In this document: in pieces, positions 1 to 64,000 of the stretch
Numbering within the stretch: position 1 is the first letter of the stretch
How the letters are laid out: each line of letters starts with the position of its first letter
Notes under the pieces: generated by a model
The model's database searches: none
Seen by the model: the letters and a program-made list of their open reading frames with translations, nothing else
What the model was told of the DNA's origin: nothing
Origin: Mesotoga sp. BH458_6_3_2_1
Lineage (GTDB): Bacteria; Thermotogota; Thermotogae; Petrotogales; Kosmotogaceae
Assembly: GCF_003664995.1 (NCBI RefSeq)
Contig: NZ_JFHL01000027.1
Location: 1-64,000, forward strand
DNA length: 64,000 nucleotides
Direction: 5' to 3'
Program-made: the position numbers and the translations under genes

Positions 1-649
1 CTCTCGGGAAGGCTCGTGCTCAAAGGTCTCTGTTTGCCGTCGCAGCGGAACTGGCCGTGGCGAAGCAAAGACTGGCCGCCGAAGGTGACTGGCCTGCGTT
101 AGCAGACTGGCATTGAAGATCTTTCCCCGCGAAGCGGGCATTGCCTCCTGGCGTGTAAGCGCCAGCATCACTTCCCGGGCGTAAGTGCCAGCATCACTTC
201 CCCGGATGTTCCTCCCGGGCATCACTTCCTCGCGCCAGCGAGCCTCACTTCCTGCCGGAGGCAGCATCACTTCTGATCTTGATGCCCCCAACCTCCGACC
301 CCCAGCCACGGTCTTTCGGAAGATCAGATCCCGAAACAAGTTCGGGATGACAGCCTCAATAGCACTGGGGTCGTGATGGTTCAACCACTTGTATTCACGA
401 AACCCCAGACTCGAGACCCGTTTTGTTGGGCTTTTTTACTTGCAACTCACAACTTGCAACTTGAAACTTACAACTGATCCCTTGCTCTTTTTCTTTGGTT
501 TTTGCCTCCTGGTGCTTAAGCGCCAGCATCACTTCCCCGGATGCTCTTTCGGGCATCACTTCCTCGCGCCAGCGAGCCTCACTTCCTGCCGGAGGCAGCA
601 TCACTTCTGATCTTGATGCCACCAACCTCCGAGCCGCAACCCCGGTTTT
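1..649. repeat. Mosaic intergenic repeat island 1
   Basis: There is no convincing gene here. The short open frames lack ribosome sites and read through repeated words. Two copies of one module lie at about 141-293 and 503-630, sharing the run of words GCGCCAGCATCACTTCC, CTCGCGCCAGCGAGCCTCAC and TGCCGGAGGCAGCATCAC. A hairpin word, GATCCCGAAACAAGTT followed by CGGGATGAC, is at 327-351. The same words recur at about 18, 27 and 54 kb. The island runs directly into the 3' end of the oxidase gene that stops at 650. Confidence 0.75.
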
Positions 650-2056
650 TCAAAGATCCACGATCTTCCCCGGATTGAGTATGTTGTTCCGATCAAAGGC
701 CATTTTTATGCCTCGAATTAGATCGAGTTGAGCTTTGTCTACTATTGATGCGAGGTATTTCTTCCTCTTTATACCTATACCGTGTTCTCCGCTTATGCAG
801 CCCCCTAACTCTGTGGTTTCATCAAAGAGCTCTTTCTCGGCCAGCGGGAGATTTCTGTTCCACTCTTCCTGAGGAAGATCTCCCTTTATGAATGTGACAT
901 GGACATTTCCATCGCCGGCGTGGCCAAAGGCAATCATTTCGAGTCCGCGCTTCTTTGCGATCTCTTCAGACCTCTTTATTAGCTTAGGTATGTTCGCCAT
1001 CGGAACGGAGACGTCTTCCATGCTGTGCACCGGGCTTATTGCGGCCAGTGCCTCCGCAATAGACTTTCTGGCCTTCCATAGTTTGTCTCTCGTATTCCGG
1101 TTGTCGGCCACAAAGGCTTCAAGCCCGCCCGCTTCGATGGCGGCTTCTCCGAGTTTGACGTAATCGTCGAATATCGAATCCTTGCTGTTGCCTTCGACTT
1201 CAATTATCAAGTGAGCGCCGGCATCGGAATAAGGGAATTCGATATTCAGGAAGCTGCAGGCCGCCCTTATCGATGAGCCGTCCATAAACTCCAGAGAAGT
1301 AGGGACAACACCTGAACCGCTCATCAGCCTGGGTACTGCTGCAATTGCCGTATCGATGTTCGGGTATGGTACGAGCAATGCCACGGAATACTTCGGCTTT
1401 GGCAGCAGCCTCAACGTTATTTTCGTGACAATTCCAAGCGTGCCTTCAGATCCGACCATTAGATGGACGAAGTCCAGGCCGCTGACATCCTTCAGTCTTT
1501 TTCCTCCGAAATATGTGATCTCGCCTGAGGGCAGGACTACCTCAAGGCCGTAAACATGGTAACCTGTCGGTCCATATTTCATGACTTTGTTTCCTCCGGC
1601 GTTTTCCGCAACGTTGCCACCGATCGAGGAGCTCTCGCTGCTGCAGGGATCACCTCCGTAAACGAGGTTATGTCTGTCTGCCAGTTTCTGAATTTCGCCG
1701 GTTATCACTCCCGGTTCGACGGTAATCATCATATTTGCTTCGTCGAACTCGAGGATTCTGTTCATCTTCTCGAAGCTCATGACGATTCCACGGTGTGAAG
1801 GCACCGCGCCTCCCGAAAGGCCCGTTCCCGCTCCTCTTGGGGTAACTGGAATCATATGCCTGTTTGCGAATCTCATGATCTCCGACACTTCCTGAGTACT
1901 TACAGGGAATGTGACAACCTCCGGTCTTACGGCTCTCAGTTCGGCCGTCTCGTCTCTAGAATATCTATCCAGTGACTCTTCATCATATTTGACTGGGATC
2001 TTGAGTAGTGCTTGCAGCTCTTCTATCAGGCCCGCGTTAAGACGTCCGTAATTCAT
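650..2056 (-). CDS. FAD-linked oxidase (GlcD/LctD-type lactate or glycolate dehydrogenase)
   Basis: This 468-residue flavoprotein has the PCMH FAD fold. A glycine-rich PRGAGTGLSGGAVPS motif lies near residue 92, and the C-terminal FAD-oxidase half carries FGHAGDGNVHV and GCISGEHGIGIKR. The length is normal for GlcD/LctD. It is the last gene of a minus-strand operon after etfB and etfA, and its ATG overlaps the etfA stop. In characterised systems such as Acetobacterium Lct, this trio oxidises lactate to pyruvate and passes electrons to the electron-transferring flavoprotein. The substrate could be D- or L-lactate or glycolate; the sequence does not decide. Family confidence is high, substrate confidence moderate. 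Confidence 0.88.
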   Translation of the reverse strand: MNYGRLNAGLIEELQALLKIPVKYDEESLDRYSRDETAELRAVRPEVVTFPVSTQEVSEIMRFANRHMIPVTPRGAGTGLSGGAVPSHRGIVMSFEKMNRILEFDEANMMITVEPGVITGEIQKLADRHNLVYGGDPCSSESSSIGGNVAENAGGNKVMKYGPTGYHVYGLEVVLPSGEITYFGGKRLKDVSGLDFVHLMVGSEGTLGIVTKITLRLLPKPKYSVALLVPYPNIDTAIAAVPRLMSGSGVVPTSLEFMDGSSIRAACSFLNIEFPYSDAGAHLIIEVEGNSKDSIFDDYVKLGEAAIEAGGLEAFVADNRNTRDKLWKARKSIAEALAAISPVHSMEDVSVPMANIPKLIKRSEEIAKKRGLEMIAFGHAGDGNVHVTFIKGDLPQEEWNRNLPLAEKELFDETTELGGCISGEHGIGIKRKKYLASIVDKAQLDLIRGIKMAFDRNNILNPGKIVDL

Positions 2057-3051
2057 CTCTTCACCTCCGACTCAAGGGACTCGGCAAGTTCAGTCAGAAT
2101 CTCGACCGCGTCTCCAACAAGCCCAATGTCTGCGAAGTTGAAAATCGCGGCGTTCCTGTCTCTGTTTATTGCCACGATGAACTCCGCGGTTTGCATCCCC
2201 GCAATATGTTGAACGGCGCCGGAAATACCTGCAGCGATGTAGATCTTCGGTTTAACGGTATGGCCGCTCAATCCGACTTGAGCTTCGTGCCCGATCCACT
2301 TCGAATCAACGATCTTCCGTGAAGCGCCAACGGTTCCGTTGATGATTTTTGATAACCTGTAGACAGGTTCCATGTTTTCAACCTTTCGAAGTCCCATACC
2401 TCCTGCGATTATTACTTCGGCGTCCTGAACTCCCTTCTGGCCCTCTCCTATTGGATGGAACTCGATGAGTTTCGCTCCTGTTTGGATCAAATCTTGAGTC
2501 ACGTCAAAGTTAACCAGTTCACCTTTGCTTTCATACTCTTCTTTTAAGGGTGAGAATGTCTTGGGTCTCACTGTGGCCATCTGAGGTCTGTGATTCGGGG
2601 TCTTTATAGTTGCCATTATGTTGCCGCCTATAGCAGGCCTCGTTTGCAGAAGGTTTCCCGTTCCCTCCTCTATATCGAGACCGGTGCAGTCTGCCGTCAG
2701 GCCTGTCTTCAAGAGAGCCGCCAGTCCCGGCATAAAGGTTCTGCCGGAAGTTGTGGCCGGTGCGAGAACGATTTCAGGTGATAACTTTCTTACTATAGCG
2801 GCCAGAGTCTTAGTGTATGGTTCGAAATTGAATCTCTTGAAGCTTCCATCAACTGCCAGGATGATTCGATCAGCTCCACCTGAGAAGAGAGAGCTGGACG
2901 AATCCTCTTCGACAGACTTGTCGGAGAGGATCACTACGGAAACCGTAAGAGGCCGCTTCATGGATAACTCCCTTGCCTTTCCAAGTAGTTCGAATGTACT
3001 TGAGTGGATTTCACTTCCTCTTTTTTCTGCGATTACCAGGAGATCATTCAT
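2053..3051 (-). CDS. etfA: Electron transfer flavoprotein subunit alpha
   Basis: This 332-residue protein has an N-terminal alpha/beta ETF domain and the C-terminal FAD-binding domain typical of EtfA, with GLSGHTVKPKIYIAAGISG near residue 262 and the following NFADIGLVGDA. It lacks the extra N-terminal ferredoxin domain found in some Acetobacterium-type LctC/CarE proteins. The ATG overlaps the end of etfB, with a GGAGGT ribosome site just upstream, and its stop overlaps the oxidase start, so the three subunits are translationally coupled. It carries FAD and forms a heterodimer with EtfB. Confidence 0.93.
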   Translation of the reverse strand: MNDLLVIAEKRGSEIHSSTFELLGKARELSMKRPLTVSVVILSDKSVEEDSSSSLFSGGADRIILAVDGSFKRFNFEPYTKTLAAIVRKLSPEIVLAPATTSGRTFMPGLAALLKTGLTADCTGLDIEEGTGNLLQTRPAIGGNIMATIKTPNHRPQMATVRPKTFSPLKEEYESKGELVNFDVTQDLIQTGAKLIEFHPIGEGQKGVQDAEVIIAGGMGLRKVENMEPVYRLSKIINGTVGASRKIVDSKWIGHEAQVGLSGHTVKPKIYIAAGISGAVQHIAGMQTAEFIVAINRDRNAAIFNFADIGLVGDAVEILTELAESLESEVKR

Positions 3052-3841
3052 GGTTCACCTCCAGATAGGGTACCAACCTCTTCTTTATCTCATCTATTCC
3101 ATCTCTAATATTGCTCCCCTCATACATCTCCACCATCCTCGAGAGCTTCGGGGTTCCTATCCTTACTACCCTTGTGGGTGATCCTGTCAAGCCGATCTCC
3201 GATGGATCTATTCCAAGAGAATCGTTACTGATCCGCTCTACCGGGAAGTTTCTGGCGAGTTTCTTTCCGTTCAATGTCGGAAGTCTGGGTTCATTGACGT
3301 CCTTAGTCACCGAAACAAGTGAAGGCAGGGGAAGCTTCCACACTTCCTTTCCATCTTCCACTTCGCGTTCGATTGTTATGCCCGATCCATCTAGCTCAAC
3401 TATTTTCGAAACATAAGTGGCGACGGGAATACCCAGCATCGAACCGGTTTCAGGTCCGACCTGGCCTGTTTCTCCGTCGGTAGCCTTCTCGCCGGCAAGG
3501 ATCAGGTCGAAAGGACCTTCCTTCTCCGCAAATCTCGCGAGTGCCACGGCCGTTGCCCACGTATCCGCACCTGCAAACTTACGGTCTGTCAGCAGCACCG
3601 CCTTGTCGGCGCCCATTGCGATTGCTTCCCTTACGGCCTCTTCTGCCACAGGAGGTCCCATAGAAACAACCGCAACGGAATGATCACCGGTCTCTTTGAT
3701 TCTCAATGCCGTTTCCAGCGCGTGCAAATCGAGAGGATTGATAACGGTACCAACTCCCTCTCTTATCATTGTTCCCGTTTCGGGATTGAGCTTCACCTCA
3801 TCGGAATCCGGGACCTGTTTTAGAAGAACGAGTATTTTCAA
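3044..3841 (-). CDS. etfB: Electron transfer flavoprotein subunit beta
   Basis: This 265-residue EtfB begins with the typical MKILVLLKQVPDSDEVKLNP. It contains the DGETGQVGPE segment that binds nucleotide or FAD in the family. The start codon is TTG, preceded by a purine-rich GGGGGA ribosome site at about 3847-3853. It is first in the operon etfB-etfA-FAD oxidase. The pairing with a lactate-dehydrogenase-like flavoprotein suggests either electron confurcation (NAD with ferredoxin) or simple Etf reduction. Whether it bifurcates cannot be decided by eye. Confidence 0.93.
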   Translation of the reverse strand: MKILVLLKQVPDSDEVKLNPETGTMIREGVGTVINPLDLHALETALRIKETGDHSVAVVSMGPPVAEEAVREAIAMGADKAVLLTDRKFAGADTWATAVALARFAEKEGPFDLILAGEKATDGETGQVGPETGSMLGIPVATYVSKIVELDGSGITIEREVEDGKEVWKLPLPSLVSVTKDVNEPRLPTLNGKKLARNFPVERISNDSLGIDPSEIGLTGSPTRVVRIGTPKLSRMVEMYEGSNIRDGIDEIKKRLVPYLEVNHE

Positions 3842-4225
3842 GACAATTCCCCCTAGTCGTGTATTCTCTATTCAATCTTAATACACACGCCGATTACTTT
3901 CGCGGCCGTAGTCAAGACTCCGAACCTTGGTTCTATGAAAGAGTTGGTTTGAGCATGTTGTCAACTATTGAACGTGTGCTCTTAAAACTGATGAAAACTT
4001 AGTTGCTTGATTTAATTGTTAGCACAAAGTGAAAGAGCACATACGTAGACGACAAACACGGTTGAGTTTTTTTCAATAATATTGCTTTTGAGTTAATGAA
4101 GATTACTTGTTAGCCAGATTGGGAGCGATAAATAAGACCTACAGATGATTCTCACAAATTCCAGATTTTTAGGACTTCTATTATTCGTAATGATTGTGCT
4201 ATTATATCTAAATCGGGGTGAATCG
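3842..4225. other. Divergent intergenic region between etfB and the diguanylate cyclase
   Basis: About 380 bases separate two divergent genes and should hold both promoters. The sequence becomes AT-rich from about 4000 on. No clear matched -35/-10 pair or riboswitch could be assigned. The frame that is open from 4145 is judged non-coding up to 4226 because the ribosome site fits the later ATG. Confidence 0.5.
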
Positions 4226-6082
4226 ATGAAGACCAGGAAGGCTTTTTTGCCACTTTTTCTTGTTCTCTTGTGTACTTATGTTTATGCAGATAAGCTCACT
4301 TTCGGTGGGGATAACGCATATCCTCCGTATGAGTTTGTTGATAAAAACGGTGAGCACACGGGATTCAATGTGGACTTGATGAATGCCGTTTCTAGAGCCG
4401 CCGAGCTGGATATAGAAATCGAGCTCGGTGAATGGGATCTGGTGGTCGAAAGGTTCAAGTCGGGAGAACTTAACGGATTGATCGGCATGGCCGTCACTCC
4501 TGAACGGCAGAGGATATACGGTTTTTCGATTCCCCACAATACTCTGCACATGGCGATCTTTTACAGGAAAGATTCCGAAGAACCTGACGTAGATGATCTA
4601 GAAGGAAGGGAAATTATAGTTCAGCGAAACGGTGTCATGCACGACTATCTGCTTGAAAATTCCATCACAGAGAAAATTGTCACTGTTGATTCTCCACTTG
4701 AAGGACTCAAGCTTCTCTCATCCGGTAAGGGTGATTATGGTCTCTTCGAGAAGTACCAGTCTCTCTATTTTGCGAAAGAAAATGAGATCCATAATCTCGA
4801 GGTTTCCGGTGCCACAGTCTTTGAAAGAGACTATGCCTTCGCCACCGCAAGAGACGATTTTGTTCTTCTTAACAAGCTAAATAAAGGTCTTCTCCTTGTC
4901 AGAGAGAGCGGTGAGTACAAGGATATATTCGAGAAGTGGTTTGGCTCAGCAAACTGGTTTGAACAGAATAGGAAGGTTTTGCTCTGGTCTGTTGGAATAT
5001 TAGTTGCCTTCATAGTTGTGCTGTTCGCTCTCTGGATTTGGAACCATACTTTGAAAGGGCGAGTAAAGGCAAGAACCGAGGAGCTCGAGAAGAAGGCAAC
5101 TGAAAACGAGCGCCTTAGGGCGAAGATAAGAAGTCTCCACGATATTGCCTTCAAGATGGAGAACTGTATCGAGGAAGAGGAAGTTTATGATCTCATTGTT
5201 GAAGCAGCCACTGACATTCTCAGCTTTGACTATTACAGTCTTGACATTGTCGAGGGAGACAATCTTATTGTAAAGAGGAACTCGGAGAACATTGAAGTCA
5301 ATACAAGGGTTCCAAAGTACGAGGGAATTGCTGGAAAGACTTTGAAGACGGGGAAAACAATAATAATCGATGACGTTTCGAAGGAAAATGATGCAAGACC
5401 TTCAAGCAGTAAGATCAAGGCTCTACTTAGCGTTCCTGTTGGAGATTACGGAGTTTTTCAAACGGTCACCATTGAATCCGGAAGCTTCAAACAAGAAGAT
5501 GCCGAGCTTGCCGAATTGTTGATGCTTCATGCTCTTGGAGCCTTTGAGAAAATCAAAAAGACCAAAGAAATACGTTTCCTTGCTTTCCACGATTCACTGA
5601 CCGGTCTTTACAACAGGACCTTCTTCGATGAGGAAGTATCTAGAGTCGACACTTCGAGAAATCTTCCTATTTCCGTCATTTTTGCAGATGTTAACGGGCT
5701 GAAGTCACTTAACGATTGCTTCGGCCATTTCTACGGCGACGACTATCTGAAGACGATATCTCGCACAATTAAGGAATCTTGCAGGCACGAGGACCTAGTT
5801 GTTCGTTGGGGTGGAGATGAGTTTGTTGTCCTTCTTCTGAGAACAGACACCGAAAAGGCAGAGGAAATCGTCTCAAGGATAGAGGAAAACCTGATCAAGG
5901 TGGAATGTTTCTCTGTCGAAGCTAGTGCCTCTTTTGGTGTCGCCACTAAGAGAGATCGGGCAACTGATTTTTATGACGTACTTAGAAATGCAGAACTTGC
6001 AATGTATTCGAAGAAAAGAGAACTGGACTGTAAGACTAAGTCCAGAGGACTAACCTTTCCAGAAACAATCAGCGATGAATGA
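4226..6082 (+). CDS. Membrane diguanylate cyclase with periplasmic solute-binding sensor, GAF and GGDEF domains
   Basis: This 618-residue signalling protein makes c-di-GMP from two GTP. It has a signal peptide (1-21), a family 3 solute-binding domain (about 22-245, opening with the GGDNAYPPYEF motif of polar amino-acid binding proteins), one membrane helix (about 252-272), a short coiled coil, a GAF-like domain (about 312-455) and GGDEF (about 460-605). The active site WGGDEF is intact. RHED sits five residues before it, the RxxD product-inhibition site. The start at 4226 is chosen over the upstream ATG at 4145 because GGGGTG lies at 4215-4220 and a clean signal peptide follows. It appears monocistronic. 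The ligand is probably an amino acid, but this is inference. Confidence 0.9.
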   Translation: MKTRKAFLPLFLVLLCTYVYADKLTFGGDNAYPPYEFVDKNGEHTGFNVDLMNAVSRAAELDIEIELGEWDLVVERFKSGELNGLIGMAVTPERQRIYGFSIPHNTLHMAIFYRKDSEEPDVDDLEGREIIVQRNGVMHDYLLENSITEKIVTVDSPLEGLKLLSSGKGDYGLFEKYQSLYFAKENEIHNLEVSGATVFERDYAFATARDDFVLLNKLNKGLLLVRESGEYKDIFEKWFGSANWFEQNRKVLLWSVGILVAFIVVLFALWIWNHTLKGRVKARTEELEKKATENERLRAKIRSLHDIAFKMENCIEEEEVYDLIVEAATDILSFDYYSLDIVEGDNLIVKRNSENIEVNTRVPKYEGIAGKTLKTGKTIIIDDVSKENDARPSSSKIKALLSVPVGDYGVFQTVTIESGSFKQEDAELAELLMLHALGAFEKIKKTKEIRFLAFHDSLTGLYNRTFFDEEVSRVDTSRNLPISVIFADVNGLKSLNDCFGHFYGDDYLKTISRTIKESCRHEDLVVRWGGDEFVVLLLRTDTEKAEEIVSRIEENLIKVECFSVEASASFGVATKRDRATDFYDVLRNAELAMYSKKRELDCKTKSRGLTFPETISDE

Positions 6083-6157
6083 GAGTGATTAAAGACGATT
6101 ATGTCTTCTTTTTTGCTCTAAACTTCTTGCCGCTAAGATTTCCTCTGTTTTTCAAAT

Positions 6158-6186
6158 TTGTTTCGAGTTCGTTCGCTTGCTATAAT
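6158..6186 (+). promoter_or_regulatory. Predicted sigma-A promoter of the ribose-type operon
   Basis: TTGTTT (6158-6163) and a perfect TATAAT (6181-6186) are separated by 17 bases. Transcription would begin near 6193, just before an unusual operator-like tract and about 60 bases ahead of the binding-protein gene. Confidence 0.65.
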
Positions 6187-6195
6187 AATGGTGTT

Positions 6196-6225
6196 TGTAC
6201 GTACATGTGTACATGCGTATGTACA
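6196..6225 (+). promoter_or_regulatory. Alternating pyrimidine-purine tract, likely repressor operator
   Basis: All 30 bases alternate strictly pyrimidine-purine. The tract has an imperfect two-fold symmetry built on TGTAC/GTACA words: TGTACGTACA at the left end and GTATGTACA at the right. It lies immediately after the predicted transcription start. The operon's own GntR/HutC-type regulator (13469-14218) is the obvious candidate ligand because that family often binds GT-n-AC palindromes. Such a tract can also favour Z-DNA. Both ideas are inference. Confidence 0.5.
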
Positions 6226-6253
6226 GAACAACCTTATAAGGAGGGTTTTGCTA

Positions 6254-7222
6254 ATGCGAAAAGTACTTATGCTACTTGTCATGGCTTCACTTCTTTTCGG
6301 AGCCACACTAGGATTTGCAGTTTACGAAATTGCCTTCATAGTCAAGGCAACGGATTCTGACTTCTGGCAGTACACGATAGTTGGCGCCGAGAACGCCGAA
6401 CACGATCTACAGGGCCTTATTAATGTCACGGTTTACGGACCTCCGTCCGAATCAGACATCGACAAGCAGGTCGCTATTCTTGAGGACGTTGTCAACAAGA
6501 AGCCCGACGCAATCGTTATTTCTTCGACAAGCTCGGAAGCTCCTTCTCTGATTCTTGACGAAGCTTACAAGCAGGGTATCAAGATCGTTCTCATTGACAA
6601 CTTCGTCTATGATACCGGATACAATTCATTCCTCGCTACCAACAACAGAGTAGGAGGCGCTCTTGCAGCCGACAAGCTTGTTGAGTATCTCAAGGCAGCC
6701 GGTAAGGATCTCAAGGGCAAGATCGGTCTCGTAAGTGCAATGGCTGGTGTTCAGGTTCTTACAGATAGAGACGATGGATTCAAGACAAGACTTGCCGAGA
6801 TAGCTCCTGATCTAGAAGTCCTCCCCACGATCTATGTTGACAACGACATTTCTAGAGCAGCCAACGCAACGGAAGACCTCTTGATCGCTTACGACGATCT
6901 AGTTGGAATGTTTGCAGACAACAACCACACAGGTGACGGAGTTGCCAGAGTTATCGAACTTCAGGGTCTTCAGGATGAAGTAATCTCAGTTGCATACGAC
7001 TCAGACCCGCAGGAAATAGATGCTCTCAGAAACGGCTCCTTGAAGGCTCTTATCGTTCAGGATCCTCACGGTATGGGTTACAAGGGTGTCATGTTTGCCT
7101 TCATGGCAATCAATGGCGAACCGCTTCCTGAGTACTATGATACGGGAGTGTACGTAATCGAGAAGGACATTCTTGATGACTCTATGTGGGTTCTCGACCC
7201 ATTCTCAAGAAAGAAGTACTGA
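6254..7222 (+). CDS. Sugar ABC transporter substrate-binding protein (RbsB-like)
   Basis: This 322-residue periplasmic binding protein belongs to the ribose/galactose (Peripla_BP_4) family. A signal peptide (MRKVLMLLVMASLLFGATLG) is followed by the type I binding fold: EIAFIVKATDSDFWQY, a DAIVISS strand, IVLIDNF and a terminal region with the YKGVMFAF helix. The start at 6254 follows an AAGGAGG site at 6238-6244; frames opening further upstream lack one. It is the first gene of a 13-gene operon with RbsA and RbsC-type subunits, and a hairpin follows it. A D-ribose or related pentose substrate is inferred from rbsD and rbsK downstream. Confidence 0.88.
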   Translation: MRKVLMLLVMASLLFGATLGFAVYEIAFIVKATDSDFWQYTIVGAENAEHDLQGLINVTVYGPPSESDIDKQVAILEDVVNKKPDAIVISSTSSEAPSLILDEAYKQGIKIVLIDNFVYDTGYNSFLATNNRVGGALAADKLVEYLKAAGKDLKGKIGLVSAMAGVQVLTDRDDGFKTRLAEIAPDLEVLPTIYVDNDISRAANATEDLLIAYDDLVGMFADNNHTGDGVARVIELQGLQDEVISVAYDSDPQEIDALRNGSLKALIVQDPHGMGYKGVMFAFMAINGEPLPEYYDTGVYVIEKDILDDSMWVLDPFSRKKY

Positions 7223-7245
7223 TAAAGTAAGTTTCTAAGGATGAT

Positions 7246-7268
7246 GGGCAGCGAAAGCTGCCCTTTTT
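7246..7268 (+). terminator. Hairpin with T-run between binding protein and rest of operon
   Basis: The stem GGGCAGC-GAAA-GCTGCCC is followed by TTTTT. Placed inside the operon, it probably acts as a leaky terminator or 3' mRNA stabiliser that lets the binding protein be made in excess over the membrane parts. Confidence 0.8.
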
Positions 7269-7299
7269 CAGAAATTTTTGCCTATCCCGGGAGGTATTT

Positions 7300-7995
7300 A
7301 TGAATAGAGACATTCCTTTTAACAGGCGTTTCGATAATACTTTGCTGAATCCCGAATCAAAGTGGGAGGATATTGAGAGCTTCGTTGACGAAACACTCGA
7401 GTACAATTTCAGAAATGTAGTTGTGCCTTGGTATGCGATCCCTACTTATGTCATTGAAAAGGTCAAGGGAACTGAAGTTGGAATTAACGTGGGTCCCGGA
7501 GGCTTTCCGCTCGGTATGGTTCCCACAGAGTTGAAAATGAGAGAAATCGAATACTACATGTCTCTCGGAGATGCGGTTACTGATTTCGACATTGTGATAA
7601 ACGTATCTGCAGTCAAATCGGGGAACTGGGATCTGATGGAACGGGAGTTCGTAACTCTTTCCGAGCGTGTAAAGAAAGGAAACAGAGTCTGCAAATTCAT
7701 AATCGAGACCAGCAGATTGACTGAAGAGGAAATAGTCAAAGTATGTGAATTGATAGTAGACGTTCCAACAATCGACTTCGTGAAGACCGGGACGGGTTTT
7801 GGTCCCAGAGCAACCTCTTATCGCGATGTTGAACTGATTAACTCCGTCGTTTCCGGGAAGAAAGAGATCAAAGTTTCCGGCGGCGTCAGAACTCTCGAGC
7901 AGGTCGAGAGATTCATGGAACTTGGAGCAACAGTCTTCGGTTCGAGTTCCAGCGTCTCCATATTCAAAGAATATGAAAAGAAATACGGTGGCTAA
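7300..7995 (+). CDS. Deoxyribose-phosphate aldolase family protein (DeoC-like)
   Basis: This 231-residue class I aldolase of the DERA family cleaves 2-deoxyribose-5-phosphate to glyceraldehyde-3-phosphate and acetaldehyde in characterised members. The Schiff-base lysine K162 (VKTGTGFGPRA), the second lysine K191 (IKVSGGVRT) and the acidic residue D97 (DFDIVIN) are all in their family positions. GGGAGG precedes the ATG. It lies between the binding protein and the ATPase of a ribose-type transporter, which suggests 2-deoxyribose or a related sugar is among the substrates. A DERA-like aldolase for another phosphorylated sugar is possible. Confidence 0.85.
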   Translation: MNRDIPFNRRFDNTLLNPESKWEDIESFVDETLEYNFRNVVVPWYAIPTYVIEKVKGTEVGINVGPGGFPLGMVPTELKMREIEYYMSLGDAVTDFDIVINVSAVKSGNWDLMEREFVTLSERVKKGNRVCKFIIETSRLTEEEIVKVCELIVDVPTIDFVKTGTGFGPRATSYRDVELINSVVSGKKEIKVSGGVRTLEQVERFMELGATVFGSSSSVSIFKEYEKKYGG

Positions 7996-8009
7996 AGGAG
8001 AGCGATGAC

Positions 8010-9533
8010 ATGCCCGAGGAAAAGACCGTAATTGAGCTAGAAGGTATAAACAAAACCTTCCCTGCCGTTAGAGCTCTTGACAATGTCTCCCTCTCCGTCA
8101 AGAGTGGTGAGGTAAGAGGCCTTGTGGGAGAGAACGGAGCCGGGAAATCCACACTCATAAAGATAATTACAGGAGCTTATACAAAGGACTCAGGAACAAT
8201 GATCTTTGAGGGAAATGAAATTACCAGAAATTCACCATTGATATCGAAAGCGTTGGGAATCTATGCCGTTTATCAGGATGTCATGGTCACTCCCGATCTT
8301 TCAGTGGCAGAAAACTTCTTTCTAGGGCAGCAACCTAAGATTGGCCCATTCATAAACTGGAAGAAGATGTACAAAGAATCAACGGAGTTTCTGGAAAACA
8401 TCGGTCTGGATATAAACGTTCGCAAGAGCATTAAAGAGTTGAGTATAGCTGAAAGTGAAATGATTACAATATCCAAGGCACTCTGGCAGAAACCCAAACT
8501 CGTCATCTTTGATGAACCGACCGCCGTGCTTACAAGAAATGAAACGAAAATCCTCTTTCAGATAATAGATGAACTCAAGAATCAGGGAACGGCCGTAATC
8601 TATATCTCGCATAACCTTGAAGAAGTCTTTGACATATGTGATACTGTTACCGTTTTGAAGGACGGGGCCACGGTGGGAACTTACACAACGGGAGAGCTTG
8701 ATAACGTTGAGAAGCTGATCCCTCTTATGGTTGGCAGATCGATTGAGGAGATGTATTCGAAGAAGGATACAGAACCAGGAAGAGAATTCCTAAGGGTTGA
8801 GAACCTTTCCGGAGAGAGATTCGAGAATATCAGTTTTCATGTCAGGGCAGGCGAAGTCGTGGGATTTTTTGGTCTGGTGGGCGCTGGAAGAACTGAGATT
8901 GCAAGGGCGCTTTTCGGTGCCGATTTTCTTAGAGAAGGAAAGATATCTGTTGAAGGCAAAAACGTTTCGATAAAGACACCGAAGGATGCGCTGATGAAGG
9001 GTATTGGCTATCTTCCGGAAGACAGGAGAAAACAGGGAATCTTCTTGCAGCAGGATATAGATTTCAACATAAACATAATTAACTTCGACAAGGTGATGAC
9101 GGGTCCTGTCATCAACTACGGGAAGGCTCATTCACAGGCCAGAGACTATATCGACAAGCTTTCTATAAAGATCGGCAGCATCTTCCAGCCGGTTTCCGAG
9201 CTGAGTGGTGGAAACCAGCAGAAGGTAATCATCGCGAGATGGCTGTGCAAGAACACAGATGTTCTAATCTTCGATGAACCGACCGTCGGAATCGACGTTG
9301 GGACGAAATCAGAGATATACAGACTCTTCGGTGAGATTCTTTCCAGCAACAAGGGAATAATTCTAATCTCTTCCTACCTTCCCGAACTCATGGGAATGTC
9401 CGACCGTATATACGTTATCTCAAACGGTAGAATGGCGGGAGAGGTCCATAAGAAAGACTTTTCCGAGGAGTTTTTGCTGACACTGGCAATGAAGAACATT
9501 GTCTCAAGAGAAAAGGTGAAGGAGGCGGTCTGA
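8010..9533 (+). CDS. Sugar ABC transporter ATP-binding protein (RbsA/MglA-like)
   Basis: This 507-residue tandem ATPase energises the ribose-type importer at the cytoplasmic membrane. The N-half has Walker A GENGAGKST and Walker B VIFDEP, but a divergent signature, LSIAES. The C-half has the degenerate P-loop GLVGAGRTE usual for this family, the signature LSGGNQQKV and the second VLIFDEP. It is preceded by AAAGGAGAG and followed by the permease gene with only one base between them. Confidence 0.93.
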   Translation: MPEEKTVIELEGINKTFPAVRALDNVSLSVKSGEVRGLVGENGAGKSTLIKIITGAYTKDSGTMIFEGNEITRNSPLISKALGIYAVYQDVMVTPDLSVAENFFLGQQPKIGPFINWKKMYKESTEFLENIGLDINVRKSIKELSIAESEMITISKALWQKPKLVIFDEPTAVLTRNETKILFQIIDELKNQGTAVIYISHNLEEVFDICDTVTVLKDGATVGTYTTGELDNVEKLIPLMVGRSIEEMYSKKDTEPGREFLRVENLSGERFENISFHVRAGEVVGFFGLVGAGRTEIARALFGADFLREGKISVEGKNVSIKTPKDALMKGIGYLPEDRRKQGIFLQQDIDFNINIINFDKVMTGPVINYGKAHSQARDYIDKLSIKIGSIFQPVSELSGGNQQKVIIARWLCKNTDVLIFDEPTVGIDVGTKSEIYRLFGEILSSNKGIILISSYLPELMGMSDRIYVISNGRMAGEVHKKDFSEEFLLTLAMKNIVSREKVKEAV

Positions 9534-9534
9534 A

Positions 9535-10527
9535 ATGGCTGGAAGGAGAGAAAGGAAGACATTTACCGAAAAAAACCTTTTGATCATTCTGGTTGTGATG
9601 TGGGTCTTTCTGGCCATCGCAACTGGAGGAAACTTTTCCTCATGGGCTAACATAACCAATCTAATTAGGCAATCATCAATAAATGGTGTTGTTGCTATCG
9701 GTATGACCCTCATAATCATAACTGGCGGAATAGATCTTTCGGTTGGTTCTATAGTTGGTCTCAGCGGAATGGTATTTGCGATTTTCACCTCTACTAGGGG
9801 AGAATTCCAGTTTCCGACAATTGTAGGTATATTGCTGGCTCTAGGAATCAGTGCGCTGATAGGTCTGATCAACGCCGTTGCCGTACATGATGGAAAGGTC
9901 CCGGCTTTCATTGCAACGCTAGGTATGATGACACTCGTAAGAGGTGTCGTAATGTACATTTCCAGCGGAAGAATGGTGACCGCCGTCCCGCTGGAGTACA
10001 GGAGATTCGCGGTCCTGGAGTTTTTTGGAATACCGGCACTAGCCTGGACGTGGATCATTCTTGCCGCCTTCATGATACTCGTGCTCAAATACACGAAATT
10101 CGGAAGGAATCTGTACGCCATAGGTAGCAATGAGGAAGCGGCAAGGCTGTCAGGTATAAATATCCGGCGGAACATGTATTCTTTCTACATTGTGGCCGCT
10201 TTGTTCAGCGCTATAGCCGGTTTGATGCTCGGAACGAGAATGGCCGCAGGGGTCCCGACAGGAGGAGACGGTTACGAACTTGACGCCATAGCTTCGGTTG
10301 TCATCGGAGGAGCAAGTCTGAGCGGAGGAGTAGGAACCGTTCTCGGAACTGCCCTTGGCGCTCTTATAATCCAGACAATAAGAAATGGCGGTAATCTTCT
10401 AGGTGTAGATCCATTCATAATGCAGATCATCATCGGTGCAATAATAATCCTTGCAGTCTTCTTCGATCAGTTCATAAAGAGCAGGAAGAAGGGCGAAGGT
10501 TTGAAGAAGCTCTTCAAAAGGGCGTGA
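9535..10527 (+). CDS. Sugar ABC transporter permease (RbsC-like)
   Basis: This 330-residue polytopic membrane protein of the ribose/xylose/galactose permease family (BPD_transp_2) has about eight to ten hydrophobic helices. It contains the family motifs GMTLIIITGGIDLSVGS and VIGGASLSGGVGTVLGT. GGAGG at 9521-9525 positions the ATG. It forms the membrane channel with the RbsA-like ATPase. The C-terminus is short and basic (KSRKKGEGLKKLFKRA). Confidence 0.93.
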   Translation: MAGRRERKTFTEKNLLIILVVMWVFLAIATGGNFSSWANITNLIRQSSINGVVAIGMTLIIITGGIDLSVGSIVGLSGMVFAIFTSTRGEFQFPTIVGILLALGISALIGLINAVAVHDGKVPAFIATLGMMTLVRGVVMYISSGRMVTAVPLEYRRFAVLEFFGIPALAWTWIILAAFMILVLKYTKFGRNLYAIGSNEEAARLSGINIRRNMYSFYIVAALFSAIAGLMLGTRMAAGVPTGGDGYELDAIASVVIGGASLSGGVGTVLGTALGALIIQTIRNGGNLLGVDPFIMQIIIGAIIILAVFFDQFIKSRKKGEGLKKLFKRA

Positions 10528-10533
10528 TAAATC

Positions 10534-10938
10534 ATGAAGATAAACAAGTTCTTTCATGTTGCAATAGAGGTTCCCAATCTCGATGAAGCGCTCGAGTTCT
10601 ATTCAGGTCTTCTCGGTTTGAAGCTGATCAACAGAGAGAAATTGCCTGAAAAGAAACTCGAAGTAGCGTTCGTTGCCGGCGAAGGTTGCGAAATCGAACT
10701 TATGTGTTACGAAGATAGCAAAGAGAGGCAATTTGCTCCCGAATCACAGTCGCACTTTCAGCATCTCTCCTTTGCTGTAGATGACATTGAAAAGGCAATG
10801 GATTACCTGAAGAACAACGGCATTGAACTCGAGTCGCCCGATCCTATTCCGGTTTTTGACGGAAAGGTTTTCTACAACACATTCAAAGGCCCTGGCGGTG
10901 AATTGCTGGAGATCGCGGAAGAGAAGAGACCAAGATAG
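10534..10938 (+). CDS. VOC-family (glyoxalase/dioxygenase fold) protein
   Basis: This 134-residue protein consists of two beta-alpha-beta-beta-beta halves. It has FFHVAIEVPNLDEALEFYSGLLGLKL at the N-terminus and a GPGGELLEIAE ending typical of the fold. Potential metal ligands are the N-terminal His, a Glu in EIELMCY and the final Glu. Relatives include lactoylglutathione lyase and methylmalonyl-CoA epimerase, so the exact reaction is open. It sits inside the pentose operon seven bases after the permease. A role in detoxifying methylglyoxal from sugar phosphates or epimerising a pathway intermediate is conjecture. Confidence 0.75.
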   Translation: MKINKFFHVAIEVPNLDEALEFYSGLLGLKLINREKLPEKKLEVAFVAGEGCEIELMCYEDSKERQFAPESQSHFQHLSFAVDDIEKAMDYLKNNGIELESPDPIPVFDGKVFYNTFKGPGGELLEIAEEKRPR

Positions 10939-10965
10939 AACTATTAGATTGCTTGGAGGTATCAG

Positions 10966-11898
10966 ATGAATAAAGTGACGGTATTCGGTAGCTATGTCAT
11001 GGACCTCACTACCCTTTCTCCCCATATACCCGTTGTAGGAGAGACAGTCTTTTCCGGTCCCTTCAAGATGGGCCCCGGAGGAAAGGGATTTAACCAGGCT
11101 GTGGCTGCCAGAAAGGCCGGATCTGACGTCAAGTTCATGACCAAGATCGGCAAAGACCTTTTTGCTCCATTCGTGAAGGGGGCATTCGATAGATTTGGAA
11201 TCACAAAGGAGTATCTTCTCGAGTCGGATACTGCCGGAACCGGTGTCGCTCTGATAATAGTAGATGAGAACAATGGAAACAACGCTATTGCAGTTGCACC
11301 GGAGGCATGCAATGAGTTGACTGTTGATGATGTAAAAAGGAACAGAGATATCTTCACTTCTTCCGATGTCTTTCTCACACAATTTGAAGCGAATCTCGAT
11401 GCAACTTATGAGGCGATAAAACTCGCCAGGGACTCCGGGGCAAGAGTCTTGTTAAATCCCGCACCCGTAAAGGAATTTGATCATTCGATCCTAAAATATG
11501 TCGACGTTATTATGCCGAACGAGATAGAGGCCAGCCTCATGACAGGTATTCCCCTAGACGGCATCGATTCGATAGAGGCCATAGCATCTGAATTGAAGAA
11601 GTCGGTGGACACTGTGCTCATAACTCTCGGAGGTAAGGGGGTCTACTGTCCATCGGTAAATGGAGGGCTTGTTCCCGCCTGCAAGGTGAAGACTATCGAT
11701 ACAACCGGAGCTGGAGATGCATTTGCTGGCGTTTTTGCGGCATATCTCTCGAGGGGAGAGGGATTGGAAAGAGCCATCGACTACGCCCGTGCCGGAGCCG
11801 CCATTTCAACGACAAGATTCGGCACTTCTCCTTCAATGCCTGAAAGGGAAGAAATCGAAGCTCTGGTGAAGGAGATAACTGGGGGCGATAAGAAATGA
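10966..11898 (+). CDS. rbsK: PfkB-family sugar kinase, ribokinase-like
   Basis: This 310-residue kinase has the two PfkB signatures: N-terminal GPGGKGFNQAVAARKAG and C-terminal DTTGAGDAFAG with the catalytic Asp. The start VTVFGSYVMDLTT and the NEIEASLMTGI segment are typical of ribokinases. It would convert D-ribose, or deoxyribose for the DeoC-like aldolase, to the 5-phosphate with ATP. A clear GGAGG precedes the ATG. It overlaps the next kinase by four bases. Confidence 0.87.
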   Translation: MNKVTVFGSYVMDLTTLSPHIPVVGETVFSGPFKMGPGGKGFNQAVAARKAGSDVKFMTKIGKDLFAPFVKGAFDRFGITKEYLLESDTAGTGVALIIVDENNGNNAIAVAPEACNELTVDDVKRNRDIFTSSDVFLTQFEANLDATYEAIKLARDSGARVLLNPAPVKEFDHSILKYVDVIMPNEIEASLMTGIPLDGIDSIEAIASELKKSVDTVLITLGGKGVYCPSVNGGLVPACKVKTIDTTGAGDAFAGVFAAYLSRGEGLERAIDYARAGAAISTTRFGTSPSMPEREEIEALVKEITGGDKK

Positions 11899-13424
11899 AA
11901 TACGTTATCGCATACGATCTGGGAACTACCGGGAACAAGGCGACACTCTATGGAGTAAACGGGAAGCTCCTCGCGAGTTCCTTCTCAGGTTACAAGACCT
12001 ATCATCCCGGTCCGAATCAGGTAGAGCAGGATCCTCTGGAGTGGTGGGAGTCCGTCAAAAAGACGACCTCGGATCTCATTGCCAAGGCCGGTGTCAATCC
12101 CGAAGAGATAGTTGCTATAAGCTTCAGCGGACAGATGATGGGAGCCATCCCCGTGGACAAAGACGGAAAGCTTCTTAGAAGAGCCATCATATGGGCCGAT
12201 CAGAGAAGCGTCGAACAGTCGGCAAGGCTCGAAGAAGTGGGCAATGATTTCGTCTACAGGCTTACCGGATCGAGGATAACGCCTACTTACTCCGGTCCGA
12301 AGATTGCCTGGATAAAGGACAACGAACCTGAAATATACAACAAGGCTTACAAGTTCCTGAATGCGAAGGATTACATCGTCTCCAGGTTTACCGGAGAGTT
12401 CGGAACGGACCATTCAGATGCATCAATGACGCTTCTCTTCGATATCGAAAATCTGAAATGGTCGGAAAAACTCGTTGAGGTTCTAGGGCTGGACATGGAG
12501 AAACTTCCCACCGTGACCTCCTCTACGAATGTCGTCTCGGAGATACTGCCGAAGGTGGCGGAGGAACTGGGACTGTCGAAGAAGACTCTAATAGTCCGCG
12601 GCGGCGGGGACGGCGCATGCGCCTGCCTCGGAGCAGGAGTTGTCAGTCCAGACGAGGCTTATTTATATCTCGGTTCGTCGAGCTGGGTGAGTACATGTTC
12701 CACGGAACCGATCTTCGACGAGAAGTCGAGGACATTTAACTTCGCATATCCCATTGAGGGTTTCTATTGCCCGACCGGAACAATGCAGGCCGGGGGAGCT
12801 TCGTATCACTGGGCTAAGGACGCTCTCTGCCAGCATGAAGAAGAGAAGGCAAAGGCGCTGGGGCTGAGCGCATTCACTATTATGGACGATCTTGTTGACC
12901 AGACAAGACCCGGTGCGGGAAACCTGGTCTTCCTGCCTTATCTGCTTGGGGAGAGAAGCCCGAGGTGGAACATCAATGCTAGAGGAGCCTTCATTGGACT
13001 GTCCTCGACACATAGAAAGGCCGACATGCTTAGAGCGGTACTCGAAGGTGTGGCCTTCAACCTGAAAATAGTCCTGGATATTCTCGAGACTAAGGGAAAA
13101 TTCGACAAGATTCGCCTTATCGGCGGAGGAGCAAAGGGAAGGAACTGGAAACAGATTGTGGCCGATATATTCGGAAAGACGGTTACGGTACCCGAGTATC
13201 TCGAAGAGGCAACCTCAATGGGAGCGGCCATTATTGGTGCTGTTGGAGCTGGAGAGATGACGTTCAAGGAAGCGTCTACTTTTGTGAGGGATGTTCAGTT
13301 TATCGAGTACAACCCAGAGAATCACAGGTACTACGAAAGACTTTTCGAAGTTTTCGATAAGGCCTACAGTTCGCTCATAGAAACCTATGAAGACCTTGCT
13401 AAACTGAGACCGTATTCGAATTAG
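11895..13424 (+). CDS. FGGY-family carbohydrate kinase (xylulokinase-like)
   Basis: This 509-residue two-domain kinase begins YVIAYDLGTTGNKATLYG, the N-terminal phosphate-binding motif. It contains IIWADQR and the C-terminal IRLIGGGAKGRNWKQIVAD adenosine motif. Best family guesses are xylulokinase or ribulokinase. Its ATG overlaps the ribokinase stop (ATGA). With an aldo-keto reductase and a zinc dehydrogenase in the same operon, a ketopentose produced by oxidising a pentitol is a reasonable substrate. This is inference. Confidence 0.86.
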   Translation: MKYVIAYDLGTTGNKATLYGVNGKLLASSFSGYKTYHPGPNQVEQDPLEWWESVKKTTSDLIAKAGVNPEEIVAISFSGQMMGAIPVDKDGKLLRRAIIWADQRSVEQSARLEEVGNDFVYRLTGSRITPTYSGPKIAWIKDNEPEIYNKAYKFLNAKDYIVSRFTGEFGTDHSDASMTLLFDIENLKWSEKLVEVLGLDMEKLPTVTSSTNVVSEILPKVAEELGLSKKTLIVRGGGDGACACLGAGVVSPDEAYLYLGSSSWVSTCSTEPIFDEKSRTFNFAYPIEGFYCPTGTMQAGGASYHWAKDALCQHEEEKAKALGLSAFTIMDDLVDQTRPGAGNLVFLPYLLGERSPRWNINARGAFIGLSSTHRKADMLRAVLEGVAFNLKIVLDILETKGKFDKIRLIGGGAKGRNWKQIVADIFGKTVTVPEYLEEATSMGAAIIGAVGAGEMTFKEASTFVRDVQFIEYNPENHRYYERLFEVFDKAYSSLIETYEDLAKLRPYSN

Positions 13425-13468
13425 CCTGTTTGTCTCTCGAGTATCGTAAAGAAGGATGTGATTTCATC

Positions 13469-14218
13469 ATGCTTTTTAATGCAGACAGAAGAATAGCCCT
13501 TGATAGAGCAAGTCCGGTTCCACTCTACTACCAGATATACAGGATAATTTCTGATTATATGAAGGAACCGGGCGCCGTTGGCAGAAAACTTCCAACGGAA
13601 GAAGCAATGATGAAAGTGTTCGATGTTAGCAGGGCGACCGTTAGGAGAGCTTTACAGGCCTTGGAAAGCAGCGGACAGATCTCCAGGTCCCGTGGAAGAG
13701 GGACTATCGTAACGAACAACGCTTCTCAGGAGCAGCTTACAACCATCCGAAGCTTCACTGAACAGATGAGGCTCGAGAGCCATGTGCCGATAACGAAGGT
13801 TGTTGAGGTAAAGAGAGTCAAGGCCGGTCCTGAGATGGCAAGAATTCTCCAGGTATCGGAAGAGGAAGAGCTGCTTCAGGTTACCAGACTGAGGGGAAAT
13901 GAATCCTACTTTCCTCTTGCGCTATTTATATCCTTTCTCACGTCTAGATCAAACCTAACGGGAAAAGAAAACTTCGAGGGTTCTCTTTATGAACTGATGA
14001 GAAATAAAGGAACGGCCGTTGTTGAGGGAGATGCGATCATAGAAGGACGGCTCGCCGAGGGGAGAATAGCGAAGCTTCTGAGGATAGAAGAGGGAGCGCC
14101 GATCCTATATTACGAAAGAGTTGGTTGCACTGCCCTGGGTGAGCATGTGGAGCTGGTGCAGTGCTGGTACGAAGCGACCCACTATAAATTCCGGATACAT
14201 TTGACTACAAAGATTTGA
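13469..14218 (+). CDS. GntR-family (HutC subfamily) transcriptional regulator
   Basis: This 250-residue regulator has an N-terminal winged helix (PLYYQIYRIISDYM, KLPTEEAMMKVFDVSRATVR) and a C-terminal UTRA ligand-binding domain beginning near the LTTIRSFTEQM segment. The ATG at 13469 is preferred over an upstream TTG at 13430 because AAGGATGTGA lies just before it. It sits in the middle of the operon it probably controls. The likely operator is the symmetric alternating tract at 6196-6225, and the effector is likely a sugar phosphate. Confidence 0.88.
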   Translation: MLFNADRRIALDRASPVPLYYQIYRIISDYMKEPGAVGRKLPTEEAMMKVFDVSRATVRRALQALESSGQISRSRGRGTIVTNNASQEQLTTIRSFTEQMRLESHVPITKVVEVKRVKAGPEMARILQVSEEEELLQVTRLRGNESYFPLALFISFLTSRSNLTGKENFEGSLYELMRNKGTAVVEGDAIIEGRLAEGRIAKLLRIEEGAPILYYERVGCTALGEHVELVQCWYEATHYKFRIHLTTKI

Positions 14219-14232
14219 AGGGAGCGATAATT

Positions 14233-14634
14233 ATGAAGAAAAGTGGAATTCTAAATAAAGAGATATGCAATCTTATAGGTTCGATGGGCCACACAGACTT
14301 ATTGGTAATATCTGACTCAGGTCTGCCCATTGCTTCCGACAGATACAGGATAGATGTCAGTATTGTAGGCGGGAAGCCAGGTGTCTTCGACGTTCTCGAT
14401 CCTGTTCTTGAAGAGTTGGAAGTCGAGAAGGTGATCTTCTCTGAAGAGATGAAAACCGTTAGTCCGAAGTGTCTTGAAGATACTTTGAAGCACCTGCCCG
14501 AAGGAATAGAAGTGGAATTCGTTCCCCATGTCAGATTCAAGGAACTCACCAACAAGCAATCAAAGGGAGTTATCAGAACCGGCGAGCAGATACCATACTC
14601 CAGTATCATTCTCGTTGGCGGGGTAACCTATTGA
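14233..14634 (+). CDS. rbsD: D-ribose pyranase
   Basis: This 133-residue RbsD-family mutarotase interconverts pyranose and furanose forms of ribose so that ribokinase can use it. It carries the conserved KSGILNKEI start, MGHTDLLVISDSGLPI and the terminal RTGEQIPYSSIILVGGV. The start at 14233 follows AAGGGAG at 14218-14224; an earlier in-frame TTG lies within the regulator's stop region. This gene is the strongest evidence that ribose is a substrate of the operon. Confidence 0.93.
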   Translation: MKKSGILNKEICNLIGSMGHTDLLVISDSGLPIASDRYRIDVSIVGGKPGVFDVLDPVLEELEVEKVIFSEEMKTVSPKCLEDTLKHLPEGIEVEFVPHVRFKELTNKQSKGVIRTGEQIPYSSIILVGGVTY

Positions 14635-15287
14635 TGATCCGTTTACAACTAGCAAACGATACTCACATAAAGGCCAGCTTTCTAAAGACCGCCAGAGAAG
14701 TTGCGGATTATATAGACATTCTCGAAGTCGGTACGCCTGCCGTTCTTGCGCACGGTGTGGCTCTGGTAAGAGAGATAAGGGAAATCCTGCCGGAACATGA
14801 GATTCTTGCAGATATGAAGATTGTTGATGGAGGTTATCTCGAAGCGGCGATGGCCTTTGAAAACGGGGCGGATATCGTAACGGTTCTCGGATTCGCTTCC
14901 TTCAAAACGATTTCGGAAGTCAGGAAAGCTGCCGATCAGTTTGGCGGAGAGCTAATGTTGGACACAATAGAGATTTCGGATCTCCAATCCTTTGCCGAAA
15001 AGGTCTCTCCTCTATCACCGGATTATATATGCATCCACACCTCGGCCGATCTGAGCGGTGTAGGTGAGAGCATGCACCTTCTTGAGTACGCGAAAAAGAT
15101 AGAAATTGTACGGAGAGTTCTTCCAGACGCAAAGATCGCCGTTGCTGGCGGAATATCTCCCGACAATCTCTCCCATGTCTTCCCGCTGAAGCCCGATGTA
15201 GTGATCGCGGGACGATCGATCTGGGAGGCTGATAACCCTGCAAGAGTGGCCTCGGAGATAAAGAAGAGACTGGAGAAGGGCTCATGA
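14634..15287 (+). CDS. hxlA: 3-hexulose-6-phosphate synthase family protein
   Basis: This 217-residue (beta/alpha)8 barrel of the OMP-decarboxylase superfamily is related to HPS and 3-keto-L-gulonate-6-P decarboxylase. Visible motifs are LQLANDTHIKASF, ILEVGTPAVLAHG, LADMKIVDGGYLEA and AVAGGISPDN. The DYICIHTSADL segment matches HPS rather than decarboxylase, while the phosphate loop IAGRSIWEADNP looks more like the decarboxylases. With a PHI gene overlapping its end, HPS (ribulose-5-P plus formaldehyde to hexulose-6-P, reversible) is the better call. Its start overlaps the rbsD stop (TGATG). Confidence 0.82.
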   Translation: MIRLQLANDTHIKASFLKTAREVADYIDILEVGTPAVLAHGVALVREIREILPEHEILADMKIVDGGYLEAAMAFENGADIVTVLGFASFKTISEVRKAADQFGGELMLDTIEISDLQSFAEKVSPLSPDYICIHTSADLSGVGESMHLLEYAKKIEIVRRVLPDAKIAVAGGISPDNLSHVFPLKPDVVIAGRSIWEADNPARVASEIKKRLEKGS

Positions 15288-15844
15288 AATTTGAAAGCAC
15301 TCTTGATCTTGTTATTGACGAGATAAAATCAGTCCTTGCCGGAGTTACAGATGAATCAATCGAGGAACTTTCCGGGAGTATTCTAGAAGCAAAAAGAGTC
15401 TTTCTCTTTGCGATGGGCCGCTCTGGCCTGGCGATGAAGGCATTCGCGATGAGGCTCATGCATCTAGGCTTGAAAGTCCATGTTGTGGGTGAAGTGACCA
15501 GCCCCTCTTTGGGAGAGGGAGACCTCTTAATCGTCGGATCTGCTTCTGGGGAGACTCCTTCTGTGGTTCTTAACTCCAAGAAGGCACGAAAAGTTGGAGC
15601 CGGAATAGCTTCTATAACTGCGAGCAAGGAATCTACAGTAGCAGGACTCAGCGATATGGTTATTACAGTTCCCACGAAGACACCCAAAGTCCCCGATAGG
15701 GCTGGTGTCTCTTCGGTTCAACCGATGGGGAATCTATTCGAACAATCACTGTTGATTCTAACGGATATTATTGTAATGAATTTAATGGAGAGATTGAGCA
15801 TAGATTCGGAAATGATGTTCAAGAACCACGCAAATCTCGAATAA
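15284..15844 (+). CDS. hxlB: 6-phospho-3-hexuloisomerase (SIS domain)
   Basis: This 186-residue SIS-domain isomerase interconverts 3-hexulose-6-phosphate and fructose-6-phosphate. The sugar-phosphate loop FLFAMGRSGLAMKAFAMRLM, the VGSASGETPSVV motif and the C-terminal PMGNLFEQSLLILTDIIVM helix are characteristic of PHI. It overlaps the HPS gene by four bases, the usual HPS-PHI pairing. The pair could either feed ribulose-5-P with formaldehyde into fructose-6-P or run backwards to make pentose phosphate. Confidence 0.9.
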   Translation: MKFESTLDLVIDEIKSVLAGVTDESIEELSGSILEAKRVFLFAMGRSGLAMKAFAMRLMHLGLKVHVVGEVTSPSLGEGDLLIVGSASGETPSVVLNSKKARKVGAGIASITASKESTVAGLSDMVITVPTKTPKVPDRAGVSSVQPMGNLFEQSLLILTDIIVMNLMERLSIDSEMMFKNHANLE

Positions 15845-15858
15845 GGGAGGCGAAGGAA

Positions 15859-16845
15859 TTGAAGTACAAAAAAGTGGAGAAGATAGAAGAGAAACTGTCG
15901 GCGCTCGGTTACGGTTGCTGGGGAATCTCAGGCCCCTCTTTCTGGGATGGGACGACTGATGAAGACTCGATCAAGACGATCCAGAGGGCAATAGCCGGAG
16001 GAATAAACTTCTTTGATGTTGCGCCTGTGTACGGTCTGGGACATGCAGAGGAGGTCCTCGGAAAGGCAATGAAAGGCTCCAGGGATAAGATCTTTATTGC
16101 AACCAAGTGCGGTCTTCTCTGGGACGATCAGGGAAGAACGAGAAACTGTCTCAAACCGGAGAGCATAAGAAAAGAGATCGAAGACAGTCTCAGAAGACTC
16201 GGAACGGATCATGTAGATCTCTATCAGCTTCACTGGCCCGATCCGGAGGTCAAAATCGAAGAGACGATGGAGACAATGGTCGAGCTGAAGAATGAGGGAA
16301 AGATCAGATACATTGGGCTGTCAAACTTCTCTATTCCCGAGGCAAAAAGGGCAATGAAGGTTGGAGAGGTATGCAGCATGCAAGGTCTCTACAACATGCT
16401 CGAAAGGAACCCAAAGAGCTATCACAATATTCCGCTCGATTACAAAGTCGAAAAGGAAGTCCTTCCGTTCGTTTTGAAAAATAGAATGGCATTTCTGCCA
16501 TACAGCCCGCTCTTTCAAGGTCTCTTGGCTGGAGCGATAAGCGATAATAAGAAGTTTACTGAACACGACGTGCGGGCAGCAAATCCGAAGCTAAATACAC
16601 CTGAGTTCAACAAGTACTACGAAGTTGTCGTGGAACTGAATAAGTTGGCACATGAGGTAGGAAAGCCGCTGAGTCACATAGCCATTAACTGGCTTATCAG
16701 AAACGAAGCGGTGACTTCGGTAATTGCGGGCGCTCAGAAGGTCGAACAGCTTGAGCAGAATCTCGGCGCCGTCGAATGGGATATGGATGACGGACTGTAC
16801 GAAAGGATAGAAGAGATAATCTCCAGTTCCAATCTAGAGCTCTAG
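15859..16845 (+). CDS. Aldo/keto reductase
   Basis: This 328-residue (beta/alpha)8 oxidoreductase uses NADP(H). The catalytic tetrad is visible: Asp in FFDVAPVYG with Tyr four residues later, Lys in FIATKCG and His in LYQLHWPD. The C-terminal part has AINWLIRNEAVTSVIAGAQK. The start is TTG with GGGAGG at 15845-15850. Within the pentose operon it could reduce or oxidise a sugar or polyol. It resembles the YajO/IolS-like group more than xylose reductases, and its substrate is unknown. Confidence 0.87.
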   Translation: MKYKKVEKIEEKLSALGYGCWGISGPSFWDGTTDEDSIKTIQRAIAGGINFFDVAPVYGLGHAEEVLGKAMKGSRDKIFIATKCGLLWDDQGRTRNCLKPESIRKEIEDSLRRLGTDHVDLYQLHWPDPEVKIEETMETMVELKNEGKIRYIGLSNFSIPEAKRAMKVGEVCSMQGLYNMLERNPKSYHNIPLDYKVEKEVLPFVLKNRMAFLPYSPLFQGLLAGAISDNKKFTEHDVRAANPKLNTPEFNKYYEVVVELNKLAHEVGKPLSHIAINWLIRNEAVTSVIAGAQKVEQLEQNLGAVEWDMDDGLYERIEEIISSSNLEL

Positions 16846-16856
16846 GGGGTGTCTAT

Positions 16857-17885
16857 GTGAAAGCCGCGTTTGTGAAATCACCATTCAAATTTGAGATCCG
16901 GGAGGTCGATCTTCCCCCTCTGAAACCGAATGACGTACTGGTGAAAATAAAGGCCTCTGGCATCTGCGGCACAGATCTTCACACCGCGAGAACTGAAGCC
17001 AAAGACTGGCAGTCTTTCGGCCACGAAATAGTGGGCATTGTGGAAAAGGTCGGTTCAAATGTCGAAAATGTCAAGGTCGGACAGAGTGTACTGGTGGAAA
17101 GCGGTTCTTTCTGCGGGACATGCGAGGATTGCAGAAACGGTCGAATGGATCTCTGCCATGACAGAGCACCCAACGTCTTCATACGAGCCGAGAGAGAAAA
17201 TCTGACTATGGGCTTTGCCGAGAAGGTAATAATAGATAAACAAAATGCGGTGCCATTCGAAGGAGTCTCGTACGAAGAAGTCTCTCTCGTCGAGCCAATG
17301 GGAGTTGCGCTTGATCTAGCATACACAGTCGATCCCAAGCTGAACGACGACGTGCTGGTAGTTGGCCTAGGCCCTATCGGTCTCATGGCCGTTCAGATAG
17401 TCAAGGCCATGGGAGCGAGAAGAATCTTTGTCGCCAACCATTCCAGATCTAAGATAAGGATAGATGTCGCAAAGAGCTTCGGAGTGGAGGATGTCATACT
17501 CGTCGACAAGACCCCGATCAGCTCCTATAAATTCCCCAAGGGCGGAGTCGATAGAGCTCTCGTAACCGCACCGCCTTACGTGATCCCCGAAGTTCTTGAC
17601 GTCATGAATTTTGGAGGAGTTGTCGGCTTCATCGGAATAGACTACGGTGAGGGACGCTTCATAAAGTTCGATGCGAACAAGTTCCACTTCAACAAACTTC
17701 AGCTAAGAGCCTCGCATGCAGTTCCGGCTCTGTACTTCCCGAGATGTGTAGATATGATAAAGAGCGGAGCAGTAAATGTGAAACCGCTGATCACCGATAC
17801 CTTCAAACTGGAAGATATAGGTGAGATGATGGTCAAGGCCGAGAACGAGAAAGACAAAGTAATCAAAGCAGTAATGCTAGATTGA
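16857..17885 (+). CDS. Zinc-dependent medium-chain dehydrogenase (sorbitol/threonine dehydrogenase-like)
   Basis: This 342-residue medium-chain dehydrogenase starts with GTG. The catalytic zinc Cys-His set is in SGICGTDLH and FGHEIVG. The structural-zinc cysteines are in the lobe CGTCEDCRNGRMDLC. The NAD fold begins VLVVGLGPIGLMAVQIVKAMG. It is the final gene of the operon, followed by a strong terminator. A polyol or sugar substrate is likely from context; acetaldehyde from the DeoC-like reaction is another thought, but the subfamily fits polyols better. Confidence 0.87.
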   Translation: MKAAFVKSPFKFEIREVDLPPLKPNDVLVKIKASGICGTDLHTARTEAKDWQSFGHEIVGIVEKVGSNVENVKVGQSVLVESGSFCGTCEDCRNGRMDLCHDRAPNVFIRAERENLTMGFAEKVIIDKQNAVPFEGVSYEEVSLVEPMGVALDLAYTVDPKLNDDVLVVGLGPIGLMAVQIVKAMGARRIFVANHSRSKIRIDVAKSFGVEDVILVDKTPISSYKFPKGGVDRALVTAPPYVIPEVLDVMNFGGVVGFIGIDYGEGRFIKFDANKFHFNKLQLRASHAVPALYFPRCVDMIKSGAVNVKPLITDTFKLEDIGEMMVKAENEKDKVIKAVMLD

Positions 17886-17899
17886 GAATTAATACATGA

Positions 17900-17924
17900 G
17901 CCCGCCGCAATGGCGGGCCTTTTC
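17900..17924 (+). terminator. Rho-independent terminator of the ribose-type operon
   Basis: A perfect stem GCCCGCC with loop GCAAT and GGCGGGC is followed by CTTTTCTTT. It lies 14 bases after the dehydrogenase stop. Confidence 0.9.
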
Positions 17925-18480
17925 TTTGAGATCAACCTGACGAGAAAGGATAATCGTCATCGGTCAACAGTCCGCAGTCCTCCGAGAAGAGTTGCAAGAC
18001 GCAAGGCGCCGAAGATCATCGGCGGACGCAAGGCCGGTAATTTCATCTCGGGACGCAGGGCTGGCAAAGACCACGCCAGGTCGCAATGCCCGCTTCGCGG
18101 GGAAAGATCCTCAGCACAGTGTTCTTCGCAGGCCAGTCGCCTTCGGTGGCCAGTCGCACTTTCTGCGGCCAGTTCCGACTTCGTCGGGCAAACAAAGACG
18201 ATTGAGAAAGAGCGTAGTGGAGAGGTTCGCTGCGCTCACGAGAGAAGAGAGAAGAAACCAGTAAGATTGGCGACGCCCAATTCCGTCATTCCGACAAAGC
18301 TCCTGGTCGGAATCTCGATGCTATTGCTTCACGGCTCTCGTCGGCGAACGGAGAACCATTCAATGACCAACCAGTTTCTTTGCTCTTTCCAACGACCAAC
18401 CTGCTACCCCCAACGCCGGTCTTACAACTCACAACTTGTAACTTGCATCTTGCAACTAATCCTTTGCTCTTTCCAACCCC
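17925..18480. repeat. Mosaic intergenic repeat island 2
   Basis: About 550 bases lie between convergent operons. A 231-codon frame is open across it, but it reads through repeat words, has no ribosome site and matches repeats elsewhere, so it is not called a gene. Words shared with the other islands include CGCTTCGCGGGGAAAGA, CAACTCACAACTTG and CTACCCCCGACCACG. A copy of the 150-base module described at 18274-18430 lies here. Confidence 0.7.
18274..18430 (+). repeat. Dispersed ~150-base repeat, copy 1
   Basis: This is one of three near-identical copies, the others at about 27265-27420 and 54377-54540. Shared landmarks in order are CGCCCAATTC, GTCATTCCGACAAAG, TCCTGGTCGGAATCT, GATGCTATTG or TAATGCTATTG, GGCGAACGGAGAACC and CCAGTTTCT. 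A short inverted repeat (CCGACAAAGCTCCTGGTCGG) could fold as a hairpin. Confidence 0.8.
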
Positions 18481-19491
18481 CTATCCGCTACCCCCGACCA
18501 CGCCTTTCGTTTCATGCAGCCAGCAGGCGGCTGTATGGCCCTCGGCCACCTCAAAGTTACCAGGCATTTCTTTGCTGCAGATGTCCATATTGTAGGGGCA
18601 TCTAGGGTGAAATGGACATCCAGGTGGTGGATTTATCGGGCTAGGTGGCTCCCCTTCCAGTCTGATATTCTGAAGCTTTCGGTTCTCGGGATCCCAGTTT
18701 GGAATCGAAGCCATAAGTGCCTTTGTGTAAGGGTGCGCGGGGTTGTTGAAGAGCTCTCTCGCTTCGGCAGTCTCTACGACGTTTCCCAGATACATTACCA
18801 TTATTCTGTCGCTCATATGGTGTACGACGTCTAGATTGTGCGAGATAAAGATGTAGGACATCTCGCTTTCGTCCCTCAGCTCTTGCAGCAGGTTTATGAT
18901 CTGACTCTGAACTGAGACATCGAGAGCAGATGTAGGTTCATCGCAAATAATCAACCGTGGTCTAACAGATATCGAACGGGCAATCGCGATCCTCTGCCTT
19001 TGTCCCCCGGAAAATTCGTGAGGGTAACGCTGTGCGTATTCGGGATAAAGGCCGACTTTCATCAGAAGCTCTCCCACATAATCCTCTGCTTCGTTCTTAG
19101 ATAAGAGGTTATGTGCCTCGATCGGTTCCCTTATGATATCCCTTACCGTCATTCTAGGGTCAAGAGAATCGAAGGGATTCTGAAAGATCATCTGAACATC
19201 TCTCCGGAACTTCGAGCGCACGTTTTTCCCAAGTCCTTTGGTTATGTCGTGTTCCTCTCCATTTTCGTCATGATAAACTATCTTCCCGCCGGTTGGCTCG
19301 TAGATCTTCACTATGGTCCTGCCCAGAGTGCTCTTGCCACAGCCCGACTCCCCGACTACTCCAATAGTCTCTCCCCTGTTTATCTCAAGGGTTACAGACT
19401 GCATTGCCCTTACATGACCAACTACCTGTAGAAAGACACCGGCCTTTATCGGGAAGAACTTCTTAAGTCCTTCGGTAGAAAGTATCTTCAT
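18481..19491 (-). CDS. oppF: Oligopeptide ABC transporter ATP-binding protein (OppF/DppF)
   Basis: This 336-residue ATPase has Walker A GESGCGKST, signature FSGGQRQRIAIAR, Walker B LIICDEP and the C-terminal oligopeptide-binding extension with its four cysteines (GCPFHPRCPYNMDIC). It is the last gene of the operon amiE-anmK-oppA-B-C-D-F. Its stop codon and the last few codons (GVVGGSG) lie inside a word, CTACCCCCGACCACG, that is repeated at 27667-27681. The dispersed repeat therefore appears to have replaced the native 3' end. It works with OppD to drive uptake of peptides, here probably muropeptides. Confidence 0.92.
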   Translation of the reverse strand: MKILSTEGLKKFFPIKAGVFLQVVGHVRAMQSVTLEINRGETIGVVGESGCGKSTLGRTIVKIYEPTGGKIVYHDENGEEHDITKGLGKNVRSKFRRDVQMIFQNPFDSLDPRMTVRDIIREPIEAHNLLSKNEAEDYVGELLMKVGLYPEYAQRYPHEFSGGQRQRIAIARSISVRPRLIICDEPTSALDVSVQSQIINLLQELRDESEMSYIFISHNLDVVHHMSDRIMVMYLGNVVETAEARELFNNPAHPYTKALMASIPNWDPENRKLQNIRLEGEPPSPINPPPGCPFHPRCPYNMDICSKEMPGNFEVAEGHTAACWLHETKGVVGGSG

Positions 19492-20465
19492 TTTTCAGAT
19501 CCTCCTTCGAAGAGCCAGCAGGCGGCGGTGTGGCCTTCACCAACATAGAATTCTGGCGGGTCTTTCTTTCGGCAGATCTCCATTGCGTGAGGACATCTAG
19601 GATTGAATCGGCAGCCCTCTGGAAACTCATATGCCCTGGGAACGTACCCTTCGATGTATGGAAGTTTCTTTCCCTTGAAGGATTTTGTCACTCTTGAGTT
19701 GAGAAGACCCTTGGTGTAAGGATGCGAGGGCGAGGAATACAGTTCCTTCACCCCGGACTTCTCGACGATCTTTCCGGCGTACATTACATGAACTCTATCG
19801 GCTAGTTCGGCAACTACCCCTAGATCATGTGTGATAAAGATTATCGAACTGCCGAATTCTCCCTGGAGCTCCCGCATAATGTTCAAAACCTGAGCCTGTA
19901 TTGTGACATCCAGTGCGGTAGTTGGTTCGTCCGCGATAACTATCTCTGGATTTGTTATCAGGGCCATCGCAATCATGATTCTCTGAAGCATTCCGCCGCT
20001 CATTTCGTGGGGATACTCTCTGTATCTCTTCTCCGGTTCGGGGATATTTACCCTTCTGAGAATTGAAATGATCTCATCGTATGTTCTTGTCTGATCCCAG
20101 GTCATGTGAGCTCTGGCAACTTCCGTTAGCTGGAACCCTATCGTGTAAAGAGGATCGAATGCCGACATAGGTTCCTGAAAGATCATGCTGATTTCCCTGC
20201 CCCTTATGTCCCTGTACGCCTTGTTAGGCAGTCCGACGAGGTTCTTCCCCTTGTACAAGATTTCACCCTCGACCTTGGCCGGCGGCACTTTTATCAGACC
20301 GAGAACTGTCTGTACGGTAACGCTCTTACCACAGCCTGATTCTCCGACAAGCGCGAGAATCTCGCCCTCCTCGAGATTGAAGCTTATGTCGTCCACAGCC
20401 TTCACAAGACCGTCCGGGGTCCTGAAATATGTTTTGAGATTCTTTACCTCAAGTATTGCGCTCAT
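19488..20465 (-). CDS. oppD: Oligopeptide ABC transporter ATP-binding protein (OppD/DppD)
   Basis: This 325-residue ATPase has Walker A GESGCGKS, signature MSGGMLQRIMIAMAL (the OppD-type Met variant), Walker B IVIADEP and the C-terminal GCRFNPRCPHAMEIC cysteine motif. It overlaps oppF and oppC by four bases on each side. It is a partner of OppF in the peptide or muropeptide importer. Confidence 0.93.
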   Translation of the reverse strand: MSAILEVKNLKTYFRTPDGLVKAVDDISFNLEEGEILALVGESGCGKSVTVQTVLGLIKVPPAKVEGEILYKGKNLVGLPNKAYRDIRGREISMIFQEPMSAFDPLYTIGFQLTEVARAHMTWDQTRTYDEIISILRRVNIPEPEKRYREYPHEMSGGMLQRIMIAMALITNPEIVIADEPTTALDVTIQAQVLNIMRELQGEFGSSIIFITHDLGVVAELADRVHVMYAGKIVEKSGVKELYSSPSHPYTKGLLNSRVTKSFKGKKLPYIEGYVPRAYEFPEGCRFNPRCPHAMEICRKKDPPEFYVGEGHTAACWLFEGGSEK

Positions 20466-21553
20466 ACCTTCTCCACCGCCCTGTAAGGATCGACGGCGTC
20501 TCTCAAAGCGTCTCCCACAAAGTTGAAAGAGAGGACCGCAATAATTATGAAGATTCCGGGAACCATAAGCCAGGGATGGGCCTCCAGTTCGGACAGAGAC
20601 TGAGCCTGTTTCAGAAGCAGGCCCCAGCTTGTCATAGGTTCCTTTATACCGAGCCCCAAGAAGCTTATCGCGCTCTCTCCGAGAATCATTCCCGGTATTG
20701 AAAGTGTAGAGACGACAATTAGATAGCTTATTGTGTTAGGAATCAAGTGACGCGTTATTATTTTCATGTTAGATACACCGGATACTCTGGCGGCCAGAAT
20801 GAACTCCTTCTCCCTGAGGCTCAGGACCATTCCTCGGACAACACGCGCAACGCCCATCCAGCCAATTAGTGAAAGAACGATGACGATTCCGAAATAGACC
20901 CATGTACTGGGCCATTGAGGAGGTAGAATCGTGGCTAGGGCCAGCCAGAGCGGGATTCTCGGGAAGGATCTCAGAAGCTCTATGAAACGCTGTATTACTA
21001 CATCTATAGTTCCGCCGTAGAATCCGGAAAGCGCTCCCACTATCGCCCCTATGAATACGCTTATCAGAGTGCCCACGAGGCCGACTGTCATTGAGACCTT
21101 CCCCCCGATAAGGACCCTGGAGAATAGATCCCTGCCAAATCTGTCGCCGCCAAAAAGAAGAACCATCGCTACGTCAGAGGATTCTTCAACACCGAAGAGA
21201 TGGAGATCGGTCTTGAAAATCCCCCAGAATCTGTATTCCTCTCCCCTGACGAAGAACTTCACGGGAACTGGCCGGCTGGTGTCTTCGGAGAATTCCAGCC
21301 TGTAAGTCACGGGATTTCTAACCTTCTTCATCCCGTACACGAAGGGACCTCTCCAGTTGCCTTCTTCATCGAAAAATCGGATCTTCGACGGCGGCGCATA
21401 GACGAAATTCCTGTGGGAGGTCACATAGCTGTATGGTGCTATGAAGTCGGAAAATATGACAAGCAGATACATGATTGAAAGGGCTATCAAACCAATGACA
21501 CCAAGTTTATGTTTGAAGAAATTCTTTGCAATCCGACTTTTCGTGGTCTGCAT
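20462..21553 (-). CDS. oppC: Oligopeptide ABC transporter permease (OppC/DppC)
   Basis: This 363-residue permease has an N-terminal OppC_N helix and five more membrane segments in the BPD_transp_1 domain. The EAA-loop region reads ILAARVSGVSNMKIITRHLIPN. A periplasmic insertion of roughly 100 residues follows the first helix (about residues 40-140), typical of the DppC group. It is translationally coupled to oppD by a four-base overlap. Confidence 0.92.
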   Translation of the reverse strand: MQTTKSRIAKNFFKHKLGVIGLIALSIMYLLVIFSDFIAPYSYVTSHRNFVYAPPSKIRFFDEEGNWRGPFVYGMKKVRNPVTYRLEFSEDTSRPVPVKFFVRGEEYRFWGIFKTDLHLFGVEESSDVAMVLLFGGDRFGRDLFSRVLIGGKVSMTVGLVGTLISVFIGAIVGALSGFYGGTIDVVIQRFIELLRSFPRIPLWLALATILPPQWPSTWVYFGIVIVLSLIGWMGVARVVRGMVLSLREKEFILAARVSGVSNMKIITRHLIPNTISYLIVVSTLSIPGMILGESAISFLGLGIKEPMTSWGLLLKQAQSLSELEAHPWLMVPGIFIIIAVLSFNFVGDALRDAVDPYRAVEKV

Positions 21554-21554
21554 A

Positions 21555-22523
21555 TCAGCTCATCCTTATCCTTGGGTCGAGAACGGCAAGCGCTATGTCG
21601 GCAAATAGATTCCCGATCTGGGTTATGATGGCGATGAACATAAGGAAGGTCATAACGAGATACTGGTCGTGGTTGAGAAGAGCGTTATAGAAGAACGGAC
21701 CCATCGTCGGCAGATTCAGGACGATAGCGGCTATTATCGTGCCGCTGAATACGTTTGGAAGCTCCGTTCCGGCTATGCTGACCATCGGATTGAGGGCGTT
21801 CTTTATTGCGTGTCTTTTGACGGTCTTCTCATCGAGGCCGTGGGCTCTGAGCGATGTTACAAAGGGAGAAGAGATGACATCCAGCATGTTCCCGCGCATG
21901 ACACGCATGAGTCCTGCAAGACCGCTCATGCCTACCACGATTAGAGGAATCCACAGGTGTTTCAGTAGATCCACGAGCTTCTCCAGACTGAAGGGAGCCC
22001 CAACAAACTGGGGCGAAAAGAGGCCGCCGACCGAGGTTGCTCCCATCTGCAGCATGAGATACATTAGAATCAGCGCCAGAAAGAAGTCCGGTATAGAAAG
22101 ACCTATGAAGCCGATAACTGTCAGCGAATAGTCACCGAATGAATATGGATGCAGCGCCGAGTAGATTCCCATTGGAACGGCAAGGATCCACTGAAAAACG
22201 ATGGCACCCAGCGCAACGAAGACCGTCCAGCCCATCCGTTCCCATATAAGCTCTCCCACAGGCCTTTGAAAGGCAAAGGAGTAGCCGAAGTCTCCTCTGG
22301 TTACTATCCCCTTGATCCAGTTCCAGTATCTTACGTAGGCCGGTTCATCGAGCCCGAGGTTCTTTCTGAGTAGCTCGATCTGCGCCGGTGATATCCTCGG
22401 GTTGTCTAGATACTGGCTTATGAAATCACCGGGCTGGAGCTCTGTGATTACGAAACAGATCACGGATATGAAAAACATCATTGGAATCATGATAAGCAAT
22501 CTTCTAGCGATAAAAGACCACAT
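21555..22523 (-). CDS. oppB: Oligopeptide ABC transporter permease (OppB/DppB)
   Basis: This 322-residue permease has six predicted helices. The OppB-type N-terminus reads RRLLIMIPMMFFISVICF and is followed by a LQPGDF segment. The EAA-like loop is LRAHGLDEKTVKRHAIKN. It follows the binding-protein gene after a hairpin and precedes oppC by one base. Confidence 0.92.
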   Translation of the reverse strand: MWSFIARRLLIMIPMMFFISVICFVITELQPGDFISQYLDNPRISPAQIELLRKNLGLDEPAYVRYWNWIKGIVTRGDFGYSFAFQRPVGELIWERMGWTVFVALGAIVFQWILAVPMGIYSALHPYSFGDYSLTVIGFIGLSIPDFFLALILMYLMLQMGATSVGGLFSPQFVGAPFSLEKLVDLLKHLWIPLIVVGMSGLAGLMRVMRGNMLDVISSPFVTSLRAHGLDEKTVKRHAIKNALNPMVSIAGTELPNVFSGTIIAAIVLNLPTMGPFFYNALLNHDQYLVMTFLMFIAIITQIGNLFADIALAVLDPRIRMS

Positions 22524-22545
22524 AATCTTCCTCCGGAGAAGTAAA

Positions 22546-22568
22546 GCGGGAGGAGAATCTCCTCCCGC
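22546..22568 (-). terminator. Hairpin between oppA-like and oppB genes
   Basis: GCGGGAGGAGA pairs with TCTCCTCCCGC around a minimal loop, followed on the minus strand by CTTTACTT. It is probably a leaky terminator or stabiliser that raises binding-protein levels, as at 7246 and 34847. Confidence 0.75.
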
Positions 22569-22579
22569 GGATGAAGTGC

Positions 22580-24325
22580 TTATTTCTTAAATACAGTCCA
22601 GGAAGAGTAAGAGAGAAGCCCCTCTTCGTTCTGTTCGACGTTTCCTAGCGACTTGTTCGCGGCGTAAAGATTCATTCCTTTGCACACGAAAATCACAGGA
22701 AGATACTCTGCGTAGATCTCCTGCCATTCGTCGTAATACGATTTTCTTTCGACCGGGTCCATAGCGACCTGGCCCTTTTCAAAGAGTTCGTACACTCTCT
22801 TCTCCCAGTCAAGCATGTTTTCCATGATAGGAAGATTGGTGTCGGGATCTCTCGTTGTTCTGTGCCAGTAGTAGAGCTGAGTTCCCGGCTGCCAGATCGC
22901 CTTTCTCAACTGGGGATCTGGCTGGTTCCCGAAAGCCCTTATTCCAACTTCGAAGCTGCCGGCGCCAAACATCTGGCCAGTTAGAGAGCTATCGAGTATC
23001 TGTAGATTAACCTTTATTCCGATACTCTGCAAGTCTTGAGAGTATATGTATCCGATATCCTGGTACTCCTGCGGAGAGCTCTGCAGGGTCAGGACGAATT
23101 CGAACTTCGTCCCGTCGGGATACTCTCTGAGGCCGTCACCGTCAACGTCTTTGAATCCAAGCTCGTCTAGAATTCTTGCGGCCTCTGCCAGGTTGAAGGG
23201 TCTGCGAATCTCTTCGATCTTTGGATTGTAGAAGGCCTTGTTCGAAGGTAGCACTGGAACTCCTCCAAAAACGGCCAGTCCATTGTAGACCTCATCGATG
23301 ATCCTCTCTCTGTCGACGGCATATTCCATAGCCTGGCGGAACTCGGTGGTCCTGAAAACCTCTCTGAGTTTCGGATCCTCGACATCGAAATTGAAGGCAA
23401 TGTGAATCGGACTTGGAGTAGGCTGAGTAGGCTCTGCAAGGAAGACTCTGAATGGACCGCCGGCAAGTTCCCTCTCCTTGAGGATTGGGAAGTCGTTTCC
23501 ACTCACGGCCATGTAGTCGAGCTCTCCTGCCATGAACTTGGCAAGCCTCACCTGTGCATCGCTTACAACGAGGTACTCGATCTTGTCCACATAGGGAAGC
23601 TTGTTGCCATATTCGTCGACCTTCCAGTAGTTTGGATTCTTCGTCATGACGACCTTCTGGTCTATTATGTACTCCGAGAGCATGAAGGGTCCGTTTGCTG
23701 GAATCTCGTTCAGAGGAGTGTTTGTGAGCCATACATCGTTGACTGAATCGGGCCTCTCCTTGTCGATCTTGCTTTCAAGGGCATGAGACGGGTAGATGTA
23801 GGCGTGCGACAGAACTGTGAAGAAGGCAGCGTACGGCGCGGGCAAAATTGCCTTGACAGTGCTGTCATCGACCTTGACCCACTCAATTGGTTTTGCTTCG
23901 ATTGTGAATCTGGCTACGGAGTTTCCTCTGGCTACGGGATTCATAACGAAGTGCTCAAATGTGAAGATTACGTCATCGGCGGTCAGAGGGACGCCGTCGG
24001 ACCATTTCACGTCTCTCAGGTGGAAGGTGACCTCTTTGTTGTCTTCCGATACTTCCCACGACTCTGCAAGGGCGGGCCTGATTGCCGACGTAACCGGATG
24101 AGCCTCAACGAGTCCTGTGAGCATCTGTCCTGCAACGGAGTAAGCGTTGCTATCGAGAGTACCGTAGAAATTGAATGATTGGGGGGAACCGGTAAGTGCC
24201 AGGTACAACGTTCCTCCCGTGCTGGGGTTTGGATCGGGTGTCAGTAAGCTGTCTTCCACGAATGGAGCTGCCATTAACATGGCGGTGAAAAGAACTGCGA
24301 GAACTAACAGAAAGATTCGCCTCAC
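22580..24325 (-). CDS. Peptide ABC transporter substrate-binding protein (family 5)
   Basis: This 581-residue exported SBP_bac_5 protein has a signal peptide (about 1-19, MRRIFLLVLAVLFTAMLMA). The family signature region reads TVTFHLRDVKWSDGVPLTADDV (quoted in part) and EYLVVSDAQVRLAKFMAGE. The start is GTG behind AAGGAGG. Its position directly after amiE and anmK, both muramic-acid recycling enzymes, suggests it binds muropeptides or cell-wall peptides rather than general peptides. Confidence 0.9.
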   Translation of the reverse strand: MRRIFLLVLAVLFTAMLMAAPFVEDSLLTPDPNPSTGGTLYLALTGSPQSFNFYGTLDSNAYSVAGQMLTGLVEAHPVTSAIRPALAESWEVSEDNKEVTFHLRDVKWSDGVPLTADDVIFTFEHFVMNPVARGNSVARFTIEAKPIEWVKVDDSTVKAILPAPYAAFFTVLSHAYIYPSHALESKIDKERPDSVNDVWLTNTPLNEIPANGPFMLSEYIIDQKVVMTKNPNYWKVDEYGNKLPYVDKIEYLVVSDAQVRLAKFMAGELDYMAVSGNDFPILKERELAGGPFRVFLAEPTQPTPSPIHIAFNFDVEDPKLREVFRTTEFRQAMEYAVDRERIIDEVYNGLAVFGGVPVLPSNKAFYNPKIEEIRRPFNLAEAARILDELGFKDVDGDGLREYPDGTKFEFVLTLQSSPQEYQDIGYIYSQDLQSIGIKVNLQILDSSLTGQMFGAGSFEVGIRAFGNQPDPQLRKAIWQPGTQLYYWHRTTRDPDTNLPIMENMLDWEKRVYELFEKGQVAMDPVERKSYYDEWQEIYAEYLPVIFVCKGMNLYAANKSLGNVEQNEEGLLSYSSWTVFKK

Positions 24326-24365
24326 GGTAAAAACCTCCTTTATGTTTTCTCTCCCGTCGGGGAGA

Positions 24366-25481
24366 TCAAGGTAAAGCCAGTTTTCCTAGGACAACTCTCT
24401 TTCTCGCTCCCGTTACAGACGGAACGTTTGCCTCTACCCCGTTAAAGAATTCCTGAGCGAGAACTGCCATGCCCATCGCTTCCTTTGCCTGTAAGAAGGT
24501 TCTTTCAGGCACCTCTACATCAAGGCCGCTCAGCAGTTTAAGGTCCTCGATCATAACGGGGTTAAGGGCTCCTCCTCCCGTAACCACTATTCTTTTCCCC
24601 AAAGGTAAATATGAATTGATGCTTTGAACTAACTGGAATACGCTGAACCTAACGAGGGTTCTAACAAGGTTGTCCGGAGAGGAGACTGAGATCCCCTCCA
24701 GAAAGACATCGTTGTAAACCTCTCTTCCCGTCGATTTCGGGGGCCGCCTCTCGAAGTATTTTCGGTCTCTCTCCACGAGAACGTCGAGTACCGCGCCGTC
24801 GACAGTTCCCCGTGCGGCGATCTTGCCCCCTTCGTCAAACTCCATGTTGAAATACCTTTTTGCAACTAGATCTATCAGGCAGTTGGCGGGACCTGTGTCG
24901 AAGGCCTTAACATCCTCGAGTTTCTCGGCCACATACGTGACGTTCGCTATACCGCCTAGATTTACTGCGTAGATGCCGCTTTCAAAATAGATCCAGTCGA
25001 AATAAGGGATGATAGGCGCACCCTCCCCCCCGAAAACCATGTCCTTCTTCCTGAAATCAAAGACCACCGGAAGGCCAGTCTCAGAGGATACGATATCTGC
25101 TTCGCCAATCTGAAGAGTGGCATGAACCGCTGGATCGTGGTAAACCGTTTGTCCGTGGTATGCGATTGCGTCAACCTTGACTTCTGTCCTATCGAGAAAG
25201 GATCTGATTGCGGTTGCGTGTTTTTTCCCGATGAGGAAGTTCATTGAATTGACTCTGTCCACACCAGAAAGCGAAGGGTCGAAGGTTTTCACTATTTCAT
25301 CATGGAAACTCGACTCGAACTGAACAGAAGAGTGCTCGAGAAGATTCACCTTCATTGACTTTCCACTTCCGAGACAACTAACAACTGCGAGCTCCAAACC
25401 ATCGGCCGACGTTCCCGACATGACTCCGAGAATATTTCTGGATTGGCTGGAGAGAAGATTTCTTATTTCATTCCAGATCAT
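24366..25481 (-). CDS. anmK: Anhydro-N-acetylmuramic acid kinase
   Basis: This 371-residue kinase of the AnmK family hydrolyses the 1,6-anhydro bond of anhydroMurNAc and phosphorylates it to MurNAc-6-phosphate. The N-terminal ATP motif LGVMSGTSADGLELAVV is preserved. So are IAYHGQTVYHDP, YAVNLGGIANVTYV, AFDTGPANCLIDL and RIVVTGGGALNPV. The length is normal. Its ATG overlaps the amiE stop by four bases. Its product feeds the MurQ etherase encoded at 29424. Confidence 0.95.
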   Translation of the reverse strand: MIWNEIRNLLSSQSRNILGVMSGTSADGLELAVVSCLGSGKSMKVNLLEHSSVQFESSFHDEIVKTFDPSLSGVDRVNSMNFLIGKKHATAIRSFLDRTEVKVDAIAYHGQTVYHDPAVHATLQIGEADIVSSETGLPVVFDFRKKDMVFGGEGAPIIPYFDWIYFESGIYAVNLGGIANVTYVAEKLEDVKAFDTGPANCLIDLVAKRYFNMEFDEGGKIAARGTVDGAVLDVLVERDRKYFERRPPKSTGREVYNDVFLEGISVSSPDNLVRTLVRFSVFQLVQSINSYLPLGKRIVVTGGGALNPVMIEDLKLLSGLDVEVPERTFLQAKEAMGMAVLAQEFFNGVEANVPSVTGARKRVVLGKLALP

Positions 25482-26497
25482 CCGAGGCTCCCGAAGACGA
25501 GATTGTGCAGGCGTCTTCTGATCTGCTGAATCTGCGGTATCGTATCCCGCCTGCTGATATTGGTTCGGTTGGACAGCATAATAACGAATAGTCCCGTAAG
25601 TGGATCGACCCAGATCGATGTTCCGGTAAAGCCGGTGTGTCCAAAGGCCTCTTCTCCAAGCATGTCGCCGGCACTGGAGCCCCTTGCAGGTGCCATCCAG
25701 CCTAGATGTCGTTTGCTTTCCCCTATCGACACTGTTTCAGATATGAACGTTTCAAAGACCCTGGAAGGAACCAGTCTCGCATACATTAGACTGGAGACGA
25801 ACTTTAAAAGATCTTCCGCCGATGAAAAAACGCCGGCATTTCCGCTCACTCCACCGAGATAATAAGCGAGTTCGTCATCCGGCAGGCCTCTTAGAACCTT
25901 TCCGTCTCTTTCACTTGTCGGTGCCACGTGATCAAGGTCCTTCGGCAGGTATGTAGTCGAATTCATCCCGAGCGGTTCAAAAATCTCCTTAGAACAGAAC
26001 TCGTCGAATTTGATAGAGGTGACTTTCTCGACAACGGCCATGAGAGTTATGAAATTAAGACATGAGTAATTTATCTTTTCCATAGGCTCGGTCTCGGGTT
26101 CTAGATCTATGATGGATTTCAGCAATTCACGTCCCTTAAGCTCTCGCCATGCCTCAGAATATGGCTGCATACCTGAAGTGTGCGTGAGCAGATGAAAGAC
26201 GGATATTCCCTTCTTCGATTCCGGAACATCGAAGAAATCTCCTAGCGTATCCCAGAGAGAAATCTTTCCACGCGAAACGAGAATCATTATTGCGCTTGTG
26301 GTTGCAACCACCTTGCTCATGCTCGCGATGTCGTACACCGTTTCAAGTGTCGTTGGAATGTTGTCATCTACCGCGATGAATCCGTAGGCCTTCTTGTAAA
26401 GAACCTCGGTATCCTTCCCGATCAAAACGACTGCTCCCGGGTAAACTGCCTTTTCAATACCGCACGAAACTATTTCATCAACTTTATTCCAGATCAA
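25478..26497 (-). CDS. Serine hydrolase of the beta-lactamase family, probable MurNAc-L-Ala amidase (AmiE-like)
   Basis: This 339-residue penicillin-binding-protein-fold hydrolase has no signal peptide. The SxxK nucleophile motif is S59-M-S-K62 (ASMSKVVATTS). A Tyr motif follows as YSCLN, not the canonical YxN, and the third motif is HTGFTGTS. In Bacillus subtilis a beta-lactamase-family enzyme, AmiE, is encoded beside NagZ, NamZ and MurQ and cuts peptides from MurNAc. The same partners occur here, so that role is likely. An esterase is the alternative. TTG start behind AAGGAGG. First gene of the minus-strand operon. Confidence 0.78.
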   Translation of the reverse strand: MIWNKVDEIVSCGIEKAVYPGAVVLIGKDTEVLYKKAYGFIAVDDNIPTTLETVYDIASMSKVVATTSAIMILVSRGKISLWDTLGDFFDVPESKKGISVFHLLTHTSGMQPYSEAWRELKGRELLKSIIDLEPETEPMEKINYSCLNFITLMAVVEKVTSIKFDEFCSKEIFEPLGMNSTTYLPKDLDHVAPTSERDGKVLRGLPDDELAYYLGGVSGNAGVFSSAEDLLKFVSSLMYARLVPSRVFETFISETVSIGESKRHLGWMAPARGSSAGDMLGEEAFGHTGFTGTSIWVDPLTGLFVIMLSNRTNISRRDTIPQIQQIRRRLHNLVFGSLG

Positions 26498-26795
26498 AGT
26501 GAACCTCCTTATGTATTACGTTGTCCGCCAAGGGTCAGCAGTTGCAAGTTATCAGTTACAAGTTGCTAGCATAAGAACCGCTGTACGCTTAAGAGCAAAA
26601 ACCCGCTGAGCGCTGCAAAGAGCCGTCCTTGGTCCTTCGTCCCAAACCATGAACCCGTCCTTGCAAGTACATTAAGAGCGGTTCTCCGTCATCCGTTCCC
26701 CGTTCTCCGAGATAGTGAGTGAGAAAGATACCAGTGGTTCTTCGTTCTTGGCAAAGAATTCCGTCATGACTGAAAATGAGGTCCGTTCTTGATCT

Positions 26796-26850
26796 TAAAT
26801 CCCCGCTTGAGCGGGGGGGACCGCTTGCGGTGGGGTGTGTGCTCTTTGAA
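26796..26850 (-). repeat. Hairpin-bearing dispersed repeat (copy 1)
   Basis: The element contains CCCCGCTTGAGCGGGG, a strong hairpin, followed by CCGCTTGCGGTGGGGTGTGT. It is nearly identical to the reverse complement of 53868-53922. A shorter relative, CCCCACCGCTCAAGCGGGGA, is at about 55663-55686. Confidence 0.75.
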
Positions 26851-27264
26851 TAACGTTTAGAATAGATTGGCCTGTTCGCAACTGAACGACAAATTCACTC
26901 TTAACGTTATTTGGTCTGTGATCCATATGTATGCTCCTACCAGCAACCAGGAATGAACATCGAACAACCGCTCTAAAATGACTATTTGAGAGCATCAACT
27001 TTTCTCGCATACAAAGACCAACACCCTCCGCCACTACGTGGCCCTCCTCCCTCAAGGGAGGACTTAAGATCAGGATCATCAAGAGCCAAACACAGCATTC
27101 GCACGAGAACCAACATATTAATGGAATTTAACTCCCTGACTCATGGGTAATGATGAGCTCTTGAGGGAAATTGAAGAGCTCTTCAAGGCTTTTCAAGATC
27201 CCAGAACCTTACCTGCCCTCTTTGCTTTTCCCTTCTCTACTCCCTAAATAATGGTTTGACCAAG

Positions 27265-27420
27265 AACGGTTATTCCGAAAACGCCCAATTCAGTCATTCC
27301 GACAAAGTTCCTGGTCGGAATCTTAATGCTATTGCTTCACGTTTCTCATCGGCGAACGGAGAACCATTCAACGACCAACCAGTTTCTTTTGCTCTTACGA
27401 ACCTCCAACCACCAACCTCC
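27265..27420 (+). repeat. Dispersed ~150-base repeat, copy 2
   Basis: This is the same module as at 18274 and 54377, starting AACGGTTATTCCGAAAACGC and ending near the word CCAGTTTCTTTTGCTC. Confidence 0.8.
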
Positions 27421-27609
27421 GACCCCGGCCTATTTTACAACTCACAACTTGGAACTTGCAGCCGATCTTTTGCTCTTCCAACCTCTGACCACTGACCTCT
27501 AACCTCGGTTTCTTTCGAAGCCCAGATCCTGAACAGGAGCATTTCAGGATGACAAAATAAGTTCGTTCTAATCAGATTACTTTAGTTTGCTCGCTCTTTT
27601 TCTTTGGTT

Positions 27610-27665
27610 TTTGCCTCCTGGTGCGCAAGCGCCAGCATCACTTTTGATCTTGATGCCACCAACCT
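27610..27665 (+). repeat. Partial copy of the island-1 module
   Basis: TTTTTGCCTCCTGGTG, CAAGCGCCAGCATCACTT and GATCTTGATGCCACCAACC match 503-540 and 605-632. The middle part of the module is missing. Confidence 0.75.
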
Positions 27666-27792
27666 GCTACCCCCGACCACGTTCTTTCAACAGTAATGCT
27701 AAACCATTTTCGCTCTGTAAACAAGTTTTTCCTGGCATACTTATAGGGAACTATAGTTGAATAAGATCAATGAGCAACGATATTGGAGTTTA

Positions 27793-27807
27793 TGTATATT
27801 CATACTA
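27793..27807 (-). promoter_or_regulatory. Operator-like site upstream of nagZ
   Basis: On the minus strand the 15 bases read TAGTATGAATATACA, with an internal palindrome GTAT-GAAT-ATAC. A copy with a single base change is at 36268-36282, upstream of the sugar-binding protein of the linked transporter. It lies 14 bases upstream of the predicted -35. The GntR/HutC regulator at 30329 is the natural candidate to bind it. Confidence 0.55.
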
Positions 27808-27820
27808 TACAAATAGATAA

Positions 27821-27850
27821 TTGACAATACAAGTCTCCAGAATTTAGAAT
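27821..27850 (+). promoter_or_regulatory. Predicted promoter of nagZ-murQ-gntR-murK
   Basis: A perfect -35 TTGACA (27821-27826) is followed by an 18-base spacer and TAGAAT (27845-27850). TGAGGAG lies before the nagZ ATG at 27884. Confidence 0.7.
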
Positions 27851-27883
27851 GGTAGTGTATTCATAATTGAGGAGCAGATATAG

Positions 27884-29422
27884 ATGAATCTAGATGAGGC
27901 CGTAGGACGGCTCTTTCTGATTGGAATTCCAGGTCCTGAGATCGATAGCGAGACCGAAAAGACTCTTCGAGAAGTAAAGCCAGGTGCTGTTATTCTCTTC
28001 TCGAAAAACATCGTTGATTCAGCACAGATAAGAAACCTAGTCAATGAAATTGAAAGAGTTCTGGGATTCAAGCCCGCAATAGCTACAGATCAGGAAGGTG
28101 GAATAGTCAGCAGACTTAGGGAGGGCTTCTCCGTTTCTCCGGGTGCGATGGCGATAGCGGCCACTGGAGATGTTGAAAATTCATCAATTGCCGGGAGAAT
28201 TATGGCTAGAGAGATGAATGCAGTCGGAATCAATTGGAACCTTGCTCCGGTTGTTGATATCAATTGTAATCCGAGAAACCCGGGTATCGGCGTTAGAAGT
28301 TTTGGCGATTCTCCTGATCAGGTAATAGCATATGCCAAAGCCTTTGTCGAGTCAATGAGAATCGGAGGAGTAATGAGCTGTCTGAAACATTTTCCTGGTA
28401 AGGGGAGGGCAGATGTTGATGCTCATCTAGATCTTCCTACTCTTGATGTATCGTTTTCCACGCTGGACTCTTTCGAGCTCAGGCCATTTAGGGAGATTTC
28501 GGCAGATTCAATTATGCCTTCTCACATATACTTTCCTCAGCTTCAGGCCTCCCGGGTTCCGGCATCGATGTCGAGAGAGATACTGACGGATCTTGCAAGG
28601 AACGTGCTGAATTATCAGGGGGTTCTTGTTGCAGATGATCTTGGTATGGGTGGAGTGAGCAATTATTTCTCACCTGAGGAGGCCGCCATCGAGGGCCTCA
28701 AGAACGGAATGGACTACCTTACTTACTGCCATGAACCGGAAATTCAGAGGAGAGTTAAGAGGTATTTGACGAGGAAGATCGAAAGATCCTCCGAGCTAGA
28801 AGCCCGATTGCAGGAGTCGCTTAAGAGGGTGGAGAGTTTCAGGATGAAGGCGGTAACATTTGAGAAAAACTCGCTTGATGAGATCTCTTCCTCTGAAAAT
28901 CAGAGGGCGATGCAGGAGATCTCAGACAGATCAATAACAGCTATTCTCGATGATAAGTCTCTCCTCCCTCTGTCTCTCAGCAGTGTAAGTGCTATTTACT
29001 CTGTGAGACTCTCTAGATTAGTTCAGGTAGAGGACGGTCCTCAAAGAGGTATTCCCAAAGTTGCAAAGGAGATTGCTCAGATGGTCGATTGCCCGGTGAT
29101 AGATTATGCAGCTGGAATGACAGTTGAAGAAGCAAATGAGTTGGTTTCAAGTGCCCCGAGAAAGGGTATAAGAGTAGTCTTCACGGAGAATGCTCACCTC
29201 CATGATGGGCAAAGAGAATTCCTCATGAGGCTTTCGCAGAGAACAGGAAGAACATTGGTGATAGCTTTGAGAAATCCATATGATGCTTTCATAAAAGGTG
29301 TGAACAACTGCGTTCTAAGTTATGGTTACGAAGGAGTCTCGCAGAGGAGTATCCTTAAAGCCATTAAGGGAAGGATAGCTGCCGAAGGAAAACTGCCGGT
29401 TAGCATACCGCAGGAGGTCTGA
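27884..29422 (+). CDS. nagZ: Glycoside hydrolase family 3 beta-N-acetylglucosaminidase (NagZ-like)
   Basis: This 512-residue GH3 enzyme has no signal peptide. The N-terminal barrel has VILFSKNI, IATDQEGGIVSRL and the catalytic loop KHFPGKGRADVDAHLDLP. The Asp-x-His dyad of NagZ is kept (D-A-H), but the usual GHG is GKG. The nucleophile Asp is in VADDLGMGGVS. A C-terminal domain of about 170 residues follows. It would cut GlcNAc from the non-reducing end of GlcNAc-MurNAc species in the cytoplasm. First gene of the operon with murQ, gntR and murK. Confidence 0.9.
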   Translation: MNLDEAVGRLFLIGIPGPEIDSETEKTLREVKPGAVILFSKNIVDSAQIRNLVNEIERVLGFKPAIATDQEGGIVSRLREGFSVSPGAMAIAATGDVENSSIAGRIMAREMNAVGINWNLAPVVDINCNPRNPGIGVRSFGDSPDQVIAYAKAFVESMRIGGVMSCLKHFPGKGRADVDAHLDLPTLDVSFSTLDSFELRPFREISADSIMPSHIYFPQLQASRVPASMSREILTDLARNVLNYQGVLVADDLGMGGVSNYFSPEEAAIEGLKNGMDYLTYCHEPEIQRRVKRYLTRKIERSSELEARLQESLKRVESFRMKAVTFEKNSLDEISSSENQRAMQEISDRSITAILDDKSLLPLSLSSVSAIYSVRLSRLVQVEDGPQRGIPKVAKEIAQMVDCPVIDYAAGMTVEEANELVSSAPRKGIRVVFTENAHLHDGQREFLMRLSQRTGRTLVIALRNPYDAFIKGVNNCVLSYGYEGVSQRSILKAIKGRIAAEGKLPVSIPQEV

Positions 29423-29423
29423 G

Positions 29424-30332
29424 ATGAAGTTTGATAAGCTGGAAACAGAGGGAGCCAATCCCAGGACAAAGAATTTAGATGAACTATCAACTTACGAGAT
29501 GCTTAGAATAATGAATGAAGAGGATGCAACAGTTCCTTTATCAGTGAGAGAAGTCCTTGAAGAAGTGGCTAATGCTGTTGAGCACTGTGTGAACTCCATT
29601 GAATCAGGTGGAAGAATAGTATATGCCGGTGCGGGCACTAGTGGTCGACTAGGAGTGCTGGATGCGGCAGAAGTCGTTCCCACTTTCGGCGTTTCGAAAG
29701 ACCTGTTCGTAACTATGATAGCCGGGGGCCAGGAAGCTCTCGCAAACGCCGTCGAGCAAGCCGAGGACAGTATCGAGTTAGGTGAGGAAGAGGCAAAAAA
29801 GGCAGGGATAACTGAGAAGGACGCGGTAGTAGGTATCTCGGCATCGGGACGGACGCCTTATGTTGAAGGAATACTGAAGTACGCTAGAAAGCAGGGAGCC
29901 AAAACGATCATAATTTGTAATGTTGGAAAACCTTATCTCGCAGAGTTTGCCGATGTGACAATAGCGATAAGAACCGGTGCTGAAGTAGTAACTGGTAGCA
30001 CGAGATTGAAAGCCGGTACGGCTCAGAAGCTGGTTCTTAATATGATAAGTACTATCACTATGGTAAAGGTTGGCAGAGTCTTTGGGAACTATATGATAGG
30101 GGTGAAGATCCTCAATCGAAAGTTGGTCGATAGAGCAACTAGAATAGTCTCTGAGATTAGCGATCTCTCTTATGAAGAGTCAGAGAAGATATTGGAGGCC
30201 TCCGGCCGGGAAGTTCCACTCGCCATTCTTATGGCATTAACTGGACTTGATAAGAAAGAATGCGAGGAATCTTTGAAGCGTAATAGGGGTCATGTGCGCT
30301 CGGCTCTCAAAGAACTCGGAGGAGTGCGTTGA
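29424..30332 (+). CDS. murQ: N-acetylmuramic acid 6-phosphate etherase
   Basis: This 302-residue SIS-domain lyase converts MurNAc-6-phosphate to GlcNAc-6-phosphate plus D-lactate. Diagnostic segments are NLDELSTYEMLRIMNEED, the GAGTSGRLGVLDAAE sugar-phosphate loop, GISASGRTPYVEG and TRLKAGTAQKLVLNM. The ribosome site GGAGG lies at the nagZ stop. The MurNAc-6-P would come from AnmK (24366) and the MurK-like kinase (31051). Confidence 0.96.
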   Translation: MKFDKLETEGANPRTKNLDELSTYEMLRIMNEEDATVPLSVREVLEEVANAVEHCVNSIESGGRIVYAGAGTSGRLGVLDAAEVVPTFGVSKDLFVTMIAGGQEALANAVEQAEDSIELGEEEAKKAGITEKDAVVGISASGRTPYVEGILKYARKQGAKTIIICNVGKPYLAEFADVTIAIRTGAEVVTGSTRLKAGTAQKLVLNMISTITMVKVGRVFGNYMIGVKILNRKLVDRATRIVSEISDLSYEESEKILEASGREVPLAILMALTGLDKKECEESLKRNRGHVRSALKELGGVR

Positions 30333-31054
30333 GAGAAACCGGCACACCGGTTTACTACCGGATTTATAAGGAGCTGAAGCGTCGAATAAGTAAGGGAGTC
30401 TATTCGAAGAAGATTCCAACCGAAAAGGAACTCTGCAATGAATTCAGCGTCAGTAGGCTTACTCTAAGAAGGGCACTTGATGAGCTCAAGAGAGAGGCTG
30501 TAATTGAGTCATCGAAGGGTCGTGGAACATTCGTTGTTGAACGGAAACACGAGGAGAGCATCAGCGCGCTAACCGGTTTCACTGAGGAGGCAGCTAGAGA
30601 AAAGCTTAAAGCCAGCTCAATAGTGTTGAGTGTTGGCCTTGTTGTTCCTCCTGATGAAATTGCTAAGAACTTTGGTGTTCCGGCAAATGGTATGGTGGTG
30701 TTTCTCCATAGAGTCAGATATCTGAATGACGAACCATACGGAATTGAGATGGCTTATTTGAATCCTCTGGTAGATATCAGGATCCTCAACATAGTCAGCA
30801 GAGATATGAGTGTAGAGTCTCTGTATGCTATTCTAAAGAATGAATTGTCACTAGTCCTTGATCACGCTCAGGAAAACATTGAAGTATGCAGACTTTCCAA
30901 AGAAGAGGCATTTCATCTTAGTGTAGAAGAGGGAAGTTACGGTATAGCTCGTGAAAGACAGACATTTACAAATAATAACCTTTGTGTTGAAGTAGTCAGA
31001 TCCGTATATAGAGGTGATCGTTACAGACTGAAGGTTGTGAGGAGAGTAGAATGA
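30329..31054 (+). CDS. GntR-family (HutC subfamily) regulator of the MurNAc operon
   Basis: This 241-residue regulator has a winged helix (PVYYRIYKELKRRI, KIPTEKELCNEFSVSRLTLRR in part) and a UTRA effector domain. The start is TTG overlapping the murQ stop. It lies between murQ and the kinase gene. A sugar-phosphate effector such as MurNAc-6-P or GlcNAc-6-P is likely from context. The shared 15-base site at 27793 and 36268 is the best guess for its operator. Confidence 0.88.
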   Translation: MRETGTPVYYRIYKELKRRISKGVYSKKIPTEKELCNEFSVSRLTLRRALDELKREAVIESSKGRGTFVVERKHEESISALTGFTEEAAREKLKASSIVLSVGLVVPPDEIAKNFGVPANGMVVFLHRVRYLNDEPYGIEMAYLNPLVDIRILNIVSRDMSVESLYAILKNELSLVLDHAQENIEVCRLSKEEAFHLSVEEGSYGIARERQTFTNNNLCVEVVRSVYRGDRYRLKVVRRVE

Positions 31055-31917
31055 GCAAGAAGATACTTGCGATGGACGGCGGCGGTACCACTCTTAGAGT
31101 AACTGCCATTTCAAGTGAAGGGAAGAAAAGGAAGAGTTATGCCACGGGAGTAAATATTACTGCAGTTAGTTCCAGTAATCTTATATCGATCTTCTCACTA
31201 GTACGAGACGATATTTGGGTTCCGGACGTCATACTTGCGGCTTTTTCCGGTGCTGGAGATAGAATCCGCGAAGGAAAGTTGAGACAGGCGTTGGAATCTG
31301 TTTTCAGAGACTCGGAAATTGAGGTAATTATGGATATTGAAGGTCTTTATAGAGCTGCGGTCGGCGAAGAAAGAGGTGTTGTTGTTGTCTCAGGTACTGG
31401 TTCAACGGTCTATGGTCATGACTGTGCAGGTGTAGCGGTGAAGTCCGGTGGCTGGGGACACATTTTTGATGATGAGGGAAGCGCCTACTGGATCTCGAAA
31501 GAGTTGATCACCGCTTCTCTAAAGTACAGGGATGAACTGATTCCTCACGATCCCGTTTTCGATCAACTTGTCGATTTCTTTGAAACGGATAACATAGAAG
31601 AACTCGTCAATCTCACGCTTCTGCCCGACATGAAGACAAAGATTGCTTCTTTTAGTAAAGTTGCACTGGAAGATCCGTCCGAATTGGTTAAGATTGTAGC
31701 GGATAAAGGGATCGGAATACTTGCCAAGAGAACCCTCAGAGTTCTTGAAAGAACCGGAGAGGTTGACACAATACACACCTTTGGCGGTTCTTTTGCCTCC
31801 GCCTATTACTATGAAAGATTCTCGGAGATGATAAACAATCACAGAACCTCGTTTTTCACTGGGAATGTTGATGAGATACTGGCCGAGCAGATGTTCGAGA
31901 AGCTCAATAGATCCTGA
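31051..31917 (+). CDS. BadF/BadG-type N-acetylhexosamine kinase (MurK-like)
   Basis: This 288-residue ASKHA-fold kinase of the BadF/BadG/BcrA family begins ILAMDGGGTTLRV, with VVVSGTGSTVYGHD as phosphate 2 and HTFGGSFASAYYYERF near the end. Clostridium MurK, of this family, phosphorylates MurNAc and GlcNAc at O6. The neighbours murQ and nagZ support the same role here. It overlaps gntR by four bases, and its 3' end overlaps the convergent namZ by 14 bases. Confidence 0.85.
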   Translation: MSKKILAMDGGGTTLRVTAISSEGKKRKSYATGVNITAVSSSNLISIFSLVRDDIWVPDVILAAFSGAGDRIREGKLRQALESVFRDSEIEVIMDIEGLYRAAVGEERGVVVVSGTGSTVYGHDCAGVAVKSGGWGHIFDDEGSAYWISKELITASLKYRDELIPHDPVFDQLVDFFETDNIEELVNLTLLPDMKTKIASFSKVALEDPSELVKIVADKGIGILAKRTLRVLERTGEVDTIHTFGGSFASAYYYERFSEMINNHRTSFFTGNVDEILAEQMFEKLNRS

Positions 31918-33079
31918 ACTCTTTCACTAGATTCTCGAACTCTCTTTGCTCATCTTTCCACAGTCTGGAAAGTTCGGCGGCCGTGGCTCCTTCAAGGAGT
32001 CTTTCTCTATACTGCTCATCGCCCATTATCAGGTCGAAATGGTGCCTGCCGTCCCACATCTTGTTCAGGGGGATACTGGTCCCGTGATAATGCACATCCC
32101 AGTCAAATTCCTCCGGCCACAATCTTATTAGAGTGGCGATTATGTCTAAAGCAAGTTCCAAGGGTTTAATGGCGTTTCTATCTGTAACATAGAACTCAAG
32201 ACCATTACAAGACTGGTCGTGCAGCTTGAATGCCCCTGGAATGAAACTCCTCTCTCTGAAGGTAACACCTGGATGATCATGCTTTTTCAGTTCCTTGTAA
32301 AGCGATGTTGAGTCAATCCATGGCGCTCCTATGTATTTGAAGGGATGAACTGTTCCGCGCCCCATGGATAGGTTCGTGCCCTCGAAGAGGCAGAAACCCG
32401 AGTAGAGTATTGCATGCTCAAGAGAGGGTATATTCGGGGAAGGTGTGCTCCACAGGTGACCGGTTTCATCATAGTACATATACTTCTCGTAATTCTCCAT
32501 TGGCACCACTGTGAGAACTGCACCGATATCGAAGACCTTGTTGAAGTACTTTGCCACCTCACCAACGGTCATTCCATACCTTAGGGCAAGACCGTACCCT
32601 CCGACAATGCTGTCTAGCCTCTTCTTAATTGTAGGACCCACGATCTTGCTTGAAAGAGGATCCGGCCTGTCGAGGACAACTACCTCTATTCCCCTTTTCG
32701 CACATTCCTCCATTGAATAGACAAGAGAATAGAGATACGTATAAAATCGGAGTCCAACATCTTGAATATCGTAAATGAAGGCATCGATTCCGGAAAGCAT
32801 TTCCTCCGTCGGTCGTATCACATCTCCGAAGAGTGAATAGATCGGTATACCATATTTTGGGTCCACCGCGTTGTCGACGCTAACTCCATCGGCCGCGGCT
32901 CCCGAGATACCATGCTCGGGTCCGAACAGCTTCACGATGTTGAACCCCCGGTTCAGCATAAGGTCAACGTTGATTTTCAGATCCCCGTTTACACCGCTTG
33001 AGTTCGTCAGCAACCCGATCCGTTTCTTTTTTAGTTTGTCGCTATCTAATAGACAGTCGATTCCAAGCTTCACTTTCAT
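31904..33079 (-). CDS. namZ: Exo-beta-N-acetylmuramidase (NamZ/YbbC, DUF1343)
   Basis: This 391-residue DUF1343 protein has the family landmarks IGLLTNSSGVN, LFGPEHGISG, IPIYSLFGD, DIQDVGLRFYTYLYSL, VVVLDRPDP and FEGTNLSMGRGT. In Bacillus subtilis the homologue YbbC/NamZ removes non-reducing MurNAc from MurNAc-GlcNAc outside the cell. Here no signal peptide is present, so it should act in the cytoplasm after uptake. The ATG at 33079 is preferred over GTG at 33088 because GAGGTG, overlapping the permease stop, is correctly spaced for it. Last gene of the transporter operon. Confidence 0.9.
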   Translation of the reverse strand: MKVKLGIDCLLDSDKLKKKRIGLLTNSSGVNGDLKINVDLMLNRGFNIVKLFGPEHGISGAAADGVSVDNAVDPKYGIPIYSLFGDVIRPTEEMLSGIDAFIYDIQDVGLRFYTYLYSLVYSMEECAKRGIEVVVLDRPDPLSSKIVGPTIKKRLDSIVGGYGLALRYGMTVGEVAKYFNKVFDIGAVLTVVPMENYEKYMYYDETGHLWSTPSPNIPSLEHAILYSGFCLFEGTNLSMGRGTVHPFKYIGAPWIDSTSLYKELKKHDHPGVTFRERSFIPGAFKLHDQSCNGLEFYVTDRNAIKPLELALDIIATLIRLWPEEFDWDVHYHGTSIPLNKMWDGRHHFDLIMGDEQYRERLLEGATAAELSRLWKDEQREFENLVKEFRIY

Positions 33080-33089
33080 ACCCAGCACC

Positions 33090-33917
33090 TCACTTTATTG
33101 CTCCCTGTGTCATGCCCGTTATGAACTGCCTGGAGAACAACAGGAAGAGTATTATCGTTGGAGCGACGGCAAGCGTAAGTCCCGAGAACAACAGATGCCA
33201 CTGGTTAACATACTCCCCGAAGAAGATTGAAACGGCAAGAGTTATGGTCGCCTTCGATCTGTCCGTGATGAAAATAAGCGGGAAGAAGAAGTCGTTCCAT
33301 ACGTTGACGAAGCTCACGATAGATACTATGGAGAGGGCTGGTTTGACCAGAGGAAGAATGATTCTCCAGTAAATCTGCATCGGAGAGGCGCCGTCAATTC
33401 TAGCCGCTTCTGAAAGTTCGTTAGGGACTCCGTCAATGAAGTTCTTCAGAAGAAAGACGGAGAAAGGTATGTTGATTGAAGTGTAGATAATTATCAGTCC
33501 CAGTAGTGAGTTCGTCAGATCGAAATTCCTCATGAGTATAAATATAGGGATAATCGCGAGTCTTGCTGGAAATGCGAGACCGAGCATCGAATAAATGAAT
33601 AGGAACCTTCTTCCCTTGAAAGTATATTTAGAAATCGCAAAGGCGAACATTGATGAGACGATTACAATACCAATGACGGAAGTACCGGCAACAATCAGAC
33701 TGTTCTTGTAACCCGTCCCTATTCCAGCCTGCTGCCATGCCTTCGAATAGTTTTCAAACAGGACTTTCGACGGGAATGAAAACGGCTGCATATAGATCTC
33801 TCTCATTGATTTGAGCGAGTTCATGATCATAATGAAAAAGGGAACTAGAATGATCAAACAGTAAACGGCCAGAAGGAAGTAGACAACGATTTTTCCGAAA
33901 AGACTAAGCTTCAACAT
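33090..33917 (-). CDS. Sugar ABC transporter permease (MalG type)
   Basis: This 275-residue permease has six predicted helices, with the EAA loop ELSEAARIDGASPMQIYWRI and the MalG-type C-terminus QFITGMTQGAIK. It partners the permease at 33921 and the binding protein at 34885. It is followed directly by namZ, pointing to MurNAc-GlcNAc or a related amino sugar as substrate. No ATPase gene is nearby. Confidence 0.9.
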   Translation of the reverse strand: MLKLSLFGKIVVYFLLAVYCLIILVPFFIMIMNSLKSMREIYMQPFSFPSKVLFENYSKAWQQAGIGTGYKNSLIVAGTSVIGIVIVSSMFAFAISKYTFKGRRFLFIYSMLGLAFPARLAIIPIFILMRNFDLTNSLLGLIIIYTSINIPFSVFLLKNFIDGVPNELSEAARIDGASPMQIYWRIILPLVKPALSIVSIVSFVNVWNDFFFPLIFITDRSKATITLAVSIFFGEYVNQWHLLFSGLTLAVAPTIILFLLFSRQFITGMTQGAIK

Positions 33918-33920
33918 ATT

Positions 33921-34823
33921 TCAAACACCCCTCTGCCTTTTCTCAACAATATACACATACAGTATTGATACGGGCATGACTATGGCAAAAATAAAGACTG
34001 TTACCGAAGCTCCCAGCCCCATGTCAACGGCCCCACTTCCAAGCCCCCCGAAGGCCGTCCTGTAGAAAAGCGTCCCGAGAACGTCCGTAGATCTGTAAGG
34101 ACCGGCTTGAACACCTTCCAGAGCGTACACCATGTCGAATATATTGAAACTCCAGATGAAAAGGAGAATTGCTAGCGTCCTGAATGTGGAGAATGCCAGC
34201 GGAAAGATGATTCTCCAGGTTATCTTCCAGTTGTTAGCTCCATCGATATAGGCGGCTTCTATCAGTTCGGGCGAAATATCCAGTATCGCCGCCAGAATTA
34301 CAAGTACATAGAATCCAAGATTTCTCCAGACATTTACTAGTATGATTGTTGTGAGGGCCGTACTGGCATTACCGAGCCATGGTTGGGCCAGCTTACCAAG
34401 TCCTATTAGTCTGAGAAACTGGTTTACGAGGCCAGCCTGAGGATTTAGGAAGAGAACCCACATGAAGCCGACAAGAACAAGGGGTATCATATTCGGGATA
34501 TATGTGACTACCCTGAATGCTCCAGCCCCCTTTATCTTGCTTGCAAGCATCAAAGCGATTAAAAAGCCCAGTCCAAGTTCTAGAATCGTGAGCAGAATAA
34601 AGAAGTAGACATTGTGGAAGAAGGCGTTGAACAGCTCCTTGGAAAAGCTTCCGGAGAAGAGAGTCTGGAAGTTCTTAAGTCCAACGAAGGTTCTAGCCCC
34701 CACGCCTGACCAACTGAAGAAGCTCAGAATCAAGCTGTCAAACAGCGGGTAGATTATAAATACTGAATACAGGATTAGAGCAGGTAAGATGAAGACGAGA
34801 AGGTATCTGAGTTTTATTTGCAT
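33921..34823 (-). CDS. Sugar ABC transporter permease (MalF type)
   Basis: This 300-residue permease starts LRYLLVFILPALILYSVFI, has a FSWSGVGARTFVGLKNFQ periplasmic segment and carries the EAA loop ELIEAAYIDGANNWKITWRI. Six helices are predicted. It belongs to the carbohydrate uptake CUT1 group. Confidence 0.9.
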   Translation of the reverse strand: MQIKLRYLLVFILPALILYSVFIIYPLFDSLILSFFSWSGVGARTFVGLKNFQTLFSGSFSKELFNAFFHNVYFFILLTILELGLGFLIALMLASKIKGAGAFRVVTYIPNMIPLVLVGFMWVLFLNPQAGLVNQFLRLIGLGKLAQPWLGNASTALTTIILVNVWRNLGFYVLVILAAILDISPELIEAAYIDGANNWKITWRIIFPLAFSTFRTLAILLFIWSFNIFDMVYALEGVQAGPYRSTDVLGTLFYRTAFGGLGSGAVDMGLGASVTVFIFAIVMPVSILYVYIVEKRQRGV

Positions 34824-34846
34824 CTTCGTTCTCCTCTATAAACTCC

Positions 34847-34866
34847 TCCCCGCCTACCGGCGGGGA
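34847..34866 (-). terminator. Hairpin between binding-protein and permease genes
   Basis: TCCCCGCC pairs with GGCGGGGA around a four-base loop, in the same operon position as the hairpins at 7246 and 22546. The T-run after it is weak, so RNA stabilisation is as likely as termination. Confidence 0.65.
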
Positions 34867-34884
34867 AGAGGTGGAATAATGCAA

Positions 34885-36123
34885 TTACTTATTCATCAAA
34901 GGTGGATACCACTGAGATATTGCATCCTGAGCCATCTGTGAGAGTCCTTCGGGGGTAAGCTGACCTGCGTAAAGAGCTTGCATTCCCGGGCTTAGGACGT
35001 CGTCATACAGAGAAGGCTTCTGTGTCGTGAAGACAGATCCTACCCAGTAGACCCATGGAGAAGCATTGTTGTTGTAGACATCTAGAACTTCTTCCAGCAG
35101 AGGATCCGGTGGAATCGATGCTCCGACAACGGCAGGGATATTGTAGGTGATTCCTGCGAATATCGTACCGAATTCAGGTGTCGCGCAGAACTTGATTATC
35201 TCTTTGGAATCTTCGAGATTCTTGACGTTAGATGAAAGCGCTATGGCTCCGTCGAGATAAGTGTAGGCATATGGTGTCTGGTCCTCGGTAAGTGGTGGAA
35301 CCATGAAGTATCCGACATTCAGATCGGGATTCAGATCTTTCCATGTCTGATAACCCCAGGCGCCGTAGAATACCATCGCTGCCTGGCCGAAGGCAAATGC
35401 CGCGTCCTGGTCGACGGTCGTGTTTCCCATGAAACCATCCTGATAATAAACCTTCAGGTCGTTGAGCCTTTTGTTCAGATCAGTGAACTTTGGATCAAGG
35501 AAGTTCGTTTCGCCGTCTGTTAGCGCCTTTATCCAGTCGGGTCCAAGAACACTGACACCACAGGAAGCGTGCTGCATCGTGAGTGCCCAAGCTTCCTTTC
35601 CATAAAGGAAGAAAGGCGTGATTCCCTTGTTCTTGACAACTTCGGCGTTGGCGACTAATTCATCCCATGTTGCAGGTTCCTCTAGTCCGAATTCTTCGTA
35701 GTAGTCTTTGTTGTAGAATATTCCAACTACCTGAACTGCGAAGGGAACTCCGTAGACCTTGTCTTCCCAGGTGACTGAATTCAGTGAGGCCTGCGGGAAG
35801 TTCGACATATCCGTGAACTCATCTATCGGAAGATAGAGCCCGTTCTCGATAAGAACTTGAGTTCTTCCTCCGGGAAGTCTTCTGGAGTAAACGATATCCG
35901 GACCTTCACCGGTCTGGAGAGCAAGGGCGACCTTTGAATCGTATTCCGTCGGCGCAAATGCCGTGTATTCGATCGTGATGTCGAGACCTTTGCTCTTCAA
36001 GGCCGCTTCGACTTCTTTCCAAACCTGAGCGTCCTGAGTTCGCCAGCTCCAGATGGTAACTTTGCCGGCAAATGCACTTACTGCAATGATCGCGACCAAA
36101 GCCAGTAACAAGAATTTCTTCAT
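34885..36123 (-). CDS. Sugar ABC transporter substrate-binding protein (CUT1 family)
   Basis: This 412-residue exported binding protein (SBP_bac_1) has a signal peptide MKKFLLLALVAIIAVSAFAG and the family patterns KVTIWSWRT, VGIFYNKDYYEEFGL and AAMVFYGAWGYQ. TAGGAGGGG precedes the ATG. It heads the operon with MalF- and MalG-type permeases and namZ, so a MurNAc-containing disaccharide is the inferred ligand. An operator-like site lies about 145 bases upstream. Confidence 0.9.
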   Translation of the reverse strand: MKKFLLLALVAIIAVSAFAGKVTIWSWRTQDAQVWKEVEAALKSKGLDITIEYTAFAPTEYDSKVALALQTGEGPDIVYSRRLPGGRTQVLIENGLYLPIDEFTDMSNFPQASLNSVTWEDKVYGVPFAVQVVGIFYNKDYYEEFGLEEPATWDELVANAEVVKNKGITPFFLYGKEAWALTMQHASCGVSVLGPDWIKALTDGETNFLDPKFTDLNKRLNDLKVYYQDGFMGNTTVDQDAAFAFGQAAMVFYGAWGYQTWKDLNPDLNVGYFMVPPLTEDQTPYAYTYLDGAIALSSNVKNLEDSKEIIKFCATPEFGTIFAGITYNIPAVVGASIPPDPLLEEVLDVYNNNASPWVYWVGSVFTTQKPSLYDDVLSPGMQALYAGQLTPEGLSQMAQDAISQWYPPLMNK

Positions 36124-36648
36124 ACTTTCCCCTCCTACAAAATGAAGTTGAGAACATACTTACGGTATACCATAAAAGACATATGACAGATCAAAGAAAA
36201 CCCTATAAAGAACACTCTTGCCATTCACATAAAACGAGGAATAAAAAGAACCGATGGACTATATTGTTAGTATGATTATACAATATGTACTTATCCAAAA
36301 TAAAACTCCGAAAACCATTGCGCAGACAAGATCTGTAGAGCTCATTGCCGTAATCTAGCACTATACTGGCCATAATGCAAGACAGAAGAGATCATTCCTG
36401 GGAAATACAGTCTCCTGCACAAAAAATCCTTTCATAAAGACAATGTCAGAGAATTTATGACGCAAGATCATCTATGAACGCCGAGCTAGATTGAGACTCT
36501 ATTTTTGAGGGCAAGGTTTAGTTGGAAGATTGATTTCATGAAAACAGCCTAATCATATAGAATGGTATTACGAGTAGCAAAACACGACATTTTATTATCC
36601 CGTCTACCGGAGTTTTGCGATTATGGCATTGTCTCTTGGAGGTGGAAG
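36124..36648. promoter_or_regulatory. Divergent regulatory region upstream of the sugar transporter
   Basis: This AT-rich 525-base stretch is noncoding. It holds the shared operator-like 15-mer at 36268-36282, which overlaps a minus-strand TATAAT (36275-36280), and the palindrome GGTATACC at 36164-36171, close to the transporter gene. No small gene was recognised in the remainder. The open frame from 36562 to 36648 is considered untranslated because the ribosome site fits the ATG at 36649. Confidence 0.5.
36268..36282 (+). promoter_or_regulatory. Operator-like site, second copy
   Basis: TAGTATGATTATACA differs at one base from the site upstream of nagZ (minus strand of 27793-27807). The core GTAT-GATT-ATAC is a perfect palindrome. 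It overlaps a candidate -10 for the minus-strand transporter operon, which would suit repression. Confidence 0.55.
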
Positions 36649-36954
36649 ATGGAAAGAGTTACAGTAACCACTGAGGCCAGTATGGAAGGCACTATAGACA
36701 ACTTCCTGTTGATGAGGCACAGAGATGTCGAGTCCCTCAAAGAAGCACTTGTCACAGATGATTTCGAAAGAATGATGAATATTGCGAAAGACTTGAATAA
36801 TGAGGGAAGATGTTGCGGGTTTGACTTTGTATCTTCGATAGGAACGAAACTCTACGCCGCTGCCTCTGAGAAGAATAAGTTGGCCTCCGAGATCTGCGTT
36901 GATTTTTTCAGCTGGTATATGGCCAGAATCAGGACGGAAGTATTCGGAGAGTGA
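36649..36954 (+). CDS. Small helical protein, possible degenerate HPt-like domain
   Basis: This 101-residue protein of unknown function is predicted all-helical. The segment FERMMNIAKDLNNEGRCCG followed by FDFVSSIGTKLYAAA is reminiscent of the HPt pattern (AHxLKGxxxxxG then a second helix), but the phosphorylatable His would be a Lys. Start at 36649 after GGAGGTGG. It is followed 37 bases later by the PdxA2-like gene. Family assignment is weak. Confidence 0.6.
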   Translation: MERVTVTTEASMEGTIDNFLLMRHRDVESLKEALVTDDFERMMNIAKDLNNEGRCCGFDFVSSIGTKLYAAASEKNKLASEICVDFFSWYMARIRTEVFGE

Positions 36955-36991
36955 AACGGCTTCGGACGAATAGACATCTGGGAGGTAGTGT

Positions 36992-38026
36992 TTGATTCTG
37001 AAACCTATGGAGCAGCCGGTTCTACCGGAAAGAACATCAGAAAAACCGGCAATAGTCATCACCGTCGGTGATCCTGCGGGGATTGGGCCGGAAATAGTGT
37101 CGAAGGCCATCGCCAATGCGGAGATCTTCAAGATCTGCAGACCGATTGTGATAGCGGAACTCGGGATTCTTCAAAGAGAAATAGAAAGAAACCATCTCGG
37201 CATAAAGATAGAGGCAGTTTCCGAGATAACCGATCAGATGAAATTCCTCCCGGGCACTCTCGCTTTGATCAACATTGGAATTCCGGATAGACTTCCAGAA
37301 TATGGAAAAGTCAATAGAGACTGCGGAAGGGCGGCTTTTGAATATCTAAGGAAGGCAGTTGAGCTGGCGGAGGAGGGAAGGATATCGGCAATTACAACCG
37401 CCCCAGTAAACAAGCTTTCTATCAAAGCTGCGGGAATACCTTACGCTGGTCACACCGAGATTCTAGGCGCCCTGACGGAAACAATAGACCCCCTGACGAT
37501 GTTCGAAATCGCGGGAGAGATGAGAGTCTTTTTCCTATCCAGACACCTATCGCTCATAGATGCCTGCAGAATGGTGAAGAAAGACAGGGTCTACAATTAC
37601 ATATTGAGATGCGAAGCGATTCTGAACCAGCTGGGCATACAGCGGCTCAAGCCGATTGGTGTAGCTGCTCTTAATCCCCATGCGGGCGAAGGAGGTCTTT
37701 TTGGAAGCGAAGAGATCGAAGAGATTATCCCGGCAGTAGAGCTTGCAAGAAAGAAGGGTATAGATGTTGTAGGCCCCATAGGTGCCGATTCGATCTTCAA
37801 CATGTCTAGAAAGGGTGCCTTCTCCGCCATCATCTCTATGTATCATGATCAGGGACACATTGCAACTAAGACCCTCGATTTCGAGAGGACTGTCTCGGTA
37901 ACCCTGGGAATGCCTGTTCTTAGGACTTCCGTGGATCACGGAACGGCCTTTGACATAGCCGGAAAGGGAATCGCCGATCCCACAAACCTGATTGAGGCAG
38001 TTAAAACCGCGGCGCGCTACTCATAG
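36992..38026 (+). CDS. PdxA-family 4-phospho-hydroxyacid dehydrogenase (PdxA2-like)
   Basis: This 344-residue NAD-dependent dehydrogenase of the PdxA family has VGDPAGIGPEIV, TTAPVNKLSI with GHTEILG, LNPHAGEGGLFGSEE, MYHDQGHIATK and RTSVDHGTAFDIAGKG. The metal-binding His set appears intact. Start is TTG behind GGGAGG at 36980-36985. The organism makes PLP by PdxS/PdxT (43518-45002), so this is probably not a vitamin B6 enzyme. PdxA2 proteins oxidise 4-phospho-D-threonate or -erythronate, but the expected kinase is not adjacent. Confidence 0.87.
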   Translation: MILKPMEQPVLPERTSEKPAIVITVGDPAGIGPEIVSKAIANAEIFKICRPIVIAELGILQREIERNHLGIKIEAVSEITDQMKFLPGTLALINIGIPDRLPEYGKVNRDCGRAAFEYLRKAVELAEEGRISAITTAPVNKLSIKAAGIPYAGHTEILGALTETIDPLTMFEIAGEMRVFFLSRHLSLIDACRMVKKDRVYNYILRCEAILNQLGIQRLKPIGVAALNPHAGEGGLFGSEEIEEIIPAVELARKKGIDVVGPIGADSIFNMSRKGAFSAIISMYHDQGHIATKTLDFERTVSVTLGMPVLRTSVDHGTAFDIAGKGIADPTNLIEAVKTAARYS

Positions 38027-38165
38027 ATCTTCAAATGTTCCTCATCGCCCTTCTTGATATGGAGATTTGAGTTGTAGAATGCGGTCATTTGAGAAGACTA
38101 AACTGCGATAAAGTAGATTATGGGCTATAATTGAACTACAAATATTTCTTCAGAAAGGATTCTTC

Positions 38166-38858
38166 ATGAGTACAATTGAGGGCCGAAGAGTCGATCTGCT
38201 GGTATCTAGTGAAAACTCCAACGAAGGATTCAACGCTATAAGCCATATATTGGCCGCCATTCTCGGCCTTGCCGGGCTGGTCCTGCTAGTTGTTTTTTCT
38301 GCCATTCAACAGAAGTGGCTTCATCTGGTAAGTTTTTCGATATACGGGACGACCGTCGTCGTTTCAATGACCTTGAGCGGTCTTCTTCACTTCTTCCTGT
38401 GGTTCAGAAAGTACTATAAGGTCTTCGCGATCCTCGACCACAGCGCGATATACTTGCTCATCGCCGGCACCTACACCCCTTTTTGTCTCGTCGTAGTAGG
38501 AGGCTGGGTTGGCTGGACGGTCTTTGGGATAATCTGGGGACTCGCCATCTTCAATATCATTCTAAAGTCAATTTTCTTCTCCACCATGCCGCTGTGGATG
38601 TCGATGGCAGGCTATCTATCGATGGGGTGGCTTTCGCTTGCCATGGTCTACAGCGTCTACATACGTGTGGGGTTTTCGGCAATCCTCCTCCTGCTTCTCG
38701 GTGGCTCCTTCTATACAGTGGGCGCAGTGATCTTCATACGGGAGAAACCGAATCCCTTCCCAGGCAAGTTTGGTAACCATGAGATCTGGCATATCATGGT
38801 CATGCTCGGAAATCTCACCTTCCTCTTGATGATGTTCCTATATGTCCTGCCCTACTGA
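38166..38858 (+). CDS. Hemolysin III / PAQR-family membrane protein
   Basis: This 230-residue protein has seven predicted helices. Family motifs are SNEGFNAISHILAAI (N-terminal Glu-His region), SGLLHFF, LDHSAIYLLIAGTYTPF and the C-terminal EIWHIMVMLGN with its His. A TATAAT box lies at 38126-38131. Appears monocistronic. Bacterial members influence membrane lipid and envelope state; the haemolysin name is historical. Confidence 0.9.
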   Translation: MSTIEGRRVDLLVSSENSNEGFNAISHILAAILGLAGLVLLVVFSAIQQKWLHLVSFSIYGTTVVVSMTLSGLLHFFLWFRKYYKVFAILDHSAIYLLIAGTYTPFCLVVVGGWVGWTVFGIIWGLAIFNIILKSIFFSTMPLWMSMAGYLSMGWLSLAMVYSVYIRVGFSAILLLLLGGSFYTVGAVIFIREKPNPFPGKFGNHEIWHIMVMLGNLTFLLMMFLYVLPY

Positions 38859-39100
38859 TTTGTCTAAATGAACGATCTGATTCGGTCAAAACTTAACCAC
38901 ACAGGATAACGCGTGATAGAATTCTCAGTTCTTAACAAAAATCAAATAAACTGGCCGCAGAATCTTCTCTTCATTGTTCTTCCCCCTCTTTATACAAAGC
39001 TTTTGCCGTACCGTCGCCGAGTCTTCGAAATTCATATCTTGAATTAATTGAAATGGAGTGCAATAAATTGAAGTGTACTTAAATATATTTAAGGTATAGT
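38859..39100. other. Intergenic region after the hemolysin III gene
   Basis: AT-rich and without a recognisable gene or strong terminator. The promoter of the next operon begins at 39101. Confidence 0.5.
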
Positions 39101-39129
39101 TTGACTTTTCAAGTTAAAAGTTGTATAAT
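39101..39129 (+). promoter_or_regulatory. Predicted strong promoter of the DUF2089/DUF4097 operon
   Basis: TTGACT (39101-39106), a 17-base spacer and TATAAT (39124-39129) form the best consensus promoter in the window. Transcription would start near 39136. TTGGAGGTGG lies before the ATG at 39181. Confidence 0.8.
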
Positions 39130-39180
39130 GAACATAGTTGAAAACTATTTACGTTCAACTTATGTTTTGGAGGTGGACCG

Positions 39181-39555
39181 ATGAAATACTCAATAAGCAA
39201 CTGTCCCGTCTGTGGGGGGAAAATGACAATCACAGAATACAAGTGTGATAGTTGTGGAACAACTATTAGGGGAAGATTTGAGCTTGACGATATCATGAAA
39301 CTCTCTGCCGAGCAACTTGACTACCTCAAGACTTTCATTAAGAATCGAGGTAACCTTTCTGAGGTTCAGAAGGAGCTGGATATTTCCTATCCTACAGCCA
39401 GAAATAGACTCGAGGATATTGTGAGAGCAATGGGCTACCAAGTTGTCGACAAAGACAGAGAAGAGGCTTCCAGAATTCTTGAGAAACTGGAATCTGGTGA
39501 ACTGCAGCCCGACGAAGCTCTTGAGATGCTAAGAAGAGTTAGAAAAAAGAAGTAG
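39181..39555 (+). CDS. DUF2089 zinc-ribbon/HTH regulator-like protein
   Basis: This 124-residue protein has an N-terminal zinc ribbon (CPVCGGK then CDSCGTT), a helix-turn-helix-like middle (LSEVQKELDISYPTARNRL) and a C-terminal helical motif, RILEKLESGELQPDEALEML. That last motif reappears in the next two proteins of the operon. DUF2089 proteins are presumed DNA-binding regulators. As the first gene behind a strong promoter it may control this operon. Its exact role is not known. Confidence 0.87.
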   Translation: MKYSISNCPVCGGKMTITEYKCDSCGTTIRGRFELDDIMKLSAEQLDYLKTFIKNRGNLSEVQKELDISYPTARNRLEDIVRAMGYQVVDKDREEASRILEKLESGELQPDEALEMLRRVRKKK

Positions 39556-39565
39556 GTGGTTTTAT

Positions 39566-39928
39566 ATGGATAGAGAAGAAGTCTTGAAGATCTTGAAGTT
39601 AATAGCCGACGGCAAGATCTCTCCTGAGCAGGGAAGGGATCTTCTTGAAGAGTTTATCGAATCATATTCAGAAGAAAGATCTGGAAGGAAGTTTATCATA
39701 GAGGTTGTGGATAACTTTACCGGAAAAGTGGAAGCGAATATAAAGTTGCCCGTTAGGTTGGCAAGGTTTGTAGGAAACTTCGTTAAAGAAAAGGACGCGA
39801 ATTTTAGAATAGGTGGAAGAGTGATTGATTACAATCTAAAGGAAGTGCTTGACGAGGTAATCAAGACCAGAGAGTCGGTTGAAATTGAAACCGAGGACAA
39901 GAGAGTAACGATAAAGGTAGAGGAATGA
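39566..39928 (+). CDS. SHOCT-like/YvlB N-terminal domain protein
   Basis: This 120-residue cytoplasmic protein begins with a helical module, VLKILKLIADGKISPEQGRDLLEEF, like the N-terminal domain of YvlB/LiaX proteins. A beta-rich segment follows (KFIIEVVDNFTGKVEANIKLPV) and ends SVEIETEDKRVTIKVEE. It has no signal peptide or membrane helix. Second of four genes in an envelope-stress-like operon. The function is unassigned. Confidence 0.75.
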   Translation: MDREEVLKILKLIADGKISPEQGRDLLEEFIESYSEERSGRKFIIEVVDNFTGKVEANIKLPVRLARFVGNFVKEKDANFRIGGRVIDYNLKEVLDEVIKTRESVEIETEDKRVTIKVEE

Positions 39929-39940
39929 GGGGGTATGGTC

Positions 39941-41035
39941 GTGGAAAAGAAGTTTGAATTCGAAAGCGCTGGCATTGAGATCTTGAAGGTTACCTCGGCA
40001 AGCGCAGATCTTCAGATCGACCTTGTTGAAGATGGAAACGTGGTTGCATTTGTTGAAGTGGATTCGAATGATTACGTTCCCGAAGCCGAAAGGTCAGGAA
40101 AGAAGCTTACGATAAAATTTCAGAAGGGTTCTAACATCAATATTCCTTTCATAAAGAATTTATTTGACGGTGGGGCCGATTTGAAGAGCATAAGGCTTCT
40201 TGTCCCGAAGAACATTCAAGAACTCGATGCAAACAACGCTTCCGGTGATGTCAATATCTCAGATTTCGATCTGAGGAGTCTGAAGATAAACAACGTTAGC
40301 GGTGACGTGAAGATTGAAAACTGTTCGATGAATGAGTTTAGCTTGAGCACGGTAAGTGGAGATCTGACTTTCGTTGCATCGAATTACCGCAGAGGCAAAT
40401 TCGGATCAGTGTCGGGTGATCTCAGCATAAAGGGGCTTCCTCCGATGGAAAGAGAAACGATAGTCTCTTCAGTTAGCGGAGACGCCATTATCTCCTATTC
40501 GGGAGAGCCTAAATTTGATGCTACAATCTCCTCTGTGAGCGGGGACATCTCATCTGATGTTGGTCTTGTGAAGGTAGATAAGAAACACTATAGATCGGGA
40601 AACGGTGAATCGCAGGAGTATTTGAAAATGAACAGTGTTTCGGGAGATCTCATCATTAGTACGAAGTACACGGGGACTCCGGCGAAGGAAGTCAAGGTTG
40701 AATCTAGAACAGTCTCTTCGGAAGAGAAGAAGGGACATAGATCGGCCGTTGTCGAGGAAAACCTTCAGGATCAGGAGACGAGTAAGATTCTTCTTCTCTT
40801 CAAAGAAGGCAAACTGACAAAGGAATATGCCTTTGAGATGCTCGGCATTCTCGGATACTCGGAGCAGGAGATTGAAGAGATGCTTGAAGTGGACGAAGAG
40901 CTTCGGAAGCTCAAGGACTCGGTAGATGTAGTAATCAAAGACGAAGATGCCAAAAACGAGGAGTCTCCCGAAGCTCCAGAAGAGCCAGATGCACCCGAAC
41001 AACCGAATGCTCCCGAAGAACCGAAATCAATCTGA
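39941..41035 (+). CDS. DUF4097-type repeat protein with C-terminal SHOCT-like module (LiaX/YvlB-like)
   Basis: This 364-residue protein contains a central right-handed beta-repeat region with seven SGD repeats (NASGDVNI, NVSGDVKI, TVSGDLTF, SVSGDLSI, SVSGDAII, SVSGDISS, SVSGDLII), the DUF4097 signature. A C-terminal helical module, KILLLFKEGKLTKEYAFEML, follows, and then an acidic Pro/Glu-rich tail (EAPEEPDAPEQPNAPEEP). The GTG at 39941 is preferred to ATG at 39935 because GAGGGGG ends one base before that ATG. No signal peptide is present. LiaX-like proteins sense envelope damage in Firmicutes. Confidence 0.8.
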   Translation: MEKKFEFESAGIEILKVTSASADLQIDLVEDGNVVAFVEVDSNDYVPEAERSGKKLTIKFQKGSNINIPFIKNLFDGGADLKSIRLLVPKNIQELDANNASGDVNISDFDLRSLKINNVSGDVKIENCSMNEFSLSTVSGDLTFVASNYRRGKFGSVSGDLSIKGLPPMERETIVSSVSGDAIISYSGEPKFDATISSVSGDISSDVGLVKVDKKHYRSGNGESQEYLKMNSVSGDLIISTKYTGTPAKEVKVESRTVSSEEKKGHRSAVVEENLQDQETSKILLLFKEGKLTKEYAFEMLGILGYSEQEIEEMLEVDEELRKLKDSVDVVIKDEDAKNEESPEAPEEPDAPEQPNAPEEPKSI

Positions 41036-41058
41036 TTGGAAAAGAAGGTGATAATGAA

Positions 41059-42024
41059 ATGAAATTCGGAGCGCTATTTGCGATTTTTCTGGGGATATTG
41101 ATCATTCTGTCGGTTACTCACATAATTCCTAGCTTTGCTTTCGCGATAGAGATTTTCTTTGCCATTGTATTCCTCTATCAGGGATTTAAGATATTCAGAA
41201 GATTCAAGGCGGAGTATATGGGCAGTCTCATCTTCGGGGCGATTCTTGTCACCGATCTTTTAATTGGTTTTAATATTATCAAGGGCTTCAGAGGATGGGG
41301 CTTCTGGGAACTCGTGGTAGCCATGATAGGATCATATATCGTTGGTTGGGGCATAGTAACTCTTTTCAGAAAAAGCTTTAAGCTAGGAAAGACACAAAGT
41401 TCTACTAGGCAGGTCCTGAACATATCGAGACCAAAGGAGTTTGATGAGCTCGAAATAGAACTCGAGGCAAACCTAACAAAGGTACTATTGATGGACAACA
41501 CTTCAAACGGCATCGACGCCAATGTAAGTTTTGACAAACTGAGTTTCAATGGAGATCTGAAATATGATATGGATAAGGCTAGAGCTGTTTTGAAGGCGAA
41601 ATGCAAGGCAAAATCGGGTGTTTCGAGTGTTCTTTCCAAGTCAAGAATGAACCTTGAGATCAACGCTGAGTCCATTCTTAGGGTAGAGGCTACACTAGAT
41701 GGAGCTGATACAGTTCTTGATTTTTCGAATCTCAATCTGGATAGGGCTACAGTCAAGACCTCATTGTCCAGGCTGTCAATAATTCCTTCTGAACGGCGTG
41801 ACTCGATAATAGATATCGATTGCGAAGTTACTTCCCTGAACATCAGGGCCCCAAAAAATGTTGGACTCAGTATTGTTCACGAAGGGGAGTTGAACTGGAG
41901 TAACTTCAACAATCTCATGGAGAGAGAAAAGGGTTATGTCTCCAATAACATCGACAAAACTGCAACCACCTGCCAGATTAACGTAAAGTCAGATATGTCT
42001 AAGATCTCAATCGACTGGATATAG
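41059..42024 (+). CDS. LiaF-like membrane protein
   Basis: This 321-residue protein has four N-terminal membrane helices (about residues 4-23, 28-46, 55-75 and 83-105). A cytoplasmic beta-rich domain of about 200 residues follows, with LNISRPKEFDELEIELEANL and repeating strands, resembling the LiaF/YvlD-type arrangement. AAGGTG precedes the ATG. It ends the operon 18 bases before a terminator. A partnership with the DUF4097 protein in sensing envelope state is inferred from LiaF-LiaX precedents, and no histidine kinase is encoded here. Confidence 0.72.
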   Translation: MKFGALFAIFLGILIILSVTHIIPSFAFAIEIFFAIVFLYQGFKIFRRFKAEYMGSLIFGAILVTDLLIGFNIIKGFRGWGFWELVVAMIGSYIVGWGIVTLFRKSFKLGKTQSSTRQVLNISRPKEFDELEIELEANLTKVLLMDNTSNGIDANVSFDKLSFNGDLKYDMDKARAVLKAKCKAKSGVSSVLSKSRMNLEINAESILRVEATLDGADTVLDFSNLNLDRATVKTSLSRLSIIPSERRDSIIDIDCEVTSLNIRAPKNVGLSIVHEGELNWSNFNNLMEREKGYVSNNIDKTATTCQINVKSDMSKISIDWI

Positions 42025-42041
42025 AAGCTTCATTTTATCTG

Positions 42042-42065
42042 CCGGCCCTGTGGCCGGTTTTTTTT
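42042..42065 (+). terminator. Rho-independent terminator
   Basis: CCGGCC-CTGT-GGCCGG is followed by eight T. It ends the DUF2089/LiaF-like operon. Confidence 0.9.
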
Positions 42066-42198
42066 GGACCGGTCCGTTTGGCAAAGATCAGCCGGGTTCA
42101 AGAGTCGAAAGTCGTTTATTATTATATAATCAGGATACCGGATAGGTTTTTCCCGGAATTTTTTGCTCGCGAATCAGGGCAGAGGCAGGGGGCGCTCC

Positions 42199-43515
42199 TT
42201 GGACAAGTGCAGAATCGACCCAAGGGTTTTCAAAGTACCGATTGACAAGATGAGAGCCGGCTACTATTCTGACAAATACTTTACGAGACTTGTCGAAGTC
42301 CTCAAAAAGGCAGATAAGAAGTCAAGGGTGCTATACCAGCTCTTCCCGAGAAGAGACGCGACAATAGTGGGAATTGACGAAGCGCTCGCCATTCTTCGTT
42401 TTGGGACCGGTTATTACTCGAATGAAGAAGAGGCGAAGAGGCTCTTCGAAGAGGTACTGGAGATTGAGAAGGAGGTCAACCACGCAGCCTGGGAAATGGA
42501 CCCTCGGGCTTTGGTGGAACTCACAGCTCGAAAATGGGATCTGAAGATGAAGTTGAATGATCTCTGGATTGACAAATGGCCCGAACTCGAAGTTTGCGCG
42601 CTGTACGACGGCGATGAAGCAAAGGACATGGAACCGGTAATGACTATAGAAGGCGACCCCAGATACTTCTCCTATCTAGAAACCATATTGCTGGGTGTTA
42701 TAGCGAGAGCCTCTTCAACGGCGACTGCCGTCAAGTCCGTCGTGAAGGCGGCCAGAGGCAAGGAGATACTCTTCTTCAGCGCGCGATTCGACCATTTCTG
42801 GACTCAGGCAACGGACGGATACGCGGCGCTCAAGGCCGGTGCCTTTGGTGTATCTACAGATGCGAACGCCGACTACTGGGGAGTTGAGAGCATGGGGACG
42901 ATACCTCACGCGCTTATCGCAGTGTATAACGGAGATACGGCCGAGGCCGCAATGGCTTTCGATCGTTACATAGAGGGCGGAGTCAATCGAATAATCTTGG
43001 TCGATTGGGACAACGACGTAATCGGAACGACGATCGATTGCGTTGCCCGCACGTATAAGGCCGAGACCGGTGAGGACTTCATACCTGGCAAAACCGATCC
43101 TTCGGTTGTCATAGGTCCGGGAAAGGGAAAGATATGGGGCGTGAGATTCGATACTTCTGGCAGCCTGAGAGACGTTTCTGTCGTCCCGAAAGACTCTTCC
43201 TCGCTGGGAGTCTGTCCCGAACTGGTCTGGAGAGCTAGAAGGGAATTCGACAGGTGCGGAATGAAGGATTTGAAGATAGTCGTCTCGGGCGGTTTCACGG
43301 CGGAGAAGATAGATCTCTTCGAAAAGCTTGATGTCCCCGCGGATGTTTACGGGGTCGGTTCATCTCTGTTGAAAAACAAGCTGGACTTCACGGCAGATAT
43401 CGTGGAGGTTGAAGGAAGACCCTGCGCAAAAGTCGGAAGAGGAAAGAAAGAGGCTCCAAGATTGGAAAAAGTAGCGAGTAACTATTGGAACAACGATAAA
43501 GAGGAGAGGTGTTGA
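42199..43515 (+). CDS. pncB: Nicotinate phosphoribosyltransferase family protein
   Basis: This 438-residue NAPRTase-family enzyme makes nicotinate mononucleotide from nicotinate and PRPP. Typical segments are [68 protein letters not shown] and [17 protein letters not shown] at 42199 with GGGGG at 42188-42192 is preferred over a TTG at 42163. A TATAAT lies at 42125-42130. Its stop overlaps the pdxS ribosome site, so NAD salvage and PLP synthesis are co-transcribed. Confidence 0.85.
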
Positions 43516-43517
43516 AA

Positions 43518-44396
43518 ATGGAAGCAAAGGGAACCTGGACAGTAAAAAAAGGGTTCGCTGAAATGTTCAAGAACGGCGTAATCATGGACGTTACGAATCC
43601 CGAGCAGGCAAAGATAGCTCAGGATGCCGGAGCCACTGCAGTAATGGCTCTTGAAAGAGTACCGGCGGACATTCGAAAAGAGGGCGGAGTAGCCCGAATG
43701 GCAAAGATTGGTCTCATCAAGGAGATCATGGAAACTGTAACGATCCCTGTAATGGCCAAAGCTAGAATCGGCCACATCGCCGAAGCGAAGATCCTCGAGG
43801 CTATTGGCGTTGACTTCATCGACGAATCGGAGGTTCTTACCCCTGCAGATGACAAATATCACATAGACAAGAGAATCTTTACCGTCCCCTTCGTTTGTGG
43901 AGCGAGAAATCTCGGAGAAGCAGTCAGAAGAATCGCCGAGGGAGCCGCGATGATCAGAACAAAGGGAGAGGCCGGCACAGGAAATATCATCGAGGCAGTC
44001 AAGCACATGAGAACCGTCAATGAAGAAGTGAGAAAGGTCCAGATGATGAACGATGCCGAACTCGTCCACTACGGAAAGGAAATCGGTGCGCCTGTCGAAA
44101 TCCTCAGTCAGGTAAGAGAGCTCGGAAGGCTTCCCGTTGTCAATTTCGCCGCAGGCGGAGTGGCTACACCGGCCGATGCGGCTCTCATGATGATGCTCGG
44201 CTGCGACGGAGTCTTCGTCGGTTCGGGAATCTTCAAGTCAAAGGATCCCGCAAGAATGGCCAAAGCGATAGTCGAAGCAGTTTTGCATTATGACAATCCC
44301 GAAGCGCTGGCAGAGATCTCCGAGAACGTAGGAGATGCAATGGACGGCCTCGAGATCGAGACTCTTGAAGTTAGAATGGAAGAAAGAGGCTGGTAA
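43518..44396 (+). CDS. pdxS: Pyridoxal 5'-phosphate synthase subunit PdxS
   Basis: This 292-residue PLP synthase barrel subunit combines ribose-5-P, glyceraldehyde-3-P and ammonia. Highly conserved blocks include [65 protein letters not shown] and [14 protein letters not shown]. The active lysines are in MAKARIGH and RTKGEAGTG. The ATG at 43518 fits the GAGGAGAGG site; the GTG at 43509 is too close. Forms a complex with PdxT encoded next. Confidence 0.97.
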
Positions 44397-44399
44397 GGG

Positions 44400-45002
44400 T
44401 TGAAGATCGGTGTTCTCGGAATTCAAGGCGCTATACAGGAACATCTATCGATTCTCAGGAAGGCAGGAGTGGAACCGTCCTGGGTGAAGGATCGGAAGGA
44501 GCTCGATTCAGTCATGGCGTTGGTAATGCCGGGCGGAGAGTCGACCACTATGATCAAACTCTTGAAGAGGTTTGAAATGTGGGAGACCCTCAGGGATAGG
44601 ATAGAAGATGGAATGCCGGTCCTGGCAACCTGCGCGGGCATGATTCTCCTGTCGAAGACGATCGAAAACGTCGTTAATCAGGACTCTTTGGGCGTTCTAG
44701 ACATTAGCGTCAAGAGAAACGGTTACGGCAGGCAGATCAACAGCTTCGAGGTCGATCTACAGATCGACGAGATTGGACCCGAACCATTCAGGGCAGTATT
44801 CATAAGAGCTCCGAAGATCGAATCGATCTGTGACGAAGTAAGAGTCCTCACAAGCTACGAAGAATTGCCGGTTCTCGTTCGCCAGGGCAACGTGCTGGCA
44901 GCCTCCTTCCATCCTGAACTTACCGGAGATTTGAGGATTCACCGGTACTTTCTAAAGATGGCCGAAGCGGCTGGACAGAGGATTGAAAAATGTGCAGAAT
45001 GA
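44400..45002 (+). CDS. pdxT: Pyridoxal 5'-phosphate synthase glutaminase subunit PdxT
   Basis: This 200-residue class I glutaminase supplies ammonia to PdxS. It has GVLGIQGAIQEH, the GGESTTM motif, the nucleophile Cys in LATCAGMILLS and the His-Glu pair in SFHPELT. Start is TTG. Its 3' end overlaps the next gene by 13 bases in another frame. Confidence 0.97.
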   Translation: MKIGVLGIQGAIQEHLSILRKAGVEPSWVKDRKELDSVMALVMPGGESTTMIKLLKRFEMWETLRDRIEDGMPVLATCAGMILLSKTIENVVNQDSLGVLDISVKRNGYGRQINSFEVDLQIDEIGPEPFRAVFIRAPKIESICDEVRVLTSYEELPVLVRQGNVLAASFHPELTGDLRIHRYFLKMAEAAGQRIEKCAE

Positions 45003-45646
45003 TCGCCTTCAAGGCAGATAAGAACATAGATGCTAACTGGATCTTGGACATTCTAAAGGGCATCTCCATGAAAGGCATTTCCAGTCCTCACAGCGACGGT
45101 TGGGGCTATGCCGTGTGCGGCGAAGGAAGAGAGACCTACAACAGTTCCGGTGCGATCTTTGATAGCGACAAGAGGCTTCCTCAGAACAGGGTAGGCATTA
45201 TTCATTCTCGAAAAGCCTCAAAGGGATACGTTGTCAATCTCGAACACGTTCATCCCTTCTACGCCACGGTCAAGGGGAGGAACTACGCCTTCTGCCACAA
45301 CGGAACGATATACGACTTCGCTAGCGATGAAGGAACAACAGATACGCAGAGATATCTCGAGCTTCTTGTAAGCAATCTTGAGATATATGAAACGAAGAGA
45401 GCTCTGGAAATCACCGCGGACTTTGTGGCAGAACATTATCGCTACACGTCGATCAACGCGCTTCTCACGGACTATGAAAGCGTGTGGGCAATAAGGCAGA
45501 ACGCAGAGAGAGATGACACGGAGCACGCCCTGTTTCTTTACGAAAGGGATGGGGTAAGAATAGTCTCCAGTGAACCTGTCGAGAAATTCGGCGGACTTCT
45601 CGGAAACTCTATCGAAATAAAAAACGGCGAATCGATAGTTCTTTAG
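44990..45646 (+). CDS. Class II (Ntn) glutamine amidotransferase-like protein
   Basis: This 218-residue protein begins Met-Cys (MCRMIAFKAD), giving the N-terminal nucleophile cysteine after Met removal. The Ntn landmarks are DGWGYAV, GIIHSRKASKG and YAFCHNGTI, with the glutamine-site Asp in GTTDTQRYLELL. It lacks a synthetase domain. YafJ/EgtC-type proteins are the nearest known class, but the acceptor substrate is not evident. Its start lies inside pdxT, so translation is coupled. Confidence 0.85.
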   Translation: MCRMIAFKADKNIDANWILDILKGISMKGISSPHSDGWGYAVCGEGRETYNSSGAIFDSDKRLPQNRVGIIHSRKASKGYVVNLEHVHPFYATVKGRNYAFCHNGTIYDFASDEGTTDTQRYLELLVSNLEIYETKRALEITADFVAEHYRYTSINALLTDYESVWAIRQNAERDDTEHALFLYERDGVRIVSSEPVEKFGGLLGNSIEIKNGESIVL

Positions 45647-45680
45647 TAAGTCCTAATATAATAGCGGATTACAAGAAAAA

Positions 45681-45701
45681 AACCGGCCATTGTGGCCGGT
45701 T
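45681..45701. terminator. Bidirectional terminator between convergent genes
   Basis: AACCGGCCA-TTG-TGGCCGGTT is flanked by an A-run on the left, so it yields a strong U-tract on the minus strand for the beta-barrel gene and a weaker one on the plus strand. Confidence 0.88.
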
Positions 45702-45721
45702 CTTATATACTTGTAGCTTTT

Positions 45722-46543
45722 CTACTTCAGCTGGAAGCCTATGCTGAAGTTGATGGTCGCAAGTTTGTTGTCGGTGAAGCCGTCGGGGCTGTCGGAGTTT
45801 TCGGAAGTGCCCTTAGCGGTTCCACCTATGAAACGTACATTGAAATAGGTTTCGAGATAATCCGTTAGAAGCAGGCCAGCTCTTATAGAGGCGTCCAGCA
45901 CCGATCCCTCGAAGTCGAAGTCTGCTCCGTTAATGAAACTGCTGGAGGCGTAGAAGCCGTCGATGTCGGCAGCGAGGTAAGCCTTTTCATTCAGCCAGTA
46001 TGCGCCCTTCACTTTGATAATCGGAACGGGACCGACATTTTTGTTGTCGACGAACTTCGTTCCGTCGAGAGACTCGAAGTAGATATCTGCATTTCTCAAC
46101 TGAAGAGAAAGACCGAGGGCAAGATAGCTGTTGCCCTTTCTCAAGACGTCGTAAGTGTAACTGACCCTGTAAAAGGGGAAACCGTAGTTCAAGAGGATTC
46201 CGCTTCCGGCGGGGAAGGTGACTCCATCGACTATCAGATCGTTTTTAAGCTGAACCTTCGACTGAACGGTGAGCGGCTGATACAGAAAGTAGACCGTATG
46301 TTTGCCGATGCTCAGCCCAGCGGTGTACCTTTGATATGGAAAGAGAACGTCCTGACCGCCATCTTTCACGTAGTTAAGAACGGTTCCCGTCTGACCGAAC
46401 TGAATGGTGTGGAAGATCACTCCTGTAAATCCGATCTCATAATCAAGCTCGAGTTTGAACCTGTTTTCGGGTTTGTTCAACATGCCTGCCGATGAAGCAA
46501 CTGCGATAAGAAGTACTACTATCAGTACGAACCTTGTCTTCAC
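45722..46543 (-). CDS. Outer-sheath (toga) beta-barrel protein
   Basis: This 273-residue exported protein has a signal peptide (MKTRFVLIVVLLIAVASSAG). The rest is alternating amphipathic strands rich in Tyr and Phe (FKLELDYEIGFTG, YRVSYTYDV, YLALGLSLQL, YFNVRFIGG) ending INFSIGFQLK, as in outer-membrane barrels. Start is GTG behind GGAGGTGGG. A minus-strand TATAAT lies at 46572-46577. The family is not recognised. A small porin or structural barrel in the toga is likely. Confidence 0.75.
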   Translation of the reverse strand: MKTRFVLIVVLLIAVASSAGMLNKPENRFKLELDYEIGFTGVIFHTIQFGQTGTVLNYVKDGGQDVLFPYQRYTAGLSIGKHTVYFLYQPLTVQSKVQLKNDLIVDGVTFPAGSGILLNYGFPFYRVSYTYDVLRKGNSYLALGLSLQLRNADIYFESLDGTKFVDNKNVGPVPIIKVKGAYWLNEKAYLAADIDGFYASSSFINGADFDFEGSVLDASIRAGLLLTDYLETYFNVRFIGGTAKGTSENSDSPDGFTDNKLATINFSIGFQLK

Positions 46544-46661
46544 GATCCCACCTCCGTTTATACTGATTACAATTATATAGCTTCCAGTTACAAAAGTGTC
46601 AGGTCATTTGGGGATTATCGATCTCTTTTTCGCTGCTAGAATAGTCGCAAAGGGGGCAGAT

Positions 46662-47429
46662 ATGGAGAAGCGTTTACCTATTCTGGAACATGATTATGAA
46701 AGACCGGCCGTCATAGAACCGACGAAAGTCATCTCTTCGATCCCCGAAATGCCGGAAAGAGCGGTAATTCTCTTCTATCAGGGCGTGATAGAGACTCTCT
46801 TGAGCAAGGGTCTTCTGAAGAAGATCATTGACAGGAGAAGCGAGGTAGGATTCTTCCCAGTCTATGAGATCGAATACAGAGAGGTCAAAGTCGCTATCTT
46901 GAATCCCGGACTTGGAGCTCCGTCGGCGGCGGGCTTCTATGAGGAGCTCATCGCCCTTGGAGTTAGAAAAACAATAGCCTGCGGCTCATGCGGAGTATTG
47001 AAGAGAGAGATCCCTAGGGGAGAAATCATAGTCGTTGAATCTGCCATCAGAGACGAGGGAACATCGTACCATTACCTTGAGCCTTCCCGCGAAATCGCTG
47101 TAGATACAGAGGTGTTGAAAAAGGTGGAGGCCTCACTGGAAGCTTTATCGATTCCATATCTCAAGGGAAAGACGTGGACAACAGACGCTTTCTACAGGGA
47201 GACGAAGAAGATAGTCAAGGAGAGAATCGACGAGGGCTGTATTACCGTCGAAATGGAGGCTTCGGCCCTTATGGCCGTCTCGAAGTTCAGAAATGTCCTC
47301 TTTGGACAGCTGCTTTCCTCGGGAGACGACGTTAGCGGCGAAGAGTGGGACAGAAGATTTCATCCCGAGGCCGCCAGTCATAAGGAGCGTGTCTTCTGGG
47401 CGGCGATAGAGTGCTGCCTGAGATTATAG
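46662..47429 (+). CDS. Nucleoside phosphorylase (PNP/UDP family)
   Basis: This 255-residue phosphorylase of the uridine/purine phosphorylase superfamily has VAILNPGLGAPSAAGFYEEL, IACGSCGVLKREIPRGEII and the substrate-site VEMEASALMAV. The start at 46662 follows AAGGGGG; the frame is open upstream but without a ribosome site. It would release ribose-1-phosphate from a nucleoside. Base specificity cannot be read. Confidence 0.86.
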   Translation: MEKRLPILEHDYERPAVIEPTKVISSIPEMPERAVILFYQGVIETLLSKGLLKKIIDRRSEVGFFPVYEIEYREVKVAILNPGLGAPSAAGFYEELIALGVRKTIACGSCGVLKREIPRGEIIVVESAIRDEGTSYHYLEPSREIAVDTEVLKKVEASLEALSIPYLKGKTWTTDAFYRETKKIVKERIDEGCITVEMEASALMAVSKFRNVLFGQLLSSGDDVSGEEWDRRFHPEAASHKERVFWAAIECCLRL

Positions 47430-47486
47430 ATCTATTGCCATTCAAGCCCTTTGATGTGCATGTCAGAAAACTGAAAGGGTGATAGT

Positions 47487-48092
47487 ATGTTAGAACCGAT
47501 CAGGATTTCTGCAAGAGAACACTCAAGTGCGATAGAAATCTTGGCAGAAGCATTTGCCGATGATCCGATGGTCAAATACGTAGTTAGTGAAAAGAGAAGG
47601 GAAGTCACAAGGAAGATCTACGCAGTCATGTTTAAGGCCTATTCTACCAGAGGGAATGCCTATTTCGATTCGCCCGATATGAAAGGAATGATTCTTTGGA
47701 TTGATTCTGAAGAAGAGCCCGGCCTTGGAGCATGGATCAGGAGCGGAGCCTTGAAAATGCTCAAATTTCCAGCAAGATCACTTAATCGTCTTATGAAGGT
47801 CGGCAGGGGAGTCTCGAAGGTCCACAAAGATTGCATAAAAGGTCACCACCTTCACCTAATCTTCATTGCCGTTTCTCCCGCTTCGCAGGGCAAGGGTATT
47901 GGAAGGCAGCTTTTGAGCCTTCTTACGCGTCAAGCAGATTCAAGAGCTCTCCCCTGTTATCTGGAGACTCAAAACCCTTTAAACCTAGGCTTCTACAAAT
48001 CCTTTGGCTTTTCCATTGTGAGGGAAGTTGAAATATCGTCCAAACTCACGACCTGGAGCATGATTAGAAATGCTATGTGGAATAATGAATGA
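47487..48092 (+). CDS. GNAT-family N-acetyltransferase
   Basis: This 201-residue protein has the acetyl-CoA binding motif A, LIFIAVSPASQGKGIGRQLL (V/I-x-P-x-x-Q-x-x-G-x-G), and a motif B-like YLETQNPLNLGFYKSFGF. The substrate is unknown. GAAAGGGTGA precedes the ATG. Appears to be a single gene. Confidence 0.85.
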   Translation: MLEPIRISAREHSSAIEILAEAFADDPMVKYVVSEKRREVTRKIYAVMFKAYSTRGNAYFDSPDMKGMILWIDSEEEPGLGAWIRSGALKMLKFPARSLNRLMKVGRGVSKVHKDCIKGHHLHLIFIAVSPASQGKGIGRQLLSLLTRQADSRALPCYLETQNPLNLGFYKSFGFSIVREVEISSKLTTWSMIRNAMWNNE

Positions 48093-48495
48093 GATGGATC
48101 GCTGCACTTGCGACAGTCTTTTTTCATAAGCAAATAGAGAGAAAATGCTAGAGAAACTCAGAACTAAGACGTGTAGTACTCGAGATTTTCGGGTAAACAA
48201 AGTCACTCTTTCATTAATCAATTTTGCAGGCAGACTGAAAGACGGTTATTGTTAACAGTATCCTTTCTTTTGGTTCTGTGCGACACACTTCTTCGTTCGT
48301 TTCTCTATGGCTCTATGTGTGGTATAAACGGTATATTAGAAGATGATTGTCATAAGTATTGTGGCCACGCAGTTGTAAGATGATTATCAAGTGGATTTGG
48401 CAAAGAGAATTCGTCTTTTCGAGATTAAAAGTGGCCGGTGATATAATTGTGGTGCAAATACCTTAACGTCTAAAAAGGATAGGTGGAGGTGTTGT
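48093..48495. other. Intergenic region with promoter of the exported phosphatase
   Basis: About 400 noncoding bases. An extended -10, TGATATAAT, ends at 48447; the -35 is poor. GGTGGAGGTG lies at 48482-48491 before the ATG at 48496. Nothing else was recognised. Confidence 0.55.
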
Positions 48496-49551
48496 ATGCT
48501 TAAAAGAGGGTTTTTACTGGGTGTATTTGTGATTCTGTCGGCTTTGATGCTCGCAGGAATAGTTGGCGCGGTAGCCGAAATTGATAAGTACGGTAACGTT
48601 CATACGAATATCCCCATGGAAGCAGTTGTTTACGCCGCTATTGAATCAGGAGACTTGGTCTACGTAACGATGGGTACAACCACAATCATGGTCCCATTCG
48701 TAACAACATATGGTGATGTCGACAGAGGACAGCCTCTTGCAAGATACTCCGACATGCATGTTCTTCTCGCTATCAACTATGGTAATTTCGCTCAGACTTA
48801 CGGACTTGAGGTCGGAAGTCCAGTTTACATGGGTCTGGTCGAGAAAGGGGCTTACAAGGATGAGCTGGAGATAAGACATCTTGTGAGAAGCGACGTAAGG
48901 GAAGATTACGCAAGTGATGCGGTATTCGCGAACTTCAGAGAGATTACCCTCGGAGATATAGCTCCGGGTAAGCTTTACAGATGCTCCCATCCTTCGATAG
49001 ACGATCCCAGGGCTCCCTACGCGTCGGCTCTTATCGAGCAGGCCGGTATCAAGACTGTTATCAATCTCTCCGATTCAGATGAAGAGCTCGCACTAAATCT
49101 TGAATACTCGGAGTACTACAAGTCCATCGGCGAGGCCGGTAACCTCATTAATTTGAACATGGGTGTCGATCCTCTCGCAGACGACTTTGCGAAGAAGCTC
49201 GGAGAGGGCCTTAGATTCATGATAGTTCACGAGCCGCCGTACCTGATTCACTGTGTCGAAGGCAAGGATAGAGCCGGGATCGCATCTGCTCTGCTTGGCG
49301 CAATTATGAACGCAAAGACCGACGAGATTTATGCCGATTATGTCAAGTCTTACGAGAACTACTACAATGTATTACCAGGAACCGCAGCTTACGATGCAGT
49401 GAGAAAGATCGTCGCAGATCTCTTTGTATTAATGAACAATGGTAATCCAGTCAGCGATGTCAATGTGAAAAGCGTTGCACTTAACTATCTGACAAAGAGG
49501 GCAGGTCTAACTTACACAGAGATCGCCGCTATTCAGGATATTCTAAGATAA
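48496..49551 (+). CDS. Exported protein: SAM_HAT_C-like domain fused to tyrosine/dual-specificity phosphatase
   Basis: This 351-residue protein has a signal peptide (about 1-25). Residues 26-115 (AEIDKYGNVHTNIP, a LVYVTMG strand, VTTYGDVDRGQPLARYSD, LAINYGNFAQTYGLEVGSPV) resemble the C-terminal beta domain of DUF62 SAM hydroxide adenosyltransferases, without that family's catalytic N-domain. Residues about 145-350 form a phosphatase fold with the loop HCVEGKDRAG: Cys253 and Arg259 give a complete CX5R signature, with a supporting Asp-rich region upstream (VDPLADD). It acts outside the cytoplasmic membrane. The domain match is by pattern memory, not search. Confidence 0.78.
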   Translation: MLKRGFLLGVFVILSALMLAGIVGAVAEIDKYGNVHTNIPMEAVVYAAIESGDLVYVTMGTTTIMVPFVTTYGDVDRGQPLARYSDMHVLLAINYGNFAQTYGLEVGSPVYMGLVEKGAYKDELEIRHLVRSDVREDYASDAVFANFREITLGDIAPGKLYRCSHPSIDDPRAPYASALIEQAGIKTVINLSDSDEELALNLEYSEYYKSIGEAGNLINLNMGVDPLADDFAKKLGEGLRFMIVHEPPYLIHCVEGKDRAGIASALLGAIMNAKTDEIYADYVKSYENYYNVLPGTAAYDAVRKIVADLFVLMNNGNPVSDVNVKSVALNYLTKRAGLTYTEIAAIQDILR

Positions 49552-49575
49552 TCAAGTATTGAATGCTATTATCGA

Positions 49576-49600
49576 GAGGCGGTCTAGAACCGCCTCTTTT
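49576..49600 (+). terminator. Rho-independent terminator
   Basis: GAGGCGGT-CTAGA-ACCGCCTC is followed by TTTT, 24 bases after the phosphatase stop. Confidence 0.9.
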
Positions 49601-49626
49601 GTTAGAGATTATGGTGGTGTTCTGGA

Positions 49627-50190
49627 ATGTGGGATGCGCTTAATCAGATTGAGCTTTCGATTATGGATTCGCTTAATGCAGTTATGTCTGGCCAGTTTAT
49701 AGATCTTTTCCTCTCTTTCATGCTGTTTCTCGAGAGAGGGGCCTTAGTGTGGATCCTTCTTACGGTCTTTCTCCTCTTCGATAAGAGATTCCGCAGGGTC
49801 GGCTATATGACTTCGCTCGGACTCGGCATAACTCTGTTCATTGTCTTCGTTATCCTAAAGCCCGTTTTCGGGAGGCTACGGCCGCTAGAGTTTATCGAGG
49901 GATATACTATCATCTTTCCAATTCCCCAGACTTACTCCTTCCCCTCTTCTCCGGTTGCCGTCGCTTTTGCCTACACTGCAGTCTTATGGAACAGCGTCAA
50001 GATGCTCAGGGTTCCGCTTGTTCTACTTTCTTTTCTAATAGCTCTGGCAGAGGTTTACGTCTATTTCAGCTATTTCTCGGACGTTATTGCCGGTGCCCTT
50101 ATCGGCATCGCATGCGGAATCGCCACCGTCTGGCTCTTCGACAAGTACACTATTATCAAGCCTGAGAGAAACGACAAATCCGGCAGCTAA
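49627..50190 (+). CDS. PAP2-superfamily membrane protein with degraded active site
   Basis: This 187-residue protein has five or six membrane helices in the PAP2 (lipid phosphatase) fold. The first motif K-x6-RP is intact (KPVFGRLRP). The second, normally PSGH, reads PSSP. The third, normally SR-x5-H-x3-D, reads AEVYVYFSYFSD, so the Arg and both catalytic His residues are missing. The length and helix spacing are otherwise normal. It is probably a catalytically inactive member, perhaps binding or transporting a lipid phosphate. It follows the exported phosphatase gene. Confidence 0.82.
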   Translation: MWDALNQIELSIMDSLNAVMSGQFIDLFLSFMLFLERGALVWILLTVFLLFDKRFRRVGYMTSLGLGITLFIVFVILKPVFGRLRPLEFIEGYTIIFPIPQTYSFPSSPVAVAFAYTAVLWNSVKMLRVPLVLLSFLIALAEVYVYFSYFSDVIAGALIGIACGIATVWLFDKYTIIKPERNDKSGS

Positions 50191-50216
50191 GAGTAAATAC
50201 GTTTCTAGTAGGTGAT

Positions 50217-51005
50217 TTACCAGTCGACCGCTGCCCTGAAGAGGTCGGTGTTGCCTGGGACGATTCCCATTAGTGTTCCGTGAAAAGCGTAAGCGCTGGA
50301 AATCGCCACGACTTTCCCTCCCCCGATGTTGGATGTTGCCACAATCGGTATGGGTGCGGGAATCTGCGGTTCATAGGTCACTTCATCACCACTAGGTACA
50401 TAGGTAGTGAAGATTGCAGATGATTCGGCAAAGATTGCGACTGTCGCATTCCCTTCCACAGTTAGCTTGGTAGCCATCATCATGGCGATCTTCGCAGAGA
50501 GGGAAGATGCAAGCGGGTGGGTCGTAAAGTTATCGGATGTTATCATTATCTTGTTTCCGCCGATGTTATTGACGGTATCCGTTACAAGCCCCCACAAAAA
50601 ACCTATGCCAGTATTAAGGCCTTCGGAAAGAGCATCCAGAAAGAAGGTACTTGCCGGTGGAACTTCAACGAGCATATCCATCATTATGATCTTGCCTTTT
50701 TTAGTTAGCTGTGTTTCCAGTTTGTCGATGTCCGAAATAGAGTAACTTGTACCAGGCATTGAAAGAATCACGATTGCGTAGTTCTGCGGTTCAAACCCTA
50801 CCACAGAGGAGTATTTGTAGTCGTAACCTTTGGCCGCGAGAATAGCGATTATGCCATCGAAAAACTCACTCTCCTCCTCTCCAAATCTGTTTGCATGGGA
50901 ATCATCTATAAGGGCTATCTTTAGAAGAGGCTTTTCTCCCCATATGCATCCCGAAAGAATAAAGATCAGAGCTACTATTACGAGCAGTACGAAGAAACGT
51001 TTCAT
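50217..51005 (-). CDS. Lipoprotein with glutamine-amidotransferase-like (DUF4350-type) domain
   Basis: This 262-residue protein has a lipoprotein signal, FFVLLVIVALIFILSGC (lipobox LSGC). A domain like the flavodoxin/GATase1-like folds of GldG/DUF4350 follows: LKIALIDDSHANRFGEEESEF, NYAIVILSMPGTS, KGKIIMMDML and GGGKVVAISSAYAFHG. No catalytic Cys-His pair is obvious. The start at 51005 follows GGGAGGTGAGAG. Function unknown; a ligand-binding periplasmic lipoprotein is plausible. Confidence 0.7.
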   Translation of the reverse strand: MKRFFVLLVIVALIFILSGCIWGEKPLLKIALIDDSHANRFGEEESEFFDGIIAILAAKGYDYKYSSVVGFEPQNYAIVILSMPGTSYSISDIDKLETQLTKKGKIIMMDMLVEVPPASTFFLDALSEGLNTGIGFLWGLVTDTVNNIGGNKIMITSDNFTTHPLASSLSAKIAMMMATKLTVEGNATVAIFAESSAIFTTYVPSGDEVTYEPQIPAPIPIVATSNIGGGKVVAISSAYAFHGTLMGIVPGNTDLFRAAVDW

Positions 51006-51517
51006 TCTCTCACCTCCCATCGAGATCATACGACTGAAGTCGAAAGTTACATTATACGCGTTGAAGTATAGAGAATTAAGCTGGAGAGACGGCAGCTAAT
51101 TTCTGGTCGAAGAGATTTCGGAATCGAGTCGAATAAAGTCTGGTTGAGAGAAAAATATCTATCTGGAAGTACATTGTGTTTTTATATTTTATATGTAAAT
51201 CAATTGGACACGCAAACGAATTCTTTCGGGGAATGTCCGACATCTTCAAAATCATTTTGAAGGCTGTGTATCAACACGAACCGTAAGATCAGGCTGTCGA
51301 AAGTTGCCGAAAGATTTCGTCTCGTGCGCTTTCAGGAGCGCCAGAAGGGCCAAACTGTTATTAGTAGGAACTTGACGGGTATTTTGGCTTTTTTCTCTAT
51401 CGAATCAGCAAGGTTGTGATGAAGAGCTCAAGGAATCCTGTGAACAAGGTCCCGGTAGTTTATAATGTGTATACGGTAAGACCGTTAATCTGATTGAATC
51501 ACCTGGGGAGTGTTTGT
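51006..51517. other. Divergent intergenic region upstream of the B12-sensor operon
   Basis: About 510 bases without a gene. AT-rich at 51170-51210. A TATAAT at 51461-51466 is the likely -10 of the sensor operon, with no good -35, which may indicate activator dependence. GGGGAG lies at 51505-51510. No cobalamin riboswitch was recognised by eye. Confidence 0.5.
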
Positions 51518-52624
51518 ATGCAGAGAGTATCGGATGATTTTGGAAGAAACCTGAGTGTTTCAGCCTCGGCAGCTTTGGAGTACGAGTCTCAGGGAGAGAA
51601 GATGTTGAAGAGGGTCAATGAGCTTATGGCGGCGAGAGAGGATATTTCTGAGCTTCTCGGCATGAATCCGCTATACATTATGTATGACAACAACTCGAAT
51701 CATCTTCGATTCATCTCAAATGTGATTAAGCTGAACGACTACGATCTCCTGGCGAAGACTCTACCCTGGGTCTATAAGACGTACACCTCGAGAAACTTCT
51801 CGGTCGATTTCTTTCCTGAAGTCTTGAAAGCCTGGATGAATGCAATAAATGAATTTCTAAGTCTGGAAGACGCCGCTCAAGTTGTCGAGGTATATAGGGC
51901 CATGCTGGATTCTCATAATGCGGCTGTTCAGCATGCTCAAGAAGGTCTTATCCAGATGAAGGTTGACGAGGACTGGAAGCCCGTCGAGAGGAAGACTGTC
52001 CTTGCGTTACTCACAGGCGATTACAAAGAGCTCAAAGAGATTGCTAACCGTTCAATCAACAGTGAAGAGTCGCTTGCCGATTTCTATCTGAAGGTAGTTC
52101 AACCGGCAATGTATGAGATAGGCTACCTGTGGCAGATCGGTGAGATATCCGTTGCCGAGGAGCATCTTGCGACTTCTCTCATGAACAGACTTATGGCAAG
52201 CACCTACAGCATGATCGAGACCGTGCCTTCGCACCCCAGAAGAAAGGCAGTAGTACTCAGTTCGCAGAACGAGTACCATGAGCTTGGAGCAAGGATAATA
52301 GCCGATCTTCTTGAGTTGAGTGGCTGGAACGTCAGCTATCTCGGTGCCAACACGCCGGTATCCGAAGTCCTTAAGCATCTGAAGAAAAATCTGCCTATGT
52401 TGCTTGCCGTTTCCGTTACAATGTCCTTCAACCTGGATCTCACGAAAAAGCTTATTCAATCCGTCAGATATGATAGTGATTTCGAGGAAATGAAGATCAT
52501 GGTTGGAGGTCTTGTAATCAACGAATCGGAGGACCTCTGGAAGAGGCTGGGAGCAGACGGAACTGCCGAATCGGCCGTTGAAGCTATCGAGCTTGCCAAA
52601 AAATGGTGGGAAGAACGTGAATGA
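51518..52624 (+). CDS. Cobalamin-binding sensor protein with CarH-like B12 module
   Basis: This 368-residue soluble protein has an N-terminal helical region (1-150, family unknown). A four-helix B12-capping bundle (about 155-235) follows and contains W205-x9-E215-H216 (LWQIGEISVAEEHLATS), the Wx9EH signature of CarH/LitR photoreceptors. The Rossmann B12 domain (about 243-365) has E252-x-H254-x-x-G257 (NEYHELG), His254 being the expected lower axial ligand. Unlike CarH it has no MerR DNA-binding domain, and the residue after Trp205 is Gln rather than His. It overlaps the downstream diguanylate cyclase by eight bases (GTGAATGA), so it is probably its sensory partner. Start at 51518 follows GGGGAG. 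Confidence 0.85.
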   Translation: MQRVSDDFGRNLSVSASAALEYESQGEKMLKRVNELMAAREDISELLGMNPLYIMYDNNSNHLRFISNVIKLNDYDLLAKTLPWVYKTYTSRNFSVDFFPEVLKAWMNAINEFLSLEDAAQVVEVYRAMLDSHNAAVQHAQEGLIQMKVDEDWKPVERKTVLALLTGDYKELKEIANRSINSEESLADFYLKVVQPAMYEIGYLWQIGEISVAEEHLATSLMNRLMASTYSMIETVPSHPRRKAVVLSSQNEYHELGARIIADLLELSGWNVSYLGANTPVSEVLKHLKKNLPMLLAVSVTMSFNLDLTKKLIQSVRYDSDFEEMKIMVGGLVINESEDLWKRLGADGTAESAVEAIELAKKWWEERE

Positions 52625-53552
52625 GCTGAGAAAGGCTATCCTTTCTAGGAGAGATGATTTCTTTTCCGTTCTCGAGAGTCTATCTGGAGCTATTCTAATT
52701 CTCTTTGACAACGAAGGCAACATCCTCGATCACAGCCCTTCTCTGATTTCTCTAGTCGAGAGAAGTGATACTCTCGTAGGCGAGAACATATGCGATCTTG
52801 TGGTGGACAATTCCCAAGCTCTATTGAAGAGACATGGAGAGAAGCCTGTGAGAATCGGTCTTAACGATTCAAGATCGAACATTCATCTAGTGAGCGGATT
52901 TGTCATGCTGGTCGACGAGTCAAGGAGGCTGTTTCTGGGCGTGAAGATCGGCCTTTCGGCCGGAGACATTATGGAGAGCATGTCGAAAGTTACGGATGAG
53001 CTCGCATCGCTAACGAGAGAGTTAGGGCGGAAGAACAAAGAGCTTCAGGCTGCAAATAAAGAGATAGAAAGACTGATGAACTGCGATCCATTGACTGGAT
53101 TGTCGAACAGGCGCGAGTTCATGAGCAGGCTCGATAAAGAGATAGAAAGCCTATGCTCGACCTGCAAACCTCTTTCAATAATTATGGCAGACATAGACGA
53201 CTTCAAGAAAGTCAACGACACTAGAGGCCACCCTGAGGGTGACAGAGTTCTGCAGCAGTTTGCCGATATCCTAAACGAGATAATCTCACCAAGGCGGACT
53301 ACTGTGAGATACGGCGGTGAGGAATTTATCGTAATGCTTCCCGAAACAACTTCGAAAGAGGCTACCGAGATTGCCGAACAGGTCAGAAAGAACTTCGAGG
53401 AAGAGACTGAGAAAAAGCTCGGATTTACAGTCACGGCCAGCTTCGGGGTCGCCACATTTAAACCTTCAGACACGAAATCAAGCATACTGAAGCGAGTTGA
53501 CGATGCTCTTTACAGTGCAAAATCCGGTGGAAAGAACAGAGTCGTGCATTGA
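52617..53552 (+). CDS. Diguanylate cyclase with N-terminal PAS-like domain (GGEEF)
   Basis: This 312-residue cytoplasmic protein has a PAS-like domain (about residues 5-115: FFSVLESLSGAILILFDNEG), a coiled coil (about 125-160: LTRELGRKNKELQAANKEIE) and a GGDEF domain with the active variant YGGEEF. The residues before it (SPRRTTVRY) lack the RxxD inhibitory site, unlike the cyclase at 4226. A GTG at 52617 with GGTGGG upstream is chosen; the frame is open 39 bases further up inside the sensor gene. It is translationally coupled to the B12-sensor protein, implying that cobalamin state or light controls c-di-GMP synthesis. Confidence 0.9.
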   Translation: MNELRKAILSRRDDFFSVLESLSGAILILFDNEGNILDHSPSLISLVERSDTLVGENICDLVVDNSQALLKRHGEKPVRIGLNDSRSNIHLVSGFVMLVDESRRLFLGVKIGLSAGDIMESMSKVTDELASLTRELGRKNKELQAANKEIERLMNCDPLTGLSNRREFMSRLDKEIESLCSTCKPLSIIMADIDDFKKVNDTRGHPEGDRVLQQFADILNEIISPRRTTVRYGGEEFIVMLPETTSKEATEIAEQVRKNFEEETEKKLGFTVTASFGVATFKPSDTKSSILKRVDDALYSAKSGGKNRVVH

Positions 53553-53867
53553 AATAGGTCACATCTGCTGACGAAGGCGAGTTTCCATTGAAAGAAGACG
53601 AAATGCTGACTCCGTCGGGAAGTGATGCTGCCTTTGGCAGAAAGCCTTCTCAGGTCCACCGTCAACGGTTCTCCGTCCTCCGAGTAGACCAAGAGCATAA
53701 GTGATACCGCTTTCAGCGGGAAGCATTCAGAAGCCAGTCAAAAGGCGAGAATCATCGCCGCCAGTGAAGGCTTCGCTTGCCGAGGCCAGTTCCGCTTCGC
53801 GGGGAAAGAGCAGCTGCAGATTGAAAGACACATTGCCACCTGTCGTGGACTCTTTAGCAAAGCGGTT

Positions 53868-53922
53868 TCAAAGAGTACACACCCCACCGCAAGCGATCCC
53901 CCCGCTCGAGCGGGGATTTAGG
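53868..53922 (+). repeat. Hairpin-bearing dispersed repeat (copy 2)
   Basis: Contains ACACACCCCACCGCAAGCG and CCCCGCTCGAGCGGGG. It is the near-exact reverse complement of 26796-26850. Confidence 0.75.
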
Positions 53923-54280
53923 AGCCGGACTTCAAGATGATCAGCTTAACGCGGACGAAAACCAGGTTGTCAGTCAACGGTCCTCCGTGCTTCGAAGAAC
54001 ACAGTCGCAATTTGCCTGTTTCAAGCTGCAAGCATAAGAACCACTGTGAGCTTAAAAGTGGAGAACCCGCTGATCGCTGTGAAGACAACGCTGTCCGTCA
54101 ATGGTTTTCCGAGAAGAGCCTGTCCTTCGATAAGATCAAAAAAACTAAAGAGGTCAGAGGTATGAGGGTAGACGTATGAAGATCAAGATCAAACATCCCA
54201 TACCAACATCATGAACTATTATCAGCATCTTGTGTTCCGTAGCTCTTTTCGAACCCGCAACCCCGATCGTTTCAAAGCAA

Positions 54281-54305
54281 GATCCCGAAACAAGTTCGGG
54301 ATGAC
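54281..54305 (+). repeat. Short hairpin repeat, identical to 327-351
   Basis: GATCCCGAAACAAGTT followed by CGGGATGAC is identical to 327-351, and a variant lies at 54556-54580. The arms TCCCGAA/TTCGGGA can pair. Confidence 0.8.
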
Positions 54306-54376
54306 TCTGAACAGGAGACCCCAAACAGGAGCCCTGAACAAGATCATTTCAGGACAGGCTCAGTGGGATGATAACT

Positions 54377-54540
54377 AACGGTTATTGCGAAAACGCCCAA
54401 TTCCGTCATTCCGACAAAGCTCCTGGTCGGAATCTTAATGCTATTGATTCAAGGCTCCTCTTGGCGAACGGAGAACCGCTCAACGTTCAACCAGTTTCTC
54501 TTGCTCTTACGAACCCCCGACCTCCGACCCCCAACCACGG
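54377..54540 (+). repeat. Dispersed ~150-base repeat, copy 3
   Basis: The same module as at 18274 and 27265, with the ordered words AACGGTTATTGCGAAAACGC, CCGACAAAGCTCCTGGTCGG, TTAATGCTATTG and GGCGAACGGAGAACC. Confidence 0.8.
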
Positions 54541-55189
54541 TTTCCCAAAAACCCAGATCCCGAAACAAGTTAAAGATGACCGAGTGATGTTCTTGCGAAA
54601 CCCGTGTCGCGATAACGAAGCGAGAAGACCTCAAAAGGTCACTACCGGGATGAGTGTGCAAACTATGGTGAGTAGCTTGGACTGAAGCAACAAAGCTTAA
54701 GAAATGAGTTTGTCCTTGTTCTGTTAATAATGTCTGATTAGAGCAATTCAGGCGGGTTTAGAAATGATAAGAATGGTTTATTCTGAAATAATCCAGAATT
54801 GTGGTTTTTTGTTTTCTTTATGGCAAGTAGTAAAATGAAGACGTTCTTTTACTGCCTAATCCTTTGCTTTTCCTCATGAGGAAGAGACTCAGAGTTAGAT
54901 TTCTGAACTTATGAATTTGTGAGATTTCACTTCACTTGAAATCTTTCGACGAGAGAACTTAATACCTTATAGAACCAGGAGGTGAAAGAATCTCTGTCAA
55001 ATAAGACTAAGTAAAACCATTATCTGAAAGCTAAGTAGATTAGTTTTGCAAGTTGCAATCTAAGCTCTTGAACTCCCGCCTTGGAGCGAAGAGTGTTTGG
55101 ATTTGCCTGTATGAGTTGATTTCTAGGAATCATTGGAAAGCCAACAATAAGAAAAAGAATTCATTAATAAGCAGAACGGAGGTATGCAA

Positions 55190-55375
55190 ATGGCAATGGA
55201 AAACGCAAAATTTGAGGTTTATGTGGATACGAAGGGCGAGTATAGATTTAGACTAAAAGCACCAAACGGCGAGATAATCGCTGCCAGTGAGGGCTATACG
55301 AGTAAGCAGGCTTGTTTGAATGGTATCGACGCGGTCAAGAAGTATGCTCCTCATGCGGACGTGGAAGAGGTCTAG
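55190..55375 (+). CDS. DUF1508 (YegP-like) small protein
   Basis: This 61-residue protein consists of a single DUF1508 unit (FEVYVDTKGEYRFRLKAPNGE, SEGYTSKQACLNGIDAVKK). E. coli YegP has two such units; single-unit versions are common. CGGAGG at 55177-55182 is best spaced for the ATG at 55190 rather than the one at 55184. Monocistronic, in a gene-poor stretch. The function of the family is not established. Confidence 0.87.
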   Translation: MAMENAKFEVYVDTKGEYRFRLKAPNGEIIAASEGYTSKQACLNGIDAVKKYAPHADVEEV

Positions 55376-56183
55376 TTTGAGGATTAGATAGCTCTTTGAA
55401 TTTCCAAGGCGGGAGGACTTTCCTGGAAGAATTTCGTACTTCGAGAGGTGTTTGCTACTTTGAATGGGAGTCTTAAGTTTTTCGAGGGACGACTAATAAG
55501 AAGCGACTGTCGGTATAAGTCTCTGAAGATTAGCAAACTCGTTCACATAAACGTGTGTCAGATAAGGCACACTTAGCTTAGAAAGAGTCTGGAACACACA
55601 GAAAGTTATCTCCGTTTAATTTTCAAAAGGTACGCGGTTGAAAACGCATTTCAAAACAAACACTCCCCACCGCTCAAGCGGGGAGTTAATATCAAGAGCA
55701 GAGAGATGAGTGAAGCGGTGTTTGTTTGATAATAATTGCTGATTCTGGAACTAAGGAAGAAGATGATGTGGGCAATGATGAGCCGTCAAAGCTGGCATTT
55801 AAGAGCGAAGATCGCGATTCTCGATTCTTGGGGTGTGAATGTTTCGCTTTCTCGTAGGCGAAGCGAATGTCAAAAAATGATCTTTGTCGTCTTATCTCGA
55901 TTTTATCGGTTAATGTATCTTAAACTTTAAGCGGCTGACGGAGGACGCCCTTTCAAAGGTAAAGCGGTTCTTACATGTGAAATCGCAGTCCCGGAGGTCT
56001 GTTTGATCTCATAACCGAAATCGATCAATGCAACTGAATAACCGACCTATTATAACTAGATTGAAACCAAGGCGAGATTTTTTCTACAGAAGTGGTCTTT
56101 CTTGCTTGAAGTTGTGATAAAATCACGATAGTAGACGGAGTCAAGATTGTACCAGATACCTGTAAACAGGAGGGGTGATCATT
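55376..56183. other. Gene-poor spacer with a hairpin repeat relative
   Basis: About 800 bases with no supported gene. At 55663-55686 is CCCCACCGCTCAAGCGGGGA, a short relative of the hairpin repeat at 53868. A 64-codon frame from 55736 has no ribosome site and poor composition. A promoter for the small gene at 56184 should lie near 56100-56125 (TAAAAT) but is weak. Confidence 0.5.
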
Positions 56184-56354
56184 ATGTCAAGAATGGTATT
56201 GATGCTCGCCGGTGTGGTAGTCCTGGTTATGGCTCTTCTAGCCTCATTCAACATCGGAACCGTTGTAGAGCCCGTCTGGCACGTTATATTCAAATGGATC
56301 GGCGGTGCTATTATGGTCCTTGTCGCCTATATGGACAAGGGTAAGAAGACTTAG
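56184..56354 (+). CDS. Small two-helix membrane protein
   Basis: This 56-residue protein starts at an ATG spaced correctly from AGGAGGGG (56167-56174). It reads MSRMVLMLAGVVVLVMALLA, then a loop, then a second hydrophobic segment (HVIFKWIGGAIMVLVAYM) and a basic end, DKGKKT. A strong terminator follows 21 bases after the stop, which supports a real gene. The family is not recognised. Confidence 0.8.
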   Translation: MSRMVLMLAGVVVLVMALLASFNIGTVVEPVWHVIFKWIGGAIMVLVAYMDKGKKT

Positions 56355-56375
56355 TCGAACTCTAAATATTTAGAG

Positions 56376-56395
56376 GCCCGGAGGATTCTCCGGGC
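56376..56395 (+). terminator. Rho-independent terminator of the small membrane protein gene
   Basis: GCCCGGAG-GATT-CTCCGGGC is followed by TGTTTATTT. Confidence 0.85.
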
Positions 56396-56439
56396 TGTTT
56401 ATTTGTGATATCTCGTTATGATTCCTTTCGTTTGAAGCT

Positions 56440-56598
56440 TCACTTTCTTATTTCAAGTTCTTTCAGTATCTCTAGCGCTTCTTGAAGCTCTACATTTGGC
56501 ACATCATACTGGTCGCCACGGCGGTCTTCCTCTTCAACAAAGAACTCCGGTATTACATTGTGCCTGCGAATCAAATTCCGTTCCGAGACTGTGAGGCG
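56440..56598 (-). other. In-frame coding-like extension after the SIR2 gene stop codon
   Basis: Immediately after the TAG at 56599-56601 the same frame stays open for 52 codons to a TGA at 56440-56442. The translation looks protein-like (NLIRRHNVIPEFFVEEEDRR, then YDVPNVELQEALEILKELEI). It could be the lost C-terminus of the SIR2 protein, a readthrough tail, or a tiny separate gene from a TTG at about 56574. Confidence 0.45.
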
Positions 56599-58680
56599 CT
56601 ACGACCGTTCTTTTTCTTCAAGTGCTTCGATTAATCCTCTGATTTCGGGGGAGTCGACTCCTGACTTTTCGATTGCCGAAAGGATCGCTCCGAAAGCAGG
56701 ATTTGATCTCTGAACGCTACTAAGATCAGATATTCTGCAAAGCCTCTCTAGTTCTCTTTCAATAGTCTCAACGACTTTCATTCTAAGTGATCTGGAGACT
56801 TTTCGAAGCGAGTTAGAGATGATCTTCGCGGTTTCTGCTTTCAGAACGGGATTTATCAGCCATCCATTGTCCAGGACGGTCATGATGCGGCAGTCGTCCG
56901 AGTATAAAGGATCTTCGGATACAGCATACAGCAGCATACGCCAGAGGATAGGAGCCCTGGATCGCCTCCACCATTCGTAATAGAAGTCCCTGTCTTTGTT
57001 GTCGGTTTTTATCAAGTGAAGGATCGTATCACGTACGAGATCTATATAGATATGAAGCCATTCCGGGTTTGACTCCGGCTCGCTCTCTTCGATGGTCTTT
57101 CTCGCGCTGCAGATGCTGTCGTACTCTCTTAAGGAGCTATTAGTTACCGACATGTCTGTGACGGCCTTCATTAGTTGCGAAGTCAGAATCGAAAGGATGT
57201 CTTCGTGTAGAGTGTCAAGGTTCGGTTCAATGATTTCAGACCAGAATCTCTTCAAGCAATCGGCTTCTACAAGAGGTTCAAGATCGTATTGCCTGTGAAA
57301 GAGGGAAAGCTTCGCTGGTTTTCCAGTCTGCGAAAGAGAGAAGAAGTTCTGAATGGCCTTCGCTACTATCCAAGGGTTTGCGGAGACATCGACCTTCTTC
57401 AGGGCTTTCAGCATTGCGAGACCCGGTGTTTCTCCTTTGTGCCAGTTGTTGAGGATCAGATTCAACCATTCTGCCTGACAGGTATCTGGAATCTCCAGAT
57501 CACTGTCTGCCATATGTTCCACGATTGAAGAGACCAGATATGGGTTCAAGGATGATCTTCTGGAGACCAAAAAAGTCAAGTGTTCCTGGCGACTGCTTCC
57601 GAAAGCGGTTTTTACGAACCAGCGGGTGAGAGACTTCTCGATCTCTGTGAGAGTCCCTTCCTCTCGGAAGAGATTGTCCAACATCGCCTTTGAATCGAGC
57701 CATTCCACCCATTCGAAGTCCTCTGCGAAACGACAAAAGATCACAGTGAGGTCTTCGCGGTTGAGACAGTATGTTAGGTAGCTGTCGACCTTTTGATCCT
57801 TAGTAGGTTTCTTGCAGGCAATGCTTTCAATTCTTTCGGTATGGGTTTCAATATCTGAACTGGCCAGGGAAGTCCAGTTTTCAAGAGCCTTCTGGAGTTC
57901 GTAATGCACTTTCTTCTTTTCGGGTGAAAGTGGATATGAAACGGGAATCACGTTGATCTCTTTCCACCTCTCGGCATCGCTGGCGCTGACAAGCGCGTAT
58001 CTGTTCGATTGCCTTATGTCCAGCCCTCTTGCGAGGTAATCGACTATGGTATCTCTATGGCTGTACCCTATGAAGAGAATCGTGTAATCCGATAGGTAAA
58101 GGTCCCTAAGAAAGTCCCTCGCCCAACCCTCGGTGAGGTAAGCTCTTCCGAAGTCCCTGTTCGTAACAACAAGCCACCTTGAATCCTGTTCCACGTTTCC
58201 GTGAAGATATACTATTCCCCTGAAGTCGTCGCCCCTCGGTAGAGCGGGCGCTCTGAAGATGTCGAAGCCGTCGTATCTCTCTCCGTAATTCTTCAAGACG
58301 GTTAGAAAGTGAGCGTCGTAATTTGTCGTTACAATTTTGAGGTCCCGGGCGCTTTTGAATAGAAGAGGAATAAGGCTGTGAAGCTGTGATGGCCTGGAAG
58401 TTTGTTCACTCATTATCTGCTTCACCATTTCGTGGACGCCCAGTCCGCCATTCTTAGAGTTGAGACTGCCGAGAAAGACGTCCGGAGGTTGGACTCGCTG
58501 CTGTTTGACGTAGTATTTTTGACCGTAGCTTTTCGCTACGGCCTTTGCTAGATCGACAAAACCGGGTATGTTTGACGGCGAGGCCATCGAAACACCGGCA
58601 CCCGCGAAGACTACCAGCCTTTCTTCCTCCTGCGCCCTTATTAGTTCTGTCGGAATATCTACATGGTCTGTTAAGAGCAT
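56599..58680 (-). CDS. SIR2-domain protein, possible NADase-type phage-defence effector
   Basis: This 693-residue protein has an N-terminal SIR2-like domain (about 20-270): the NAD loop LVVFAGAGVSMASPSNIPGF, IVTTNYDAHF with the Asn-Asp pair, the catalytic-type His in VYLHGNVEQ, and ILFIGYSHRDTIVDYLA. The remaining ~420 residues are helical and of no recognised family. SIR2-plus-helical proteins such as DSR and Thoeris-type effectors deplete NAD during phage infection, and this architecture fits. No second defence gene adjoins it, so it may act alone. ATG at 58680 follows GGGAGGA. It is flanked by AT-rich and repeat-rich DNA. Confidence 0.8.
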   Translation of the reverse strand: MLLTDHVDIPTELIRAQEEERLVVFAGAGVSMASPSNIPGFVDLAKAVAKSYGQKYYVKQQRVQPPDVFLGSLNSKNGGLGVHEMVKQIMSEQTSRPSQLHSLIPLLFKSARDLKIVTTNYDAHFLTVLKNYGERYDGFDIFRAPALPRGDDFRGIVYLHGNVEQDSRWLVVTNRDFGRAYLTEGWARDFLRDLYLSDYTILFIGYSHRDTIVDYLARGLDIRQSNRYALVSASDAERWKEINVIPVSYPLSPEKKKVHYELQKALENWTSLASSDIETHTERIESIACKKPTKDQKVDSYLTYCLNREDLTVIFCRFAEDFEWVEWLDSKAMLDNLFREEGTLTEIEKSLTRWFVKTAFGSSRQEHLTFLVSRRSSLNPYLVSSIVEHMADSDLEIPDTCQAEWLNLILNNWHKGETPGLAMLKALKKVDVSANPWIVAKAIQNFFSLSQTGKPAKLSLFHRQYDLEPLVEADCLKRFWSEIIEPNLDTLHEDILSILTSQLMKAVTDMSVTNSSLREYDSICSARKTIEESEPESNPEWLHIYIDLVRDTILHLIKTDNKDRDFYYEWWRRSRAPILWRMLLYAVSEDPLYSDDCRIMTVLDNGWLINPVLKAETAKIISNSLRKVSRSLRMKVVETIERELERLCRISDLSSVQRSNPAFGAILSAIEKSGVDSPEIRGLIEALEEKERS

Positions 58681-59411
58681 TATTCCTCCCACTGTCTTTT
58701 CTCTTAAGAAGTCTTATTCACAGATTGAAACTAGTTTCTGAGCAAATCTTCATCAATGAAATGATACTCCATTGCTGCAGCCAGTGTTTAGAAACAGCCG
58801 ATAATAGAGACTCTGACTGAATTAAGCGTAAGGCCTGATTTGAAGCGATGTCATACTATCGACTGATATTTGGCTAGCGCTACTGATCGTCAGATTACCC
58901 AAACAATAAATCGAAATTAAATATTTCAAATAACACTAATATAATTATGATTTTAAGTTACATTATGGAAATGATAACAATTATAGTTCAAAATATACTC
59001 CTTAAATCTCGATCTGGCTCAATCAATTGTTAATGATGTAACTTTTGTTATTAAGTACTGAATTTGGGAACCTTTCAGATTTGCTATCAATGAGTTTTTT
59101 TATTCAAATGATTATTCTACAATGACTTTCAGATAAGGCTTTTAGAATAAACATACATTAGAATTCAATTCATTTAAATTGCACGAGTTGAAATAAGGAT
59201 GAATGAAGCCGCTCGAACAGGCAAAACTCGGACGTATTTTCTCGCTATGATGCTAAACTGAAGTCAAGGAATGAAATACGCCCCTCTCCTTCACTCACTC
59301 AGCGCTTCATATCGAGTTATGGCTCCTTGCGATTATTATAAAAGCTTTTTGGAAATCACATAATGATTCTGTGTAAGATTACCAATTGTTGTTAATGGAG
59401 GAGGGATGAGG
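58681..59411. other. AT-rich intergenic region
   Basis: About 730 bases, strongly AT-rich from 58900 to 59190, with no supported gene. It separates two divergent genes and should contain both promoters; TATTATAAAAG near 59334 is a possible -10 for the lipoprotein gene. The base composition differs from the rest of the window. Confidence 0.5.
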
Positions 59412-61517
59412 ATGAAAAGAGCTTATGTGTATGCTGTGGTATTGCTGCTTCTCGTAATGATTACCGGTTGTCCTTCATTCTGGAAATCGGCCGATGCCAC
59501 TTTAAAGAAGCTTATGTACAACGGAGTTGAAGTTCCCGAATTCAGTGCGAAGAAGACCTCGTATTCGATTGTACTCCCGGCGGGCACTACGGAACCGCCC
59601 ACTGTCACGGCCGTTCCAGCAGTTGAAGGGGTAAATATAGTTGTTACTGATGCAGAGACGCTTCCCGGGACTGCAACGGTAATCGTCACTTCCCTTAATG
59701 GAAAGGCAAGTCTAACTTACAGTATCTTCTTTACAGTGAAGGTAGTGATCTCGATTGTGGCCGATCCCACTGATGGAGGAGAATTCAGCGGAGACGGAGA
59801 ATACGTCTACGGGGATCTCGTAACTATAGTGGCCACACCATCCATTCATCACACTTTTAGTGGATGGTTTCTTGACGAACCTGAAGAAGTGAGTTTTGAG
59901 GAGAGCGGTGACGACCCAATATACACCGATCCGGTCGCCTCTTTCCCGGCTCTAAAGGATGTAAGTCTTTTGGTGGGATTCAATCCAATGGAATACACCT
60001 TCAATCTTGTGCCTGTTCCTCCTGAAGGTGGTGAAGTGGCCGGCGGAGGCGCTGTGAATTATGGTGACTCTGTAGGTTTGAGCGCGCTGTCTAATGAAGG
60101 CTATGGCTTTGCGGGATGGTGGATAGACGGCTATATGTTCAGTGATCAGGCCGCTGATCTGGTTAGTACAGTGGAAATTCTCAGTCATACGGCATGCATT
60201 ACCTGTACGGAATACACCGTTGAGGGGAGATTCGATCCTTCGGCCCCTAAGTGGCAATTAGACATTACTATTGAAGCGACTCCGGTTGATGGTGGTGAGA
60301 CCTGGGGCGAGGGAGTGTATCCGTACGGTAGTTATGTGACTGTCGGGGCGACACCTTCAGATCATTTCAATTTCGATGGGTGGTACGTCGGTGGGGAAGA
60401 GCTAAGCCAGGGCGCTACTTACACTTTCCCGGCAAATGACTGGTACACTGAGGGAATAACATACACCGCGCTTCCCTTACAGGGAGTGTTTGTAGACATA
60501 ATATACACATTCAATGCGGTTGCCGAACCTCCTGAAGGCGGAACGGCGAGCGGCGGAGGAACAGCCAAATACGGTGATCACGTTTCATTCCTGGCCGCAC
60601 CCAATGAATCCTACACTTTTGAGGGCTGGTACTATGGTGAAGAGAACATGAGCGGATCGCCAAGCTTCACCCTTGACACCGCCAGCTTCCTGGATACCCA
60701 TACGCTTCCCGTAACAAGCACAGAATCCAGCTTCATTTTTACGGCGAAGTTCCAACCCCAGACGCCGCCTCCTGGATGGCTTATGATTACGATCGATGCT
60801 TCACCGACTGACAAAGGTGAGGTGAGCGGCGCCGGAAAGTATTCGTATGGAGAAGAAGTCACACTCGGAGCGACACCGATTGATCATTTTGATTTTGGAG
60901 GTTGGTACACTGATGGGGAAATGTTGAGTGAGGATCTTCCATACACATTCAACACCTCCAACTGGCTAATAACAGAAGATGTGACCAAAACTCTCCCGGT
61001 AGAGGCCTGGTTCCCGCCGGTCTTCTATCATTTCAACGTAGTTGCAAATCCTCCCGAAGGCGGGGAAGTCATGGAAAGTGGTGTATTCATTTACGGCGAT
61101 CCTATGACGCTGGGTGCAATTCCTAATGACAATTACGTATTCAGGAACTGGACTTTCGAGGGAGCTGAGTTCAGCGATAATCCATTGTGGGAAGGGAATT
61201 CCACCTTCTTCCTTGCTAGATCGACTTGTATCGGCTGCACTGAATTCACCATAGTCGGCAATTTCGACCTGGATGTGCCCGACACAATTACTGTGAACTT
61301 GAGATCTGAACCACCGGAAGGCGGTCAAGTTAGCGGAGGAGGTCAATTCCCAAAGGGGTCGAGCACGGTTATAAGTGCGATGCCGAATCCCGGATATGGA
61401 TTTAGTGTCTGGTGCTACGATCCGTGCGAGAGCGTCTTTAGTGAGAGTCAGACTCTGACTATAAGCAATCTGCAGGAAGATATTAGCCTGTTTGCATCAT
61501 TCCATCCGCTTAACTAG
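59412..61517 (+). CDS. Surface lipoprotein with cadherin-like domain and InlB-type repeats
   Basis: This 701-residue lipoprotein has the signal AYVYAVVLLLLVMITGC with its lipobox Cys. A cadherin-like beta-sandwich domain follows (LKKLMYNGVEVPEFSAKKTS region to about residue 115). Then come seven beta repeats of about 75 residues with the pattern P-x-x-GG-x-x-SG-G-x-Y-x-YGD, ending ATP-x-x-x-x-F-x-GWY (for example ATPSDHFNFDGWY, AAPNESYTFEGWY, ATPIDHFDFGGWY). Such Flg_new/InlB-like repeats occur in surface adhesins. The start at 59412 follows GGAGGAGGG. Appears monocistronic. Confidence 0.85.
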   Translation: MKRAYVYAVVLLLLVMITGCPSFWKSADATLKKLMYNGVEVPEFSAKKTSYSIVLPAGTTEPPTVTAVPAVEGVNIVVTDAETLPGTATVIVTSLNGKASLTYSIFFTVKVVISIVADPTDGGEFSGDGEYVYGDLVTIVATPSIHHTFSGWFLDEPEEVSFEESGDDPIYTDPVASFPALKDVSLLVGFNPMEYTFNLVPVPPEGGEVAGGGAVNYGDSVGLSALSNEGYGFAGWWIDGYMFSDQAADLVSTVEILSHTACITCTEYTVEGRFDPSAPKWQLDITIEATPVDGGETWGEGVYPYGSYVTVGATPSDHFNFDGWYVGGEELSQGATYTFPANDWYTEGITYTALPLQGVFVDIIYTFNAVAEPPEGGTASGGGTAKYGDHVSFLAAPNESYTFEGWYYGEENMSGSPSFTLDTASFLDTHTLPVTSTESSFIFTAKFQPQTPPPGWLMITIDASPTDKGEVSGAGKYSYGEEVTLGATPIDHFDFGGWYTDGEMLSEDLPYTFNTSNWLITEDVTKTLPVEAWFPPVFYHFNVVANPPEGGEVMESGVFIYGDPMTLGAIPNDNYVFRNWTFEGAEFSDNPLWEGNSTFFLARSTCIGCTEFTIVGNFDLDVPDTITVNLRSEPPEGGQVSGGGQFPKGSSTVISAMPNPGYGFSVWCYDPCESVFSESQTLTISNLQEDISLFASFHPLN

Positions 61518-61604
61518 AACCTCTCTGCGTGTGAAAGCAAAGCATTGTTGATTCATTTTGAGAATTGTGACATATAGACTGAAGACAGGAGTATCGGATA
61601 ATTT

Positions 61605-61637
61605 AGAAAGCCTGGGGAACGAATCCTCAGGCTTTCT
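61605..61637. terminator. Bidirectional terminator between convergent genes
   Basis: AGAAAGCCTG pairs with CAGGCTTTCT around a longer loop. The structure overlaps the last codons of the minus-strand VOC gene and ends transcription of the plus-strand lipoprotein gene. Confidence 0.75.
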
Positions 61638-61977
61638 TCTCCACAAAACCGATTCTAAAACCGTCCGGATCTCTGATGACGAATTTAAGGATTCCATAGG
61701 GAGTCGTTTCGAGAGGAGTATCGATCTCGACAGAGTCTTTGATTCTATTCCACAGCTCCTCGACACCGGTGATTCGGAAGTTCAAGATGTCTGAATTCCT
61801 GTTTCTTTTCAATCCCGGAGTTTCGATTATCCCAAAGCCGGCCGTTCCATCCGGTTTATAGGACTGCCAGTTGGTCTGTTCGTAAAAAATATCCGGTTCG
61901 AACCCGAGGATCTCTTCGTAGAAGACTCTCGCTCTCTCAAGAGAGCTTACAGATATAGTAGCAACCTGAATTTCCAT
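61627..61977 (-). CDS. VOC-family (glyoxalase/bleomycin-resistance) protein
   Basis: This 116-residue single VOC domain begins MEIQVATISVSSLERARVFY with EILGFEPDIFYEQT and ends ILKFVIRDPDGFRIGFVEK, the usual second beta-alpha-beta unit. The canonical metal residues are not all obvious; the first strand has Gln/Thr rather than His. Function unknown. A single gene near the permease gene, about 100 bases apart on the same strand. Confidence 0.8.
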   Translation of the reverse strand: MEIQVATISVSSLERARVFYEEILGFEPDIFYEQTNWQSYKPDGTAGFGIIETPGLKRNRNSDILNFRITGVEELWNRIKDSVEIDTPLETTPYGILKFVIRDPDGFRIGFVEKKA

Positions 61978-62074
61978 TTAGGCCTCCCAATATTAGTTTG
62001 TCTTAAGAAGAATAACGCCGGCGATAAAACCTGTCAAAGTCCGACCCTAGTCAAACTGAAAGATTCATTTCTCA

Positions 62075-64000
62075 TCACTCTACAGTTCTGATCGATTCGG
62101 TTATGCTTAGAGACGTCACCTTTCTCGACGAAGCGAGCGTGGTCAATATTCCTGCCCCTATCGCGCCGGCAACCGCTAGAACAATTCCCATCCATGGTAT
62201 CGACCAGTTGAGATGACTCATTCCGGATCTCAAGAGCGAATAGACCGTGTAAGAGAGAATCAGGCCAAGAACGACAGACGATACAGCGCTAATGAGACCG
62301 AAGATCAAGCCTTCGTAAGTAAGCATGGCCTTGAGTTGTTTTCCGGTCATTCCAATAGCTCTCAGTATTCCAAACTCTCTGCGACGCAGGATGATAGTAG
62401 TGTTTATGGTGTTTGTTATCCCGCAGATGCCTATGAAGCCAACTATTGCAATAAGCCCGTACACTAGGGTTGAAAGTGTGCTGATTGCGTCTTCAGTCTC
62501 TTTCTTGTATTCACTGTATGAGATGAAGGTAGAATTCCTGTACCTGTCGGCGATCTCTTCGATTGTCGATTCGAGAGCTTCAGCGTCGCTTCCCCTTCGA
62601 AGATAGATATCTACATACGAGTAGTGGTCCATGTAGTCCATCATGGTGAGATGGACATCGCCGTTCTCAGGCCTGAGACTCTCAATTATCTTATCGCTGC
62701 ATGCCGCAAGGATTCCACCCTCTACCGTGTAGGCTACCGATGGCAGCTCCTGCACTACGGCGGCAACGACGAACTCCGAGGCGACGGGAACTTGTACCAT
62801 AGACTCGTTCAGATAGTACGTCTTGAGCAGAACTCTGTCTCCTGCCTCGATTCCATGCCTGTTGCTGTTTTCAATGTCGATAATGATTACCCGTTCGGAA
62901 GTTGCTCTCCTCAAATCTATGGATCCCGAAATTACTTTCGTCTTCATCAGCTCGATACCGAGATCGTTGTAAGCGAGGAGAGCCATGTACATTCCGCTAT
63001 TATCAACCATTGTCGCACGCATTCCGGCCTCAGGGTTTGAGAAGGTCGCGAATGACCTACTATCAAGGTCCTGGTCCTCATATTCGGTGAGCAGTCTTCC
63101 CGTAATGAACTTCGCAGCCGCAACTGTCTGTACATCTTCGAATGAGAGTATCTCTTCGATCGTTTGCTCATCGGGTCCGTCATCGTACATGCTTGCCACT
63201 CTTATTGAGAAATCCGACTTCACAACGCCCCGCGCAATTCTCTCAGTATCGAAGTTTCCGGCAAAGTACGAGAAGGCTATGAAAAGAGTTGCCGCCATCG
63301 TCATTGAAATGACAGAAATAATCGTCGTGCGAAGATTTCTCCTCATGTTTCTTTTCGCAAGTTTCAACGGGATCTTCTCTCTCGACGAACTTTGTCCTTC
63401 AACGATCCCTTTGACTTCGAAGTCAGAGGGTTCGACACCGTACTGTCTCATCGCCTCTACGGGTGAAACTTTACCCGCCCTCAGTGCGGGAATAAGAGAA
63501 GATACGACTACCGACAGGAATCCGAGAATGGTTCCAAGTAAGAGTGATAGGGGTGTAATCATGGTTGAGAAGCCGCCTAGACCTGTCAGCTGAGATCCCG
63601 CATAGAGCGCTATTGCGAAGGAAAGCAAAACGCCTGTCGCCAGTCCTAAGGGAATGCCAACAAGACTTACGAGGATCGATTCTCGGAAGACGACCTTCCT
63701 TATCTGTGCGGGAGTGGCACCGGCCGCCCTGAGAAGCCCGAATTCACGTATTCTTTCGAGAACGGATATCTGTACGGTGTTATAGATAGAGACCATTGAA
63801 GCCACTGCGACGAGCAGTCCCAGAACGACTGCCGGCCAGTTGACTGGAGATAGGTTCTCAAGAAAGTAGATCAACGAACCGTTGTAAGTTGTCTTATCTC
63901 TTATTTCGAGATCCGAAGCAACCTTAAGTGCGGCAACTCTTATTCCGTTGTTTGGTGCATCAACGGTGAAATAGGCGTTCTTCACCACTCTCGACTCTTC
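62075..64000 (-). CDS. FtsX/MacB-type ABC transporter permease, N-terminus beyond the window
   Basis: At least 640 residues. The reading frame stays open to the window edge, so the start lies outside. Two FtsX domains are seen: one near the left of the protein (VVLGLLVAVASMVSIYNTVQ, REFGLLRAAGATPAQIRKVV in part) and one at the C-terminus (VGFIGICGITNTINTTIILRR, REFGILRAIGMTGKQLKAML). A periplasmic domain of roughly 250 residues lies between them. Such permeases work with a LolD/MacB-like ATPase in lipoprotein, peptide or antibiotic export. The ATPase would be encoded upstream, outside the window. Confidence 0.88.
   Translation of the reverse strand, partial: EESRVVKNAYFTVDAPNNGIRVAALKVASDLEIRDKTTYNGSLIYFLENLSPVNWPAVVLGLLVAVASMVSIYNTVQISVLERIREFGLLRAAGATPAQIRKVVFRESILVSLVGIPLGLATGVLLSFAIALYAGSQLTGLGGFSTMITPLSLLLGTILGFLSVVVSSLIPALRAGKVSPVEAMRQYGVEPSDFEVKGIVEGQSSSREKIPLKLAKRNMRRNLRTTIISVISMTMAATLFIAFSYFAGNFDTERIARGVVKSDFSIRVASMYDDGPDEQTIEEILSFEDVQTVAAAKFITGRLLTEYEDQDLDSRSFATFSNPEAGMRATMVDNSGMYMALLAYNDLGIELMKTKVISGSIDLRRATSERVIIIDIENSNRHGIEAGDRVLLKTYYLNESMVQVPVASEFVVAAVVQELPSVAYTVEGGILAACSDKIIESLRPENGDVHLTMMDYMDHYSYVDIYLRRGSDAEALESTIEEIADRYRNSTFISYSEYKKETEDAISTLSTLVYGLIAIVGFIGICGITNTINTTIILRRREFGILRAIGMTGKQLKAMLTYEGLIFGLISAVSSVVLGLILSYTVYSLLRSGMSHLNWSIPWMGIVLAVAGAIGAGILTTLASSRKVTSLSITESIRTVE

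Follow-up and report, generated by a model that had tools for sequence, protein, structure and literature searches.

What does a CarH-type cobalamin-binding protein control when its gene runs into that of a diguanylate cyclase (DGC)? The two genes lie on the forward strand of the window, by which we mean the whole stretch of 64,000 nucleotides analysed, which comes from an anaerobic member of the Thermotogota. The sensor gene (51518..52624), from an ATG at 51518 to a TGA stop at 52622-52624, encodes 368 aa, none of them cysteine, with a globin-like domain followed by B12-binding_2 and B12-binding domains; the DGC gene (52617..53552) has a GTG start and encodes 311 aa. A first-pass annotation had described a CarH-like B12 sensor coupled to a PAS-GGEEF cyclase, which together would form a two-protein switch. 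The gene positions, the eight-base overlap and the Wx9EH, ExHxxG and GGEEF motifs that it listed were all confirmed in the sequence, and both the two-protein logic and a module of the B12-photoreceptor type are supported, as is a conserved pairing of the genes.

The sensor protein: a cobalamin module behind a globin-type domain

Two Pfam domains make up the cobalamin module. The four-helix B12-binding_2 domain (PF02607; 51992..52198, residues 159-227, E 6.7e-16) carries G202xxW205 and E215-H216, and within it the W205-Q206-x8-E215-H216 motif (52130..52165) corresponds to the adenosyl pocket of CarH and photocobilins, where the Trp and the Glu-His contact the adenosyl group across the dimer. 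The Rossmann B12-binding domain (PF02310; 52244..52588, residues 243-357, E 1.3e-18) carries E252-x-H254-x-x-G257 and G276xxxP280 and matched CarH, CtMerR and photocobilins in the PDB; H254 is predicted to be the lower axial ligand. Residues W205, Q206, E215, H216, E252, H254 and G257 were identical in all eight sequences of an alignment, and W205 and E215-H216 stayed invariant in alignments with relatives at 24-40% identity. The PDB sequence search placed SasPcob at the top for the B12 module (E 1e-20) with CtMerR, AbPcob and CarH behind, and 4jgi, a cobalamin protein without a known photoreceptor role, also ranked high; the fold search with a full-length model returned CtMerR, SasPcob and CarH as the top matches of the module.

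The light-responsive cobalamin-binding signature of SignatureFinder comprises GxxW, EH, GxxxP and GxxH (PMC11796333). Three of these four elements are present in the sensor (G202-Y-L-W205, E215-H216 and G276-A-N-T-P280); the fourth reads N251-E-Y-H254, with the axial His retained and the Gly replaced by Asn, whereas the Gly is retained in the sensors of Azospirillum and of genome G073. The Gln that had been pointed out directly after Trp205, at the position of His132 of CarH, is there as Q206; it is already known from SasPcob, which is still light-reactive, responding to green light without a bis-His state (PMC11796333).

No DNA-binding domain or HTH was detected in the sensor by Pfam or NCBIfam, in agreement with the first-pass annotation, and with 59.2 bits against a cut-off of 400 in the NCBIfam TransRegCarH model the protein is not a CarH repressor, which has a MerR-type DNA-binding domain. 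Its weak NCBIfam matches to methyltransferase corrinoid proteins fell far under the cut-off. A reading as such a protein was rejected because corrinoid methyltransferase proteins and MetH form a group apart from the sensor in our tree (support 95/97), the long branches of which give the sensor no firm placement relative to CarH and photocobilins. A second B12-binding protein, found genus-wide, is encoded elsewhere in the host genome (contig C17, locus L093 4839-5519, reverse strand); it has 226 aa with W-x13-EH and EYHEIGAR, its gene overlaps that of an FtsX/MacB-like permease beside an ABC ATPase, and it is possibly another cobalamin sensor.

The N-terminal part of the sensor, about 150 residues (51518..51967), adopts in our model a globin fold of the phycobiliprotein/photoglobin type. 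Pfam gave no match for this domain in the window sensor; a phmmer search from the window sequence by itself yielded nothing but spurious TPR matches, and a TPR reading was rejected. With the full-length model, B12-domain matches dominated the fold search and the globin stayed hidden; it came to light in a separate structure prediction of the first 150 residues, such as the first-pass annotation had proposed to run. With this template-free AlphaFold2 model (pTM 0.77), nearly all of the top 50 PDB neighbours in Foldseek were allophycocyanins, other phycobilisome subunits or the biliverdin protein smURFP (probability 1.00, TM mostly about 0.6-0.67, E-values only about 0.002-0.05). Relatives point the same way: in the Azospirillum thermophilum protein, to which the window sensor aligns starting at residue 62, the N-terminal domain matches Pfam Phycobilisome (PF00502) over the cut-off (E 3.7e-9), and two relatives from another Thermotogota family, f10, match it under the cut-off (E 0.006 and 0.04). 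By hhalign, all N-terminal domains taken together matched the C-terminal globins of five Streptomyces photocobilins with 96% probability; the window's clade (with Ilyobacter) alone gave a weak 5.5% (range 4-6%) against the photocobilins and 36.5% against the Azospirillum/f10 set, scoring higher than 100 column-shuffled controls in the first comparison and 200 in the second.

We class the sensor as a photocobilin-like protein whose domains stand in the reverse order. It joins a B12 module and a phycobiliprotein-like globin in a single chain, a match that is weak by the sequences of the window's clade and strong via relatives and fold, and its globin precedes the B12 module, not following it C-terminally as in photocobilins. 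The N-terminal globin makes photocobilins, not CarH, the right comparison. Thus, what stands of the CarH-like sensor is the CarH/photocobilin-type module; its description as a CarH minus the DNA-binding domain had missed the globin and does not hold.

The partner cyclase and the recurrence of the pair

The start of the DGC gene overlaps the sensor stop by 8 bp, GTGAATGA (52617..52624), an arrangement of the translational coupling type, with a GGTGG Shine-Dalgarno-like run directly upstream of the start. The overlap is kept in all five intact copies from the same genus, one of which reads GTGGATAG. No consensus sigma-70 promoter was found upstream of the pair on the forward strand. Both genes are under purifying selection, with dN/dS of about 0.09 each versus the nearest orthologue (0.053/0.619 for the sensor and 0.037/0.416 for the DGC).

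The GGDEF domain of the partner (PF00990; 53079..53540, residues 155-308, E 7.8e-44, 149.7 bits) contains GGEEF at 53313-53327. Its metal and GTP residues are intact (GGEEF, D192, N200, D201 and D209 are conserved), and the partner is predicted to be a catalytically competent diguanylate cyclase. The residues before GGEEF are S-P-R-R-T-T-V-R-Y, hence the RxxD I-site is absent as previously noted; many cyclases are without RxxD, however, and its absence is weak evidence for the control by a partner that had been read from it. The PAS half of the PAS-GGEEF description is likewise weak, as Pfam found no PAS in the window cyclase and matched the PAS-like N-terminal region (52662..52946) below threshold in two orthologous partners only (E 0.0023 and 0.085). 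Between this region and the GGDEF domain lies a coiled-coil linker (52974..53078) with residues common to all partner cyclases in the alignment (L129, R134, K139 and N147 are invariant), a candidate signalling helix.

We then asked how widely the two genes travel together. A search of 103 Thermotogota genomes with an orthologue profile (cut-off E 1e-20) found full-length sensors in eight genomes of two families, five from the window's genus (G000, which is the host's own genome, G001, G003, G007 and G008) and three from the f10 family (G073, G080 and G082). Each of these eight sensor genes has a GGDEF gene as its same-strand neighbour. Several genomic contexts and both gene orders occur; in G080 the cyclase gene comes first and the sensor second, again with an 8-bp overlap. 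The differing surroundings and the cyclase-first order in G080 argue that the link between sensor and GGDEF goes beyond inherited synteny. A sensor gene from a second genus of the window's family (G010, L043 5976-8210) is disrupted by one TGA and frame breaks next to an intact GGDEF gene, which reflects either real decay or an assembly error. The partner's N-terminal region is confined to sensor-bearing genomes, bar one marginal match (E 5e-4). A scan of contigs with patterns specific to the genus, whose scope is therefore the genus and not a wider spread, returned two close relatives only.

Outside the phylum, plasmid pILYOP01 of Ilyobacter polytropus (Fusobacteriota) carries a sensor gene (WP_013388897) adjoining a GGDEF gene (WP_013388898) with a 20-bp overlap. 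The encoded sensor is 39.6% identical over 96% of the window sensor, and its place within the window's clade (support 96/95) suggests a transfer between Fusobacteriota and Thermotogota. The neighbourhood survey thus found the pairing conserved in eight Thermotogota genomes and Ilyobacter; a lack of pairing in relatives, which the first-pass annotation would have counted as a refutation, was not what we observed. As there are just 18 GGDEF domains in a genome of ~3.2 Mb, for which we roughly estimate a chance adjacency of about 1% per genome, such repetition is not due to chance. The output is not fixed, however, since a related globin-B12 sensor on an Azospirillum thermophilum plasmid (L073 4851-7145) is followed by a HAMP histidine kinase gene and a related sensor of Skermanella lies beside no obvious output enzyme.

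Three further observations were made on the host genome and the window. No PilZ domain was found in the host genome despite its 18 GGDEF domains. A SIR2-like protein of 697 aa (56599-58692, reverse strand) matches in its N-terminal half the DSR1 anti-phage defence family (PADLOC E 2.5e-42) and is shorter than the DSR1 models of ~1250 positions. A 703-aa protein (59406-61517, forward strand) with seven divergent InlB B-repeat (Flg_new_2) stretches is probably a surface protein.

Apparent bilin loss, cobalamin supply and the nature of the signal

In SasPcob, biliverdin (BV) is contacted by Asp270 and Trp296 (PMC10979010). The 26-residue spacing between the two positions is kept in all sequences, which fixes the register, and the equivalents in the window sensor are N58 and W84; the BV-binding Asp is thus replaced by Asn58. 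AbPcob is also without the Asp, which is kept in the Azospirillum and f10-family relatives. A search for heme oxygenase that covered 61 Thermotogota genomes, the three paired f10-family genomes and the Ilyobacter plasmid record (the plasmid only) found none, and the absence of this enzyme from the host genome and relatives makes BV binding and two-chromophore photochemistry unlikely. Judging from these residues and genomes, bilin binding has apparently been lost by the sensor. As for cobalamin, the host genome is without CbiC, a marker of corrin synthesis, and encodes a PduO-type adenosyltransferase; the sole cobalamin riboswitch found adjoins a BtuFCD-like ABC importer, recognised by eye from its sequence, and the 64-kb window contains no cobalamin riboswitch or other Rfam RNA. 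B12 appears to be salvaged rather than made in the host.

We consider it probable that the pair is a split photocobilin-type signalling unit, in which the sensor loaded with adenosylcobalamin (AdoCbl) restrains the cyclase and loss of the adenosyl group releases it. The first protein would be a soluble, dimer-forming sensor with a bilin-free phycobiliprotein-like globin followed by the CarH/photocobilin-type cobalamin module, in which His254 would bind AdoCbl base-off, Trp205 would stack against the adenosyl group and Glu215-His216 of the second subunit would clamp that group. We infer that the sensor contacts the cyclase, with the PAS-like/coiled-coil part of the latter as the probable site, and that in the AdoCbl-loaded form it would hold cyclase activity down. 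Breakage of the Co-C bond or a lack of AdoCbl would make the sensor rearrange and free the cyclase, such that c-di-GMP would rise. The trigger for adenosyl loss may be light, or redox or B12 status. This restraint and release should hold by analogy with AbDPcob, in which dark AdoCbl lowers DGC activity and illumination raises c-di-GMP synthesis more than 10-fold, and stand-alone photocobilins alter the activity of an isolated DGC in trans in a concentration-dependent manner (PMC10979010). The direction of control is uncertain, since in SasPcob without biliverdin the sign of cyclase control is reversed (PMC10979010).

Which signal would the pair perceive? The habitats of the known relatives are mostly dark and anoxic. 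Effective monomerisation of CarH needs oxygen, according to CarH work as cited in PMC11796333. On both counts a light switch is not obvious, and for an anaerobe of this kind we rate light as no more likely than a signal from cobalamin status or redox. A competing explanation retains the pair and gives it a signal other than light: the availability or the adenosylation/redox state of imported cobalamin would tune c-di-GMP, and the photoreceptor-type pocket would be merely an ancestral AdoCbl pocket. The missing CbiC next to an adenosyltransferase and a riboswitch-controlled importer, the lack of any heme oxygenase match in 61 genomes and in the remaining paired ones, the change of the BV-binding Asp to Asn58 in a sensor without Cys, the change of the Gly of GxxH to Asn and the dark, anoxic habitats all agree with it. 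The invariance of W205 and E215-H216 at 24-40% identity does not, being expected if adenosyl release matters, and a pure B12-level sensor would have no obvious need for these residues. We regard this explanation as a real possibility that falls short of probable. More tentatively, we suggest that a light-independent or facultatively light-dependent AdoCbl/redox sensor may control c-di-GMP in B12-importing anaerobes, its pigment-free phycobiliprotein-type domain now serving in protein interaction or allostery.

A light sensor proper would be a green-light AdoCbl photoreceptor that turns on c-di-GMP once cells arrive at lit surface sediment or lit hot-spring mats, through aquo/hydroxo-cobalamin chemistry like that of SasPcob. 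The lineage is anaerobic and from sites that are mostly dark, the GxxH element is incomplete, and the oxygen-dependent step of CarH would be unavailable, yet CtMerR provides a case of anaerobic photolysis without monomerisation. The Trp, the Glu-His, the axial His and GxxxP are retained, the Gln is as in SasPcob, and AbDPcob sets a precedent (PMC10979010); possible as it is, we hold this reading to be doubtful. It is improbable that the genes are coincidental neighbours, a methyltransferase corrinoid subunit or orphan sensor beside an independent cyclase: the sub-threshold NCBIfam matches and the sensors found beside other genes in Alphaproteobacteria would fit, but the repeated side-by-side position in two phyla, in either order and with overlapping genes, largely refutes it, AbDPcob is a natural fusion, corrinoid methyltransferase proteins and MetH stand separate in the tree (95/97), and we noticed no methyltransferase gene next to the pair. 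Finally, it is highly improbable that the globin extends the spectrum into the red with a bound bilin, as that of SasPcob does, given Asn58 at the Asp270 equivalent, the absence of Cys and the failure to find heme oxygenase in the host genome or relatives, even with the phycobiliprotein-like fold, W84 aligned with Trp296 and the Asp retained in Azospirillum and f10-family relatives.

Comparison with known systems

The split photocobilin-type unit that we favour resembles AbDPcob of Acidimicrobiaceae (PDB 8J2Y, PMC10979010) in its parts, a DGC, a B12 module and a phycobiliprotein-like globin, and the control of c-di-GMP synthesis by the AdoCbl state in AbDPcob is proposed likewise for the pair. 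A c-di-GMP output had been thought new for this module; a diguanylate cyclase is already under the control of AdoCbl photochemistry in AbDPcob (PMC10979010), and that claim falls. The BV-binding Asp is lost in both, replaced by His in AbDPcob, where the loss weakens BV binding, and by Asn58 in the window sensor. AbDPcob is one polypeptide ordered DGC-B12-globin, whereas the pair consists of two genes, globin-B12 and then PAS-like-GGEEF.

SasPcob and other stand-alone photocobilins (PDB 8J2W/8J2X) share with the sensor a globin domain and a B12 module with W and EH, and SasPcob also the Gln after the Trp. In vitro they can control a cyclase in trans, as we propose for the pair; however, the globin of SasPcob is C-terminal and binds BV, whereas that of the window sensor is N-terminal and without the BV-binding Asp. 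Photocobilin homologues on Streptomyces plasmids have PP2C/STAS output genes where the window sensor has GGDEF. In three such plasmids (L081, L082 and L085), photocobilin genes ordered B12 then globin overlap or abut genes for a PP2C phosphatase and STAS proteins, a parallel two-protein arrangement. CarH and LitR of Thermus and Myxococcus have a cobalamin module with W, EH and axial His like that of the sensor, but they carry a MerR DNA-binding domain and His132 and act on DNA, while the sensor lacks both and would act on an enzyme. The photoglobin/BBAG-2 globins are, like that of the sensor, phycobiliprotein-related and combined with B12-binding proteins; they accompany heme oxygenase in the genome (PMC10151467), whereas our search for this enzyme found none and the sensor has lost the bilin residue.

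A literature search found no description of the pair; the photoglobin study PMC8717448, which may list such architectures, was outside that search, and PMC11796333 mentions more BBD-CBD fusions without details on the pair. The pair extends photocobilin-type sensing to anaerobes from two phyla and, with no heme oxygenase found in Thermotogota, indicates that the bilin and B12 functions are separable. It would be a natural two-protein version of an in-trans control that until now was known only from reconstitutions with separated or mixed proteins. Should B12 status be the signal, a vitamin shared between microbes would be linked to the control of lifestyle by c-di-GMP; should it be light, the sensor would be an anoxic B12 photoreceptor. 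The split Thermotogota pair could also be handy for optogenetics. Photocobilins had already revealed the sensing principle and AbDPcob the c-di-GMP output. Apparently new are the division of the system between two genes, which is conserved in two phyla, the placement of the globin before the B12 module, the seeming loss of bilin binding and the occurrence of the system in anaerobes.
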